Part shown: in pieces, positions 1-64,000 of the stretch
How the letters are laid out: each line of letters starts with the position of its first letter
How positions within the stretch are numbered: position 1 is the first letter of the stretch
DNA from: Chiua virens
Lineage: Eukaryota; Basidiomycota; Agaricomycetes; Boletales; Boletaceae
Length of the DNA stretch: 64,000 nt
Direction of reading: 5' to 3'
NCBI GenBank assembly: GCA_019787685.1
Contig: JAHNUO010000041.1
Location: 62,001 to 126,000, forward strand
Notes under the pieces: generated by a model
Told to the model about the DNA's origin: nothing
The model's database searches: none
Seen by the model: only the letters and a program-made list of their open reading frames with translations
Program-made: the position numbers and the translations under genes

Positions 1-3000
1 CGCTGCCGTGATCCCACATCCCAGCGCTGGCGTCTGCGGTCGATCCGACAGCGCAATCTCCTCCAGCTTGTTGAACACGAAACTTTCCGTGCCACCAAAC
101 CAAAACTTGCGCCCAAACAAGTCCGGCCGGTGGGTATTCTTGCCCTTGGTCGACGCGTAGAGATTTTCGGCCAACTTTTTCGCTTCCTCGGGTTGCATTG
201 CTGCATTCGATTGGAGGAGTAACAAGACGGCGTGTTTCATCCCCGCGCCGTAGATGCGCGAATAATTGAACACTTTTGCTTGGTCACGTGATATGCCCAA
301 GATACTAGCTGTCTTCGAATGCAAGTCCGTCCCCGCAACCTTGGTGCCCTCTAGGGTCATCCACCCAATCGCGGTGGCGCCGTGTAGCCCAAACTGCGCA
401 TCGCCCATACAGCTTGATATCCAGAGTTCCTCCGAGTCCACATCCGCTCCGACGATGGCATAGCCTGGCGGTGCGCGAACCATGGCCTTGAGCTCAGACC
501 CCACACGGTTCTTCTTTGCATTACTGGCCGTCAACCAAGTCTTCTCGATCGCACGACGAGTGACAGTACCCATGGTAATCACCTGTGGAAGGATCATACC
601 CCATTTGTTTTCGGAAGGCCGCGCAAACTGCATGTCCACCGGATCGTCCTGCCACACGACCATCTGATTTAATATTCGATCGCGCGCGCTGATCCAGTAA
701 CTGCACTGAGCGTTCATGTCCAATGCACCCTGGGCGTCATCCCCCGGGCTCTTCAAAGTTCCGTCTTGGGCGTACTTCATGAACGTTTTGGAGAGTGGAC
801 TCCCCACGTTGGCACTCTCGCCGTCTTTGTGAGGAAGCTTGTAAAATACAAACTGGTCTCGACTTTCCCCGTTTGTCATCTTGCACAGTGCCTGGTCGGC
901 AGGGTCCGAAAATACGAGCGGTTGCGCACGGGTGGTGAATCCGACGGTAGTTGGGACTCTAAACATCCATCCATGCTCCCTGGAATGAAAAAGCGGGTGG
1001 CCCAACCAGGACAGCCGGAGGAGGATCGGTGAAATGCGGTTTCGAACTGTGATGTCGAGGGTACCGGGTGGGAGGTCCTTCTTTGGTCTGGCAAGATCCC
1101 AATACCATTTCGGCCAGATGATTTGGGGTTTGGAATTTTTGGGGGTGGACGTCTGGGACGACTTTGTGCGGGGAGTGGCGAGGACAGGCTGCCAATCTAA
1201 TTGTCGTAACCAAGGGTCTTGTTCATAATCCTCCCCGTTTGCAAGAGACTTTGCCAGGTTGATGATGCGAGCTTCCAGTTCGGGGGTGCGTTCTCCGCTC
1301 GCAATGGCCAGAGCTAAGGGTATGTCTGATGCAATGAGGCGGCCCGCCTTGAGGTACGAAACACCGTGGGTTGGCCCGAGAACGGTCAAAATCTTCTTTG
1401 CGCCTGCACTGGGTAGCCGTGAAACCTCCCCGCCGCGAATAAAATGCCATTTTTCCGTCGTAGTGTACTGCAGGGGATAGCCATCGAACGATAAATTGAG
1501 CAGAATCGGCAGCACTCGGTTCACGTTACTAGCGCTGAAGACACCATCCCTGAGTGTATCGCGTAGCCAGACAGGCTGCTCGTCCGAGGACGGCCTAAGG
1601 ACTGTAGGTGTAGAGTCGAGATTCTACAAATCATCAGCCAATGAGCGATCGTGAGCAGAGTGCGACGTACGTTGTCATAGATACCTCTGGATTTTCTTGC
1701 GACTTTAGGGGTCCAGTCAAGCTGAGACAACCAAGGGTTGTCTCTCCAGGATTCGTCCTCCATCATGCCCTTCGCCTCCTCTGCAAGATCCACGAGATGT
1801 TCTTTGACTTTGCCTTCCAGTTCGTGGTAAGTGCGTTCCGCGTTGCGTAGGTACTCTTCCCATGATTCATTCACCGTTAGGAAACTCGTGCCCATGGTAA
1901 GCATACCAGAAAACGACACTGGACTCGGACATCGCTCGAGGAATGCGGGAAGGACTTGCGAAAAGACTCTGTGTGTCACGAAGACATCATTGGCGCAGTA
2001 CCCAAGGTAGTCCTGGATGCCGTCGAGAATGGCCTCTCTCGACGAGGTCATGAAATCCCCACGGATTTCCTTGTCGACATCGATGTTGCAATATAGCTTG
2101 GCTACATCCGCGAGGGCGTTGGCAGATGTGAGGTCTTCCCAGCGTTGCTGTGAGAGTTCAGCATCGCTCGCGTCAGCATCGCCTTCCTGGAGCTGAGGGA
2201 GACTCTCCTCAATCTCAGCGCGCAGACGACGGAGTTGGGCGCGCCGCGAAGCATCCGCCTCCGATTCTTCTTGCGAGGCAGCATCGCGCATAATCCCGAG
2301 AGCTGTTTCTATAGCCTCGGCGCGCTGTTCGATACGCGCGGCTTTCGCCTTGCGGTGTTTCATCCACGCCGGTCGTTGATGCGAGGATATACCATTGACG
2401 GCGACATGAAGCGACATCGTGTCCATGAACCGTGTCCGAGTGCCCGAGAGACTATACTCTTCGTGAATGCGCTGCCGGTCATACGAGACGTTGTGTCCGA
2501 CGACGACCCGTGGCGTTTCGGGGTCACCTAACGGTATCAGGTGTTGTACCTCCTCCGTCTCACACAACAGCCATGGTGATATCCAGCAATACCAAGCATT
2601 TTTGGAGGCCGCACAGGCGAGAACAGCGTATGGATGATACGGCGGCATCGTCTCCACGTCAAACACGAGCATCTGCTCGGGTTCGCCGTCATGTTCAGGG
2701 TATGCGACGTGTTCGCTGTAACTCGACCCGTCTGGGAGGTGGTAGTATTTGGTCCAGCCCGACTGGACGTCAAAGTACTCGGGCATGGGAGGCAGGGCGT
2801 CTTGCGCGAGTTGTTGGGCGAGGGATAGCCAGGGATGGGCACACTGCTGTCCGATACGATGAAAATGCTCGTCGATGCTCGTGCCCTGCAGTGGAGGAAG
2901 GGTGAAACCTATATCGGGGAGCACAGAGCCTTGCTTGGGGTCGAGACCGTGCATATGGAGGTGGTCGCGTGCGATTTGGACAAAGGCAGGCTCGGGCGGA

Positions 3001-3324
3001 GGAAAGGCGGCATGTTTGAATATTTGAGCATGCAACTGGCGCGAGAGCATTTGCACGCCTAGTTCGTTGCGTTTCACTAGGTGTCAGCGAGGTCGCGTCA
3101 GTCAGAGAAATAAGCTGCAAGAAGGACCTACTAGCGTGTCGAGCTTCCACTGTACCCGTTTCCTCGTTAGACTTCCTTCTCCTGGGGCTCGCCCGCTGCG
3201 CTGGAGGTTGATGGAGATGGTCATTTTCGCTCCTTTTGCCTGATTTTTGGCGGTGTGTGAGAAGTGGGGATGGAATGTGCAGTTTACGAGTGAGAGGGGG
3301 AGATGTTCGCAGGGTGTTCAACAT
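1..3324 (-). CDS. MIP1: Mitochondrial DNA polymerase gamma (Mip1), 5' part, truncated by window edge
   Basis: Replicative family A DNA polymerase of mitochondria, with proofreading exonuclease and polymerase domains. Three exons are visible: 3324-3132, 3076-1671 and 1623 to beyond base 1; the introns are 55 and 47 nt with GT..AG ends and all joins keep frame. The N terminus (MLNTLRTSPPLTRKLHIP) is basic and hydroxylated like a mitochondrial presequence; an in-frame ATG at 3354 is an alternative start. Exonuclease motifs are Exo I VFDVETMPP (about residues 202-210), Exo II GHNVSYD (about 258-264) and Exo III YCANDVF (about 424-430). Polymerase motif A is ADVDSEELW (about 415-450 nt) and motif B is RDQAKVFNYSRIYGAG (about 245-300 nt). 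Motif B has Ser where many Pol gamma proteins have Gly in FNYGRIYGAG. The reading ends at LGCGIT, so motif C lies outside. No lesions were seen. Confidence 0.95.
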
Positions 3325-3490
3325 CGATCTAGTCTCATGGGCGTGGGAATACACGAAGCATTCCTTCCTCTACACCGAACGCAAGACGATCAGTGTCTCT
3401 GTGCCGTACGGGACTTCCCTTTCGAAAACATTGTGTTTCTCACAGCCACTCGCAGTCATTGAGACAGTTCATGATTGAACTTGATTATAT
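3325..3490. promoter_or_regulatory. Upstream region of the polymerase gene
   Basis: Short non-coding stretch upstream of the minus-strand polymerase gene and before the plus-strand traces that begin near 3500. It presumably holds the polymerase promoter. I see no clear TATA box or other named element. Confidence 0.3.
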
Positions 3491-3506
3491 TACATAGGGG
3501 TGCCAT

Positions 3507-4924
3507 ATGTCATGGGTGCTACGAGATCCTTCGAGTCCTTGGTGGCTCATGGAATCTGAAATTCGATTCGCACTACGGGGCCAGCGACTCCTCTGTTCTC
3601 GAGTACTCTTGCCTCTCTTCTTCGTGAGTTCAGCCAACTTCAACGGTCCAACCCATTTACTTCCCGATGTGCAGGGAGAGGATCCAGGCGGTTATCATAT
3701 TCCATCCGGAACTCGAGAGGTGGAATAGACTCCATCTCGTTCATTGGGCGATCGACCTAGCACGGTCATCCTGCCGATGGGTAAGGTCATGCACGCAACA
3801 CTTCACGCTCAAAGCTTATGTGTAATATTCGAAAGTACGACGAGATGGTCGAAGCGTATGAGCGCTATGAAGAACATCTCGGTACCTTACATCCAGGAGA
3901 GTATCTTGTGCCGTGGATCAAACCCGAACGCAAAAATTGCATCAAATCGAAGACAAACTCAGATACTGGGGAGCCGATCGTGAAAAAAAAACTCTACTGC
4001 CATACGAGTATGTCCTAGACTGCAACTCCCTCGAGAACGACGTTTATACATGTGCGCCGACAGTACGAAGATCATGTGAGGGCGAATGAACGATACGAGA
4101 AGCACCTTCCAGCGACCCGACGACCTCATGATTTTCCTTTGCCTCCGGGATATGATCGCCGCTATACAGGTACACCGATCAGTGGTGAGCATTACTTTCC
4201 ACCAAATCCGATCAGTGCTGGGTATGCTGTTTTATTATTGTATCTCGTCTGTGATTTGAACTGCTGAACCCTATCCGGTACCAGGCATTGTACGACGCTA
4301 ATAGCCGCTTCCTGGGTGAAAAATATGAATTTCGTTCACCTGGGTCAGAGCTGCTTTGGTGCACCACACGGTACTATGGCCTCCCCCTAGATCAAGTATG
4401 TCAGCGTAGGAGATTTATACAATGGTGTTATTCCCCTCAGAGGAGAAAGTGGACCGGTATATTGATTCCTCTTCTTTATACTCGCCATGTCTTACAGCAT
4501 TTTCTTCTTCTCTAGCTCAATCAATTCAAGGATCCAGTTCGTCGTCTTGAGGAGTGGGGACGGGCGCATCCCGAGCGCAGTCGCTCGACGCAGAAGGAGA
4601 GCCCCTATTATCGAGAATCCCGTCGGAGAGCTGCTTGGATCATGGGATGAAGAACCGGGCTCAGCAGGTGAAGACGAATATGAGGATGACAATTTTCTAG
4701 TACCGGATGACGAGTTGGAGTCCGACGTCGAGGATTCAGCCCATGGTGAATATGATCATATGGACGAGGACGACAACTTTTTGGAACCGAATAATGATAC
4801 GTCAGAGTCGGGAAATGAGGGCTCGGATTACGGCGAAGAAGTTCAAGCGCATGAGATGAGTTCCAATCTCTTCGCCTCTTTGTCCAGATCGGTGAGTCAG
4901 GAGCTTCTTGCGTTGGTGTTATAG
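3507..4924 (+). pseudogene. Uncharacterised multi-exon gene, probably degraded
   Basis: Several protein-like segments lie on the plus strand, but no single clean splice model joins them. Two segments resemble each other: one around 3830-3920 (YDEMVEAYERYEEHLG) and one around 4065-4180 (YEDHVRANERYEKHL). Around 3930-4050 a better frame (EDKLRYWGADREKKTL) disagrees with its neighbours. A good 119-nt intron (GTATGT at 4397 to TCTCTAG at 4515) joins YYGLPLDQ to LNQFKDPVRRLEEWG in frame, but that frame stops at about 4648. Another frame (4560-4920) encodes an acidic segment with a short internal repeat (EDDNFLVPDD and EDDNFLEPNN). Either the gene has a frameshift or two overlapping exon models exist. 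I do not recognise the family; the short motifs around 3510-3600 are only vaguely like fungal F-box-adjacent proteins. Confidence 0.35.
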
Positions 4925-6875
4925 AAGGGATAGGTACTAGCAGTGCTGTTGGTCTCGCTTCAAGTTCTTTATGCCCGCCATATCGTATGTGCGTTTCTTT
5001 TCCTTATCAACGTCAACTGACTACCCCTCCACGAATAGCCGCTGGCGCACCCGAGCGTAGTTGGCCGGCAGGAGTGCCTGTTAGATGACTTACCAGGATC
5101 GGCAGGTGAAGACGCACATATTGCATGGCATCACTTCCTCTCTTTCCCTGGCGGCAGATCAATCCATTCTATCTGACTCCAAGGGAAGGAATGCAAGAAG
5201 CGATTTCCTGGCATGTTTCGCAGCGCTGAATGAGGGCGGGACTCAAAGAGCGTCGGGAAATTGACACAGACCGTATAGTGCACTGGAGCACCGAGAGATC
5301 GGTAAAGATCATATCTGGGCAAAGGCGCTTGAGTGTTGTGAAAGTGGAGATTGCTCAGGCTGCACTCGATGTACGTGAGTTTTGGAAACGATCAACCAAA
5401 AGGGATGACAAGAAGGATGAGCAGGAAAGAGTGAAAGAGAAGACGGATCAATCAGGCACTGATTGACGACGTTCGGGCCCAAGAGAGATCTAGAGGAATA
5501 GCAAACGTGGGACTTCAATTCGATGGGGAACTCAAGTAGTGCTACAGGCTGACTCTAAATTTATACTACCACACCAGGGACTCAGGAATAGGCATATGTG
5601 ACGTGGACGAAGGACAAAAAAACAGAGATGGTGACATTGGAGGGTGAAGACAAAGACCGTCACTAAGAAAGAAATAAAAAACATAAAAATGAAACATAGC
5701 GGGTGACTTGATCGAGGGAGTTCCAAACTTGAATTCGGTCTTGACCAGTAAAGACTTTTTTCAGGGTCAACCTTAGATTGAGATAATTCGAAGGGCTGGA
5801 GTCCAGACGTCCAAGCTTGGTATCGTAAGTATTGCCCAGATACGCCCTTAGCTGCACTGATATGTTACATAGTGCTGACGGCGGAACGGAAATGGATCGT
5901 CGTTGTTGGACTCAGAATCTCAGAACCAGACAGCATTGACAGACTTTTGGCTCATTCAAGTTTGCACACGGAAAGCAAATAACGTACGTATGATTTAGAG
6001 TCCAGACTAAAAAAAAGAACTTTAGCTAAGCATCGTGTCGTTTAATTATGTTCGACCACCAGGATCGCGTGTCGGAGGCTGGAAAAAGCACATTTTATTC
6101 GGTACGAAGTCTTTTAGTTCGGTGTGACTGCATGGACTCTAGTCTCTTGCTGCTTGCGGAAAGCTATTCGAGTTAGCGACCAAACAGCTCAACCGAGGGT
6201 CCGAGGGTCAAGCTTTCAAGCCTCAGGCCTGTATATATCCAACCGGAGCGGGTCCTCGAAGATTCAGAGTTCCATTGCAGGCACACCTGATCATTGACTA
6301 ATGCTTTCTCGTTCAAGGTTTCCGCAATGCATGGAAGCTCGACGTGTTACATAGTAAATTCAAAGCTATATTCAGCACGACCGTTGTCTCAGGGCACAGG
6401 TCCTTCGACTGTGGTCTCTGTATGTATCTAGGGTCATGACAAGCGTGACGTTAATCTTCTTTCGTTTAACATGAGCTTCGGAGCCATGGTAAGGTATTAC
6501 ATACACTGACAGATTAAGCTAATTCACAATTACGCTTCGACATCTTTGCTCAGGCTTGTGGACCCACGTTTTGCCATGTTCTTACATGAAACCATCACTG
6601 GACAAGAGCAAGGTCTCAGAATCGTTGCCTCATCCTACGGTTCCGAAGTACTCACTATATGAGTACCACTGGGATGGACCCAAGCGCTTTCACATTCCTG
6701 TTTGGCAACCCCGACAGACCACACTTTTTGTGGTGTTCGACGGCGAGTCGAGACACCTTTTTTCCACCGTACGTATCCTCTTATACTGCAGCAAGGGGTC
6801 TTTCAAAGATGCTCGATCCAATGTATGGGTGCGTCGTTATGGTGTCGACTCACCTGCTGAAATCTTGCTCATGCT
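4925..6875. other. Unassigned interval
   Basis: Only short open frames occur here. A minus-strand frame at 5131-5322 ends in SQIEWIDLPPGKERK, which resembles the end of the DUF6699 protein at 8702-9967 (GKIEWMGLAPGKNG), so it may be a remnant of such a gene. Plus-strand frames at 6556-6886 overlap in different frames around YHWDGPKRFHIPVWQP and may be a weak 5' exon of the following gene. I see no convincing gene, repeat or RNA. Confidence 0.3.
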
Positions 6876-8435
6876 ATGACCCTTGAGCAGGACATTCATC
6901 AACTGGGATCAGTCATGCATTCACTGAGAGGTCAAGTTCAAAGTACTCCTCCGAACGCATCTGCTCTTCCGAAGCTTACGATCGCATTCGAAGTTGTCGC
7001 TAGTCAAACTGCCTCCAGGTCGCCACTCGCCACCCTCGTCCTTCAGCCTCCAGCAAGTATTAAAGAGCTTCCCCGTAGTTCTATCAGCGTTCTGCTTGAA
7101 CGGGAGCTCAAATTGACCGGCGACAGCTTGTCCCTGGCATTGTCCTTCAGTCACTCAATCATGCTGTGTACTGCAATCGTTTCACGATCCCTCGAACAAC
7201 ACGCTATTCCAACTCATCCTGCTACTCGGATCGAACTGATTACCACACGCATTGTACGGGTCCTTCCACCCGGCACGAGCCGCCCAAGGATCACGAACGG
7301 GTATCTCCCTACAGAACTTCTTATAAAGACGTTCGAAGACACCGAATTTCGTAATAGCTGGCACGACGATCTCCTTTCATTCGCGCAAGTATGCCGCGCG
7401 TGGTCGTGCGCGATGGACGTCCTCCACGCCCGTTTAAGCTTCTCAGACGACGACAAGCCAAATCAATCCAGGCATCTCCTGGATGTGTATGCACTCGCAA
7501 GAGCTCTCAGCGAGAAACCCTTGCTAGGCGTCGGCTTCCGACACCTCAGCACGGACAATCTCGGGAAATCAGAGGATTGGCAGGACATTTTCACCCTCCC
7601 TTCATGTGGGAACCCAACCCGCTTCACGGCGGCTCTGATAGCCATCCTAGGCACCACGAAGAACGTGCGGTATTTGCACCTCAGCAAATTGGATGCGTCC
7701 CAGGCAGACGCGCTCTTCGCTGTCCTCCATAACCTTCGCGACGTGCACACGCTGTCAATCGGACAGGTGGAGGACCAACCAGTGGGAGGACTCATCAGGC
7801 AACATCGTGCAGACGGCACAACGCGCTTACTCAACGTCATCCAGCTCGCGCGTTGCATGGGAAGATGGCCAGCCCTCAAACTCCTCCGTGTGCACCACCT
7901 CCATCCCGGCATCCTCGGCATATGGCGGTTTGCGCTGCGTCCGCCCGCCTGCGCGCTCACCCAACTCACGATCAGCCGCTCACATATGGGCGACAAGGAC
8001 CTCGTGCATCTGTTCGCGTCCTCTGCCAAGACGCTCGAGCGGGTGGTGCTGGATAAGATCGAGGGGGTCACCAACGCCGGGCTGTCTGCGTTCCTACTCA
8101 CGATCTCGCGAAACGTGGTGTACCTGACCGTGCAAGACGTTGCCCTCCCCCCGATTCGGCAATGGGGAAATCTTGTGATTGGGCGCATAGAGAGGGCGTT
8201 GGACGTCGTCGTGGACAAGATGCCTCGGTTGCGCGAACTGAGGATCAGCGGTGACGTGGCGAGTGAGTTCATGCTGGATCGGAGATCCAAGACATTTGTT
8301 GCCTCTGACACAGCGGAGAAGACGCGGGTGCCGGTTGTTCGGTTGTGGCTAGAGGATGTGCCCAGGTTGTGCGGGTTCGCTGCGGATGAGAAATGGCCTG
8401 GCTGGTGTACGCCTGGCAAGGCTCCACGGCGCTGA
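6876..8435 (+). CDS. F-box protein with leucine-rich-repeat-like C terminus
   Basis: A 519-residue single-exon frame. Residues about 143-188 form an F-box-like motif (YLPTELLIKTFED, then FAQVCRAWSCAMDVLHARL), the usual Skp1-binding module of SCF ubiquitin ligases. The following 300 residues have regularly spaced leucine-rich segments (for example VRYLHLSKLDASQADALF and LRDVHTLSIG), as in the F-box/LRR-like proteins that are numerous in Agaricomycetes. The likely role is substrate recognition for ubiquitination; the substrate is unknown. The first about 130 residues are not conserved-looking, so translation might start later (ATG at residue 14) or upstream sequence might contribute an exon. 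The convergent neighbour is the DUF6699 gene, 266 bp away. No lesions seen. Confidence 0.75.
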   Translation: MTLEQDIHQLGSVMHSLRGQVQSTPPNASALPKLTIAFEVVASQTASRSPLATLVLQPPASIKELPRSSISVLLERELKLTGDSLSLALSFSHSIMLCTAIVSRSLEQHAIPTHPATRIELITTRIVRVLPPGTSRPRITNGYLPTELLIKTFEDTEFRNSWHDDLLSFAQVCRAWSCAMDVLHARLSFSDDDKPNQSRHLLDVYALARALSEKPLLGVGFRHLSTDNLGKSEDWQDIFTLPSCGNPTRFTAALIAILGTTKNVRYLHLSKLDASQADALFAVLHNLRDVHTLSIGQVEDQPVGGLIRQHRADGTTRLLNVIQLARCMGRWPALKLLRVHHLHPGILGIWRFALRPPACALTQLTISRSHMGDKDLVHLFASSAKTLERVVLDKIEGVTNAGLSAFLLTISRNVVYLTVQDVALPPIRQWGNLVIGRIERALDVVVDKMPRLRELRISGDVASEFMLDRRSKTFVASDTAEKTRVPVVRLWLEDVPRLCGFAADEKWPGWCTPGKAPRR

Positions 8436-8701
8436 TGATACTATGGCTTGCGCGGGGGCAAACAGACTAAGGAGAAAGCATGATGTTATGAATGTTACTA
8501 CATCACTTTTGACTATACCTTGGTGATAATACCCAAACTCTTCTAATTCGAGAAACAATGCGTTTCTGACCAGCGATGTTGGAAAGTTGTAATACATGGC
8601 ATGTACATGAACTAGATGTCGTTATTGTGAAAAGAGAAAGACAAATCAAGAAGAAAAAATTGCGGGCGAAGTAGCTCGTCCGTGAAGGACATCCAAAAAA
8701 T
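8436..8701. terminator. Convergent 3' intergenic region
   Basis: Gap between two convergent genes, moderately A/T-rich near 8590-8700 and presumably containing both polyadenylation regions. No discrete element can be assigned. Confidence 0.3.
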
Positions 8702-9967
8702 TTAACCCGTTTTCAAACGCCACATCCCGTTCTTACCCGGGGCCAAACCCATCCACTCAATCTTTCCGCGAAGGAAATCGACCCGCTTCACTCCCTCTAG
8801 CCTCTCTTCTTCGTGACGACAACGTTCAAGATATGCACGCGTGAGGACGCCTCTATCTTCTTCATCCAATTCGTTGTTGTAAAAGTCGTACTTAGATATC
8901 TGTTTGTTCAGCGCGGCGAAGAGCTGCTGGAAGAAGTCTGCCAGGGAGATGTATGGAGCGCCATTCGCCCTGATGTCGATGTACCATGGCATACGCGGAT
9001 GATAGAGCCGCATATATTGAGTATGGGGATGTGTAACAGAGTGGTCCATATCGTTCGCCAGCGGAGGACGATCCAGCTCTCGGAATACGAGTGTCAGGGG
9101 TTCGCGGCGTAAGTCATATATAGTAAGTGGACGGGACTTGCTGTAGCGGACGAATGGATGGAGATCCAGTTTTGCACTATCAATAATATCTGCAACTACA
9201 GCATGGTGAATACGCGCGGGTTCCTGAAACAAAAGAAACGCTGACTAACCATCCAGATTCCGGGCGTTGCTGGGTTTGCTGCGGAACATGGAGGCGAAAC
9301 CCGATTTGAATTTGAAATCGTGTCTCCACTGCTGGGGGCGTTCGTGATACATTCCCTGCGGGATCTGACTCGGACCGCTGGAGGAGGTCGAGTGAGAGAA
9401 GGACGATGAGGGAGTATGCATATCGGGTGCGCGGGGCGCAAACAAATGGACGTCTGGCATCTTAGTAGGGAGATCCAGGGGGGATAGGTCTCCCCCAGAC
9501 GGCCACTGAATGTGCTTGTGTATAGAATGCGACCTCTTTCGGGCGCCTCCTGGCGATGGGTTGGGCAAGCTGTGTGTTCTGCGGGAAAGCGCAAACGGAT
9601 CGTACGATTGGGCCTCTGGGTGGATGGGCTGATGGGGGATGTATGGACTCGGCGCCGATTTCTGCTGATAAGCTGCAGCGCCATGGTACTGGTGCCATCG
9701 GGCATGTGAATCCTGTGGGCTAGGGAAGGTATAATTGCTGTGATTGCATGAGCAGTCTGAGTAGTTGAAACTGAAATGTGAAACGTACGGTTGGGGGTAT
9801 GGTGTACCCCAAGGGTATGTGGGTGCAGCGGGGGGTGCAGTATGGGGCGCTTGGAGAGTGGGCATAGTCGCTCCTGTAGGTGGGGGGATAATGCGCGGGG
9901 CGTCAGACCTATCGTTTGCGTCAACCAGGGGGGGCATGGAGTCCCAAGAAACCCATGGGCTTCCCAT
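8702..9967 (-). CDS. DUF6699-domain protein with long disordered N terminus
   Basis: Two exons: 9967-9250 and 9189-8702, joined across a 60-nt intron (GTTAGT..TTGCAG) with a split GAT codon. The product is about 400 residues. The first about 240 are rich in Pro, Ser and His and look disordered. The C-terminal domain runs from LDLHPFVRYSKSRPLTIYDL through MPWYIDIRANGAPYISLADF to GVKRVDFLRGKIEWMGLAPG, the pattern of the fungal DUF6699 family (hydrophobic core, a Pro-Trp strand, a late RVDFL and W/F-Gly-Leu motif). The molecular function of this family is not known. A shorter 26-nt intron model is possible in the sequence but implausible. The nearest ATG (9967, MGSPWVSWDS) was chosen as start. 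No lesions seen. Confidence 0.75.
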
Positions 9968-11500
9968 TGTGTTCGACCCGTATAACAGAGGATAAAGAGG
10001 GAATGAGCTTGACTCCGTCGGAATGAATTGGTATCAACTGTTCGAGATGTGTGAGGCTATGATGGCAGCGGTGCACCGATAGTCCGTGACCCAGCTGTTC
10101 TGGATCAAACCGATAACAAATGGCCTAGTCGCACTCTTCCGAATAGTGGACGTGCTGTGACAAGGTTTGTTGAACAGCCAATCCTAGATGGCCATTGGAG
10201 ACGCTGATCAAATTGGCGGGTTCATTCTCAAGCTGTGCAACTGTGACTCGATATGAGAGTGTTACTCCTTCTGCTGAGCACACCAAAAAAGGCAACATGT
10301 CACGTCATAAGCCGGCCGCCGTTTCGCAAGTTGCAACAAGTTCGACAACCATCCTTGCTGGTTACAGATAATCATGCAGCATCTCAGCGGCCGTTTATCT
10401 GATGAGAGCTAAGTATTCTGACATTTGAAAAGATTCGTCAGCTGGTTGCCTAAAGGGTTTATCTCTAACTCGCCTTCCGTTGCTGCTGTCGACCCAGAGA
10501 TAAACCATTTTCGTGGACGCGTATGTGCTATTTTTGATCCGCGGTGATGACAATGGAACTCCTCCCTCCGAGCCCGCCTCGGAGAAGCATCAGAATAAAG
10601 TACGCTCCAGTAAAGTCATTGACGAATACTCACCACTCGAAACAGCATCTCTCCTTCATGATATTGAAGGATTGCGAGGACCACCATGTGGCATCCTTCC
10701 TCAATCAAGTTAATCGGCCCAAGAAACCTTACCGTAACCCGTACGTACTGGTATGAGATATGGTTAAAGACACCCTTGCTTATGCCGCGCACTTGGCATC
10801 GTCTAGATGGTTTCATTGGTCACCCAGAATAACTTGGGTTCTTCCGCTGTGCGCTACGCTTCCCTAACCCCGCTCCTCGGTGCCTGGATCGATCTTGCGA
10901 CGGGATTTGCAAATACTGGACGGGAAATGAACGATGCACGACCCATTAGGGTTTCTTGGTCTGTGTGATCTCAACAAAAATAACATCATCACTGAAAACA
11001 CGCTTTGGATTAATACCCCTCGAACGTGCTTTCCAACCAATCACAAGTCGAATTCAAGGGTGCGTTGATGTGCGTAAGCGTGTGAGCTAACAACACAGAC
11101 GAGCATCGAAGTTGTATTGTCCCATTTAGGTCATCCGAAGGGGGAACGCATTATTTATTTCAACATGACCGAGAACGTTCGCCTACAGAAAGGTATGAAA
11201 AAGGTATGAAATTTTGAGTTGTTCCCATCGCTATGGGTACAACAAAGCACGATGCCTGTGACAATGGTCAAATTCGAGAGAAGGTCGCCACCAGAATGTG
11301 CATATTCCCTCAAGACTGGCCAAGTATCGAAGACGTCGTGTCACAAGCGCCGCATCAGACCAAAGATCATCGACATCGGGCGACTCGAAGGACAGACCAA
11401 AGGTGCCCATGCGCTTCACTTGATCGGGGGCCTTACTACCCGCTACTCACTGTATGTACAAACACTATCTTCCATATAAAAATGATGTTACTCTTCTGTA
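9968..11500. other. Intergenic interval with a possible phosphoglycerate kinase fragment
   Basis: No intact gene is visible. Plus-strand frames at 10513-10756 are unrecognised. At about 10972-11215 two short segments, DLNKNNIITEN and SIEVVLSHLGHPKGER, are separated by an intron-like GTGCGT..ACACAG. They resemble the N-terminal part of phosphoglycerate kinase, where a VDFNVP..ITNNQRI segment is followed by VVLxSHLGRPxG. The glycine-rich and catalytic parts of PGK are absent, so at best this is a small relic. Confidence 0.3.
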
Positions 11501-13221
11501 CTAAGCCGCAACCACACCGCCTATAACCACCACATCTCTCGGGATCCGTAGCTCGAACTGAATATCAGTTGTGGTTGCCTTCCCCGCCGCTGTGCTCCGT
11601 CAGTAAAGAGGCTGATTTAGTGGTCAGACCGGAGATACTCACGTAAAACATTAGTTTGTGCCAAAAGCCCGAGTCTCGACAGGTTAAACTCAAAGCGGAT
11701 AGTGTCAATCGCAGCATCCTTTGCTAACTCTAGAAGCTTCTTCTGGTCGACTAGTTCGCCAGGTATTGGAAGATGGACACCTCGGATATCTGTGCTCTTC
11801 GCTTTCGACGCTTCGACTGTCCAGTCAGATTTCTTGACTTCAACCTCGAACGAATCGTCGTCGGAGTTCACAAGGTCTTTCTTCAGCGACACGCTATACG
11901 AGGACTTGAACGTGCCGTTCAACTCTAGGATGTTCCTCACTAATACGCCAACGACCGGTGGGTCCCGCTCGGTCCGGGAGATGGTTCCATTCCAACGGTT
12001 TTCAAAACCATACGACCACTCTAGGGAAACAGTGGGAGGCTTGTCTAATCCATTCTACACAACCATGTCAGGAAGAAAGGACGCGGGCACAACGACATCG
12101 CTCACAGACTGTGCAAGCGTGATTTGTAGTGATTTCCCTCCGATGTTTGGATCGTACTCCACTGAATGAATCCAGAAATTCTTCGTCTCCTCGAGTGCTA
12201 TCAAGCGAACATGGCTTTCCCAGGACGCATCAGGCCGACTCAGTTTTGGCCACGTTGCTTTCACACAAATCCCATCGTCCACATTAGATGTCTTTTCCAT
12301 CAGCACGCAAGTCGCATTGTGGGTTTCCAAAGCAGGAATGATAATAGATGTGGCGAAAAAGGAATCTTTTACGATGATCGACGACGAATGGCCTTTGGGG
12401 ATTGGCATTACGCCCGCCTTCGTCCACCCGTCAATCCAAAGCGATTGCAAGAGCAGGTCATCTTTTCTCCTTTCTGAGGAACGAGTTTGGATAAAGATAG
12501 AGAGGTATGAGTCCCCATTGGACGGAGCGCCTATGGTAGTGAAGTGGATTGACCTGGGCGCGAGATCGGCACCTTCTGGCAGTCCGGGTATGGCATTGTT
12601 CACCACGGCGAGAGTGTAAGGTATCACCCTAATCTCTCTTATCAAGGACTCCTGCAGAGCCGTTAACAACTGGTCTTGTTTCAATGCATAAGGCGGGACG
12701 ATGTTAGGGACGTGATCGAGGCTGACGCAGAGCATCGAACTCGCAGCAAAGTCGAAGACGATGTGAGCTGAGTAGCCATCTTCGTCGGGGAGAACTACCA
12801 ACTCATTTCCGCCGGATATCCCAAAAGTTTTGGCATCATCCATTTCCTGCGCGATTCCCGTGATAGCACCCAAGTTGATATTTCGTATGGAAATGGTATA
12901 GGTATTCGGCTCTAAATCCAGTGCTTCCTTGGTCGATCCGTCTCTAGGGACGGTCCATATTTTCCCCGTGGTGATGGCTATTGTGAGCGAGCAGGTTGGG
13001 GAATCGGGCGAAGACTCGAACTGAACGCAGGGTGAACCGAGACTGAATTGGTACCACTGCGTAATCTTGTCTCCGAAGCGATCCGTTTCTATCGACAGCT
13101 CGATGTTGGTGAGAAGTCCGTGGTTTCCCGTTTGGAATTTTTCCGCGAGAAGGTCGTTTATCTTTTTCTGCCCATGCGTGACGACAACGTCCCAGTTCTG
13201 AGTGAAGTTTGTTTTCTGCAT
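11501..13221 (-). pseudogene. Conserved-looking protein (possible TULIP-like) with one in-frame TAG
   Basis: A long frame runs from ATG 13221 to a donor at 11642. A 53-nt intron (11642-11590, GTGAGT..GCACAG) then leads to a last exon 11589-11501 ending FELRIPRDVVVIGGVVAA. The total would be 555 residues, but codon 389 (12057-12055) is TAG, and the frame stays clean and protein-like on both sides of it. The context around the stop offers no usable intron (the nearest GT..AG pairs are 9 or 19 nt). The N-terminal NWDVVVTHGQKKINDLL is faintly like the opening motif of TULIP/P47-type lipid-binding folds, and the C-terminal region is beta-rich, but I cannot confirm the family. Options are a recently dead gene, a sequencing error or stop readthrough. 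Cellular role unknown. Confidence 0.55.
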
Positions 13222-13760
13222 TGCCGTGATGTAGTCCGTGAGATCGCTCCCAACATTGGCGTCGTGCTACCCTGTGGTGAGTTCTAACATGGTTGTTATC
13301 GAGTACTTCAGACGTACCTTCGACATGATAAATTGGATGGGCAGGAGAATATGCTAACGATTGTGATTTTAGCTAGGCGATGCGCATCTTGAACGGTCGA
13401 TCGAGTCTATTCATGAGTGTGTGAATGCCAATAAGCGCTCCAGTCATCAAAGGTTCCCTTTGGCCCCCTTCGAGAAGTCCTGGCATCCGAGAGGGTAATC
13501 CACTCGCAAACAAATCTGGTACTACTTAAATGTAATATCAACGATTTTAGTAGTGAATTGATAAATTCAGCGGTGTGAACACTGAAATGAAGTACTGAAT
13601 GAGTAAATTTTGAACACTGAAATTTGGAACTTGGCTGCATGTGGAGATATCGCTGACCCGATAAGAAGCATGTGGCTATGCAACACACGCACAACCTGAA
13701 TTGCCAACCGCGCACGTTCTGCAATCAGCAGCAATGGTGGGGAAAATGTGCTGGCCCCTG
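13222..13760. other. Intergenic, nothing recognised
   Basis: Contains the upstream region of the minus-strand gene starting at 13221 and an A/T-richer stretch near 13520-13640 with short local repeats of TGAACACTGAAAT. No gene, RNA or mobile element recognised. Confidence 0.3.
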
Positions 13761-14397
13761 TTAAGTGCGGCTATCATTAATGGAGCTCTCCCAAACCTCA
13801 CTGACAACACGCGCGACCATCTCTTCGTCAGGACACTTTGGGTTCGCTCGGACAAATGATATTGCCCTCCGACGGACACACGCTAGTGCAACCCGTCCAA
13901 ATATGTAATCATCCGTAGAGAAAGGAGGCGTCAAAAACGGATATAGCTGACTTGGAGACGCTGCCTGGTCCTGTTTCGTGACCGACACATGTCCCCGGCC
14001 GAGTTCACGCATGTATCTACAGTCCTCACTCAGGTTGTTTGTGCGGATCTTGGAAGCCCACACGTCGCGTCAAACACGAACGCATTGGTAGAGTAATAGA
14101 CTCACGTCGCTGCAAGCATGATGCCGCAAGTTGTGCCAGTCGACGTTGAACTTGCAGTGGCCACTGGCCACACACGTGTACGAGCTTGTGTGTCAAGGTG
14201 TCCTCCATGTGTCGTTTGCTACCGAAATGGTTTTGGCATAATGCGATTGCACCTGCTGGATGGAACCCACCTGAACGTGTAAGATCGCACGGGGCACACA
14301 TAACATAGTGTTTGAGCATAAATACCGCGGCCGGGCCTGGGTGTGCGTCACACATTGAGTTGTATCCACGAACAAAGGGACGACGGTTCGCGTGCAC
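13761..14397 (-). pseudogene. ATP23: Mitochondrial inner membrane protease ATP23, degraded copy
   Basis: ATP23 is an intermembrane-space metalloprotease that processes Atp6 and assists ATP synthase assembly. Recognisable blocks appear in the right order: CAPCDLTRSGGF, CQNHFGSKRHMEDTL, then the metal site, then HCKFNVDWHNLRHHACSD (frame-shifted), an intron of about 57 nt, IRTNNLSEDCRYMREL, and ACVRRRAISFVRANP..DEEM..VVSEVWES. Lesions: the HEXXH zinc motif reads HKLVH (AAG at 14187-14185 in place of a Glu codon), which should abolish catalysis; the frame is broken a few codons after the metal site; about 15 residues are missing before CAPC; an apparent second intron has lost its GT donor; and the C-terminal FDEIY-type end is replaced by a stop. 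The identification is firm and so is non-function. The retained intron shows it is not a processed copy. Confidence 0.88.
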
Positions 14398-14438
14398 AAG
14401 ACGTCAGCCAAGTACAAGGTAACAAGAAAGACGGACTG

Positions 14439-16254
14439 TCACTGATTCACTAGCTCGGTCTTCCATTTTCCCCGACGCACCTGTTGCTGGTCCTGGAACC
14501 CATGTTGACGTTCTTCAGGAGTGATACCAATATCCGTCAGTACGGCGGCCTTTTTGAGCCACTTTTGAAATGCAGGTAAGTCGTCCGTGTCCGCGGGTGT
14601 GGGAGAGGAGTTGCGTTCCATCGTACAATATTTATACTGGTTAAGCCCTAAAATAGAAACATTGAAATATTGACCCCTTTCTACAAAATCCCAGTTAACC
14701 ATGCAATACCTCCATAATATGTCCCCCCACACATAATTGACTAAATGTACTCCCGTCAGTCCACCAATGCATCCACACTATCGGCGCTACATACCCCGCC
14801 AGCGGTACATCATCGTATCCACTCTGCAACCCTTCGAGACCCGCCATCTCGCTCTCAAACGACGTCAAAATCAGCGTGCACGGAAATGTGCGTATCAAGG
14901 GAGCCAGCAATGGGTCGTCTAAGTCAAGTGGTGCATCGGTCGCGATGAAGAGCAGCTTGCGGCAAGAGAGATTGGGAAAGATGGTGTTAGAGAGGGGTAC
15001 CCTCAGGCTGGGCTTATCCGGAGGTATCTCTGGAGGTCCCAGGGCATCCATGATATCTTCCTCCTCGTCTTGGGTATCGCCATCTACCGTCATCTCTTGA
15101 GGCAGAACCGTTGGGCCATTCCAGCTCCAACGCCGTTTGCGGCGCCCCACGTCCACCCCCAGAACGTCCCGCACGAGTTTCCACCAGACGACCCTCACGT
15201 TCCTCCGTGCACCTTTTTGAATGGCCATCGCTCACACGCACACGTGGAGCCACATACATTCTCCCAAGGACTTCTCCGATCCGCTCCGCAGCAGATGTCA
15301 AGGCCGCGTTCGCGAACACCATGTGCCGCCTCACGTTGCCACGAAGCCGTCGGTTCTCGGCCTTCCAGAGCCGGAGTCGTGAAGAGCCGGAGAGCGTTCC
15401 GAGCTGGATGAAACGCTCTGGTGCTGCAGCGAGTGCGTCGATCGGGATGGCATGGAGGTACTTGTCGCCCTCCCGCGTGGGACCGGGGGTGTCCACGAAT
15501 TGAAATTCATATGGCTCCGTGTCGGGGAGGAAAAGCATTTCGTTGGGATGGATGTCCAACCTTTCTTCTATCCACTCCGTAGTCCCGTTCGAGACGCGCA
15601 CCAGCGTTTGTTGAGCCTCGAGCGGACCAAATTTACGAGCCAAACCCATGTGACGAGCGTGTATCCCATACAATCCACGTGTGCATCTGGCGGTAGTATG
15701 TCAACTAGAATATGTGCCCAATGACATCGACCTCGCTGTTTATCGCTCAGTCGGAGCATCTGTGAGAGTGTGTGAGCGGACATTCTGGGACCCAGATGGG
15801 CGGGTGAAACGAGAAGAGTACGATTGAGTAGAAATGCGAGTGTGGCGGGCTTTTCGAAGGCAATGCGTTGGTTGTGAAGGCCACTGTGGGGTAGGTAGGC
15901 AAGATAGGTGATGGAAGGGCTGGCGCGGAGAGTGTTGAGACGCGTGTTAGGTTCATCGAGGATGTCGAGGGTGATGGCTAGTTGGGTCGATGCAGTCGGA
16001 TCCTGGTGGGCCGTGTACGACGCGTCACGCCCTTCCGATGTGATGTCCTGGGACTCGTTGGCTGTATAAGAGCGAATGAGCGAGACCGAGAGGATACGAA
16101 CGGGCGAATGACTGCATCTCGTCGAATGTAACCAGTATGCGAATGCAAAGCACGCGAGCGTGGCGGACGCGAAAAGTGCCACGAGTATGACCAAACGACG
16201 TGTGCGGCCGTACGGGACGTGAATCCCCCAGACTCTCTTGAGCGTCGGTACCAT
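14439..16254 (-). pseudogene. CigA/O-fucosyltransferase-like type II membrane glycosyltransferase, frame-disrupted
   Basis: The start ATG at 16254 is followed by a single membrane anchor (RLVILVALFASATLACFAFA), giving a type II Golgi-like topology. The luminal part has YLAYLPHSGLHNQRIAFE and LLNRTLLVSPAHLG, then EWIEERLDI, YVAPRVRVSDGH, NVRVVWWKLV and TDGSTFS, in the order seen in fungal CigA / O-fucosyltransferase-related proteins. Three frame changes interrupt it: -1 at a slippery-looking AAATTTG (15634-15628); +1 at a five-base homopolymer (15218-15214), which restores the first frame; and +1 near 14738. The acceptor motif normally read as VHVRVGDG is altered to PRVRVSDG, and about 10 residues before TDGSTFS are missing. 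These favour decay over programmed frameshifting, although homopolymer assembly errors would explain two of the three. An upstream in-frame ATG at 16461 would add a basic tail. Confidence 0.65.
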
Positions 16255-17040
16255 CGGTCGCCAACGTTGTCGTCTTGTCCGAACCTTCAGATCTCGACGG
16301 CGAAGGTGATTCTGCTTTCGTTCGCCAGTCTCGTGTCTCCTAGTTCCTGGCCGAGCGCAACTTTGTTTTGCCTGTGCACGACAGATTTTGGGGCTGGATC
16401 GAGCTGAAGAGAGAAAGGAATTTATTCTCAACGCTCGTGTTAGATACATTGAAAAACACACAGCTTGTCATTTTGTTCGCCTCCGAGATCTCTTGCGTCG
16501 GTGCTCTTTTGATTCTTTGTGTGTTTCTGGTATTGTCTCGGTATCTACACGAACATCTGAATTGGCTTGGCTTCCACACAAAAGACGAGATGACATGAAA
16601 AGCGCGAAGACACACCGCAGTGTTCACGTCGTCTTTCCCAACGAGGTGAATTCGTTTGATGAAGCGTAAGGTCCCAGTGTACACATGAATAAGTACATGA
16701 ATCGTAAACCAAGTTCTGCGCCAAAAGCGACATGCCCTGTGATTGCGAATAAAAGGGGCTTGGTGAACTCTGAATCTTGAAATCTGCTATTAAGAAAAAG
16801 CGCGAAAAGACACGAGGCGAAGGAAACGTGGTCATAGAGCAACTTTGCATGTCGGCGTAAACTGAGTCCCTTTCTCCTTGGCGCCTCAAACTTTACAGCG
16901 TGGAGGGCCGTGAGATGTTAGTGACAATCTGGATGGGAAATAGGTCGCTTGTGGTACGCAAGAAGAGGGGAGCATTTGATGTCGAGTTGCACAAAGAGTA
17001 AGTCGGTCCGGCTTGCCAAAGGAAGGCACGAAGTCACCGT
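16255..17040. other. Intergenic, nothing recognised
   Basis: Holds the 5' flank of the minus-strand glycosyltransferase copy and short unconnected frames on both strands. No RNA, repeat or gene recognised. Confidence 0.3.
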
Positions 17041-17049
17041 GGGAAGAAG

Positions 17050-19640
17050 AGATACGACGATGTGTCCAGTGGACAGAGTCGCTCAGCTTCTTGGACTCTC
17101 AATCGCGATCCTACCCTGAGCAAATCACACCACGTCCAATGGCTCGTCAGAAAAGGCGAGACCTGCACACAATATGACCCCGCAGTGTACTTAGACTGAC
17201 AACTCTCTCAGGTCGTTCTCCATAGTGATGACGAAGAGCGGAACATTTTGGAACGGAAGCAGACGCGCAGCGCCAGCAGATTGAAGGTGCCGAAGGCGAA
17301 CCGCTCCCGTTGCAAGTCAATTCCACGGCCTGGTTTGAGGGCGAGTAACAGGACGCTTGGTGGGAAGAGATGTGGTTGACTTGGACAGATTCGAACCCCA
17401 AGAGTAGGTACATTATAAGTCTCTCATCACGACTGACATGGTCGCTTCTAGGTCCTGAATCTCTCTCGCTCGACATCACCCTTCCTAGCAACCCCCGTAT
17501 CCATATCTACGGCATTCCTGAGTCCACCACTCACCCTCCACGACTGGTCCGGACATTGCTTACTCGGACCCTTATCAACTGTACAACTCTGACGGGTCAA
17601 ATACCTCGGAGATTCTCCCGTCGCCGTGTTCAATGCCGGTGATCGGCAACAATATGTAGATCAACATCGGAAGACAAAACGACACGGAGGCACACTGGAT
17701 CGATGAAGCTGACATTCTTGACGTGTTCATTCTCCTGGTCCAGACCCTCTCTGTGTCTTTTCTCTACGCGTGCCTTATGGGGACACCCACACCTCCCCGT
17801 TGTACTCTATCACGTATCACCAATGTCGCTGGATTATGTCAACAGTCGATATGCGGGGTGTATTGAAGCGGTTCAATGAAGCGAACATGGACGTCTTTTG
17901 GCTCGATATCGAGTATTCCGGTGGACACAGTACTTTATGTGGGACGAGAAAGCGTTCCCCGACTCGGTCGAGATGCTTGCAGACGTCGAGGGCAAGCAGC
18001 GAAAGGTGCGGTTTAATGTTCGGAGTGTTGATGGGTCTCAATAAGACACGGACAGAGGGTCATTATCATCGAACCCCATCTCAAAGGCGAGTCCGACTAT
18101 CCTGATGGCGTCTGATCTCGGTGTGCTTATGAATCCCAAGTTGGGTGAAGGTGAATACGGGGTAAGTGGTGCCTTCGCTCTGACGCGTCGCGACAACCGA
18201 TATGCGTATCTTAAATAGGGTTGATCGAATATCCCTCATGGATCGACTTTTTCAACCCAAATAACTGGGATTTGTGGATCAAATCATCTAAGACCAAGAG
18301 TACCGATGATCCATGAGCATAGACGCAGAGTTCAGAGAACGTGGGTATCTGGAACAACACGAATGTGGTTTGTCGCCTTTCCAACTTTTTCTTTCCGATT
18401 TAGAGCTCAAGGTCTTTCACTGCAGCCTTCGGTGATCAACGGTCCCGAGATCTTGATACCAAGGAATACCTTGAAGTGCTATGGTGGATGGGTGCACCGA
18501 GATGTGCATAACATTGAAGGCATGCTTTATGTAAGTGTCCCCATCCGTCCTCTGGATTTTACTCACTGCTGCACTCGTCTTATCAGGCCAATCAAGCCTA
18601 CGTCGTCTATCACCGTTCGGACTCTCCCAAACGCCCCCTTGTGTTCACGTGTGCCTACTATGCCGGTATCCGAAACTTCGCGGCTATGTGGGCTGGCGAC
18701 AACCTGGGCACATGGGAACACGTGGGACGAAGAGTGAAATGGTTCTTTTAATGGGCTCGCTGGAGTGGTATTTGCAGGATGAACGTTTTCTGTGCTACAG
18801 CTGGCATTTCTAACATGTCTTCTGAATCCTCGTTGGTAACTCGGACTCCGAGATGCTTGCGAGGTGGTACGGCATTGGTGTATTCTCGTCGTTCTTTCGA
18901 GCACATAAGCACATCGACACGAAGCGCCGCGAGCGGATGAGTCATACAAGGGTATGATCAAAGACGTCTTGAAGTTTAGATTCACGTGGTTGCCGATTTG
19001 GTGCAATGCATTCAGGAGAACATTGACGGGAGTACCCATCCTCCGGTAGGTCTCTTCAACGTTGTTTGCAGAACGAGTTTAGTGCTGATGCGCATTCGTG
19101 ACGGCTAGCTCACAATACGTGCTGTTGCCCGAGGACGAACAAGGCTTCGGAATTGGATCAATTTTATCTCGGTGACAGAGCGAGGCGTGACTATTTCTCA
19201 TACGCGGCCTATCGTTCATCCACGTCCCAAACTACTGACTGGACCATCACCGTCCCATCACCGCCCCAGCGGTCATACTGATCCCACAGACGGTACGGGC
19301 TTCTCGTCGACACACGGTCATCGCATTGCTCAGTGTCCTTGGGATGATGTACATGCTGATCCCGATAACGGAACCAGTACGCGAGTCGGTCGGCGGTGAT
19401 CAGGACTAGTGTGTCGATGGATCTACAGCCATTGGACGGGCACGTAGTGGCTGGAGTGCGGAGGGACGGCTGCCGTTGATAACTGGGTGCGGTGGTACCT
19501 GATACCGTTTGAGTGTTACACAGTGGATATGTCAATGTGCCGCGGGTCAAGGTGGTTGATCACCGATACGGGTCTCGAGAGGGAAGGTGAGGTGGTGGAC
19601 GTGCGATTTCAGCGTTAGAGTGACTTCATCTGCATGACGG
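17050..19640 (+). pseudogene. Glucosidase II alpha subunit (GH31), degraded copy
   Basis: Glucosidase II alpha (ROT2/GANAB type) trims glucose from N-glycans in the ER. Blocks occur in family order across three frames: WLTWTDSNPKS joined by a clean 46-nt intron to GPESLSLDITLPSN (17370-17480); IYGIPEST; SDPYQLYNSD; HWIDEADILDVFILL; YHQCRW; VFWLDIEY; WIDFFNPNNWDLWI (about 18240); NGPEILIPRNTL..GGWVHRDVHNIEGMLY (about 18440-18535); AMWAGDNLGTWEH (about 18690); WYGIGVFSSFFRAHKHIDTKRRE (18864-18933, split by lesions elsewhere); QYVLLPEDEQGFG (about 19110). The nucleophile motif WNDMNEP has decayed to WNNTNV near 18345. Multiple frameshifts and stops make it a pseudogene. Introns remain, so it is not a retrocopy. 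Confidence 0.88.
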
Positions 19641-19783
19641 ACACGGACAGACGGTGTTGGTGTTGCCAAAGTCTTAGTATAGAACGTCGGAACGAAGTGG
19701 CTGAATGATGTTGTGGGTTGTTGACACTGGCTCCCTTAGAATCTTTCTCGTAGTCAACACCGAGCGCTCAGCAACCAAGTACA

Positions 19784-22700
19784 ATGAAAAGGTTCATAAC
19801 TCGCGCTTGTTTCCCGTGCTTTCGCTCCAAGGCTCCCGCGAGATCTTCCGCAGAATCTCTCGCAGAGCCACCCACAGAACCTCTTGCAGAACCTCTCGCA
19901 GAACCTCTCGCAGGAACTTCCGTCGAATTCCTTGAAGAAGCATCTGCGGAACCTCTCGCAGAACGTTTCACGGGGTCTCTCGCAGAGCCACTCGCAGAAT
20001 CACTCGCAGGGACCTCCGCCGAATTCCCTGAAGAATCATCCGCGGAACCTCTCGCAGAACCTTTCACAGAGTCTCTTGCAGAGCCACCCACAGAACCTCT
20101 CGCAGGAAATTCCGCTGAATCCCCTGAAGAATCATACGTGGAACCTGTTCTGCAGATGGATGATATCAGAAAGAAATTCGGGCGCTTCAGAATTCTTATC
20201 GTTGGCCGGGCCAACGCTGGGAAGACTACGATACTTAAGCAAATATGCAACTCTGTGGAAGATCCAGAGATCCATGATGGAGATGGGAATGAGGTATGCT
20301 TGGATGAGATGTCTATGATGGCGGGTGTGTTGATAGTCTGCCATCAGGTTGATCTAGCACAGATCCAGGAATCCCGAGACGTGAGTCAAATGGTTACTGC
20401 GAAGTCCTTGCCAGTAACATTTTTCTAACATGTCTCAAGCGTGGAATACATCATATCAAGAATGAATTGGTCTTTCGAAGCAACCCAAATTTTATTTTTC
20501 ATGACTCGCAGGGCTTCGAAGCTGGAAGTATAGAAGAATTTGAACAGATGAAGGAGTTTGTCTCCGAACGTGCAAAAACCACACACCTCAAGGAGCGAAT
20601 CCATGTTATCTGGTAATGAGAGATAGCAGCATTTATGCCACACTAACAATGACATGTCACTGAATAGGTACTGTATTCCAATGGACCAGTACCACCGGTC
20701 TGTCTTGGCTGCGGAGGAAAGGTTTTTCAGTGAATGTGACACTGGGAGTGGTAAGTTCTCCTCATGTATGATGTCTTTTTTTCTCATACTATTTGCAGTG
20801 CCAGTGATACTTGTATTCACAAAATGTGATGCACTTCTGATACGAGGCATGGCAGCCTTGGGACCTGAGGAAGAAAAGCTTTCCCGAGATGAAAGGATTG
20901 TGATTGGATGGCAGAATGCTGAGAGAATGCTGAAAGTGAATCCTGCATGGGAGAGTGTGCAAAAGATGATGTATCCACCAAATGCATATGTGGAGTTGAG
21001 AGGTATGTATGTATACATGTCTCTTATGGTCAAACTGATTTAAATGTACAAAGAACTGCACAAGTCAAATGAGGGGTGTAAACTTCTCTTGAAAAGAACT
21101 GTGGGGGCCTTAGATGAAGAAGCATTGCAGATGCTGCTTGTGACTACACAACACACCAACATGATGCTTTGCATTGAGTTTGCTTTTAGAAGGTAATTTA
21201 TATGGATTTTATGGACTATGGGTACATTTATTAATTTATTAATAGGGTCCTGATACCTCTTATTCAGGATATACATGAGAGTAAGCAACCACTGGCAGAT
21301 TCTGCACAGCAGATATTGGTGAAAGGAATTGGGTCATGGTTTCCACATGTTGAGGTGTGTGAGTTTCTATGTAGTGCAAATGAGATCTATGATAAAAGAA
21401 CTGCTTGTCCTATTCATGAAAGGTAAGACATTCTCATGATTGCAAAATGAGTTTCCAGAAAGATGCTTATCCATGCCCCTGTCCTGCCATTCATAGGGAG
21501 TAAGTGCTCTGATTGTGAATGGGCTTCCAGAAGGATGCTGATCCATGCCCCTCTGTCCTTGCCCCTGTCCTGCCATTCATAGCCAGTAAGTGCTCTGATT
21601 GTGAATGGGCTTCCAGAAGGATGCTGATCCATGCCCCTCTGTCCTTGCCCCTGTCCTGCCATTCATAGTATGTAAGTGCTCTGATTGTGAATGGGCTTCC
21701 AGAAGGATGCTGATCCATGCCCCTCTGTCCTTGCCCCTGTCCTGCCATTCATAGCCAGTAAGTGCTCTGATTGTGAATGGGCTTCCAGAAGGATGCTGAT
21801 CCATGCCCCTCTGTCCTTGCCCCTGTCCTGCCATTCATAGTATGTAAGTGCTCTGATTGTGAATGGGCTTCCAGAAGGATGCTGATCCATGCCCCTCTGT
21901 CCTTGCCCCTGTCCTGCCATTCATAGTATGTAAGTGCTCTGATTGTGAATGGGCTTCCAGAAGGATGCTGATCCATGCCCCTCTGTCCTTGCCCCTGTCC
22001 TGCCATTCATAGCTTGTAAGTGCTCTGATTGTGAATGGGCTTCCAGAAGGATGCTGATCCATGCCCCTCTGTCCTTGCCCCTGTCCTGCCATTCATAGGG
22101 AGTAAGTGCTCTGATTGTGAATGGGCTTTCAGAAGGATGCTGATCCATGCCCCTCTGTCCTTGCCCCTGTCCTGCCATTCATAGCCAGTAAGTGCTCTGA
22201 TTGTGAATGGGCTTCCAGAAGGATGCTGATCCATGCCCCTCTGTCCTTGCCCCTGTCCTGCCATTCATAGGGAGTAAGTGCTCTGATTGTGAATAGGCTT
22301 CCAGAAGGATGCTGATCCATGCCCCTCTGTCCTTGCCCCTGTCCTGCCATTCATAGCCAGTAAGTGCTCTGATTGTGAATGGGCTTCCAGAAGGATGCTG
22401 ATCCATGCCCCTCTGTCCTTGCCCCTGTCCTGCCATTCATAGGGAGTAAGTGCTCTGATTGTGAATGGGCTTCCAGAAGGATGCTGATCCATGCTCTGTC
22501 CTTGCCCCTGTCCTGCCATCCATAGTATGTAAGTGCTCTGATTGTGAATGGGCTTCCAGAAGGATGCTGATCCATGCCCCTCTGTCCTTGCCCCTGTCCT
22601 GCCATTCATAGGGAGTAAGTGCTCTGATTGTGAATGGGCTTCCAGAAGGATGCTGATCCATGCCCCTCTGTCCTTGCCCCTGTCCTGCCATTCATAGCTT

Positions 22701-23803
22701 GTAAGTGCTCTGATTGTGAATGGGCTTCCAGAAGGATGCTGATCCATGCCCCTCTGTCCTTGCCCCTGTCCTGCCATTCATAGTATGTAAGTGCTCTGAT
22801 TGTGAATGGGCTTTCAGAAGGATGCTGATCCATGCCCCTCTGTCCTTGCCCCTGTCCTGCCATTCATAGCCAGTAAGTGCTCTGATTGTGAATGGGCTTT
22901 CAGAAGGATGCTGATCCATGCCCCTCTGTCCTTGTCCCTGTCCTGCCATAGCTTGTAAGTGCTCTGATTATGAATGAGCTTCTGGAAGGATGCTGATCTG
23001 TGCTACTTGTCATGACTTCCTTTATAATGTTTACCATAGCTTGTATGTATTCCACTCCATTCCATACCATTGATTATTTTAACATTCTGTAGGATGTGAG
23101 TGTTTATGTGCACTTTTATTTTCAAACATTTCAATCCCCTATTTATTTCAATTCATTAGCAGGTATGAGTATTTTCACTTTTATTTTCACTTTATTTGAC
23201 TTCTGTTTTATAGCAGGTTTGTAATGTGTTGAATTGTTGCAATGCAAATAATAACATCAACATCATAGATATTGCAGGCTTCTAGTGTATGTTCAACCAT
23301 TCTAGTCTCATAACCTAATTTTTTTCAATTAATTTATTATATTACAAGCCCTCTATTTCTGTTCAACACACACTGGCAAGAGAATGCACATCCATCGTGA
23401 GTACAATAATTTCATAATGCCAGGCTGTCCAATATTTTATTCCATGATTTAGTCTTCTTTGGACAACAGTACTGCATGGCACACAGCACTTCACTTAGGC
23501 ATTGGTTAGTTTTCTGCATGTGAAATTTAGTAACTGCCACTATTAATATTTGTAGAGATTGCCATTATCCTGGAACACTCTTTCTTTTTACACCAGCAAG
23601 GTGTTCAAGACCCAATCATGGCAGCAACCCAGCTTTATGAATCATCTGAAGCCATGCACAAAGTCAAAAAGGCAGTCTCTGAGCTTATTCTTCAATATGA
23701 CCTTGAGGATGGAAACAAAATGACAGAGCTCCTTTTGCACATGATTTCTAAAAATCTTATTTGTAAGTCATTTGCCCTTATGGTCATGATGAACAACTTT
23801 TGA
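19784..23803 (+). CDS. P-loop G-domain protein with N-terminal repeats and a 3-nt microexon array
   Basis: Exons: 19784-20293, 20348-20380, 20440-20612, 20668-20750, 20799-21002, 21054-21192, 21246-21422, then the microexon array, then about 23278-23284, 23349-23396, 23453-23504 and 23556-23803. All ordinary introns are 48-64 nt, GT..AG, and keep phase. Residues about 21-120 are an Ala/Glu/Pro/Leu repeat (AEPLAEP type). A GTPase domain follows: G1 GRANAGKT (141-148), G3-like HDSQGFEAG, G4 FTKCD. This matches the fungal AIG1/septin-like G-domain proteins common in mushroom genomes. The C-terminal domain includes LARECTSI, IAIILEHSFFLHQQGVQDPI and ESSEAMHKVKKAVSEL. A further donor (GTAAGT at 23762) could extend the end by one exon. 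The role is unknown; related proteins are often discussed in non-self or immune contexts, which is only an inference here. Confidence 0.85.
19845..20140 (+). repeat. Coding minisatellite in first exon of G-domain gene
   Basis: Repeats built on a 12-15 nt core (AACCTCTCGCAG and variants) encode AEPLAEP-like steps. Higher-order copies of about 29 residues, ending in GTSVEFLEE, GTSAEFPEE and GNSAESPEE, recur three times. The array stays in frame, so it is translated; copy number is likely variable between strains. Confidence 0.8.
21423..23277 (+). repeat. Tandem array of introns separated by 3-nt microexons
   Basis: Starts with a 74-nt intron (21423-21496) that is a diverged relative of the unit. 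Triplet positions then follow: GGA 21497, CCA 21583, TAT 21669, CCA 21755, TAT 21841, TAT 21927, CTT 22013, GGA 22099, CCA 22185, GGA 22271, CCA 22357, GGA 22443, TAT 22526, GGA 22612, CTT 22698, TAT 22784, CCA 22870, CTT 22952, CTT 23040, GAT 23093, CAG 23160, CAG 23214. The first 18 triplets are separated by 17 near-identical introns, 83 nt each except one of 80 and one of 79. Every intron has GTAAGTGCTCTG at its 5' end, TGCTGATCC as branch-like motif, a C/T tract and a CATAG acceptor. The last introns (85, 50, 64, 51 and about 61 nt) differ in sequence but keep the 3-nt spacing. Exon 7 ends in phase 2; 22 triplets plus a 7-nt exon (23278-23284) restore phase 0. Confidence 0.85.
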
Positions 23804-26518
23804 AACTATATTAGCTATAAATGTCACTAAGTGAAATAGTGACTCTTACAAGGCCTACAATGTGCTTGCATGTACTTCAGTAGAAATATAGTATGTTGAG
23901 TTGTCTTGGAAACCACCCCACTGGGATGTACTAGTAGTTGGAGACCATACCAAGCCTGAAGTAATTGTAATCACAACTTAAAGGCAGATTTCTAGGCCAA
24001 ACAGCAATGGTAGATGATAAGTGTATGCCACTGATCAATCCATTCCAGTACTGGAGTTAAAATCTACATTTCTTCTATGTCGACCAAGGGTATCATTGGG
24101 AACTGAGGCAGTGTTACCCCTGAAAGACAGTTGAATGTTATACAACAGGCAGCACTTCAGGGGAGTGCTAGCATGTCGAAATCATGCCAAAAAAAAGCTT
24201 GCTGAAAGGGTTGCAATATCCCCAGGAAGGTCTTCTAGGATGCAATAAACATTACCTAGGATGGAACAAAGAAAAGTAGCCGTGATCAAACTTTTGATTG
24301 AAAACTTACAATCGTGATACCGCTTCTCGCCCAACGGCAATTTGGAAGCCATCGGACCATGTTTACTCAGGCGTGGATAGATCCAAGTTACCTGCCACCC
24401 CTGTGGCACTAGGTCCCATCTGCCATCATGATGTGACTGACAAAACATTTCAGCTGCTCACCAGTGCTTCCATATGTCTATCATCATCGTTTTGTCTCAC
24501 AAACTTGAACGGACCTCCGACGGATAATCGGAAAACGAACAAGTACATAGTACGACAGCTTCCGACTCAATGTAACGTCGTCTACCTCAAGTGCTAACTG
24601 ACAATCCGAGCCTGTCACCACCCAGGCGAATATTTTCACGCCCTCCGTCTCATCCTATTGTCGGAGATGCGCTCGATGACAACAACCCGACGGCCTTGCA
24701 AGTCGCAACTGTGTCCCTTCAATAGAACGCTCAATCTCACCAGGGAGATAACACGACTGGAAGAAAGACACACCTCCCCCAAACCTAAAGTCTGTCATTA
24801 TTGAAACCGTAATTTTTATTTTGAGACCGCATTCGTTCCATTGCTCATTGCTTCATGTCGCAAATTATTCATAGAATTACTTGGATTGTAACAACCAAAC
24901 CGTCGCGAGGCTCTGAATTGTTTCGTATTTCGTGATACTTACATTTTCGTGGTTCCTTGAAGGTTGCTACATCCAGGTCCCAGGACAAAGTCTCAGAGTG
25001 AGTGCACAGGAGCTAACCCCATTGGCAAGAACACTTGAATAACGGCGCCACCAACGAACACCGCATTGAGACGGGTTTGTACCAACACAGGCAGGTGTCT
25101 TTAATCTTTATCGTGACTCCACTGCTCGATGAGGCCCATCGATAACACAGCTCACGTGGAGAGCGGCGAAGGCCTCTCTCAGCGACGTTTTACATAAAGT
25201 TTCATGAGGCGCGATAAACTTCGGAGGCCACGAGGTGCAATCGGAGCGAAGTGTCCAGTAGCCTGATCATGGGACCTAGCAACTTCTGGTGGTCGTCTCA
25301 CTCGTGCATCTGTTCTTCACTGTTATTCCGGTGAATTCGGTTCATGATCGTATATCCGCACATTCGCCGACCCACTTTTTCTTTCTTTTTTTCTCTTGGT
25401 TTGAGCCTGTGACCGCTCACCGAGCTGAAAATAATCGGTCTCGACCGGCCACCGATGATTAGTCACTAACACTGTCATACCTCACTAGCTGGAGCACCCT
25501 CCTGAGGCCCGACAACCAGCGATTGTACCGCATCCCATCGCCTGACATTCGCGTTGAAAATTCCCCTCAAGCTACCGAGCTGTCGCAGGGGGAAACATTG
25601 TTTGAATCCCTCGGGGTAGTCTCACCTTCCAGCCTGAACCGGGATCAATGATCACCTCGGCCATATATTCCGCTAATTTCCACCGGCGGCCGGCGATGGT
25701 ACATTTCTGATGTGACACATGTGCATGACGTTTTTTTTTCTTCTTCCACCATCAATATCAGATTGGGGTTGGCAGTTTCAGGGGGGGAAATAGAAATTAT
25801 CTATTTGCAAGTTCAATGAAGCGTTCCATCGCACGTGCACCCCAACAACTTTGATCTAGGGAATCAAAGTGCCTACTCGCGCCTGCTCTCTTCTCGAGCT
25901 GTCTGCTAACATTCGTCTACCTGAGCGGGAGCAACGTTTTCGATCGCGTAATACAGCATGTTATGATTCAGAGATTGCGTGGTCTCCCTCAAATTCCTAC
26001 GTATACATGCTTCGAACCGCGAGAACCCCGCTCACCTCGTGTGAGCTCCAGTGGGGTTTATACGCGGACGTATCAGAATAACTCGCTCTAAAAAGCAGTC
26101 TTCCCATTTCGCTTCGCCTACTTTACAACCAAACGCATGAAAACAAAATGTCAAGTGTGGCGTGGGGAAAATATGCCTCTACAGTAACTAGATACGTATA
26201 ACTATATACAACAGCCAAAAAAAGTGGTATCAATCGTTGCTCGAGTCGGTGAACGTGAACGAAGGGGAATGTATCACAGAGCCAGGCTCTGGCCTGACGT
26301 TCGTCAATGAGGATATGGGAAGGAGATTATGTTACAGTTTACAGCTGGGGGAGTTCCTTGGGGTTGAAACGTAAAAATACACCTGTTAACTTGATGATTC
26401 AGAAAAGTCGCACGTCCGGACGGTCGAGGGAACCAAAAAAAAATTAAATAAAGAATGCGCAGAGGAAAAACCAAGTGGCCGGATGAGCGCGGAACGGCGC
26501 GGATGCGGATGATGTGTG
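23804..26518. other. Intergenic interval
   Basis: No supported gene. The first about 400 bp keep the A/T-rich style of the neighbouring gene. Short frames at 24182-24448 (-), 24298-24597 (+) and 25869-26081 (+) show no recognisable domain or intron pattern. The stretch 26090-26500 is the 3' flank of the HMG-box gene. Confidence 0.35.
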
Positions 26519-28022
26519 TCAGAACGCGGACAGCGAGGACAAGAAGGCCGACATGGGCAAGTCGGTACCCACACCAGGTACCGGTTTTTCCGAGTAGTCG
26601 AAAGCGAATAGGTGGTCTTTCGAAAATGCGGAGAAATCAGGTTGCGCGAACACGGAGTCGGTGAGTGGGTTCTCATGGCCAAAAATTTGCAGTCCAGCTG
26701 GATATTGAGGAGCACATGACGGAAGCTGATCCGATACGGCGGAGAAAGGATTTAACACGAACGGCGCCTCGGAATCCAGTACACGTTCGAAGACAGGCGA
26801 GGGTGACAGCGCTTGCGGTGTCGCAGGTAAGCTGGAGAACGGCGACGAAGCCGGTGTCCAATCACCGCGATAAGTAGGATCGATGCATAGCGTGGGAGTC
26901 TCAACGCGGCCACTTGCAACAGGATAGCTGCCAAGATAACCACTTGTTGGGAATATTGAGTCCCCGAATGCCACATCAAACACGAAAGGATCCAGGTCCT
27001 GGGCATGACGGTCAAGGTTGACATACTCACACGACTAAAGTCATACTCACGAATGAAGGTTGCGATCGTGAAGAAAACGAGTAGTCATGGGCAGGAACGA
27101 ACGAATGGATACTTGAGAGATCGGGGCAGCTTTGCGAAGAAGCCAGAAGTGCTGGAGCCTTTGGCGTCTCGACAGGACTTGGGGGTTGGTTGCTGACCGA
27201 GCGTGTGCGACGGAGAGACGAGCATGTCGTCTTCGTTTTCATAGGCTGGGGGTCGTCGACGGGTGCCGAAGATGATCTATGGTAGGAACCAGCAGTGATA
27301 GGTGTTTCGAACCGGGTGACAATATCCGGGACGTGAGTGCGATCAAACTCCTGGATGGCGGCGTCAAGCTCTGACCCCTTTTTGCCCTCTACCAAAAGCT
27401 CTGCAATCTTGGCGCATCGCTTCATATCCTTTGGTTCCACCTCCCGGACTTTTCGTTTCTCGGTCCCACCCTTGGTTTTGGAATGGGATGGTCGGAAGGC
27501 GTACTGAGGCCACTTCTTCCTATGGTCCTCCAACGCCTGCTTCGCCTTCGCGTGCCATACCTGACGTTCGTCGTGAGGCATATTCTGCCACGTGAGACCA
27601 ATGATCTTGGACAGCGTGCTGTGATTGGTCTCGACCTCGGTAGAGACATGCTGACTTTTAATGAAGGACGATCGGAACAAAATGAATGCGTTGGGCGGGC
27701 GAGGTATGTGATCTTCTCCGCGTTTTTTACTATGCGTTGGACGACGTGTCGAGCCCTCGGAGCCGGGGGATGGGAATAAGATAGGTTCGAAGCTGGCCTC
27801 TGCCCCCGAGGGAGGGTCATTGAAAGTCACGGGAGTAACGTTAGGGGCGAAGGCAATGCTCTGACTCGTAGGAGAAGCAGGTTCGACTGGAACGGCCCAA
27901 GTTAGATGAGCGCCTATAAATGAGTCATATCGTCAGAACACACGAGGAAGGGTAATAAAAAAAAGGGGGAACTAACCGTCGATACTATCACATTTAGATT
28001 GCCGGGATCGCTCGGGAGGCAT
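26519..28022 (-). CDS. HMG-box (MATA_HMG type) transcription factor
   Basis: Three exons: 28022-27977, 27913-27051 and 26998-26519, with introns of 63 nt (GTTAGT..TTATAG) and 52 nt (GTGAGT..GCCCAG), both phase-compatible. The HMG box covers about residues 84-157: HIPRPPNAFILFRSSF, NHSTLSKIIGLTWQNM, HAKAKQALEDHRKKWP, YAFRP. A basic linker and a conserved block KRCAKIAELLVEGKKGSELD follow, then a Ser/Pro-rich C terminus ending SAFLSSLSAF. The PRPPNAFILFR signature is typical of fungal mating-type-like and Ste11/Prf1-like sequence-specific regulators. It is expected to bind DNA in the nucleus; targets are unknown. A paralogue with the same domain order lies at 41071-42882. No lesions seen. There is no linked pheromone or receptor gene in view, so calling it a mating-type gene would be unsupported. 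Confidence 0.9.
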
Positions 28023-31000
28023 GGTAGGGGGAAGGTATCACAATGGGGCGGGGACAAAGGAGTGCGGTATCGGCGGGGAAACACGAGGCGAGGGATTGGA
28101 CAAGATGGATTTATAGGGAATGAGACACGTACAGGGTAATTTCAGGGTCTTGATAAGATGTAAGGCGTCTATCGAGGAATGGCATGGGTAGGCAATAGAA
28201 GCATTTTATGCCGCAGGTAGACAAGGGTTCCATACTCAGGCTAGATCGTGACAACTCCGGTATTGCGCCGGTTGGTATCATGTTCCGATATTCATGTTTA
28301 CACCACTCACCTCACGCGAAACTCAACATTCGATATGGAAACCGCGACCCAACGCACCAGATAGCCTTGATCACATGACACTGGTGTTCCTGTGCCACCT
28401 CCTGCCTTGTTCGTTTGCCTCTTTCCCACTTTCTGCCTCCGCCACATCGGAGATTGCTTCAACTCTCGGCTAACCATCACTGCCTCGTGTCATCTTGACA
28501 TCATTTATCCTCTGAAATTTTCTGGTATGTGGCATATGCATTACTCGATTTGCGTCCGAGATTGAGCGTTGGTGACGACGAGCAAACGCTAGTTGGAAAC
28601 GAGTCGCTGTTCCTGGAGGGCAAGTTTCGGGACTTGAACCTTGTGAGTATTGCGTCGCTGAAATTTGCTGGTTGCCTTTCCGGGACCACTTATCCACTGT
28701 CTAGCGCCACTCCCCAACGTCCGCATGGAGCTTGAGATGGTCCGAGGACCCTTCCACTCCCGAGCATTCTTCATCAAGTTCTACTCAGACTCATGCTCTG
28801 CGCTATGCCAATGCATTACTCGGACAGTCGTGCCTCAGTCAAGTACCAAATCACCGGTGATGCAATGCGATGATCTCGACATCGCTTGGCTGACAACGAC
28901 ATACTGAGTAATTTTCTCATTTGCGAATTCAACTACGATGTTGCTAGTGCTCACTTGCTCTTGTTCCACCTTATTTTGTCTCTATACCATTCAGATACTC
29001 AGAGATTTGACTGGTTGTACGCCACGACAAGCAGGCTACCCTCTTTATAGTATGTACCGTGGTGAGTGATGGATCAACATAATACAAGCAAGCCGTCTGC
29101 ACATGTAGCTTCCTCAGTAAGGCAGTGGGCGCTGATCGATCAACAACTGAGTACTGATCGCATCAGCGGCATAACCAGTACCATTAGGTGGTTTGCAGGT
29201 AGAGTGACCCACGTCATCGTGTTCCCCTCACCTGGTGGGGAAATCCCAGAAGTCAGCTTCTGTCTGATCCAAACAACTCGTCCAAACCATGACCATAACT
29301 CCGACCCCGTCGGTGATCGGGCCGAACGTTTCAGGTTCTCATAAATCTTGCCAGTGTCATAATATCGATTGCACCCTACACGACCGACCCTAAGTCCCAC
29401 TGGTTCCGTTCTGAACCAGCGGCACGCAAAGAATTTGGTGTTGTGTCGTGGATTTGCCATCGGTAAATTGGTCTCTCCGGCTCTTGAAATGGACTAGCTT
29501 TACCGCCCTGATTTTGGCAGGCGTTACTAACCTATTTCGCTACGCCTATCATTGGAATGGTCTCAATTCATAATTTTTCGTTCCAGACTTTCATATATCG
29601 GAGAGACCACGTGTCTTGCATTGGAAGTCACTCCCCAGTTCCAAAGATTAAGAGAACATTGGGCTCGTGAAGTGGTCCACCGGAGAAAGCTACGTTCACA
29701 GGTAAGTAAGTGACTATTGCAGAAAGTCCCGCATTACCGTCGGTCATGTGGATATTAGGTCCAATGAGACCGAGAGTCGTGTTATCTGCCCATGAATGAG
29801 AACGTACACTGAGTGACTGCCTCGTGGCATGTGTCTATCCATTGATAAACGATGCCACGGTCCCATTAAGAATATCTGTCCGAATCAGTCGGGCGGGCTG
29901 ACACGGCGCCAGAGGTCACAGGTTCTGAGCTGGAACATAAGGTTGTGGCGATTGCCATCAAGTGGTGCACTAGATACAAGAAAAGCTACCTAACGTGGTG
30001 CGTCTCGCATGTGCGCGCATTGCGACGCACCCACACTCTGTCTGACTGTGAATCAAGAACAAAGGGTTCATCTAGATGCCATTCAATTCAAGTTGGAGAA
30101 CAAGGAGAACGTTTCGTCAGCTGGACATGTCGACTCACTTGTCAAAGCTTTTGGCCAGAGACTGTTTCGTAAGTCCTCCATGCGGACCGAGAGCGGAACG
30201 GTCGTTTGCATTTGCCGAGGCAAGGTCTGTAGTCACGGGCTTGTCGAGAAGAAGAGCTTGGAATTCGTATCGGCGATTTCAACCATACAAGTTCAAGCGT
30301 GGGTCTGTCAGCTACTTTGTACTTACATGGTGACCTTCTCTTCGCTGTTTCACGTGGCAACGCTCTCAAGCGCACTCGGAGATTTCTTCACACCTGCTGC
30401 GCCTGCCGGCATAATTACAGTCGGATCAATGCGCTATCCTGTATGAGGAAACTAAATATCTCACAAGCATAAATCCCCAGCGTAGTGCATTTTTAAATCC
30501 ATGGAGCAATTGGGTGGTAAACGGTAACAGAATTCTATCCACAGTACGCGACCCAGGGCTGGAGGCATCCCGTAAGTTGGCCAACCTTGAACATGCCAGC
30601 ATGGGCGGACATTATTTGGTGTACCGCGGTCCCTATCAGCGCCGATACATACCCTGTCTCACCGCCCTCTGGATGAGAAGTTGCTGGTTCCATCGTCAAG
30701 TATAGGGATCCCTTATCGCCGCCTACATCTTTGGAGATATGGATAATTCCTGCTCGGTTCATCAATACAATGTCGTTCCAAAATGCGCGGAAACGGCCTA
30801 TAGCAAACCTAGGAATAACGATCGAGTAAGAGTTCAAGTACCACATGCCAGTTTGAACATGTACTTGTTCGCGCGGCGGGCAGGTACGGGCGGATGTTAT
30901 TGCGAGGAAGGGAAACCAAGATCAGGGTTCGAATTGGAGATGTGAGCTTGTTGCGGGACATTCCGAAGGCGCAGCGCAACGGGTGGCCGAGAATGAGAGC

Positions 31001-33311
31001 GTCGCGGGTATCACGAGACAGACGTGAATGATGACAGGTCGTGCGCAAGTCGCACTAAACCTTGTCATTATTTCAATTCCTTTTCGGCCAACTCGGTTGA
31101 AATGACGAGGTACACACGTCAGTGATAGAGTTCAAGTGGATGGTCAACCGAATATGGGATGCCAGTGGCTTGTGTCTCTTTCCCTCCTATTAAAACGTCA
31201 AGGTCTGATGAAATGAGACGGAAAAAGTCGGCACCGACCTGTACCGACCTACAAGTGACCATCATCGGTTTGCTGATGATCAAAGATAATCATTAAAATG
31301 CACCGGATGCCGTATCCCATCATCATCTATCGCAAGTCCTGAATCTTGAGAGGATCTGTCAGGGAGAGGTGCAGAAAATGGTTATATGGGTCTGGCTGTG
31401 GTTGAGTCCTGAGATCGGTAACTATCAACGCCGATTTTCGTATCCAGTATATGAAAACGTCACTCGGAAACAGAAGGGGGGAAAGGAAAACAACATATAT
31501 GCACGTGTCATCTATACACGAAACGACGGAAATGGCGGAAAAAAAATAGCACTCACCCCTTACGATCGGAAGTCGCGCGAGTCCGACTTTTCGATACGCC
31601 AGTCCGAGTGAACCATACTTGGTGTGAGACCTTGGCAAACTCGGTGGGAGTGATTGTCGTCGGCGAACCTCCGGCGTTCCTTTGAAACTGCGTGAACGAC
31701 GGGTGAAGTCTGAGATACCAATATTTCCGTGGCGCGCAGTGTCGAGAGCATCGTGTGCAGTCAGTGGCGGCGCCATCATTCTTCGTACTGGAAATAGCTC
31801 TCCTGGAGACATTGTCCTTGACATAGCACCTTGGGAGGAAGTTATTAGTAGTCGCAGGGGTGAGTCGGGGTGACATGGGCGCATCAGAAGTGCTAGTGAA
31901 GCTCAGAAGGCGAGATCGGTTCCGTTACTCCGGTCCGCTGGCAAAACGAATAGAAGAATGCTCGGATAGCAGAGCAGGTCGAGTTCGTTGGTTATGCAGT
32001 GTGAACTAATCATTCGTTGCGGCATAGACTGAGTGAAAAGGCAGCCTACATCCAGCCATCCATAGTTCAAGACCTCCTTCCTTCGTGCCTCGAGAAGAGA
32101 ACTGCGGCAATTTTGCAGGCGCCCATTTTCCCAGGTGACAGTGATTTACTTCACATCCATCGTCACAGCAAGGGCCCAGGCGGCATTCAGAAAGGTGCAA
32201 AACGGATACAGGGTACCAGTGGAGGCGTAGTGTTGCCGTCGGATCTCGCTGGCTGCGATAGTCGACTGACAAACGGTTGCTTGTACACAGGATGCAGAAG
32301 AAAGTACGGAGATATGACAGCTTCGGCTCAAAATGGCTGCTGTAGAGTGGGAAAATGGTCGAAGAACAAGGAGTGAATTTTGTCAATGTCATTGCATGTC
32401 AATGACCTCTTGTCACTCGACAAGTGAGTGGCACACTTCCGTCGGAGGACGTCGCCAAGGTGATCGTTGACAGTGTCTTGTCAGCGTCACTACTAAGCAA
32501 TTCGGACAAATTTCGGACGCAAAATTCCGGCCCGTTCGAAACAGATGGCATTCAGACGCTGCAAATGAATTTCTCATTTCTACTCATGATTTCCCCTGAA
32601 TTGTTCAACTGGTGCCAGAGGCTGTTGACATCAATACTTCAACTCCCATAATTCAGTGCAAAGGGCATTTGTAGATCAGTATCACAACAATTCGTGCGTA
32701 ACACCCTGGTCTTTGGATCTTTTTCTGGTATCTTATATGATGGATTAGGGATAGCTTACTTGTCACTGTCGTTAACCAGAACGCGTCATGGATAGATACT
32801 AGCTAACTGTGGTATAGATTGATCGTCCTCGAACCAAGTTTCATAATACGCTCCGTTGCTTGGAAAGAACAGGTGGTTGCTGAAACGTTGATCCACAAGC
32901 CCTGGCAGGATCGCACTCCTCGAACAAAAATACGTCCCCGCCTTTCGATTTGTTGTTTTCTCTGTTTTTACATAAATTTCTTTCTCGGGACACGCCCGGC
33001 GACGTAGTATTTACCTTGAGATCGAACACGGAACTAGCGTCAAATATCAACGCTCCACCCAGTGGCTATAATTCCATTATCGATTATGGCCATATCGCAG
33101 ATAAGTGAGCAAGGTTGGCATCTACTTATCTTCATTTACTTCTGTTTTCAAATGGTGCATATTTGGCAAACAACAAACCCATGCTTATATGCAAGGAAAC
33201 AGAAATCACATTTTAGTCACACGATGGTCTACTTCCGTACAATCACATCTTGACGATCTTTCATCGAAAATTCTCGTATATACCTGTCTACCTGGAGCTC
33301 AAAACTGAACA
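28023..33311. other. Large interval without a recognised gene
   Basis: The proximal part (28023-28150) is the promoter side of the HMG-box gene. Two stretches look mildly coding but belong to no family I recognise. One is 30009-30180 (+), around AIQFKLENKEN and SLVKAFGQRLFR, followed by a donor-like GTAAGT at about 30169. The other is 31553-31884 (-), around PTTITPTEFAKVSHQVW, which runs into a GTGAGT donor. No RNA genes, inverted repeats or transposon domains were found by eye. Confidence 0.35.
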
Positions 33312-35164
33312 TTAAATCTTGAAACCACCAGCGAGTCCCATCACGTTGTCTGGGTCGACTGCCACCTTGATTGCTTGTAATCTGGGCAAGTGTTCACCAA
33401 AAAGGTTGACCACCGGTGTGCCGAACATGGCGTAGTTGGGATATACGACCGGGGGAGCGACACCACTACCGTCCTCCATGGAGTGCGCTTGGAGTGTTCC
33501 CGCGGTCATCCTTGCTGCATCATATACCGCCTGGTCGTTTTCTGTCTGGTTCCATGCAAAGTGGATGTTGAGCGGAAAGAAGCCTTGTGTACGCGACGGA
33601 GGGTATGCTGACGGTGTCATGTTGTGGGAGAAGAGTGATGGGAGAAAGGCCAGGGATATCGAATGGAAGATTAGCCTGTAAATGTTCTTGGGATCCCCAT
33701 ACAGCTTCAGACATCACGCCACTTACCGCGGAGGATTATAGCTGAGTGGAAGTAACGACTTGAGAAAGGGAAGGAACGAGCGCGTCGAAATGTCTCGCGT
33801 GGACGAGGGAATTGCTAGAAATTCATCAAATATGCCAGCAGGTTGGGTTGGTGCGTCATAAAAGATATTCAGACTGCCACCAAACTACCCAAGACGGATA
33901 AATGTGTGAAATTGGATAATCAAGAGATGACTTACCTGACTGCCGCGAGCGTGGTACAATGCAATTATCCCGGCCTTGGGATCAGTATTGTTTGCTGCGA
34001 AATTCGTCGTCGCTGTCACGAATTGGTCTAGCACGTCTTCCGAATACGAAATGAGACCCCCCTTTACAATCTGTGTTAGGACATTTACACCTTAAACCGG
34101 AATGAAACCAGACATACCCAAACTTGTGTCTGCGGGAAAGTCTTGAATGTAAATCTGGTTACGATGCCCTGAACAGGAATAAAAATCCGAGCAATAGCCA
34201 AACATCCTCCTCACGTACGTAGTTATTCATTCCACCCTACAAGACGATTCAATTGAAGTACTGAATTATAGGTTAAAGAACGTACTTTGAGAGCAAAGAA
34301 CAGGTCAGGACTTGAGGCCTCTGTCACGTCGATGACTGTTCCATTAGGCGTAACCAACTCATAGGCAAGTACGTTGTCGATAGTCAACCCATATTGATTT
34401 GTATGCCAAGAGTAACCTGATCACAACGTTAGTGCGCCTGTCGAGCACATGCAATTCAAACGGACCTCCGCCAAGTGTATACCCAGCGACACCCACTCCA
34501 GATATCCTTCCACCTGCAACGCTCACACCATACCGTTCAAGGGCTTCGTACACGTCGTCCCATGTCAGACCTGCCCCTACGCTAACAGCCCTTGCCTTGG
34601 AATGATAGACAACCTCAGAGAACCGAGTCATCGCAATCTGGACTCCTTCGGTCGACGAAAATCCTAGGTTGGTGGTATGACCACCGCCTTTGACCTGAAA
34701 GAACATGTTATATGGTTGATTTGACTGCAGTTGCAAGGAAACGCACCGCAAACGGAGTTCACGTGCGACCGAGAATTCGCAACTAGACGAAAGCATATAA
34801 ACGGCAGCACGTCACAAGAGTGGAATGGGCTCACCGCGATGCCAACGTCTTCTGGTGTACCGGGCTCGAACGAACACTCTGCAAACTGCGTACTCGATGA
34901 GGTAAAGTGACTGATATCTTCAAGATATTTCGCCGACACTGCAACGAGTATCACGTTCAAACAAGAAAATGGACGATAGGGAAAGGGCAGCCACGAACTC
35001 TTTTCGTAGACATTCGACGCCGAGGAGATAGAGGAAGCGATTTCCTGGCATGTCTCGCTGAACAATGGGTGGAACTCAGAGAGTATTCTCTGGGTATTGC
35101 CAAAAAGCGAGTTGATGGCACTGGCTAAAGTCACTATCTCAGTCAGCAGGGTGGCACCAATCAT
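33312..35164 (-). pseudogene. FAD-linked (berberine-bridge-type) oxidoreductase, copy A, dead
   Basis: Same exon order as copy B (36719-38745), but with two lesions. In the short exon encoding LRILGRTRTPFA a CGA codon is now TGA (34761-34759), giving an early stop before the FAD-attachment motif GGGH. Further on, about 190 bp are missing at about 33648, deleting the exon that reads YWRQNLPDDVYDISYD in copy B; the deletion happens to be in frame. Other landmarks remain: an N-terminal IGATLLTEIVTLASAINS signal-like segment, CQEIASSISSASNVY, KGGGHTTN, GVGVAGYTLGGG and the C-terminal BBE segment (NYAMFGTPVVN, DPDNVMGLAGGFKI). Upstream sequence is also shared with copy B, so the pair arose by tandem duplication and this member then decayed. 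Confidence 0.85.
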
Positions 35165-36718
35165 AGGTTACTAGGGAATCCTGTCCTCAACTCAGTGTCT
35201 TAAGTACGGTATTCATCCTATTTAGGAGCGGCCCGCCAACTCGGGGATAATGATACGGTAACAGTTTGTATGCTTAGTAAGAGGGTCATGTCTGGGTGAG
35301 CAGGTCAACGTACAACATTTAGCGAAGCTTACGTCGTATCATAATGTATCCCGTTGTGAGCTGCTGATGTACTTTGCGGGTTCAAGTCAGTGAAATACAG
35401 TGACTTGGAGCCTGGTCCAGGCATCTTTGAGTCGGCTCAGTAGTGTGCTGTAAGCTGTAGTAACTGCACAAACTTATGTCGGAAATTTCTTTTGGCCATG
35501 CTAATGCCAGCTTACGACCCCTTATGACTGCCTTATAAGGTCTGCTAATCCTTTTTTGAACACTGCAGGGTTCATTATAAGTCATGGATAATGGTCATTA
35601 CAATAAAAAAAATTATATAATTTGCAGGATTAGGCATTATAATGAAGGCAACCTTATGATAATTTATGGTAAGTCATTCCCAACTCCGCAAGAAATTTCC
35701 GACATTTTTTTTGGTTCAGTTGAACTTCCCGTCTACATACTTTCCGCCAACTCCGACAACTTTTTCCCGCCAACTACCATTCCGAACTCTAATAAGTACC
35801 TACCCCACGGGGTGGACTTCACTTCTACTCTCTTGCTAATGCATCAAAACCTCTAACTGAGCAGTGACAGTCACTGTTGTTGCAGTGCGGACGCTTAGGA
35901 CGCGACGGTGGATACCAGACGTGACTTACAGACCTGATACCCTGGCTTGCGGTCTTAGCGAACTGCAACTTGTTCAAATTGTCTGTACTTACGTACGCAA
36001 ATTGTTCGTCCAACCCTCCGTATAGTATTGGACACGTTGCTTTCAGGTTACTCATTATTTGGACCTTCACGGAATCATGGGATCCTTAAAACGCTGCGTT
36101 ATAAATGAAATGTCATGGTTGAGCTCCGGCGGAAGATGCCTTATGTCGGGCAGGGGATGCAGACGGCCTCGTGTTGTGTTTGAAGAAGACTCGGATTTGC
36201 TAAACAGCCCAGAGTCTGAAAGGGCTTCCCGAACCCAGTGACCTCCAAGTCGGCTGGACACTGAACCTCCAAGTTTTCAAGGTTCTCTCCTGCCTACATT
36301 TGCTGTTTCCTTCAGAGATGGTAAGTTCCATGTTATACATTCTAACCCTCGAGTTTGAAGCCTGATCATCCTTAGATTTATCATCAATATCTTCTCGGTT
36401 CGGGCTCGTGACGATGGGACGGCTCTGATAAGCCGTCGCTCGTTCAACCGTCGTCAACATCGTTTCGTCATTTCCATTCTCCTCCAAAAGATTCGCATGT
36501 CAAGTGCATATAACGTCCCAAATTTATGATCGGTGTCCACGCCGACTGGTCTCATAAGGTGAGTGACCAATGTTCCGAATCTTGGTGTATTTACCCTCGG
36601 GTCCATTAAATCCCTGCACAGATCATTCGTCCAATCCTCAGATATTTCATGAACACACCGCTGTATCCATCGTTCAAAAAAGTACACAATGGCCCGGGTA
36701 TATTATGTCAAAATGGAA
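35165..36718. other. Spacer between the two oxidoreductase copies
   Basis: Contains the 5' flank of copy A, a short inverted-repeat element (35476-35705) and a segment at about 36300-36380 similar to 39345-39410 upstream of copy B (TTTCCTTCAGAG, TGGTAAGTTCCA, CGAGTTTGAAG). It is therefore the left-hand partner of the tandem duplication. Small open frames are not convincing genes. Confidence 0.5.
35476..35705. mobile_element. Possible small MITE-like inverted-repeat element
   Basis: ATGTCGGAAATTTCTT at 35476-35491 is exactly inverted at 35690-35705 (AAGAAATTTCCGACAT). The 230-bp interior is A/T-rich and non-coding. No clear target-site duplication can be defined, so mobility is only suggested. 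Confidence 0.4.
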
Positions 36719-38745
36719 TCAGATTTTGAAACCGCCAGCGAGTCCCATCACATCATCTGGGTCAACCGCTCCCTTGATCATCTGTAGTCTGGGCAAGTTA
36801 TCACCATAAAAGTTGGTCACCGGTGTACCGAACATGGCGTAGTTGGGATATACGACCGGGGGAACGACGCCACTACCATCCTCCACGGCGTGCGCTTGGA
36901 GTGTTCTCGCAGTCACCCTTGCCGCATCATATACCGCCTGGTCGTTTTCTCGCTGGTTCCATATAAAGTGTATGTTGAGCGGAAAGAGGCCTTGTGTACG
37001 TGACGGAGGGTATGCTGTGGGTGTCGTGCTGTGGGAGAAGAGCGAGGGGAGAAAGGGCTGCACATCATACGAAATGTCGTATACATCATCCGGAAGGTTT
37101 TGTCTCCAGTACTGGAGTAGTGTGTTCAACAGTCCTTGAAACGACAGTTAGATTCCACTGGCACTTACGTGGGTTTCATTGATGATAGACTGGATAAATG
37201 AAGCCGGATACTTCGCCAGGGAAATCGAGTGGAAGACTAACCTGTAAATATTCTTGGGATTCCCATACAACTTAAATCACTGGCATCGAGAGGCCTACCG
37301 TAAAGAATTATGGCTGACTGGAATTAATGACTTGAGAAAAGGAAGGAACGAGCGCGTCGAAACGTCTCGCCTGAACGAGGGAATCGCTAGAAATTCATCA
37401 AATATGCCAGCAGGTGGGGTTGGTGCATCATAAAAGATGTCCAGACTACCACCGAACTGCCCACAACGGATAAATGTGTGAAATTGGATAATCAAGAGAT
37501 GACTTACCTGACTGCCGCGAGCGTGGTACAATGCAATTATCCCGGCCTTGGGATCGGTGTTGTTTGCTGCGAAATTCGTCGTCGCTGTAATAAATTGGTC
37601 TAGTACGTCCTCCGAATACGAAATGAGACCCCCCTTTACAATCCATGTTAGAACATCTACACGAAACCGGAATGAAACCAGGAGTACCCAAACTTGTGTC
37701 TGCGGGAACGTCTTGAACGTAAATCTGGTTACGATGCCCTGAACGGGAATCAAAGCTAGATCAGCAGCCAAACATCCTCACGTACGTAGTTATTCATTCC
37801 ACCCTACAAGACGATTGAATCAAGTTATTAAATTATAGGTTGGAGAAGAACGTACTTTGAGAGCAAAGAACAAGTCAGGACTTGAGGCCTCTGTCACGTC
37901 GATGACTGTTCCGTTAGGCGTAACCAACTCAAAGGCTAGTGCGGTATCAATGGTCAGCCCATATTGATTTGTATGCCAAGAGTAACCTGATCACGACGTC
38001 AGTACGCTTGTCAAGCCCACATGCCACTAGCAGAACACACCTCCACCAAGTGTATACCCAGCGACACCCACTCCAGATATCCTTCCACCTGCAACGTTCA
38101 CACCATACCGTTCAAGGGCTTCGTACACGTCGTCCCATGTCAGGCCTGCCCCTACGCTGACAATCCCTGCCTTGGAATGATAGACGATCTTAGAGAACCT
38201 CGTCATCGCAATTTGGACTCCTTCAGTTGATGAAAATCCCGGATTGGTGGCATGACCACCGCCTTTGACCTGAAAGAACATATTATTAGAGGGTCGAGTT
38301 GATTGCAATTGTAAGGACACGCACCGCGAACGGAGTTCGTGCACGACCGAGAATTCGTAACTAGGCGCGAACATGTAAATGGTAGGGCGTCATCTGGGTG
38401 GAAAGGGCTCACCGCAATGCCAACGTCTTCTGGTGTACCAGGCTCGAATGAACACTCTGCAAATTGTGTACTAGATGAGGCAAAGTGACTAATATCTTCA
38501 AGATATTTCGCCGACACTGGAGTGAGTATCACGTTAAAACAAAATGGACGATACGGAAAGGGTAGCCACGAACTCTTGTCATAGACGTTTGACGCCGAGG
38601 AGATAGAGGAAGCGATTTCCTGGCATGTATCGCTGAGCAATGGGCGGGACTCGGCCTGAGAGTGTATTTTCTGGGTATCGCCAAAAAGCGAGTTGATGGC
38701 ACTGGCCAAAGTCACTATTTCAGTGAGTAATGTGGCACCAATCAT
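36719..38745 (-). CDS. FAD-linked (berberine-bridge-type) oxidoreductase, copy B
   Basis: A secreted-type flavoenzyme of the PCMH/BBE family. A complete spliced reading can be followed: ATG 38745; introns 38573-38517 (57 nt), 38412-38361 (52 nt) and 38324-38270 (55 nt); then several more GT..AG introns of about 45-60 nt, including one joining NETH to YWRQNLPDDV. Landmarks: signal-like IGATLLTEIVTLASAINS, CQEIASSISSASNVY, YLEDISHFASSS, FEPGTPEDVGIA, FAD histidine in VKGGGHATN, GLTWDDVYEALERYGV, ISGVGVAGYTLGGGYSW, GIVTRFTFKTFPQTQ, and the C-terminal BBE segment with NYAMFGTP, NLPRLQMIKGAVDP and MGLAGGFKI. There is no Cys in the ISGVGVAG motif, so FAD is probably linked through His only. Substrate unknown (sugars or aromatic alcohols are typical of the family). 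Apparently intact. Confidence 0.88.
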
Positions 38746-39958
38746 ACTAGAATCTGAGAGGAAGTTGGATCACTAGGGAATCCTACATGAGCCAGTGCCG
38801 TTGTTTGAGTGGCTTAAGTACTTCTCGAAAGTCATCTCATTTGGAAGCGGTATCACTCGGAGATTTGATATAAATGAGACTGTTTCACGGTGCAACTTAT
38901 GGTCTGATTCTGAATCAAAATCAGCTCACTGGATAGTGCGGCGATGGAACTTGAATGTGCTACTTCAAGTTACAGCGCAAGTTAGTCTCTCCAAGTTCTG
39001 CCAAATCAGACCATCAAGAATCCCGATAACTACATAATTCGTTCCATACTCTACGAACTTCTCAGGTCGATGACTCGCTCGCGCCACAATTCTGAACATG
39101 GTACGCGGATGAAAATGTGATTTTGTGAGTTTTGAAATTTGATCCATCAGAGTTTACATAAGTAATAACTCGAGCAAGTGAAGATGATCGATTAGGGATG
39201 TGCGATTCTGGCTGTGGTGGACGTAATGTCGATTGGGAAGACAAACTACGCGAACTGCTCGTCTAAACCTCTTAAAGGTGACACGTCGCTTTGATCATAG
39301 CAGCGTGTACGAATGGGCTAGGAAATCCAGATGGTAGCCGCTGGGTGTTTCCTTCAGAGCTGGTAAGTTCCACGTCATCCATTCAGATGTTCGAGTTTGA
39401 AGTCTGATCCCTACGGACCCTACCTCTGTCACGTCCAGGCGTCTGGGAAATTAGCGACATTCACGGCCCCAGATATGATGGTGTTAGGAACGACCTGTCA
39501 ATAACTTGATTGCCACGAAAGCGAACATGACACGGCGATGTTTCGTTTGACATTTGCGATGACATTGACATGTCATTTGAAACGCCTCTTAATCTGGTTG
39601 GCGGTATTCCGCGGGATTAACTGGCGCTTATTATGGATAACAGCTCAGTCAATGCTCGTGAATCGATCCGTGCTGGTAACCGATACTGAGACTCAGGCTT
39701 GATAGCGTACCTTGTTATACGATGAGTGACAGGGATACCTGGTCGAGGGAATGCGGCTAGAATATTCAAATCGTATGGTCACTGATCTAGGAGCTCTATT
39801 ATTAATATGGATTCGGAAGCCCGATTTAAAGACGGCTCGGATATAAAACCAACAGCCAATATATGCAAATGAATGGTGAATCGTAACAAACCTTGGCTGC
39901 TACAGGTCATGACTCATGATCGTGTTATTACTTAGAAATTCTTCGAGTCTGAGGTTGC
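38746..39958. other. Upstream region of copy B, partly duplicated
   Basis: The stretch after the ATG shares CACTAGGGAATCCT-like and GGCTTAAGTAC-like words with the flank of copy A. The block at 39345-39410 matches 36300-36380. No gene is apparent in the remainder. Confidence 0.4.
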
Positions 39959-40683
39959 TATACAGTCATTACCGGCCGTTTGAGCCACCACCACCGTTTG
40001 AGCCAACCCGTCCCAACACCTCACCAGAGCAAATATATATTGATTTAATGAGTGATCATCATGGACATCTATACCTTGTTTACTGTGTACAGACTACTGA
40101 AAAATTAGAGCATGCTGATTCCTTGTGATGAGCAATTCTATATGTCATTTTGTGTGTTTTCACACATACAATCAATCCTCCACCCAGATTGATGATTTTT
40201 TATGTGTGTACAACATTAACCAAACTTATGACCACCACTTTAGCTAAAATTTGGATGGATCAAACAACTGTGCAAGCTGCCAGCTCGATGCCGAAGCAGG
40301 AGGTTGTCTTTGACACTTTATCTCGTTATCAATGTATGATTAACCAAATATAGACATGATGAAAGTGTTGGCGCCGGTCGGCAACTCAGACCACCGACGA
40401 GGATTGAGCGGAGTAGGAATGCTGTGCGGCGATAGCCTCGTTATCGGAATGATATGCCTAATTTGGAACTGGCTCAAACGATGGTCGAGAGCCGATAAGA
40501 AGCGTTTTGCTGATTTATGTACACCACACGAACCACGAACACGATGCATTCAAATATCTAACTAGACTTGTGTCCTCACAGTACAATAGATATGGTGTGA
40601 TGCGATCTAAGAAATCTGATTCAGAAATATTTTTATAGTGCATCAAAAATTTCCTGGCTCAAACGGCCGGTAATGACTGTATA
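39959..40683. mobile_element. MITE with perfect 29-bp terminal inverted repeats
   Basis: The left end 39959-39987 starts TATACAGTCATTACCGGCCG and the right end 40655-40683 is its exact reverse complement over 29 bp. The element is 725 bp and has no transposase frame. A subterminal GTTTGAGCCA motif recurs just inside the left end (about 39995), and its complement TGGCTCAAACG recurs internally near 40470. The terminal TATA leaves the target duplication ambiguous (TA or TATA), which fits a Tc1/mariner-pogo-like non-autonomous element. Confidence 0.85.
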
Positions 40684-41070
40684 CATAAAACAGCGATACG
40701 ATCAAGCGAAGGGGTGACGGCAATTTTCAAGTACTTACGTACGCGGAGCACTTGATCACGTCATATTCGCTAAATATTCGCTAGTCTCAAGTATGTAACC
40801 AACGCACAAGAGTAGCGACAAGTTATCTTACAACAACACCATTCACAAGACAAGTTTACAACAATAAGGAGCAGAGGGGACGCATAATGCCAGATACTGG
40901 CGACAAAACATTGGAGAGCATAAAAAGGTTACCATAACTAAACACATTCAGAAGTTGAATCAGATTAACAGTCTAGCGTGTCCAAACCGAAAGGGCAACT
41001 TTGCCATAATACAAGAAAGGCAGTCGAAAAGTATAAATTTCATGGGTTTGATTCACTGTGGGGTAAAAGC
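40684..41070. other. 3' flank of second HMG-box gene
   Basis: Non-coding interval between the MITE and the stop codon at 41073-41071; presumed 3' untranslated region. Nothing else seen. Confidence 0.35.
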
Positions 41071-42882
41071 TCAGTATGCGATGGCAGGTAAGCAATCCTC
41101 CATATGGACACGAATGCAATCATCTCCGAGTCCACCGAGGTCATCACTGCCTGGGTAGTGGTATAAAGCGATTGTGCCATCCGCACAAGCGCTGTAGTGT
41201 GGTGCGCACCAATCGTCGACATTCGTGGGTCCCCCGTACTCGTTGATGAAGATAGGCATTTGGTCATGCAAGACCGCGCACTCGGCCCAGCTCTTCTCGT
41301 AATACGCGTTCTGCGTGTCTCTGGCATAGGTTGCCGATAATCCGTTGTCAAATTCCGCGTTAGCAGTGGGGCAAAAGTTGTAGGCAGCTAAAGAGTGGTC
41401 CTCGACGGGAGAAAGGGTTGGGGGCGTGTGGAGGGTGTAAGTCAAACCAGGGCAGTCAGGGGAGGGAGGAAGACCTATTGATGTCTCAAGGAGATTGTAC
41501 GGCTGTAATGATTACGTGCTGAGCAGATAATCTCAATAACCGAAGTATGATCAATACTCACGTCGTTCCAGCGTGCTGGCACGCCTTCCCTAAGTACGGA
41601 CGGGAGAACCAGGGGAGACAGACATCCGATGGAGTCCGCCGATACGGCATGCGCAAGGTCTTCTGTCTCTTCGCCATTGAATGATGGAGGGCACGCGCTC
41701 TGCGGAGATTCCGCGATGTCGTACGACACGTTGGCGAAGACGCTGTCAAGCGAGTTGTGACGGTGGTGAGAAGATGTCTGCTCGGGGGAGGATTGACCCG
41801 CTGGAGCAGAAAGAGAGCGCTTGAACATCGCAGTGAGTGGGATTCGGAAACGGTCGTCATGCGTAGCGTCGGGAGTCTGAGCACGGGTTTGAAACTGAGG
41901 GCCAGGTGGAGTGGGGATGTCGCCAGCCTTGGTGGACATGACCTCGCCATTGATCTTAACTTCGTTCACCGCGGCCGCTGGGTCTTGCTGCTCATCTCTG
42001 CCCTTCCTCCCAGTTCCACCTCTGCAAGCACCACTCTGTCCGTTACTCCCTTTACCTGTACTATCCTCCCATTTCCTCACCGCATCCTCTAGATCCACGC
42101 CTGTCTTTCCTTCGACCAAAAGATCCGCAATGATAGCACATCTCTCGTCACCACTTTTCGCTTTCTTATTCGCAGAATTGCCCTTGACCTTCCGTCCGGC
42201 TTGACTGCCTCGCTTTCGATTAGACGCTTGAGGTCCGTCCTTGACCTTAAGTTTGGCGAATGCGTTGGCCCCTGGCCGGAAACGCCAATCGGGGTATCGT
42301 TTCCTATGTTCCGCCTGTGCGACCAGCGCCTTTGCCTCCCAGATCTCCCTTTCTTCGCGAGGAAGTGTCTTCCAATATTTACCTGTGGTCGAGTTATAAT
42401 ACAATACGACTCGTGATGACGAACCCGAAATACGTACCGATGATCTTTGAAAGAGTACTATGGTTGCCTTCTACCTTCTCCGGAACTTGCTGGCTGCGGA
42501 TGAAAGAGGATCTGAAGAGGATAAAGGCGTTGGGCGGGCGTGGGATATACGAGGCGTCGCGCTTCTTGGCGTGACTGACGCGGTCGGGACCTTGGGATGC
42601 TACCTGGGTATCAGAGAGCTCGGCGAAGTCGGCGGGAGATGCGGGGGCCGGGTTATCCCAAACGGTTTCGAACGGGACGGTAGGATCCGCACTCAGGGCG
42701 GTGATGGGGGTCATGTCGGTGAAGAATGTAAACGTCATCGAAGGATTCGGGTTGTCGACGAGGGGCGGCATTCCGTCTGATAAGTTTCTTTGATGAGATA
42801 GATATTTTAAATAAGGGAAGAAAGGCGCACCGTCGTCGTCGAAGTCGCACTGGGTGGTATCGTATTCACGGATGGCAGGCAT
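41071..42882 (-). CDS. HMG-box (MATA_HMG type) transcription factor, paralogue
   Basis: Start ATG at 42882 (MPAIREYDTTQCDFDDDG). Introns: a probable 54-nt one near 42834-42781 (GTGCGC..TATCAG; it is in frame, so retention is harmless), 42437-42383 (55 nt, inside the HMG box) and 41561-41503 (59 nt). The HMG box reads YIPRPPNAFILFRSSF, NHSTLSKIIG then KYWKTLPREEREIW, AKALVAQAEHRKRYPDW. It is followed by a basic linker and ERCAIIADLLVEGKTGVDLE, the same post-box block as in the gene at 26519-28022. The C terminus is acidic and aromatic (NEYGGPTNVDDW, YHYPGSDDLGGLGDD), plausible for activation. Function by family: sequence-specific nuclear regulator. The two genes share orientation and domain order, with an intron in the box of this one only. 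No lesions seen. Confidence 0.9.
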
Positions 42883-45454
42883 GGTAAACAGTATCTGGAA
42901 GTATTGTAGAGAGAAAGCAGGTAGAGGTCAGGATGTCGATTGATCAGGATTAAGCCAACGATTGCAGGGACACGGTACGCACAGAATGGTGATAGAGCGT
43001 CTAGAAGACTGTCAGCAGGTTGACCGAGCAGAGTGGTGCTTTATTCTCTCTTTGGAAACTGGGGCGATGGAATGGAAGAATTGAGCGTTCTCAGCCGGTC
43101 AGTTCCCACCAACCTAAACTTCCCGCTCCTGGGCGCTTCAAGAATCCCCGGATAACTCCCTTTCTCCGACATGCTTACCGCAACCCCACGCGTTCGTGTA
43201 ACACAGCCGGTTATAATCGTAGTGTCACGGCGAACTTTTTAAATCTCTACTCAATTGCAAGCACCCTGTTTTTCGTCAGCTTTGAGTCTCTTGACTCACT
43301 CAGCACTTTGCTTCATGCGCGTTCCAAGATCTGTACAGATGTGAAAAAAATCTAGAAGAAAAAAACGCGATAACATCATGACAGCATGTCCTGTCGGCTT
43401 TGCCGACAATTACCGTAATCAGTAATTCCGCCAGGTAGCGTCGGTCACTTCTTGTACATGGTGCCATTGTATCTTTTCGTGTGGCCTCAAGGAAACCTCG
43501 TGCTTCATCCTCCCGAAACCGAGAAAAGACATTCTTTTTTTGCAGGCCCCCATAGTCGTCTCGAACCCAGACAGCACCGCAACTAGCCTTGAATCCCCCG
43601 CTCGTTCGCGAAGTCTCATCGATGGAATACCCGGATGCAAGATCGGACTTCCTGGACAGTCCAGCAATGCGGTCCCGTGTTCTAGGCCCAACTTCACTTC
43701 TTATCGATGCTAACCGCAGATTGGGGTCCCGTGTCCATCCGATTTGCTCGAGATAATACACAGGACTACTGCGAACGGGTGCGTGCTATCCCCACCAAGA
43801 AGTTAATGCAGACTGTCCGCAGTCCATGAAAGGATGTTCTCTAGCTTCGCAGGTGACCAAGGGCTCGGTCCCGTGGCACTGGTACGAGACCTTTGTGCAA
43901 CTCGATGCGTCTATTGGTTGCTTCGACCCAATTGCGAATCCTAGCACTTCCGACACGCTCGTGTTCATGGAGCATACGAGGTATCTGCACACTTCGGGAC
44001 TCTTGACACCATTCCATACGGTGTACCACTTCTGCTGCTGGATCGCGGACCAGTCCCCCAAATGGTAGATGCCGGTGCCAAGCTTATCCCGTTTCAAGAC
44101 CCTGCCTGGCCTTCCTGGCCCAGAGTCCTGAGAACTCGCTGGTCTTCATCACTGTCTCTGCGCTCCGCAAGTCATTCATAGCATCGGGGCAATATCCATT
44201 CCTAGTCCAAGCCTTGCTGGACGATCTGCGGGAGATGTGGTCCTTCGTGAGACCCACTAGAACTCCCATCTCACGGTCCTGCATACTTGCTAGTGACAAA
44301 TGTGTAAGGCGTAATCCGCCTGGTTATCCATCGAGCCATCAGGTTGCTTGGGCGGACGGCATTCCAAACTCTGACTGGCCGAGATCACCGGTACTGATTA
44401 GAAGTCGCAATGCAATCACATGTTCCTTGCTACGCTCTTCCAACAGGTAATGCGACTATCTGTTGACTGACGTCCTCTGTAGGACGATGCCCATCGACTC
44501 GCATCTCCATCATCGCGAATGCTTTGACTGGGGTTTGCCTTATTGAATCTGCCCGCGATGGGTCCCACCGCAACTTGATGTACCCACTGCGGTGACGGTG
44601 CCACCTTGCCCTGATGTCGTGCACATTCTCTCTTCGGCGCGTGAGCCAGCGTTCATGATCAAGTTTTCGGACAGTGTGTGTTCCGAATACGTTATCAGTG
44701 GATGATATGGTAGATATCATTCGTGGATAACGCACTCGATGGACAGGCTTCGGCTCTGACGAAAGGTGGGCAGCTGTTTCAAGGATCAAAGGTCCATGCT
44801 GTACATACAGATCGAGTGCCCTGCTGCCAGTGGCTGTGGACGTTCAAGTTTTTGGACGGTACAGTACGTGATCCGAGTACGTTTTCAGTGGATGATAATA
44901 ATACGGAGGACTCCTCCGCCCACTTGACCAATCCGTATCCGAAATCAAGGTTAACCAATGGCAGAAGCAGGGGATAGAAAACCATCCGGTAGTAGTTGTG
45001 ATTGGTGCCTAGAAGCAAGTATATCAATGCAAACTTGGAGCCGCCCGGAGGCTCCCACTCTGTAGGCTTCAAATGACATTCCTAGGTCAAATATGCCACC
45101 AGGGCCTTCCGGGACGCCGTCGACGTCAATGACCAATTCGCACGTAAACCAATCGGTGAAATTGTCAATGGAGAGGAGAACGAGGAGCACAAGTAGGAAT
45201 TTCAAGAGTTATCTAGCGCGTGTTCAGTTGCCTCCGTGACTGTGCCTCAAGTGATCCATATCAAATTGATGCTGAAATCACTCTCGTCGGGCCCGTCATG
45301 TCACCACTTGTTTCCGAATTTTTTCTATACGATACTAAGTACCAAAGCGACTGACCGCTATGAGCCATTCAAGCCCTCATCGAGGACGTGCGCAGATGAC
45401 CAGAGTACATATGCATTCAAGCTGTGGGTGATACGACCTTGGGTTACAGAAAAT
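42883..45454. other. Interval without a recognised gene
   Basis: The first about 250 bp are the HMG gene's 5' flank. A minus-strand frame 45205-44951 starts with a signal-like MKFLLVLLVLLSIDNFTDW and could be the first exon of a secreted or membrane protein continuing through ALIYLLLGTNHNYYR (about 45030), but later exons are not clear. Two related 50-bp words near 44665-44705 and 44850-44895 (ending TCAGTGGATGATA) suggest a local duplication. Frames at 43786-44097 and 43826-44068 lie on opposite strands and cannot both be real; neither is recognised. Confidence 0.3.
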
Positions 45455-47118
45455 CTGACGTTTGACTTGGGATGCGGGATGCAAGGGTCTCTACGCCGGT
45501 TGACTCGGCACTTGCTACCGGTCGCAAGCAGCATGACGCCATCTACTAAGCCCTTTAAACATAAAAGACGTGCTTGTCCTGATCGTTGACAATCTATCTT
45601 CAGTGGGGACATGTAGGAGATCTTTGGCACTTCCAATGGCGCCTACCTGAAATAGCGTCATCAGTGGACGGAACACGAAATAGTCGAGAGTCAACGGACT
45701 TTAAGATAATCGGCATTGAAAGGCTCGAATCCCGACTAAGACTTTCAATACCTTGCAGCATTCATGAGATCGTGATTGAGCAGGCAAGCCCTGGATACAG
45801 CTAGCGACCGTCGATTCCGGTGAGTGCCGCTCATGAACACTCACGTATCAAGTATATGAAACTCGAATGACACTGGAATTCACAGATGATCTCTTTTGCT
45901 CTGAAGATTGTTCTTCATTGCAACGTTAGCATGAAACTTATCGAGGGACAGTCAACCCACCATTAGAAGTGATTCAACTAGAACTCGAGGAGTTCACCGT
46001 TTGCACGTCGACGGCATCCACACTCATCGCATATGAGACGGCGGGACAGTGGGCGCGGGGGAAACAACGAGTGGCTCTCCCTCGACAAGCGTCGAAACTG
46101 GGAAACGTTAGACAAAATGAGAAGAGAACCATCAACATACTGACTTGGAGAACCCGAAAGAACCGCCTCAACACTTTGTTTCGGTCACAGGCCGCTCGGT
46201 AAACATTCAGCTGTTTCGCAAAACCAGTAAGAACCAACCACAATGCGACGCAATGCACGGACGCACCATTTGACGCACCAGCATGCGTAACAGCGGCTCA
46301 CTCAGCAAGCATGGGCGTCAACTAGCAACGCCTCCGCACTGCGGGGATGGTCAGTAGTATCCGGTAACTACGATAGTCGTTCCAAAATCCGTCTTGACGT
46401 CCTCCAGGGAGTGCTCAGTCCCAGACTGGGCATTTTGGTGTGTCGAGACTTTGTTAACATTTCCTTTTCGCGGGTATGAGGCAACCTCCATGGGTATCGC
46501 GGGTAGAGGTCGCGGGTATCATATCAGCGCCAGGCTGATCAGTAATTGTGCGAGGAAATGGTAAAATGTCCCGAATAATCTCGAGGTTCCTGACCATCGG
46601 ATTGTGGCTGAAAATGTGGCTCGGACGGCGGAAGACATCGAGAATTTAGGTACACACCATACGTATTTTGCCAGTAATGATTGAACCACCACGATAAAGT
46701 TGGGGCTGCAAGTGTATCTTGAACAACTTGACGCATGCTGAGCCTCGTGAGATGACTAGACACAACTAATGACCCTCAATTGCTGCACACAGATATCACG
46801 TTAGTCATGTGTAGCTCGAAGGACAAAGCGAAAGAGTGTACCACCTTTGCCGTCTTGGCGCTTTCTGTCGGCTGAGCGACCCTTGCAAGGATCCATGCTT
46901 CCGGCGTCGTCTCCTTTGTGGCCTGGCCGGCGAGATCACTGCTGGCAGGGCCACCTTCTTGATCACGGTGGCTCCGCCTGCAGGCCAACCAGCTGCGAAT
47001 GTAGGTGTGCGACTGTGCGGGTAACCGTGGTCCTTGTCACTGACTGACTGCTAAAACTTGGCGTGGACGGGCTTTCGAGGAATCGTTGTGGCCCTTATCA
47101 TCGCAAATCGTCATCTTG

Positions 47119-47668
47119 TCAATCCTGGTGGTGAGTTCCTGGTTCTCTTCTTGTACGAGTCCGTCTCTGCGCGGGCGGGGTCTCCATATTGGCTGTGATC
47201 TTCTGTGAGCTGTACGCTATCGCAAGAATGGCTGATTTGTCTCGTACATAGGTGCTTGAACTTTCCAGCCGCTGACGATTCCCTGAGGATGACGAAGACG
47301 AAGTCCGACGGCGTTTCGACAACATGAACGACAAGAACAACAATAACCGACTAGTGTGACCACAAAAAAAACGGTGGACAGTTGCACCATGGCAATGGCA
47401 AACACCGTTGCTCGTGTGACGGCGTCGTGCAGTCCAATAATGTCGTCTAGCAGATGAACAACTAGTAGGCCTGCGGATCGATGGGAGCCACAGGAGACCT
47501 GTGAATGCGAAGACACGCGGAGCGACTGGTAACGGGACAAGATAGCAGGGACTCGGAGAAAGGAGAGCGCAGAGAAAAAAGTGGACATGGAAGAAAGGAA
47601 AGGAACTGGGGATCTTGAGATTGCGGTGCCGTCCTTATAAGCGTTGGTGATTGAAGTTCGGGCTGCAC
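47119..47668 (-). other. Uncertain small membrane-protein frame in duplicated block
   Basis: Overlapping minus-strand frames include a hydrophobic stretch (TVFAIAMVQLSTVFFVVTLV) and a Cys-rich or Val-rich continuation depending on frame. The matching region of copy 2 (52665-53175) has an equivalent arrangement with frame differences. This may be a small multi-exon gene or a relic; no family is recognised and the two copies do not agree on one frame. Confidence 0.25.
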
Positions 47669-49366
47669 GTCAGGCTAGTCAGCCGTCTGATTGGCAAATG
47701 AATCTGAAATTGAGCGTCATACACCCGATCTTTGACCCCGTCTGATCCAGTGGCCCAACGACATCCAACACTCCTTCGACACAGCGTCTTCCAAACGGGC
47801 CGTATGTCGGGAACGAATGGTCGACGAAGAATGACGAGCGCTACAAAATGGATCGCAATGTTACTTGTCGCATTGTCCGAGGACAGAGGCCCTGATTCAA
47901 ACAATTTTGAAGTGTACATACTGAGCGGAGCTTGTCGCGCTCATCATTCCGCTGACCTCGAAACCTTTTTTCTCTGTCGTTGCTCAAGCGCTCATAGCCA
48001 ATAGTTCAAGGCACATACTGCTCAATATTCAAGAAATTGTCTCCAAGTTTCGCATGTTTGGGTTATACCTACCAGCTTTGCGTGCGTAATGTCACCTCTT
48101 TCGACACCGACAGCTTGAGTGGACACAACTTTGAAGTGCTCCATGGGAGGTCGGGGTAAGTACTCAAGCGAATACACACCGAGCGCGCTTTGGCAAACTC
48201 TACATTTCAGGATCTAATCCGGACCGGATACGAGAACACCTTGCATTGAACCACGATCGTGCACAAGATGCACCCATGCTTGACCATCGTCGCCAAGTTC
48301 GCGTGGATGGTCTCCCGATAATAATAACCCTAGACCCGCGCGTACTTGTCGATCCTTCAGTGACGTTGCTCTCGATGTCTTGTGGGAGGAATTGGAGGAA
48401 TCCGACTTCAAAGTCAACTTACCACCTTCCTTTCGACTTCAAGAAGAAAACTCTATTGACTCATCCTTCGTGGCGAATGGAAAATGCATGTTTTCTTTTA
48501 CAATTGCTTTCGGTCGGCACTTACCCAGATAGTACCGCGAGACGGGCTCGTAATGCTTTGCTTGTCCACGAAGCGCTGGCATCGGTGGAAATATCATTAT
48601 TCAGCTCGGAGATCGAGCTACCGGTCTAGCAATCCAGTCCCGTGCTCCTACTCCAAACTCGGTGCCCATTGATGTTCAGCCAAAATGAGAGCCCATACCC
48701 TTCTCACATATTTGAGATGGTAAATCGGACTACCGCATACGAGGATGCGCATTATCACCGCCAAGAAGCTGGTGCAGACCGCACGGTATATGAAACTGAC
48801 ATGATTCCAAGCTTTTGTCGCGGCGTCTTGATCCCAGTCTCGTGGAACCACTCGTGGTTCGGTACATGCTTCGGTTGATGCCGAACTCTCTCCGAGTCGT
48901 GGCCGCGGAGAACATGGCGTCTCTGCATGCCCATTTCGTGAGTCCCTGCATGGATGCCACTGGCTCGCGGGCCGAACGTGAAGTTTTACCAACATCTCCT
49001 TCTGGTCGCGAATGATCATATTACGCACAGGGTGATCTGAACCACGGGTCTAAATCAGGTCGTCATGATCGCGATTTCACTTGCTGTCGTTTGGTGGAGT
49101 ATAACCCGCCTTGGTATTTGTTCACGCGCATATACTAACCGAAACAAACCCCCTTTAACTTCAAGAAATCGAGCATCGCATCGCATACCCTTCTACCATA
49201 CTGCCTGAAATTACCACTTTGAACCTCAGTCATAATCCACCAGATCCTTCTGTTCCTTGTATGATGCTACCCAATTTTTTACACCACCTGTCAACACGAA
49301 CGCAGTTGACTCGGTATTTCCTTGTTGGTCCAAGTGATCTTGGTACCTAACATGCCAATGCATTTA

Positions 49367-50984
49367 TCAACTTGAGAGCGCCCTCGATGCCAGAATATGA
49401 AAGTACCATTTAGCACATCGTGGCCCTCGACCATTGGAACTCCCACAATAGAAAATGACTTTCTTTGTGTCTTTGTGTTCTTCGTAGAATTTGGCTAGAT
49501 CGTCATAGAAAGTCTGGGCAGGTCGCTGGATGCTTCCGCGGACATGACCTCCCTGTTCCATCTTGTTACCCTTTGTATTATACAAAAGTGATAAGACACC
49601 TACTGTATGGTCGTCGCGCCTTACGTCAACCACGACGAAGTCTTTCTTGCCAAGTTCGGGATTCCTGATGAGATCCGCGACCTCTCCGCACTCCAGACTG
49701 CTCGGAGAGGACACCGGAGCCGGATACGCGTCCCACCAGTTCTTGAGAGCGGATTTTGGTTCGGGGTCGGTGGGAGGAAATGAATTGCTCTTCGTAGCAT
49801 ATATTTTGTACGACTCTGCTGCAATGTTGGCCAATGTAAATCATTTATCAACTGTGCGCACTCACTGGCCCATTCGTTCAAATCTCCAATATCACCTAAA
49901 CTGAATGACTCTCCCGTTCCACAACATCCGACAGTCCCGTAAACATTAAGGTCAGCAGGACTCTCGGTGAACAAGATCTCTGCCAATAAATATTGTCGAT
50001 CACGGATAACATCGCAGCTTCCAACATGACCCACCTCTGAAGCCCGCTTCCTGCATCACTGCTTTATAGTCTTCAAGAAGGATGGCACCGGAAATACAAC
50101 CAATATACGCCGCCATATTAGACCGCAAGGAATCCGGGAATTGTTTCTTGGCTACAATCTGTCCATGTGAGGGTAGATGCATGAGAACGCCGTATATAAA
50201 CTGGTTCTGACTGGGACTACATACGTCATCGAGGCTAACACGACCTCCAGGCTTGAGAACGCGATGCATTTCCTGCATCACCTTGAGTTTCCCTTCGGGT
50301 GGCAATAGGTTGATGACACAGTTGGACAGGATGCAGTCTACCGAATCGCTTTCGATCGGCAGATCGTCGGTCAAGACCGCCTTGACGAATGAAACATGAG
50401 GTGGATTCAGACCCTTGGCCACAGCATTTCGTCTAGCGCGGGCAATCATATCCTATAGCGACGTTGGTCTCTAAGATCAGCACATATTCCAGCGACCGCG
50501 ATTCGAACACACCTCTGAGTTATCTAATCCGATGACCTGTCCAGTCGGACCAACTTTGGCAGCGGCAAGAAAGACGTCTATGCCTCCACCGGAACCTAGA
50601 TCAATTACCGTCTCACCCTATTTACGATAACGAACATGCACAGTAAGTGACAATGGATTGTGAATGTACCAATGACAACTCGAAGACGTTCCCTTACCTC
50701 CTTTATCGACGCGGTCGCAACAGGATTTCCACAGCTCAATCCCATGTGTGATTCGGATGGGACTGTCTGGAGCTCTTCGGCGCTATATCCAAACGCATTT
50801 GCCACGCGATCGGCATCTGGGAGTAGTCAGGCATCAATGTAAATTCTCGGGCGTTTAGCGGGGTGATCAACGTACACGTTTGATCTGCACTTTCTCGGGC
50901 GATCTTGCTGTATGCATCGTTGACGACATTGATAATGTTCGTACCGTCGCTTGGGAACGTTTGTTTACAACAGGAAGAACTCAT
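49367..50984 (-). CDS. Arsenite methyltransferase fused to a rhodanese/arsenate-reductase-like domain
   Basis: Eight exons from ATG 50984, with introns 50875-50817, 50697-50618, 50512-50453, 50224-50159, 50034-49980, 49865-49819 and 49603-49554; all are GT..AG and in phase. The methyltransferase part has [21 protein letters not shown] motif [33 protein letters not shown], and GCISGAI, with Cys residues at the positions expected in ArsM/AS3MT enzymes that methylate As(III) using SAM. After [15 protein letters not shown] the frame continues through a 47-nt intron into a rhodanese domain: [27 protein letters not shown], and the loop CGSSNGR (C-X5-R) GPRCA, as in Cdc25/Acr2-like arsenate reductases. 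The combination would couple As(V) reduction to As(III) methylation. The terminal residues after CAKWY are atypical. Cytosolic. Fusion in the transcript is inferred from splice phase. Confidence 0.85.
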
Positions 50985-53676
50985 AGTGAAGGATACAAAG
51001 TTGACAATGCCGATCGTCACTCAAAGGCACTTGTTATATGTCGCAACATGAGTACTACATATGTTGAGAAGTACTTGATATTGGGCTTTGTAACGCATCT
51101 GACTAAACCTACGGCATGTTTCTCACAATCACCAATCATTAATCAGGCTCATGGGAAGTCAAGCTTAAAGTTTTGGGCCCTGGCAGGCACAATGAGTCGT
51201 CCAAAAATATGTCGACATACACGTATCATTGTATAGTAGGAAATTCAGACGTTTTTGACTTGGGATGCGGCGCCGGTTGACTCAGCTATCTATCGGTCAC
51301 AAGTAGCATGACGCCATTAAATAAGCTCTTGAGACAGAAAAGACGTGCTCGTCCTGATGAGGAGACGCGGCAGGAACATGTACACCACCAGAATAGCACT
51401 GCTTTGACTTGTATCTTTCCTGACCGTTGACAATCTATCTTCAGTGGGGACAGTACGAGATATTGGCACCTCTAACGGCGAGTGCCGCTACAACTGTTCA
51501 TTAGCACGAGTAAAGACCCGAAGGCAATGATCACTCACCTAGTAAGTATATGAAACTCAAATGACACTAGAATTCACAGATGATCTTTTTGGTCTGAAGA
51601 TCGTTCTTCATTGCGAGTCGGCGACCTTAGCATGAAGCACATCAAGGTACTGTACAATCAACCCACCATCAGAGGTGATTCAACTAGAACTCGAGTTCAC
51701 CGTTTGTACGTCGACGCCGTACACACTTATCGCACATGAAACGGTGGGAAAGTGGATGCGGGGAAAACAACGAGCGGCTCTTCCTTGACAAGCGTCGAAA
51801 CTGGTAAACGTTAGACAAGAACGAGAACACCAACACCAACATCAACATACTGACTTAGAGTGCCCGAAAGCACCGCCTCAACATTTTGAGGGTATCTGTT
51901 TGGCGGGATCGATGGTCAGTAGTATCCGGTATTACGATGGTCCTTCCAAAATCCGTCTTGACGTCCTCCAGGGAGTGCCCAGTTCCAGACTGGGCATTTC
52001 GGTGCGTCGAGACTTTGTTACCGTTTCCCTTTCGCGAGTATAAGGTAACCTCCATGGGTATCGTGGGTATGGGTATCGTAGAGGTCGCGGGCATCATATC
52101 AGCGCCAAGTTAATCAATAATTGTGCGAGGAAACGGTAAGATGTCTCGAATAATCTCGAGGTTCCTGACCGTCGAATTGCGGCTAAAAAATGTTGCTCAG
52201 ACGGCGGAAGACACCGAGAGAATTTGAGTAGTCACCATACATATTTTGCCAGTAATGATTAAACCACCCGATGAAGTTGGGGCTGCGAGTGCATCTTGAA
52301 CAACTTGACGCATGCTGACCTCGTGAGATGACAAGACCCAACTAATGGCCCTCGATTCCTGCACATAGACACCACGTTAGCCATATGTACGACTGTAGCT
52401 CGGAGGGCAAAGCGAAAGGGTGTGCCACCTCTGCCGTCTTGGCGCTTGTTGTCAGCTGAATGACCCTTGCTTCCCGTGTCGCATCCTTTGTAGCCTAGCC
52501 GACGAAACCAATGCTGGCAGGGCCACCTTCTTGATCACGGTGGCTCCGCCTGCAGGCCAGTCAGCTACGAGGGTGGGCTACGTACGGGTAGCCATGGTCC
52601 TTGTCGCCGACCGACTGCTAAAACTTGGCATGGACGGGCTTTCGAGCGATCGTTGTAGCTCTTGTCATCGTAAATCGCATCTTGTCAACCCTGGTGGCGA
52701 GTTCCTGGTTCTCTTCTTGTACGAGTCCGTCTCTGCGCGGGCGAGGTCTCCGTATTGGCTGTGATCTTCTGAGAGCCGTACGCTATCGCAAGAATGGCTG
52801 ACTTGTCTCGTAGGTGCTTGGATGTTCCAGCTGCGGGTGCCACTGACGATCCTCTGAGGATGACGAAGACGAAGACCGACGGCGTCACGGCAACATGAAT
52901 GACAAGTGCAACAATAACCAACCAGCGTGACCAAACAAAATCGGTGGACGGTTGCACCACGGCAATGGTAAACGTCGTTGCTCGTGTGTCGAGTCGCCGG
53001 ACGGCGTCGAAAGACCGGGGATCGATGGGAGCCAGAGCAGACCAATAATGTGATGAATGTGAACGCGAAGACACGCGGAGCGACTGGTGACGGGACAAGA
53101 TAGCAGGGACTCGGAGAAAGGAGAGCGCAGAGAAAAAGTGGACATGGAAGGAGAAAGAAAGGAACTGGGGATCATCTTGAGATTGCGGTCGCCGTCCTTA
53201 TAAGCGTTGGTGATTGAAGTTCGGGCTGCACGTCAGGCTAGTCAGTCGCCTGATTGGCAAATGAATCTGAAATTGAGCGTCATACACCCAATCTTTGACC
53301 CCGTCTGATCCAGTAACCCAACAACATCCAACACTCCTTCGACGCAGCGTCTTCCAAATGGGCCGATACTATGTCAAGATGAATGGGACGAAGAATGAGA
53401 ATGACGAGCGGAGTTTACTGTACTAAATATATTGCACTCATTCATTCCGCTGACCTCGAAACCTTTTTTCTCTGCCGTTGCTCGTAGCCAAGAGTTCAAG
53501 ACACATTCTCCTCAACATTCAAGAAATTGTCTCAAAGTTTCGCATGTTTGGTTATAGCTACCAACGTTACGTGCGTAATGTCACCTATTTCGATACCGAC
53601 AGCCTGAGTGCCGCACGGGAGGCCGGGGTAAGTACTCAAGCGAGCACACACCGAACGCGGTTTGGCAAATTCTACA

Positions 53677-53823
53677 TTTCAGGATCCAATTCGGATCAGA
53701 TATGAGAACATCCTGCATCAGACCACGATTGTGCGCAAGATGCAAACTCTCTTGAATACAAATGGCGTCGGGAATGCAACCAACATGCGCAGCCATGCGA
53801 GACTCTAAGGAATCCGACTTCAA
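53677..53823 (-). pseudogene. Degraded arsenite methyltransferase fragment
   Basis: A minus-strand frame reads SDSLESRMAAHVGCIPDAIC, aligning with [20 protein letters not shown] in the intact methyltransferase genes, then MQDVLISD where those genes have MQEAGFRD. It is a separate, older relic lying downstream of the intact copy. The corresponding place in copy 1 (about 48214-48430) retains only weaker traces, such as SMQGVLVSGPD. Confidence 0.5.
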
Positions 53824-54276
53824 GAAAAAAACTCTGTTGACTCGTTCCTAGCGGGTAGAAATGGCACGTTTTTTTTGCAAGCTCAATAATCGCTTTCGGT
53901 CGGTACTTACCTAGATAGTACTGCGAGACAGGCTCGCAATGCTTTGCTTGTCCACGAAGGACTGGGTGGAAATACCATTATTCAGCACATCCGAATCACG
54001 GATCTAAATCTCGTGATGATCGCGATTCGACTTGCTGCCGTCTGGTGGAGTATAACCGCCTCGGTATTTGTTCGCGCACGCATACCAACTGAAACAAATC
54101 TGCCCCCTTGAGCTTGAAGAAATCGAGCATCATATAGCATAGCCTTCTACCCTACTGGCTGAAAATCTCCCCTTTGAATCTTAGTCAAAATCCACCAGAT
54201 CCTTCTGTTCCTTGCATGATGCTACCCAATTTTTCGCACCACCTGTCAACACGAACGCAGTCAACTAGGTATTTCC

Positions 54277-55523
54277 TCAGTTCTTGAGAGCGGATTTTGG
54301 TTTAGGGTTGGTGGGAGGAGATGAATTGCTCTTCGTAGCATATATTTTGTATGATTCTGCTGCAATGTTGGCCAATATAAACCATTTATCAACTGTGCGC
54401 ACTCACTGGCCCATTCGTTCAAATCTCCGATATCACCTAAACTGAATGACTCTCCCGTTCCACAACATCCGACAGTCCCGTAGACATTAAGGTCAGCAGG
54501 ACTCTCAGTGAACAAGATCTCTGCCAATAAATATTGTCGATCACGGATAACATCGCAACTTCCAACATGACCCACCTCTGAAGCCCGCTTCCTGCATCAC
54601 TGCTTTATAGTCTTCAAGAAGGATGGCACCGGAAATACAACCAATATACGCCGCCATATTAGACCGCAAGGAATCCGGGAATTGTTTCTTGGCTACAATC
54701 TGTCCATGTGAGGGTAGATGCATGAGAACGCCGTATATAAACTGGTTCTGACTGGGACTACATACGTCATCGAGGCTAACACGACCTCCAGGCTTGAGAA
54801 CGCGATGCATTTCCTGCATCACCTTGAGTTTCCCTTCGGGTGGCAATAGGTTGATGACACAGTTGGACAGGATGCAGTCTACCGAATCGCTTTCGATCGG
54901 CAGATCGTCGGTCAAGACCGCCTTGACGAATGAAACATGAGGTGGATTCAGACCCTTGGCCACAGCATTTCGTCTAGCGCGGGCAATCATATCCTATAGC
55001 GACGTTGGTCTCTAAGATCAGTACATATTCCAGCGGCCGCGATTCGAACACACCTCTGAGTTATCTAATCCGATGACCTGTCCAGTCGGACCAACTTTGG
55101 CAGCGGCAAGAAAGACGTCTATGCCTCCACCGGAACCTAGATCAATTACCGTCTCACCCTATTTACAATAACGAACATGCACAGTAAGTGACAATGGATT
55201 TTGAATGTACCAATGATAACTCGAAGACATTCCCTTACCTCCTTTATCGACGCGGTCGCAACAGGATTTCCACAGCTCAATCCCATGTGTGATTCGGATG
55301 GGACTGTCTGGAGCTCTTCGGCGCTATATCCAAACGCATTTGCCACACGGTCGGCATCTAGGAGTAGTGATGTTAATGTAAATTCTCGGGCATTTAGCAG
55401 GGTGACCAACGTACACGTTTGATCTGCACTTTCTCGGGCGATCTTGCTGTATGCATCGTTGACGACATTGACAATGTTCGTGCCGTCACTTGGGGACGTT
55501 TGTTTACAACAGGAAGAACTCAT
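54277..55523 (-). CDS. Arsenite methyltransferase without the rhodanese domain
   Basis: Near-identical to the methyltransferase part of the gene at 49367-50984, with the same intron positions and the same key motifs ([32 protein letters not shown]). A few substitutions occur in exon 1 and the linker. After the linker SALKN the frame meets TGA (54279-54277) because the sequence encoding the rhodanese domain is deleted. The product is therefore a stand-alone ArsM-like enzyme, which is the common architecture of this family, so activity may be kept. It may use As(III) only. Adjacent duplication and near identity indicate a recent origin, with the fused copy likely ancestral because the deletion is visible here. 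Confidence 0.82.
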
Positions 55524-55735
55524 GGTGAAGGATATAAAGTTGACAATGCCGATCGTCACTCGAAGGCGCTTGTTATATGTCGCAACATAAGTACATATGT
55601 TGAGAAGTACTTGAATGGTTATATATTGGGCTTTGTAACGCGTCTGACTAAACTTGTGGCAGACTCTCAAGATATTTCTCGCAATTAATCAGTCTCCAGG
55701 CACAATGAGTCGTCCAAAAATATGTCGACACACAC

Positions 55736-57549
55736 CAAGAGCCTCGCGTGCGTTCGGCGACTTTCGAACATCCACTCCCGTTATGTCCCTGGGCTTGCAG
55801 GTTTCTGGGGTCCGCGATTTTGGCCTTTTCGGGTAATCACAAAGTTATTGCAACGAGTTTGTATCTCGTGCTCACAGAACGCATTTCTGTCGCTTCTTCT
55901 CTTCTTAAAGGGGCCAAAAATCATGGACAATGAATCATTCTATGTATTTACTTTTCAGTAAAATGTACTTCTTATCCTGCAACGTTGACTTTGTGAACGC
56001 CTCTGAATCCTATTTCCAAATTAAGCCATATCATGTAACCGATCGTTTGATTCCTCAGAGTCAGACGCGTCGACCGCATCAACTTGGTACGCATTTCTCC
56101 TTCAAACACCTTCTGCAGTTGGTGACTTTCAGGTTGTGCATCTTGTCTCTTATGGCACTCGTTTTCCCAGCTTCGCTTGGCTTCCTTCACCCCATCGTTG
56201 ACTCGGAAGTGGGCTCATCCTCAGCCTCCCACGCTCGTATGAGTCATATCGCCTTCGCCATCACTTGTTCCGTCCTTGGATACTTCAGGGTGCTTCTGGG
56301 TCGTTTTGAGATGGTATGGATGCTGGTTGTATGTTTGCATTCATATTTTACTTGCTCTGCCCGCGCTGACCTGCTGCTTTTTAGTAGCTAGCTGATCCCG
56401 TACCGACTCGTTTCGAGTCGTTGCTTGCCCTGCTCGCTACGTTGTCATTTCGCCATCGTCCTTGTCGTATGCGATGCATTTTGCATCCCACCATCACTGC
56501 ACTTTGCGCTCGATACCATCTTCTGATTCCAAGTTATTTCCCTTGCCAGTATCCTCAGAAACCTCATCCGGTGTCGGATCTGGGTCTTTGGCTCAACTCT
56601 GCGTGCGTTTTGGCGCTGTCTTTATTTATAATGCGTCCTGGACTCCTGGACATTCCGTTGACTTATGATAGGTGCGTTTTTCTCGCTGCTTGTGCGCTGA
56701 TACCTCCACTTTGTTTTGCCTTTCAAGCACCTCAGGATCAGCTCTTCTTCGACAGACCCGGGATTGCCGTCGCCGGCAACGCGCATGACGAAAGATTAGT
56801 TGTCGGCTTCCTTTGCAGGTCTTTTGAGATGTCATTTCAAGTTTGCTATTTCATATGCTATACTCCCATCTACTGTCGTTTTTTCATGCCTAGTCGCTCT
56901 TTTTGCCCCCGCTGTGTATGTTGTATAGCACCGCGGCTTGACCTGCGGTTACGGGGTCCCGTCACACCGTTTGCGATCGAACCCAGGTACATATATTGCG
57001 TGACAATAAGACTAAAGCTGTCGTGGACATACACACGTATCATTGCATACATACTAGTAGGTGTTAATGCCCATGATTTGACCCGAAGGTCATACCAACT
57101 TCCATCTCGCGAAATCCTGAATAAAATCGCGAACACGCCCGAGATCACCCTCAGTTGTCCACTGGAAGACTCGTTACCAGCACTAACCACAAAGTTCCTG
57201 TCCAACTGACAGATCGTCCCGCTTCGTGCGAACTGTGTTGATCACAAGCTGAAACGCCGCCGCCACTTGCTCTTATACATAAATAACACTGACATCGTGC
57301 AGGGGTTAGCGAGCGAGTATTTGTCAGGAAGGGAGTCCCGCAGACCGCGTCGTGCGCAGGTGCCGCACCAACGTTCCACATGGTTGAATAATCGAACTTT
57401 GAACTCTGCCAATTTATTGTCTGCCGATATCTCCGTTCTAACGGCAAGGTATCAGTCACTGTTATCGCCGCCTCATGAATCATACTCTCCCATACTTAGA
57501 GATTTAACTCTCCGATCTGTTCTTGATACAACGACACACGTACGGAATA
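55736..57549. other. Unassigned interval with pyrimidine-rich plus strand
   Basis: Two long plus-strand frames (55930-56391 and 56421-57209) are open over 150-260 codons but are Cys/Leu/Phe-rich with no recognisable domain. The plus strand is strongly T/C-rich, which by itself produces few stop codons. A minus-strand frame at 55972-56190 has a coiled-coil-like composition (KRQDAQPESHQLQKVFEGE). Possibly an old retroelement remnant; not supported further. Confidence 0.25.
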
Positions 57550-58335
57550 TGACACTCTCAATCAGAGTTGCGCAAGTAATTTTGCATAGTCCGTTACCGC
57601 ACCTCTCTGGTCGAATAACCTTTGCTGCAGGTACACGATAGCAACGAGATGCGACAGCGCTCACTGGACATTTTCCCTGACGAGACAAAACCTATCCATC
57701 ACTGTAAAGTTTGATTCACTCCGTTCAAACCACAAAGATGTCAGCTCAACTTCTGGACCCCGATCAGTCATACGCATCCTCTCGGCCCATCCTGGACTAT
57801 CGCACGTCGCGGCTAACGATAATCGCGAGATCATTGGGATATGTCTCGTTAGATTGTAAGTTCACCATCATGGAGCAGGGAAGGCCAAGATCATCATAAC
57901 ATATTCGTGCCCTAGAAAAGAGGACGTCAAGGACGCAAGACATGCACACGTGAGCTCCCTGTTCGTGCTTCCCGAATACCAAAGACAGGGCGTGGCACGC
58001 CGGCTACTCACGACGTCTTGTATGTCGAAGCATTCCATAACATCTCGGTTTCTAATTGAGCATGTTCCTTACAAGTGACGTCTGCAAGGATGATTTTTAA
58101 TGTATCTGAAATCACATTACACGTCAGGAAGCCGAACGAACCTGCAATTAGACTGTACACATCGCTCAAGTTCTACACGGTGAAATTGAAACCTGCATAC
58201 TGTGAGTCAGTTTCAAGTTGTCCGACACATTTGCGGATATTGATCGTGACGGACCGCAAAGATGATGATGGGGAGGACGCCTTCGCAATGAATCTTGTGC
58301 TCACGGACGACGTGAGCATTCATCCATCAGGATGA
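57550..58335 (+). pseudogene. NAA10/ARD1-like N-terminal acetyltransferase, degraded copy 1
   Basis: NAA10 is the catalytic subunit of the ribosome-associated NatA complex. Fragments in the correct order: an initial MTLSIRVAQ followed by an intron-like gap; then ILSAHPGLSHVAANDNREIIG (first about 17 residues align with LSWPxLSxVAxDxxxxIVG); VSSLFVLPEYQRQGVARRLL, the acetyl-CoA-binding Q/RxxGxA/G region; and ITLHVRKPNEPAIRLYTSLKF with a DGEDAFAM end, equivalent to YVSLHVRKSNRAALHLY and DGEDAYAM. Stops and frame changes separate the blocks, so no functional product is expected. Intron-like gaps remain. A second copy lies at 61663-62404. Confidence 0.65.
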
Positions 58336-58849
58336 AGCAACCATTAGTTTAGCCATCGTTTCAGAATATGTCGGACTGACACCATCTTTGGGTATCACGC
58401 GCACATCGGTCAGACCTTCAGATATGTTGTCGTATCCAGCACAAGTGTGATATCCCGAGTTGCAATCGCCCTTGAGGTTGTACGGACTGCGGCCCTGCTA
58501 CTAAGACTTGCTCATGAACTTCGCAATAGAATACGTGGTCGATGCGATCATGGTGCTATCTGAGACGTGAATTTCAAACTGGCTCGCAAGAGAGTAACAT
58601 ACTTTCTCATGGTATGTATGGGACACCAGTTGACAGAGACACGGAGACAATGTCCAAGACATCGTGAATTATGATTCCAATACTATGACGATCAGACGAT
58701 GTCATTGGTCGGTTTGTTGATTCGCTGCTTCTAAGTTGAACACGCGATACACCACGATTCAGACACCTCATCCAATTCTTATGCTACCAGCTGTGGGCAC
58801 ATTGCATCAACCATTTTATAGTACACGTATACTTCACGTCAAGACAGAA
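58336..58849. other. Intergenic, nothing recognised
   Basis: Short interval between the acetyltransferase relic and the stop codon of oxidoreductase copy C. No gene, RNA or repeat seen. Confidence 0.3.
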
Positions 58850-60869
58850 TCAAATCTTGAAACCTCCAGCAAGTCCCATCACGTTGTCTGGGTCCACCTC
58901 CGCTTTGATCGTCTGCAGCCTGGGCAAGTTCTTACCATACAAGTTCACCAGAGGGGTATCGAAGAGTGCATAGTTGGGATAGGCAACCGGGGGGCCATCC
59001 TGACCAGCCATCGCAAGCGGTTCGAGGGCTTTGATAGTCTTCCTGGCCGCATCATAAACAGCTTCATCAGACTCCGGCCGCGTCCATGCAAAGTTAACGT
59101 TGAACGGAAAGAGGGCTTGTGCACGGGTACCCGGGTACGCTGACGGCGTTGTGTTATGGGAGAGCAGCGAGGAGTGGAAAGGCTGTAAATCATAAGAAAC
59201 AACAAAGACATCGTCCGGTACATTTTGTCTCCAATACTGGAGTAGAACGATCAACCATGCATGCTCGAGACCATAACTAAACCTCACGTACCTCGCACTG
59301 GTCGACAACAGTCTGTAGCAAAGAGAGGGGATAACCCGTCACGGAAATAGAGTTGAAAATGTATCTGGCAATGCACTTCAGATCCTCGTGTAAGGTCCAA
59401 CAGGGAGAAAATTACCGTGAAGGATATTGGATTCCACGCAAGGACTCCAGGAAGTCAGAGAATGAACGCGTCGATACATCTTCCAAGGTTGAAGGGATCG
59501 CTAGAAATTCATCGAATATGCCAGCGGGTGGTGTCGGCCCATCATAGAAGAGGTTCACGCCCGCGCCAAGCTACGTACAATTCAATCGAATGAAGTTTTT
59601 TTTTTAAAATGCTGCAGAAAGACCCACCTTACCAACACGGTCGTAGAACATCGCGATTATTTGGGCCTTGGGGTCTTTGTTGTTCGCTGAGAAATTCGCC
59701 GTCGCTGACATGAATTGGTCCCGTGCATCCAGGGAATAGGAAATGAGACCTCCCTGTACAACTCCCGTTCAAGAGATCCGTATAGAACGAAAATGGAAGT
59801 ATGCGTACCCAAATTTGTCCTTGGGGGAACGTTCTGAACGCAAACTTGGTTACAATACCCTGAGCAATGATCAGTCCCGAGTCATCAAATGAACGTCTTC
59901 ACGCACAAAATTATTTGCGCCACCCTGGACATTGACTCAATGAAGTCACTCAGTCACGGGAAAGACATAGACGTACTTTGAGAGCGAAGAACAAATCAGG
60001 GTTCGAGGTCTCCGTGACGCCGACTACTGTCCCATTGGGCATAACCAACTCGAAAGCTTGGACAGTATCGATGGTCAATCCGTACTGGTTTGCATGCCAG
60101 GAATAGCCTGTTAACAGCATTGAAACTTCCGTCAACCGTACGAACTCTTTGAACGCACCTCCACTAAGGGTAAACCCAGCGACGCCCACACCCAATATGC
60201 GACCACCGGCAACGCTCACTCCATGGGGATTGAGTGCTTCATAAACATCGTCCCAGAGAAGACCCGCTCCTACGGTGACCAATTCTGCGGTAGAGTCATA
60301 GACAATCTCGGAGAACCTGGACATCGCGATCTGTATCCCTTCGCTCGATGAAAACCCGGGGTTGACGGCATGACCACCACCTTTGATCTAGAGAATATGT
60401 TAGACCGTCTGAACCATTTTCGATCTTTCAAGACACTAACCCCGAACGGAGTTCGTGTTCTGCCGAGAATTTGCAACTACACATACAAAACATCGTCATG
60501 AATAGCTGCATGTCAAGAGAGTAGAATGGACTCACTGCCACACCGACGTCTTCTGGTGTACCAGGCTCGAACGAACACGCTGCATACTGCGTGCCTAATT
60601 GTGTCCAGTGGCTGATATCTTCGAGATAGTTTGGCGAGGCTATAGACAACATTGTGTTTGAGCACGAGGCTGAATGGGAAGAAAACATGGAGCTACGAAC
60701 TCGGATCATAAACATTCGACGCAGAGGAAATAGAGGAAGCAATTTCCTGGCATGTCTCGCTGAACTTCGATGGATGGGACCCAGATAGCACGGTCTGCGT
60801 ATCGCCGAAAAGCGAGGTGATCGTACTTGCCAAGGTCACTATTTCAGTGAGCAGAGTTGCACCAATCAT
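58850..60869 (-). CDS. FAD-linked (berberine-bridge-type) oxidoreductase, copy C
   Basis: Third member of the family, 20 kb from the A/B pair and more diverged. ATG at 60869-60867; exons can be followed to the stop at 58852-58850 through introns of about 46-65 nt at the same places as in copy B. Landmarks: IGATLLTEIVTLASTITS signal-like start, CQEIASSISSASNVYDP, YLEDISHW, FEPGTPEDVGVA, LQILGRTRTPFG, FAD His in KGGGHAVNPG, LLWDDVYEAL, ILGVGVAGFTLSGGYSW, GIVTKFAFRTFPQGQ, YWRQNVPDDV and the BBE end (NYALFDTPLVNLYGKN, MGLAGGFKI). As in copy B, no Cys in the second FAD-site motif. No stop or frameshift found. The last shared GGG of the fold reads LSGG instead of LGGG. Likely secreted; substrate unknown. 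Confidence 0.85.
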
Positions 60870-61662
60870 GCCAATAATACTGGAGAGGAATTGGAGAATT
60901 TTACCTGCACGCTATACCTGAGCCACATTGAATGGCTTTATATAAACACGATTCGCTTCGGCAAACTCCTCGGGCCACAATTCGGGTGTCATGACGGCTG
61001 TCGTCCGACACCAGGGGAAATGAGTCAGGGATCGGTGTGAAGGTAGCGTAATTGATGTAACGTGTCATATGCATAAGTAATAATGGGGTGCGTAGTGTTT
61101 AGAGGGAAAGACGTGCTGTTGAAGGTCTTTCGGATCACTCATAGATGCTTCATAGGTATGTGGCCAGCATAGTTCTTCTGAGCGTCTTCAACTTGACGTT
61201 ATCGTGACAAACTTGAATGTTGGTTATGTATTACATAGGTTATTAGCCGCTGTCCTAAATGTGATTGATCGGAAATATAATGGTACATAATCTCACCACT
61301 TTCGTTAGCGTAACAGCGCTCCGGGGCTCGACAGCTTTCTCGACAACGACGTACATTTATCGATCCCTCTAAAGCTCTGTTTATTACACTGAGACCACGA
61401 CGCTACCAGGTGAATCTATAACTCACAATCTGTCGTGCCCCCATCCTCACGCTCTCAACCTATCATCACACGTCGCGGATGAGGATGAAATCGGAACGGT
61501 ATGTCTTGTCGTATAGTCAGTGCCACAATAGACGATTGCTACATAAACATACAAGGGATATGCCGAGTCGGATCAGAACCGTGATGGGGCGAGCGTGCGA
61601 GAGATGTAAGCTGTATCAGATGAAGAGATACTTCCGCTCTGACGCGAGTCGATACGCATAGG
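60870..61662. other. 5' flank of oxidoreductase copy C
   Basis: Presumed promoter of the minus-strand gene, then sequence similar to the flank of acetyltransferase copy 1. No distinct element recognised. Confidence 0.3.
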
Positions 61663-62404
61663 ATGAGTCTAAGAATCAGAGCTGCACGGGTAAGATCTGA
61701 CTTACTGTAGCACCGTCGAGCGTTTAAACGACCTTGCTGTTCAGGTAGACGACGGCAAGGAGATGCGACAAGGCTCACTCCGAAGAGACCCCACCTGTCG
61801 ACAGATGTTAGACTCCGCCAAACCTGAGGACATTGGCTCACCCTAGGTACCACTAGTCGAGGACGTCCTCTCAAACTGGCCCGGACTATCATACGTCGCA
61901 GTAAATGACAGGGACAAGATCGTGGGTATACTATGTCTTGTTAGCTTGTGAGTCATCGTGAAGCATTAAAGGTGTCTAATAATGATTTCCTAGAAATAAA
62001 GACGTCAAGGATGCAACACATGCGCATATATGCTCTCTCTTCGTATTTCCCGAATACCAAAGACAAGGAGTTGCCCGCCGGCCACTCACGAGCTCATGTA
62101 TGAAATTTTCAGTGCTTAGTACCCTTGATCAGCTGATAAAGAACCATTAGTGGAATCTGCAAGGACGACGTCACGGTTGGATATATCCAAAGTCACTTTA
62201 TATGTGAAGAGGTCGAATAAACCCGCATTAAGACTGTACAAATTGCTCAAGTTCCGCACGACGCATACGAAACCTGCATATTGTGGGTCAGCCTGTCTGA
62301 TGCACGCAGATATTGATGGATCGTGTTACTTAGACAGTGACGGGGAGGATGCCCTCGCCATGGACCTTGTGCTAGTGGTCAACGTAAGGTGTTCAGTACA
62401 ATGA
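61663..62404 (+). pseudogene. NAA10/ARD1-like N-terminal acetyltransferase, copy 2, degraded
   Basis: Better preserved than copy 1. Blocks: MSLRIRAA (61663), an intron-like GTAAGA..GTTCAG, VDDGKEMRQG, then LSNWPGLSYVAVNDRDKIVG (about 61870-61930), SLFVFPEYQRQGVARRPL (about 62037-62090) and VTLYVKRSNKPALRLYKLLKF with DGEDALAMDLVL. The last about 85 residues form one open frame (62150-62404). The acetyl-CoA loop is recognisable, but a Leu is now Pro after ARR and the frame is interrupted between the loop and the C-terminal part. Together with copy 1 it shows a local duplication flanking oxidoreductase copy C. Confidence 0.6.
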
Positions 62405-62543
62405 AGTGAACGAACCACATGATTCCGTCTCATCCGAGTGAACGAGCTCAGAACCTGGTGTATCAATGCCACAAGGAGGCTGCGAATCTTTATATACCGG
62501 GATATGTGCGCCTGGGAGTCGCCATTGGCAATGCCGTCATCAA

Positions 62544-63458
62544 CTATTCCATCCAAGTTGGATCGTGTGGAACTCTCTCCTTCAACCAACTCTTCAAGGG
62601 ACAAGAGCCCCTTCCGTCCGTCTTGCATCCACGGCAGGCACGTCCATGACGGACCATCATCACATGTAAACCATATTTGAGCTCAGACGGAATCTTGAGC
62701 TCCAAGTGAGCCTGCGCGCCAACACGATCCGCAGTCTTCGGGATCCATCCTAGCAACTTCGACAACCGAAACACATGCGTGTCCACCGCAAACGCCTGTC
62801 GACCAAGACAAAATGATAATACGCAGGCAGCCGTTTTGGGGCCGACACCGTGGAGAGAGACGAGCTCTTGCATTGCGCGTTCGTCCGTCACGCCTGGCGC
62901 CGCGAGATGTTGCAGATCGTACCGACCATATTTCTTCTTCACCACAATAAGCGCCTCCTGGATGATCTTTGCCTTTCGATTTGCGAGGCCGCCCGACCGG
63001 ATCGTATCTGCAATGGCCTGTCTGTCTGCGTTCGCCATCGTCTCGAAACCGGATTCACCCCGACCAAAGGCGTCGTCCAATGCTCGCTTGGCGGCAGAGC
63101 TGTTGGCAGATGATGTGTTTTGGGAGAGGATAGTGCTGATGAGCGCGTCAATGACGTTGGGCATGTGTCCGCACGTCATTGCAGAATTGGAATCTGTAAT
63201 AGGGGTGCTGTGGACCGGGGCGCCTCCCGGCGTGTGTGACGCAAGAAGCGTATAAACCGCATGCGCGTCATCCGTGGATGGATGAGGGTGATCAGGAAAC
63301 GGCGAAGAAACGCTATGATGAGCGAGGAGCTTCAGTTTCTTGGATGCGAGCGCCGACAGGTTGTCCGAGTCGGATAATGTGCTTGCGACGTTCACATCGT
63401 GTAGGACTGCAGTTGGTGTAGCTGGTTGTGGAGACGAGGTTGATCGACGACGTTTCAT
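62544..63458 (-). CDS. HhH-GPD family DNA glycosylase (endonuclease III-like)
   Basis: A 304-residue single-exon frame. Residues 1-60 are basic and low in complexity, with KRRR and KKLKL nuclear-signal-like clusters. Residues about 98-260 form the HhH-GPD fold: NVIDALISTILSQNTSS, the helix-hairpin-helix LHGVGPKTA (202-210, with Lys208 at the position of the bifunctional-glycosylase lysine), and AVDTHVFRLSKLLGW, where Asp226 is the catalytic aspartate. This is base-excision repair of oxidised or mismatched bases in the nucleus. The C-terminal Cys cluster is C275-x2-C278-x7-C286, one cysteine short of the canonical four-Cys iron-sulphur loop of endonuclease III, so the cluster may be absent. 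No lesions seen. Similar stand-alone HhH-GPD proteins are usual in Agaricomycetes. Confidence 0.9.
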   Translation of the reverse strand: MKRRRSTSSPQPATPTAVLHDVNVASTLSDSDNLSALASKKLKLLAHHSVSSPFPDHPHPSTDDAHAVYTLLASHTPGGAPVHSTPITDSNSAMTCGHMPNVIDALISTILSQNTSSANSSAAKRALDDAFGRGESGFETMANADRQAIADTIRSGGLANRKAKIIQEALIVVKKKYGRYDLQHLAAPGVTDERAMQELVSLHGVGPKTAACVLSFCLGRQAFAVDTHVFRLSKLLGWIPKTADRVGAQAHLELKIPSELKYGLHVMMVRHGRACRGCKTDGRGSCPLKSWLKERVPHDPTWME

Positions 63459-64000
63459 TGGCCTGAAGTCCCTGAACGTTCAGAACTTATATATAAGACC
63501 CATGTCACGGTGCGGAGCGTCTTACCTTTCAAGCTCTGTGGTGGTGGATCGACGGTAACACCCGGGCCCTCAAACGATCTCGAACGTTTGAAGCTTTGAA
63601 GTTTGAATTTGAACCTTGCTCACGTCATCCCATTCAATTGACTCTAGTAGTAATTCACAAAGAACACGGCCGCGGATCAGCGCGAGGAGTCAACGTATCA
63701 TTCACTCGTTCTGTACTCTACGGGTCTGTGAAGATAGGAATGTAACAGCAATTTAATGTGGGCAGACAAAGAATCCCTGTCTCTGGCCCGACACGCCGCA
63801 TCACCCTACATGTACTCCTGGAGAACGACCGCTGCCTTGACCACCGTCGTTGCCGTTAAGGTATTGTTCTGCCCTCCAACGACTTCCTTGACCAAACCCA
63901 AACGCGTCGTGCAGAGAACCCTGCCCCTAGTTGCTGTTCCCAAACCTGTTTGCTGATCGACCACCATTCTCGTTCTGTCGAACGTCTGTGCAGGATGAGC
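63459..64000. other. Upstream of glycosylase; possible gene start at the window end
   Basis: The glycosylase promoter occupies the left part. At 63810 (+) MYSWRTTAALTTVVAVK is followed by a GTATTG donor-like and GTGCAG acceptor-like pair, which could be the first exon of a plus-strand secreted or membrane protein running out of the window. This is weak. Confidence 0.25.

Follow-up and report, generated by a model that had tools for sequence, protein, structure and literature searches.

Arrays of predicted single-codon microexons in a GTPase-like gene family of Chiua virens

Fungal exons of a single codon have a precedent in truffles. The expanded NACHT-ANK (nank) gene family of Tuber melanosporum is reported to contain microexons the size of one codon, 3 bp (Iotti et al. 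2012; available parts of PMC3689799, PMC4986451, PMC9815663, and PMC10197012). According to these excerpts, the microexons number from multiple to tens, diversify the C-terminal or sensor region, and undergo alternative splicing. Fungal NLR proteins carry WD, ANK, and TPR repeats of high internal identity, e.g. those of Podospora nwd/hnwd (sections of PMC4986451 and PMC9815663). Schistosoma MEGs, which are animal genes for secreted proteins, have exons mostly of 15 bp (range 3–81, or 6–81) and introns of 100 to almost 5000 bp (PMC10526429, in the part available). An excerpt of PMC1184071 on Phanerochaete P450 genes uses the word microexons, and the abstract of PMC11121469 (Trichoderma Xlr2) calls functional microexons previously undescribed in filamentous fungi. 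Our literature search, with subscription papers mostly outside its reach, found no basidiomycete microexon array. A sequence-only reading of the locus analyzed here had held that no such system was described. This was wrong, as a comparable design is already reported, in the truffle texts at hand, for a different gene family.

Our window, a 64,000-nt stretch of the Chiua virens genome, contains an array of 18 triplets on the forward strand, each preceded by TAG, in the motif CATAG, and followed by GTAAGT. They form a homogeneous array (21497..22954) of 18 predicted single-codon microexons, GPYPYYLGPGPGYGLYPL, separated by introns of 79–83 nt, with triplets starting at 21497, 21583, 21669, 21755, 21841, 21927, 22013, 22099, 22185, 22271, 22357, 22443, 22526, 22612, 22698, 22784, 22870, and 22952. 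The sequence-only reading had the number right, but its uniform 86-bp spacing holds for only 15 of the 17 intervals (one is 83 bp, one 82 bp), and its "invariant" 83-nt intron is better called near-invariant: among the 15 units whose length is exactly 86 bp, pairs differ by 0.0046 per site in the introns versus 0.673 in the triplets. GGA, CCA, TAT, and CTT make up the entire triplet vocabulary. Tandem Repeats Finder (TRF) delimited an 86-bp unit in 17.9 copies (21470-22998, 95% matches), a length that is not a multiple of 3 and equals one codon plus an intron, not a WD, ANK, or TPR protein repeat. Toward its 3′ side the array extends as diverged 3-nt junctions, namely CTT (Leu, 23040..23042; NLD in P0004 and P0139), GAT (Asp, 23093..23095; predicted splice sites), CAG with donor GTATGA (23160..23162; GAG, AAG, ATG, or ACG in other copies), and CAG with the weak donor GTTTGT (23214..23216), all on the forward strand. 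Minus-strand coding was rejected: ORFs of 62–91 aa recur at the repeat period, each closed by a stop, with one exception of 170 aa. Rfam at gathering scores gave no match across 19500-24500.

The predicted gene runs along the forward strand. Exon 1 (19784..20293; ORF 19754-20428, donor GTATGC at 20294) encodes N-terminal Glu/Pro/Leu/Ala-rich repeats and then a P-loop, GRANAGKTT. Predicted exons 2 to 6 lie at 20348..20380 (VDLAQIQESRD, with predicted splice sites; its residues recur in P0001), 20440..20612 (acceptor AAG; G3 region HDSQGFEAG), 20668..20750, 20799..21002 (G4 motif TKCD), and 21054..21192 (acceptor AAG). Exon 7 (21246..21354), ending in SWFPHVE in phase 0, stands directly 5′ of the array. 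Beyond the array come exon E1 (23269..23286; ILQASS, phase 0), 18 nt long in each of the 23 loci in which it was located; exon E2 (23349..23396; PSISVQHTLARECTSI, 48 nt, acceptor AAG), with 45, 48, 51, or 54 nt in 20 loci where found; exon E3 (23453..23504; SSLDNSTAWHTALHLGI, 52 nt), with 49 or 52 nt in 18 loci where found; and exon E4 (23556..23762, 3′ end predicted), the conserved C-terminus EIAIILEHSFFLHQQG..., which P0004 and P0139 share as well. Once spliced, the predicted gene (19784-23762) reads through 547 residues with no stop. Pfam (E ≤ 0.001) placed MMR_HSR1 above the cut-off and a G-alpha match below threshold; NACHT and ANK had no match there, nor in six relatives, and a PDB sequence search (E ≤ 0.001) returned none. 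The five public Chiua models read here (P0001, P0002, P0003, P0006, and P0009) end before or at the place of the array.

Conserved exons on both sides fix phase 0 for the array. Each triplet would accordingly represent one codon, and the lengths of E1–E3 across loci maintain this phase. The upstream boundary once placed at 21422 has the wrong phase; the in-frame exon ends at 21354. Eight distant paralogues have a donor, GTATGT or GTAAGC, immediately after HVE, NVE, or NVK, with in-frame stops beyond it in 5 of the 8. We rejected the donor at 21423 (phase 2) because 2-nt deletions place in-frame stops before its equivalent in L017-L027, because it is missing in L028 and in the distant paralogues, and because splicing from 21422 in the window runs into a stop in exon E3. 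It looks like the leftover donor of a decayed first unit: the first array intron (21355..21496, forward strand), whose predicted donor GTGTGTGAG is poor in the window gene, contains a relic unit that has lost its acceptor CATAG (now CATGA) and kept the donor GTAAGA at 21423. When triplets were joined and read at offset 2, 65 stops appeared across 26/32 arrays, matching the 64.4 of shuffled triplets; this phase is therefore closed. Offset 1, the phase of donor 21423, gave 4 stops in 4 arrays (2.7 when shuffled), so this phase is not excluded by the number of stops taken by itself.

Genome-wide, 1613 exact copies of the junction compare with 45 for a reversed control (1718 versus 12 with two mismatches allowed), well beyond chance. 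Some thirty GTPase-like gene copies carry arrays of 17–80 triplets, whose introns resemble one another and in many cases are nearly identical. An array was present in 33/33 paralogous loci read, all of one gene family but selected via that family's exon; a small array at C1:3497617-3498094 adjoins no listed exon of the family. Exon length was 3 nt at 1122/1127 junctions of the 33 arrays, and L032 has consecutive 5-nt and 2-nt exons. Among 11 arrays hand-picked as diverged, 191/378 introns were off their array's modal length, yet 387/389 junctions were still 3 nt. NAG preceded 1073/1073 junctions counted and GT or GC followed 1072/1073, as counted with a parser that favours AG and GT. Taken with the phase-0 flanks, these counts agree with the earlier prediction of a cassette-like array of in-phase 3-nt units.

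Triplets and introns evolve differently. That triplets might vary only as freely as the intron bodies was examined and is not the case in young arrays: among 3150 pairings of introns with the same sequence, 2510 bear different triplets. The sequences support triplets that turn over from copy to copy within arrays whose intron bodies become homogenised. L026 combines 26 identical introns with 7 codons, and intron identity ends exactly at the splice sites. Even in the old arrays L013, L015, and L025, triplet sites show roughly three times the difference seen at intron sites. Near-identical gene copies can have arrays that differ strongly in codons and length; L026 and L027 have flanks 99.9% and 98.9% identical, whereas their 27 and 30 codons are mostly different. 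Some codon order is shared between these two arrays, and weakly between the window array and L009. Codon kinds were fewer than in pooled draws in 23/32 arrays (p < 0.05), 97% of array codons end in A or T, and triplets show little linkage to intron variants. Block duplication of units stands out in L010 alone among 32 arrays (4-mers, p 0.01), with single values ≤0.05 in L012, L013, L017, L027, and L028.

Read in phase 0, 1039 triplets contain 3 stops, against ~90 from base composition, and the 1613 genome-wide junctions contain no TAA or TAG and five TGA. Internal TGA occurs in 3/32 arrays (L029, L030, and L031), with two more in L036 beyond the counted part; these four loci were fetched because of their TGA. 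As proof of translation, stop avoidance is weaker than it appears because units share descent: most of the total comes from some 16 triplets, and 16 drawn blindly would lack a stop about 4 times in 10 (arithmetic estimate). A synonymous-excess neutrality test on rare single-step triplet variants detected no selection, with 6 synonymous, 8 changed, and 3 stop among recent variants (expected 5.9, 8.0, and 3.1) and 10, 13, and 3 under a looser cut (expected 9.0, 12.6, and 4.4).

Eight intronless database ORFs of relatives, probably transcripts, were tested. Four of them (P0004, P0139, P0074, and P0079) clearly have a residue-poor variable peptide after WFPH; the peptide is not residue-poor in two, P0017 and P0101. 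Two relative ORFs continue with LD, which Chiua encodes in two extra predicted 3-nt exons.

We conclude that the triplets are probably spliced and translated as single-codon exons. Together they would make up a segment that changes quickly, its units reshuffled by recombination between identical introns. In the window gene this variable segment lies after the G domain and before the conserved C-terminus, and each of the 18 predicted microexons would contribute one amino acid to it. Short introns favour splicing each intron in turn (intron definition), and every triplet would be fully included in this way. The near-identical introns would supply homology for unequal exchange and conversion, a process that may homogenise introns and reshuffle units, so that the peptide would change at a much higher rate than other parts of the gene. 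Arrays with diverged introns would then freeze, and L013 and L014 behave as this predicts: their introns have diverged, and although 42 of 9877 nt differ between them, their 48 codons are identical. Splicing might instead be regulated, so that alternative inclusion of triplets yields many peptides from one gene, as reported for truffle NACHT-ANK. Any subset of triplets keeps the frame, the splice sites hardly differ from one another, and the truffle precedent is described, in the excerpts available, as alternative splicing; short introns nevertheless favour intron-by-intron removal, and we regard this reading as tentative and somewhat unlikely.

Three further readings fare less well. Since the arrays resemble random draws from a small per-gene codon set and introns are letter-perfect to both splice sites, a dedicated process could be placing new codons in an intron framework that itself stays fixed. 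The fungus might then have a genomic generator of nearly random peptides, with every exon read as one residue, but this seems improbable. Alternatively, 21355-23268 could be one long intron with a tandem repeat whose triplets are never exons. The frame is kept if the whole array is skipped, rare triplet variants including TGA look neutral, and the five public models end before or at this stretch. A neutral satellite would, however, not vary at one triplet only, the 3-nt spacing and splice signals persist where introns drift in length and sequence, and the relatives' intronless ORFs have residue-poor variable peptides at the same place; an intronic minisatellite seems quite improbable. Least probable is an introner-like spread, in which an intron-copying process inserted new, identical introns between the old codons of an exon. 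The sharp limits of intron identity in L026 and the weak linkage of triplets to intron variants would fit, but an ordinary exon would hardly consist of so few codons, nearly all ending in A or T, nor would near-identical genes differ in array codons and length, making this very unlikely.

Returning to spliced single-codon exons, the Chiua arrays probably let one protein stretch change very fast. Our most speculative suggestion is that this segment may serve nonself recognition, a role that has been proposed for the repeat domains of fungal NLRs. Provided that the triplets are spliced in, single-codon exons number well over a thousand in this genome, which offers a natural stress test of how the spliceosome handles 3-nt exons. 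This would be a second, unrelated fungal gene family in which the constant part of a hypervariable repeat has moved into introns, and a clean system for measuring the effect of intron identity on recombination and on the diversification of proteins. It would also explain why the public models read for these genes are cut short.

Compared with Schistosoma MEGs, the arrays share many tiny, mostly frame-preserving exons and variable proteins, at the DNA level in Chiua; as far as the MEG source describes them, those exons are mostly 15 bp, introns are long, products are secreted, and the host is an animal. The likeness to truffle nank genes, taken from their published descriptions, is closer: both have tens of 3-bp exons per gene in an expanded fungal NTPase-type family, for Chiua judged from DNA alone. 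Chiua differs in being a basidiomycete with an MMR_HSR1-type G domain and no NACHT or ANK matches, and has ~1600 junctions and near-identical introns in young arrays. The sequence-only reading compared the logic with that of the high-identity repeats in NLR-type proteins of fungi, and the near-identical tandem units with hypervariable sites support this. Young Chiua arrays, like those repeats as excerpted, combine near-identical units with a small number of hypervariable sites and exchange both inside a gene and from gene to gene, unlike old arrays with diverged introns. In fungal NLRs the repeat's constant part is protein, whereas in Chiua it is intron, with one codon per unit reaching the protein if spliced.

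The window contains an 86-bp tandem array at 21470–22998 whose 18 triplets are flanked by TAG and GTAAGT, which bears out the array described in the sequence-only reading. These triplets are confined to GGA, CCA, TAT and CTT (n = 18). Among the 15 units with a length of exactly 86 bp, the pairwise difference per site is 0.673 in the triplet versus 0.0046 in the intron. Another tandem repeat of the same gene, with 12/24/48/96-bp units, lies within exon 1 (19843–20146) and codes for a Glu-Pro-Leu-Ala-rich N-terminus. All five public Chiua virens models read (P0001, P0002, P0003, P0006 and P0009) stop before or at the array, hiding the feature.

Across the 48.3-Mb genome, in which the window is C41:62001–126000, the exact junction CATAGNNNGTAAGT occurred 1613 times versus 45 for the reversed control. 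The upstream exon had 55 matches, two of them overlapping; an array was present at every one of the 33 sites that we read (the window, 20 others and 12 fetched later). The sample was non-random, as the 12 later loci included four picked for TGA triplets and others picked for reach to distant copies, and it would represent ~31 distinct genes if contigs C41/C42 and C46/C9 are haplotype pairs. A short array chiefly of CTT units at 88-bp spacing (C1:3497617–3498094) adjoins none of the listed upstream-exon matches. The duplicating segment seems larger than the gene itself, because sequence upstream of the gene (window 17000–19700) recurs, mostly at 73–89%, in the vicinity of closely paralogous arrays on C6, C8, C9, C13, C24, C26, C27, C31 and C46. 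Within window 50000–52500, ~1.1 kb recurs 4.5 kb downstream on the same contig at 96%.

Junctions were parsed with exons of 0–9 nt allowed and a 0.5-point preference for 3, and a 3-nt exon was obtained at 1122 of 1127 junctions in the 33 arrays. Three of the five others lie at diverged array ends (window, L036, L038), and two are neighboring units of L032 (1164–1253), where a 5-nt exon (TACAT) followed by a 2-nt exon (TA) would break the frame. In 11 hand-picked diverged arrays, 191/378 introns departed from their own array's modal length, yet 387/389 junctions were 3 nt. With L014 omitted as a near-copy of L013, acceptors were TAG (1037), CAG (35) and AAG (1), and donors were GT (1069), GC (3) and AT (1), under a parser that rewards AG and GT.

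Predicted downstream exons E1–E3 were sought by pattern in 29 tails, six of which lacked any match; the pattern overlooked E3 in L032 and L034 and mis-hit their last exon. Wherever located, E1 was 18 nt (23/23 loci), E2 45–54 nt and a multiple of 3 (20/20), and E3 49 or 52 nt (18/18), and the array is therefore in phase 0. The upstream exon terminates in HVE, NVE or NVK, followed exactly by a GTATGT donor in L029, L032, L034, L038 and L039 and by GTAAGC in L030, L031 and L033; five of these eight distant paralogues (L030, L031, L032, L033 and L039) have in-frame stops just beyond. The same donor point carries GTATGG in L036 and L037 and GTGTGC in L028 and L035 (L040 was left out of this tally), and in L017–L027 2-nt deletions past it lead to in-frame stops. 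Together, these donors, stops and deletions place the end of the window's upstream exon at 21354 rather than at 21422, the end previously proposed; splicing from 21422 instead runs into a stop in E3, and that model was rejected. Position 21423 is probably a relic donor, since the preceding CATGA AAG GTAAGA resembles a unit with a lost acceptor. The window's own donor, GTGTGTGAG, is not strong; both its use and the AAG acceptors assigned to exons 3, 6 and E2 are predictions. With all 22 triplets spliced in, the window model stays open for 547 residues.

The 1039 triplets of 32 arrays comprised 35 kinds, 97% ending in A or T; 23 of the 32 G-ending triplets were TGG, the sole Trp codon. Only three were stops, and genome-wide TAA/TAG numbered 0 and TGA 5, alongside 1613 exact junctions. 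This stop avoidance is strong in number, but weakened since units are not independent. L029, L030 and L031 contain internal TGA triplets, and L036 contains two; these copies may be truncated. Rare triplets a single step removed from a common triplet (6 synonymous, 8 changed, 3 stop versus neutral expectations of 5.9, 8.0 and 3.1) gave no signal of selection. Fewer triplet kinds than expected from pool draws were present in 23/32 arrays (p < 0.05), and triplet order was seemingly random in most. Among 11 testable arrays, linkage between triplets and intron variants was absent or weak: an association with the following intron was reached by ≤12/300 shuffles in three (L011, L018, L025; 17 in L016) and with the preceding intron in two (L015, L023). 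Intron sites >20 nt apart were near linkage equilibrium in 8/11, and above it in L009 (0.072 vs 0.036), L010 (0.036 vs 0.022) and L011 (0.026 vs 0.017). The weak triplet–intron linkage and near-equilibrium intron sites suggest, short of proof, fine-scale exchange.

We compared 70 locus pairs with similar flanks, 30 of them listed. The flanks of L026 and L027 are identical at 99.9% (1410 bases upstream) and 98.9% (810 bases downstream), yet their 27 and 30 codons are only partly alike; 0/200 shuffles were as good, so some common order is kept. Array likeness was not significant in L017–L018 (99.6%, p 0.18), L010–L012 (98.9%, p 0.75) or L029–L034 (98.1%, p 0.89), and slight between the window and L009 (98.6%, p 0.015). 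Where the window contig was sampled, in two stretches separated by 33 kb, it is collinear with C42 at equal spacing and 97%. C41 and C42 are probably haplotypes, and the window array and L009 may represent allelic copies in a dikaryon, or else products of a large duplication. C46 and C9 also look alike, with 42 of 9877 bases differing. L013 and L014, whose introns have diverged, retain 48 codons unchanged despite 42 changes across 9877 bases; set against the changed codons of near-identical copies, this fits recombination that would depend on intron identity.

Eight ORFs from relatives (JGI is the source of seven, lgn of P0101; P0139 is a fragment starting inside the G domain) run uninterrupted on contigs of 1.1–1.85 kb and cover 95–100% of the spliced query. 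They are probably assembled transcripts, because six introns precede the array in the predicted Chiua gene. A plain exon could nevertheless encode the variable peptide in the genomes of these relatives. P0102 shares 94% identity with P0079 as far as WFPHLK and then diverges, as an unspliced copy would. In P0139, P0074 and P0079, the protein's least diverse 20 residues start ≤12 residues from WFP. In P0004, no G-domain window is equally poor in residue diversity, although one such window lies close to the C-terminus. The signal is fainter in P0118 and P0016, where 0.4% and 2.9% of G-domain windows, respectively, are equally poor, and the scan found no residue-poor segment after WFP in P0017 and P0101. 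Overall agreement between P0004 and P0139 is 61%, but they carry 14 and 30 unrelated residues at the array position, followed in both by NLD, matching Chiua CTT and GAT microexons.

Our literature search found no basidiomycete microexon array. As relayed in PMC3689799, PMC4986451, PMC9815663 and PMC10197012, Iotti et al. (2012) reported a NACHT-ANK family in Tuber melanosporum whose 3-bp microexons, multiple to tens in number, undergo alternative splicing. A role of the Chiua segment in nonself recognition would be carried over by analogy from the NLR literature. The Chiua family matches MMR_HSR1, and a profile search gave no match to NACHT or ANK models. The Chiua system works like the truffle family but is not one of its members.
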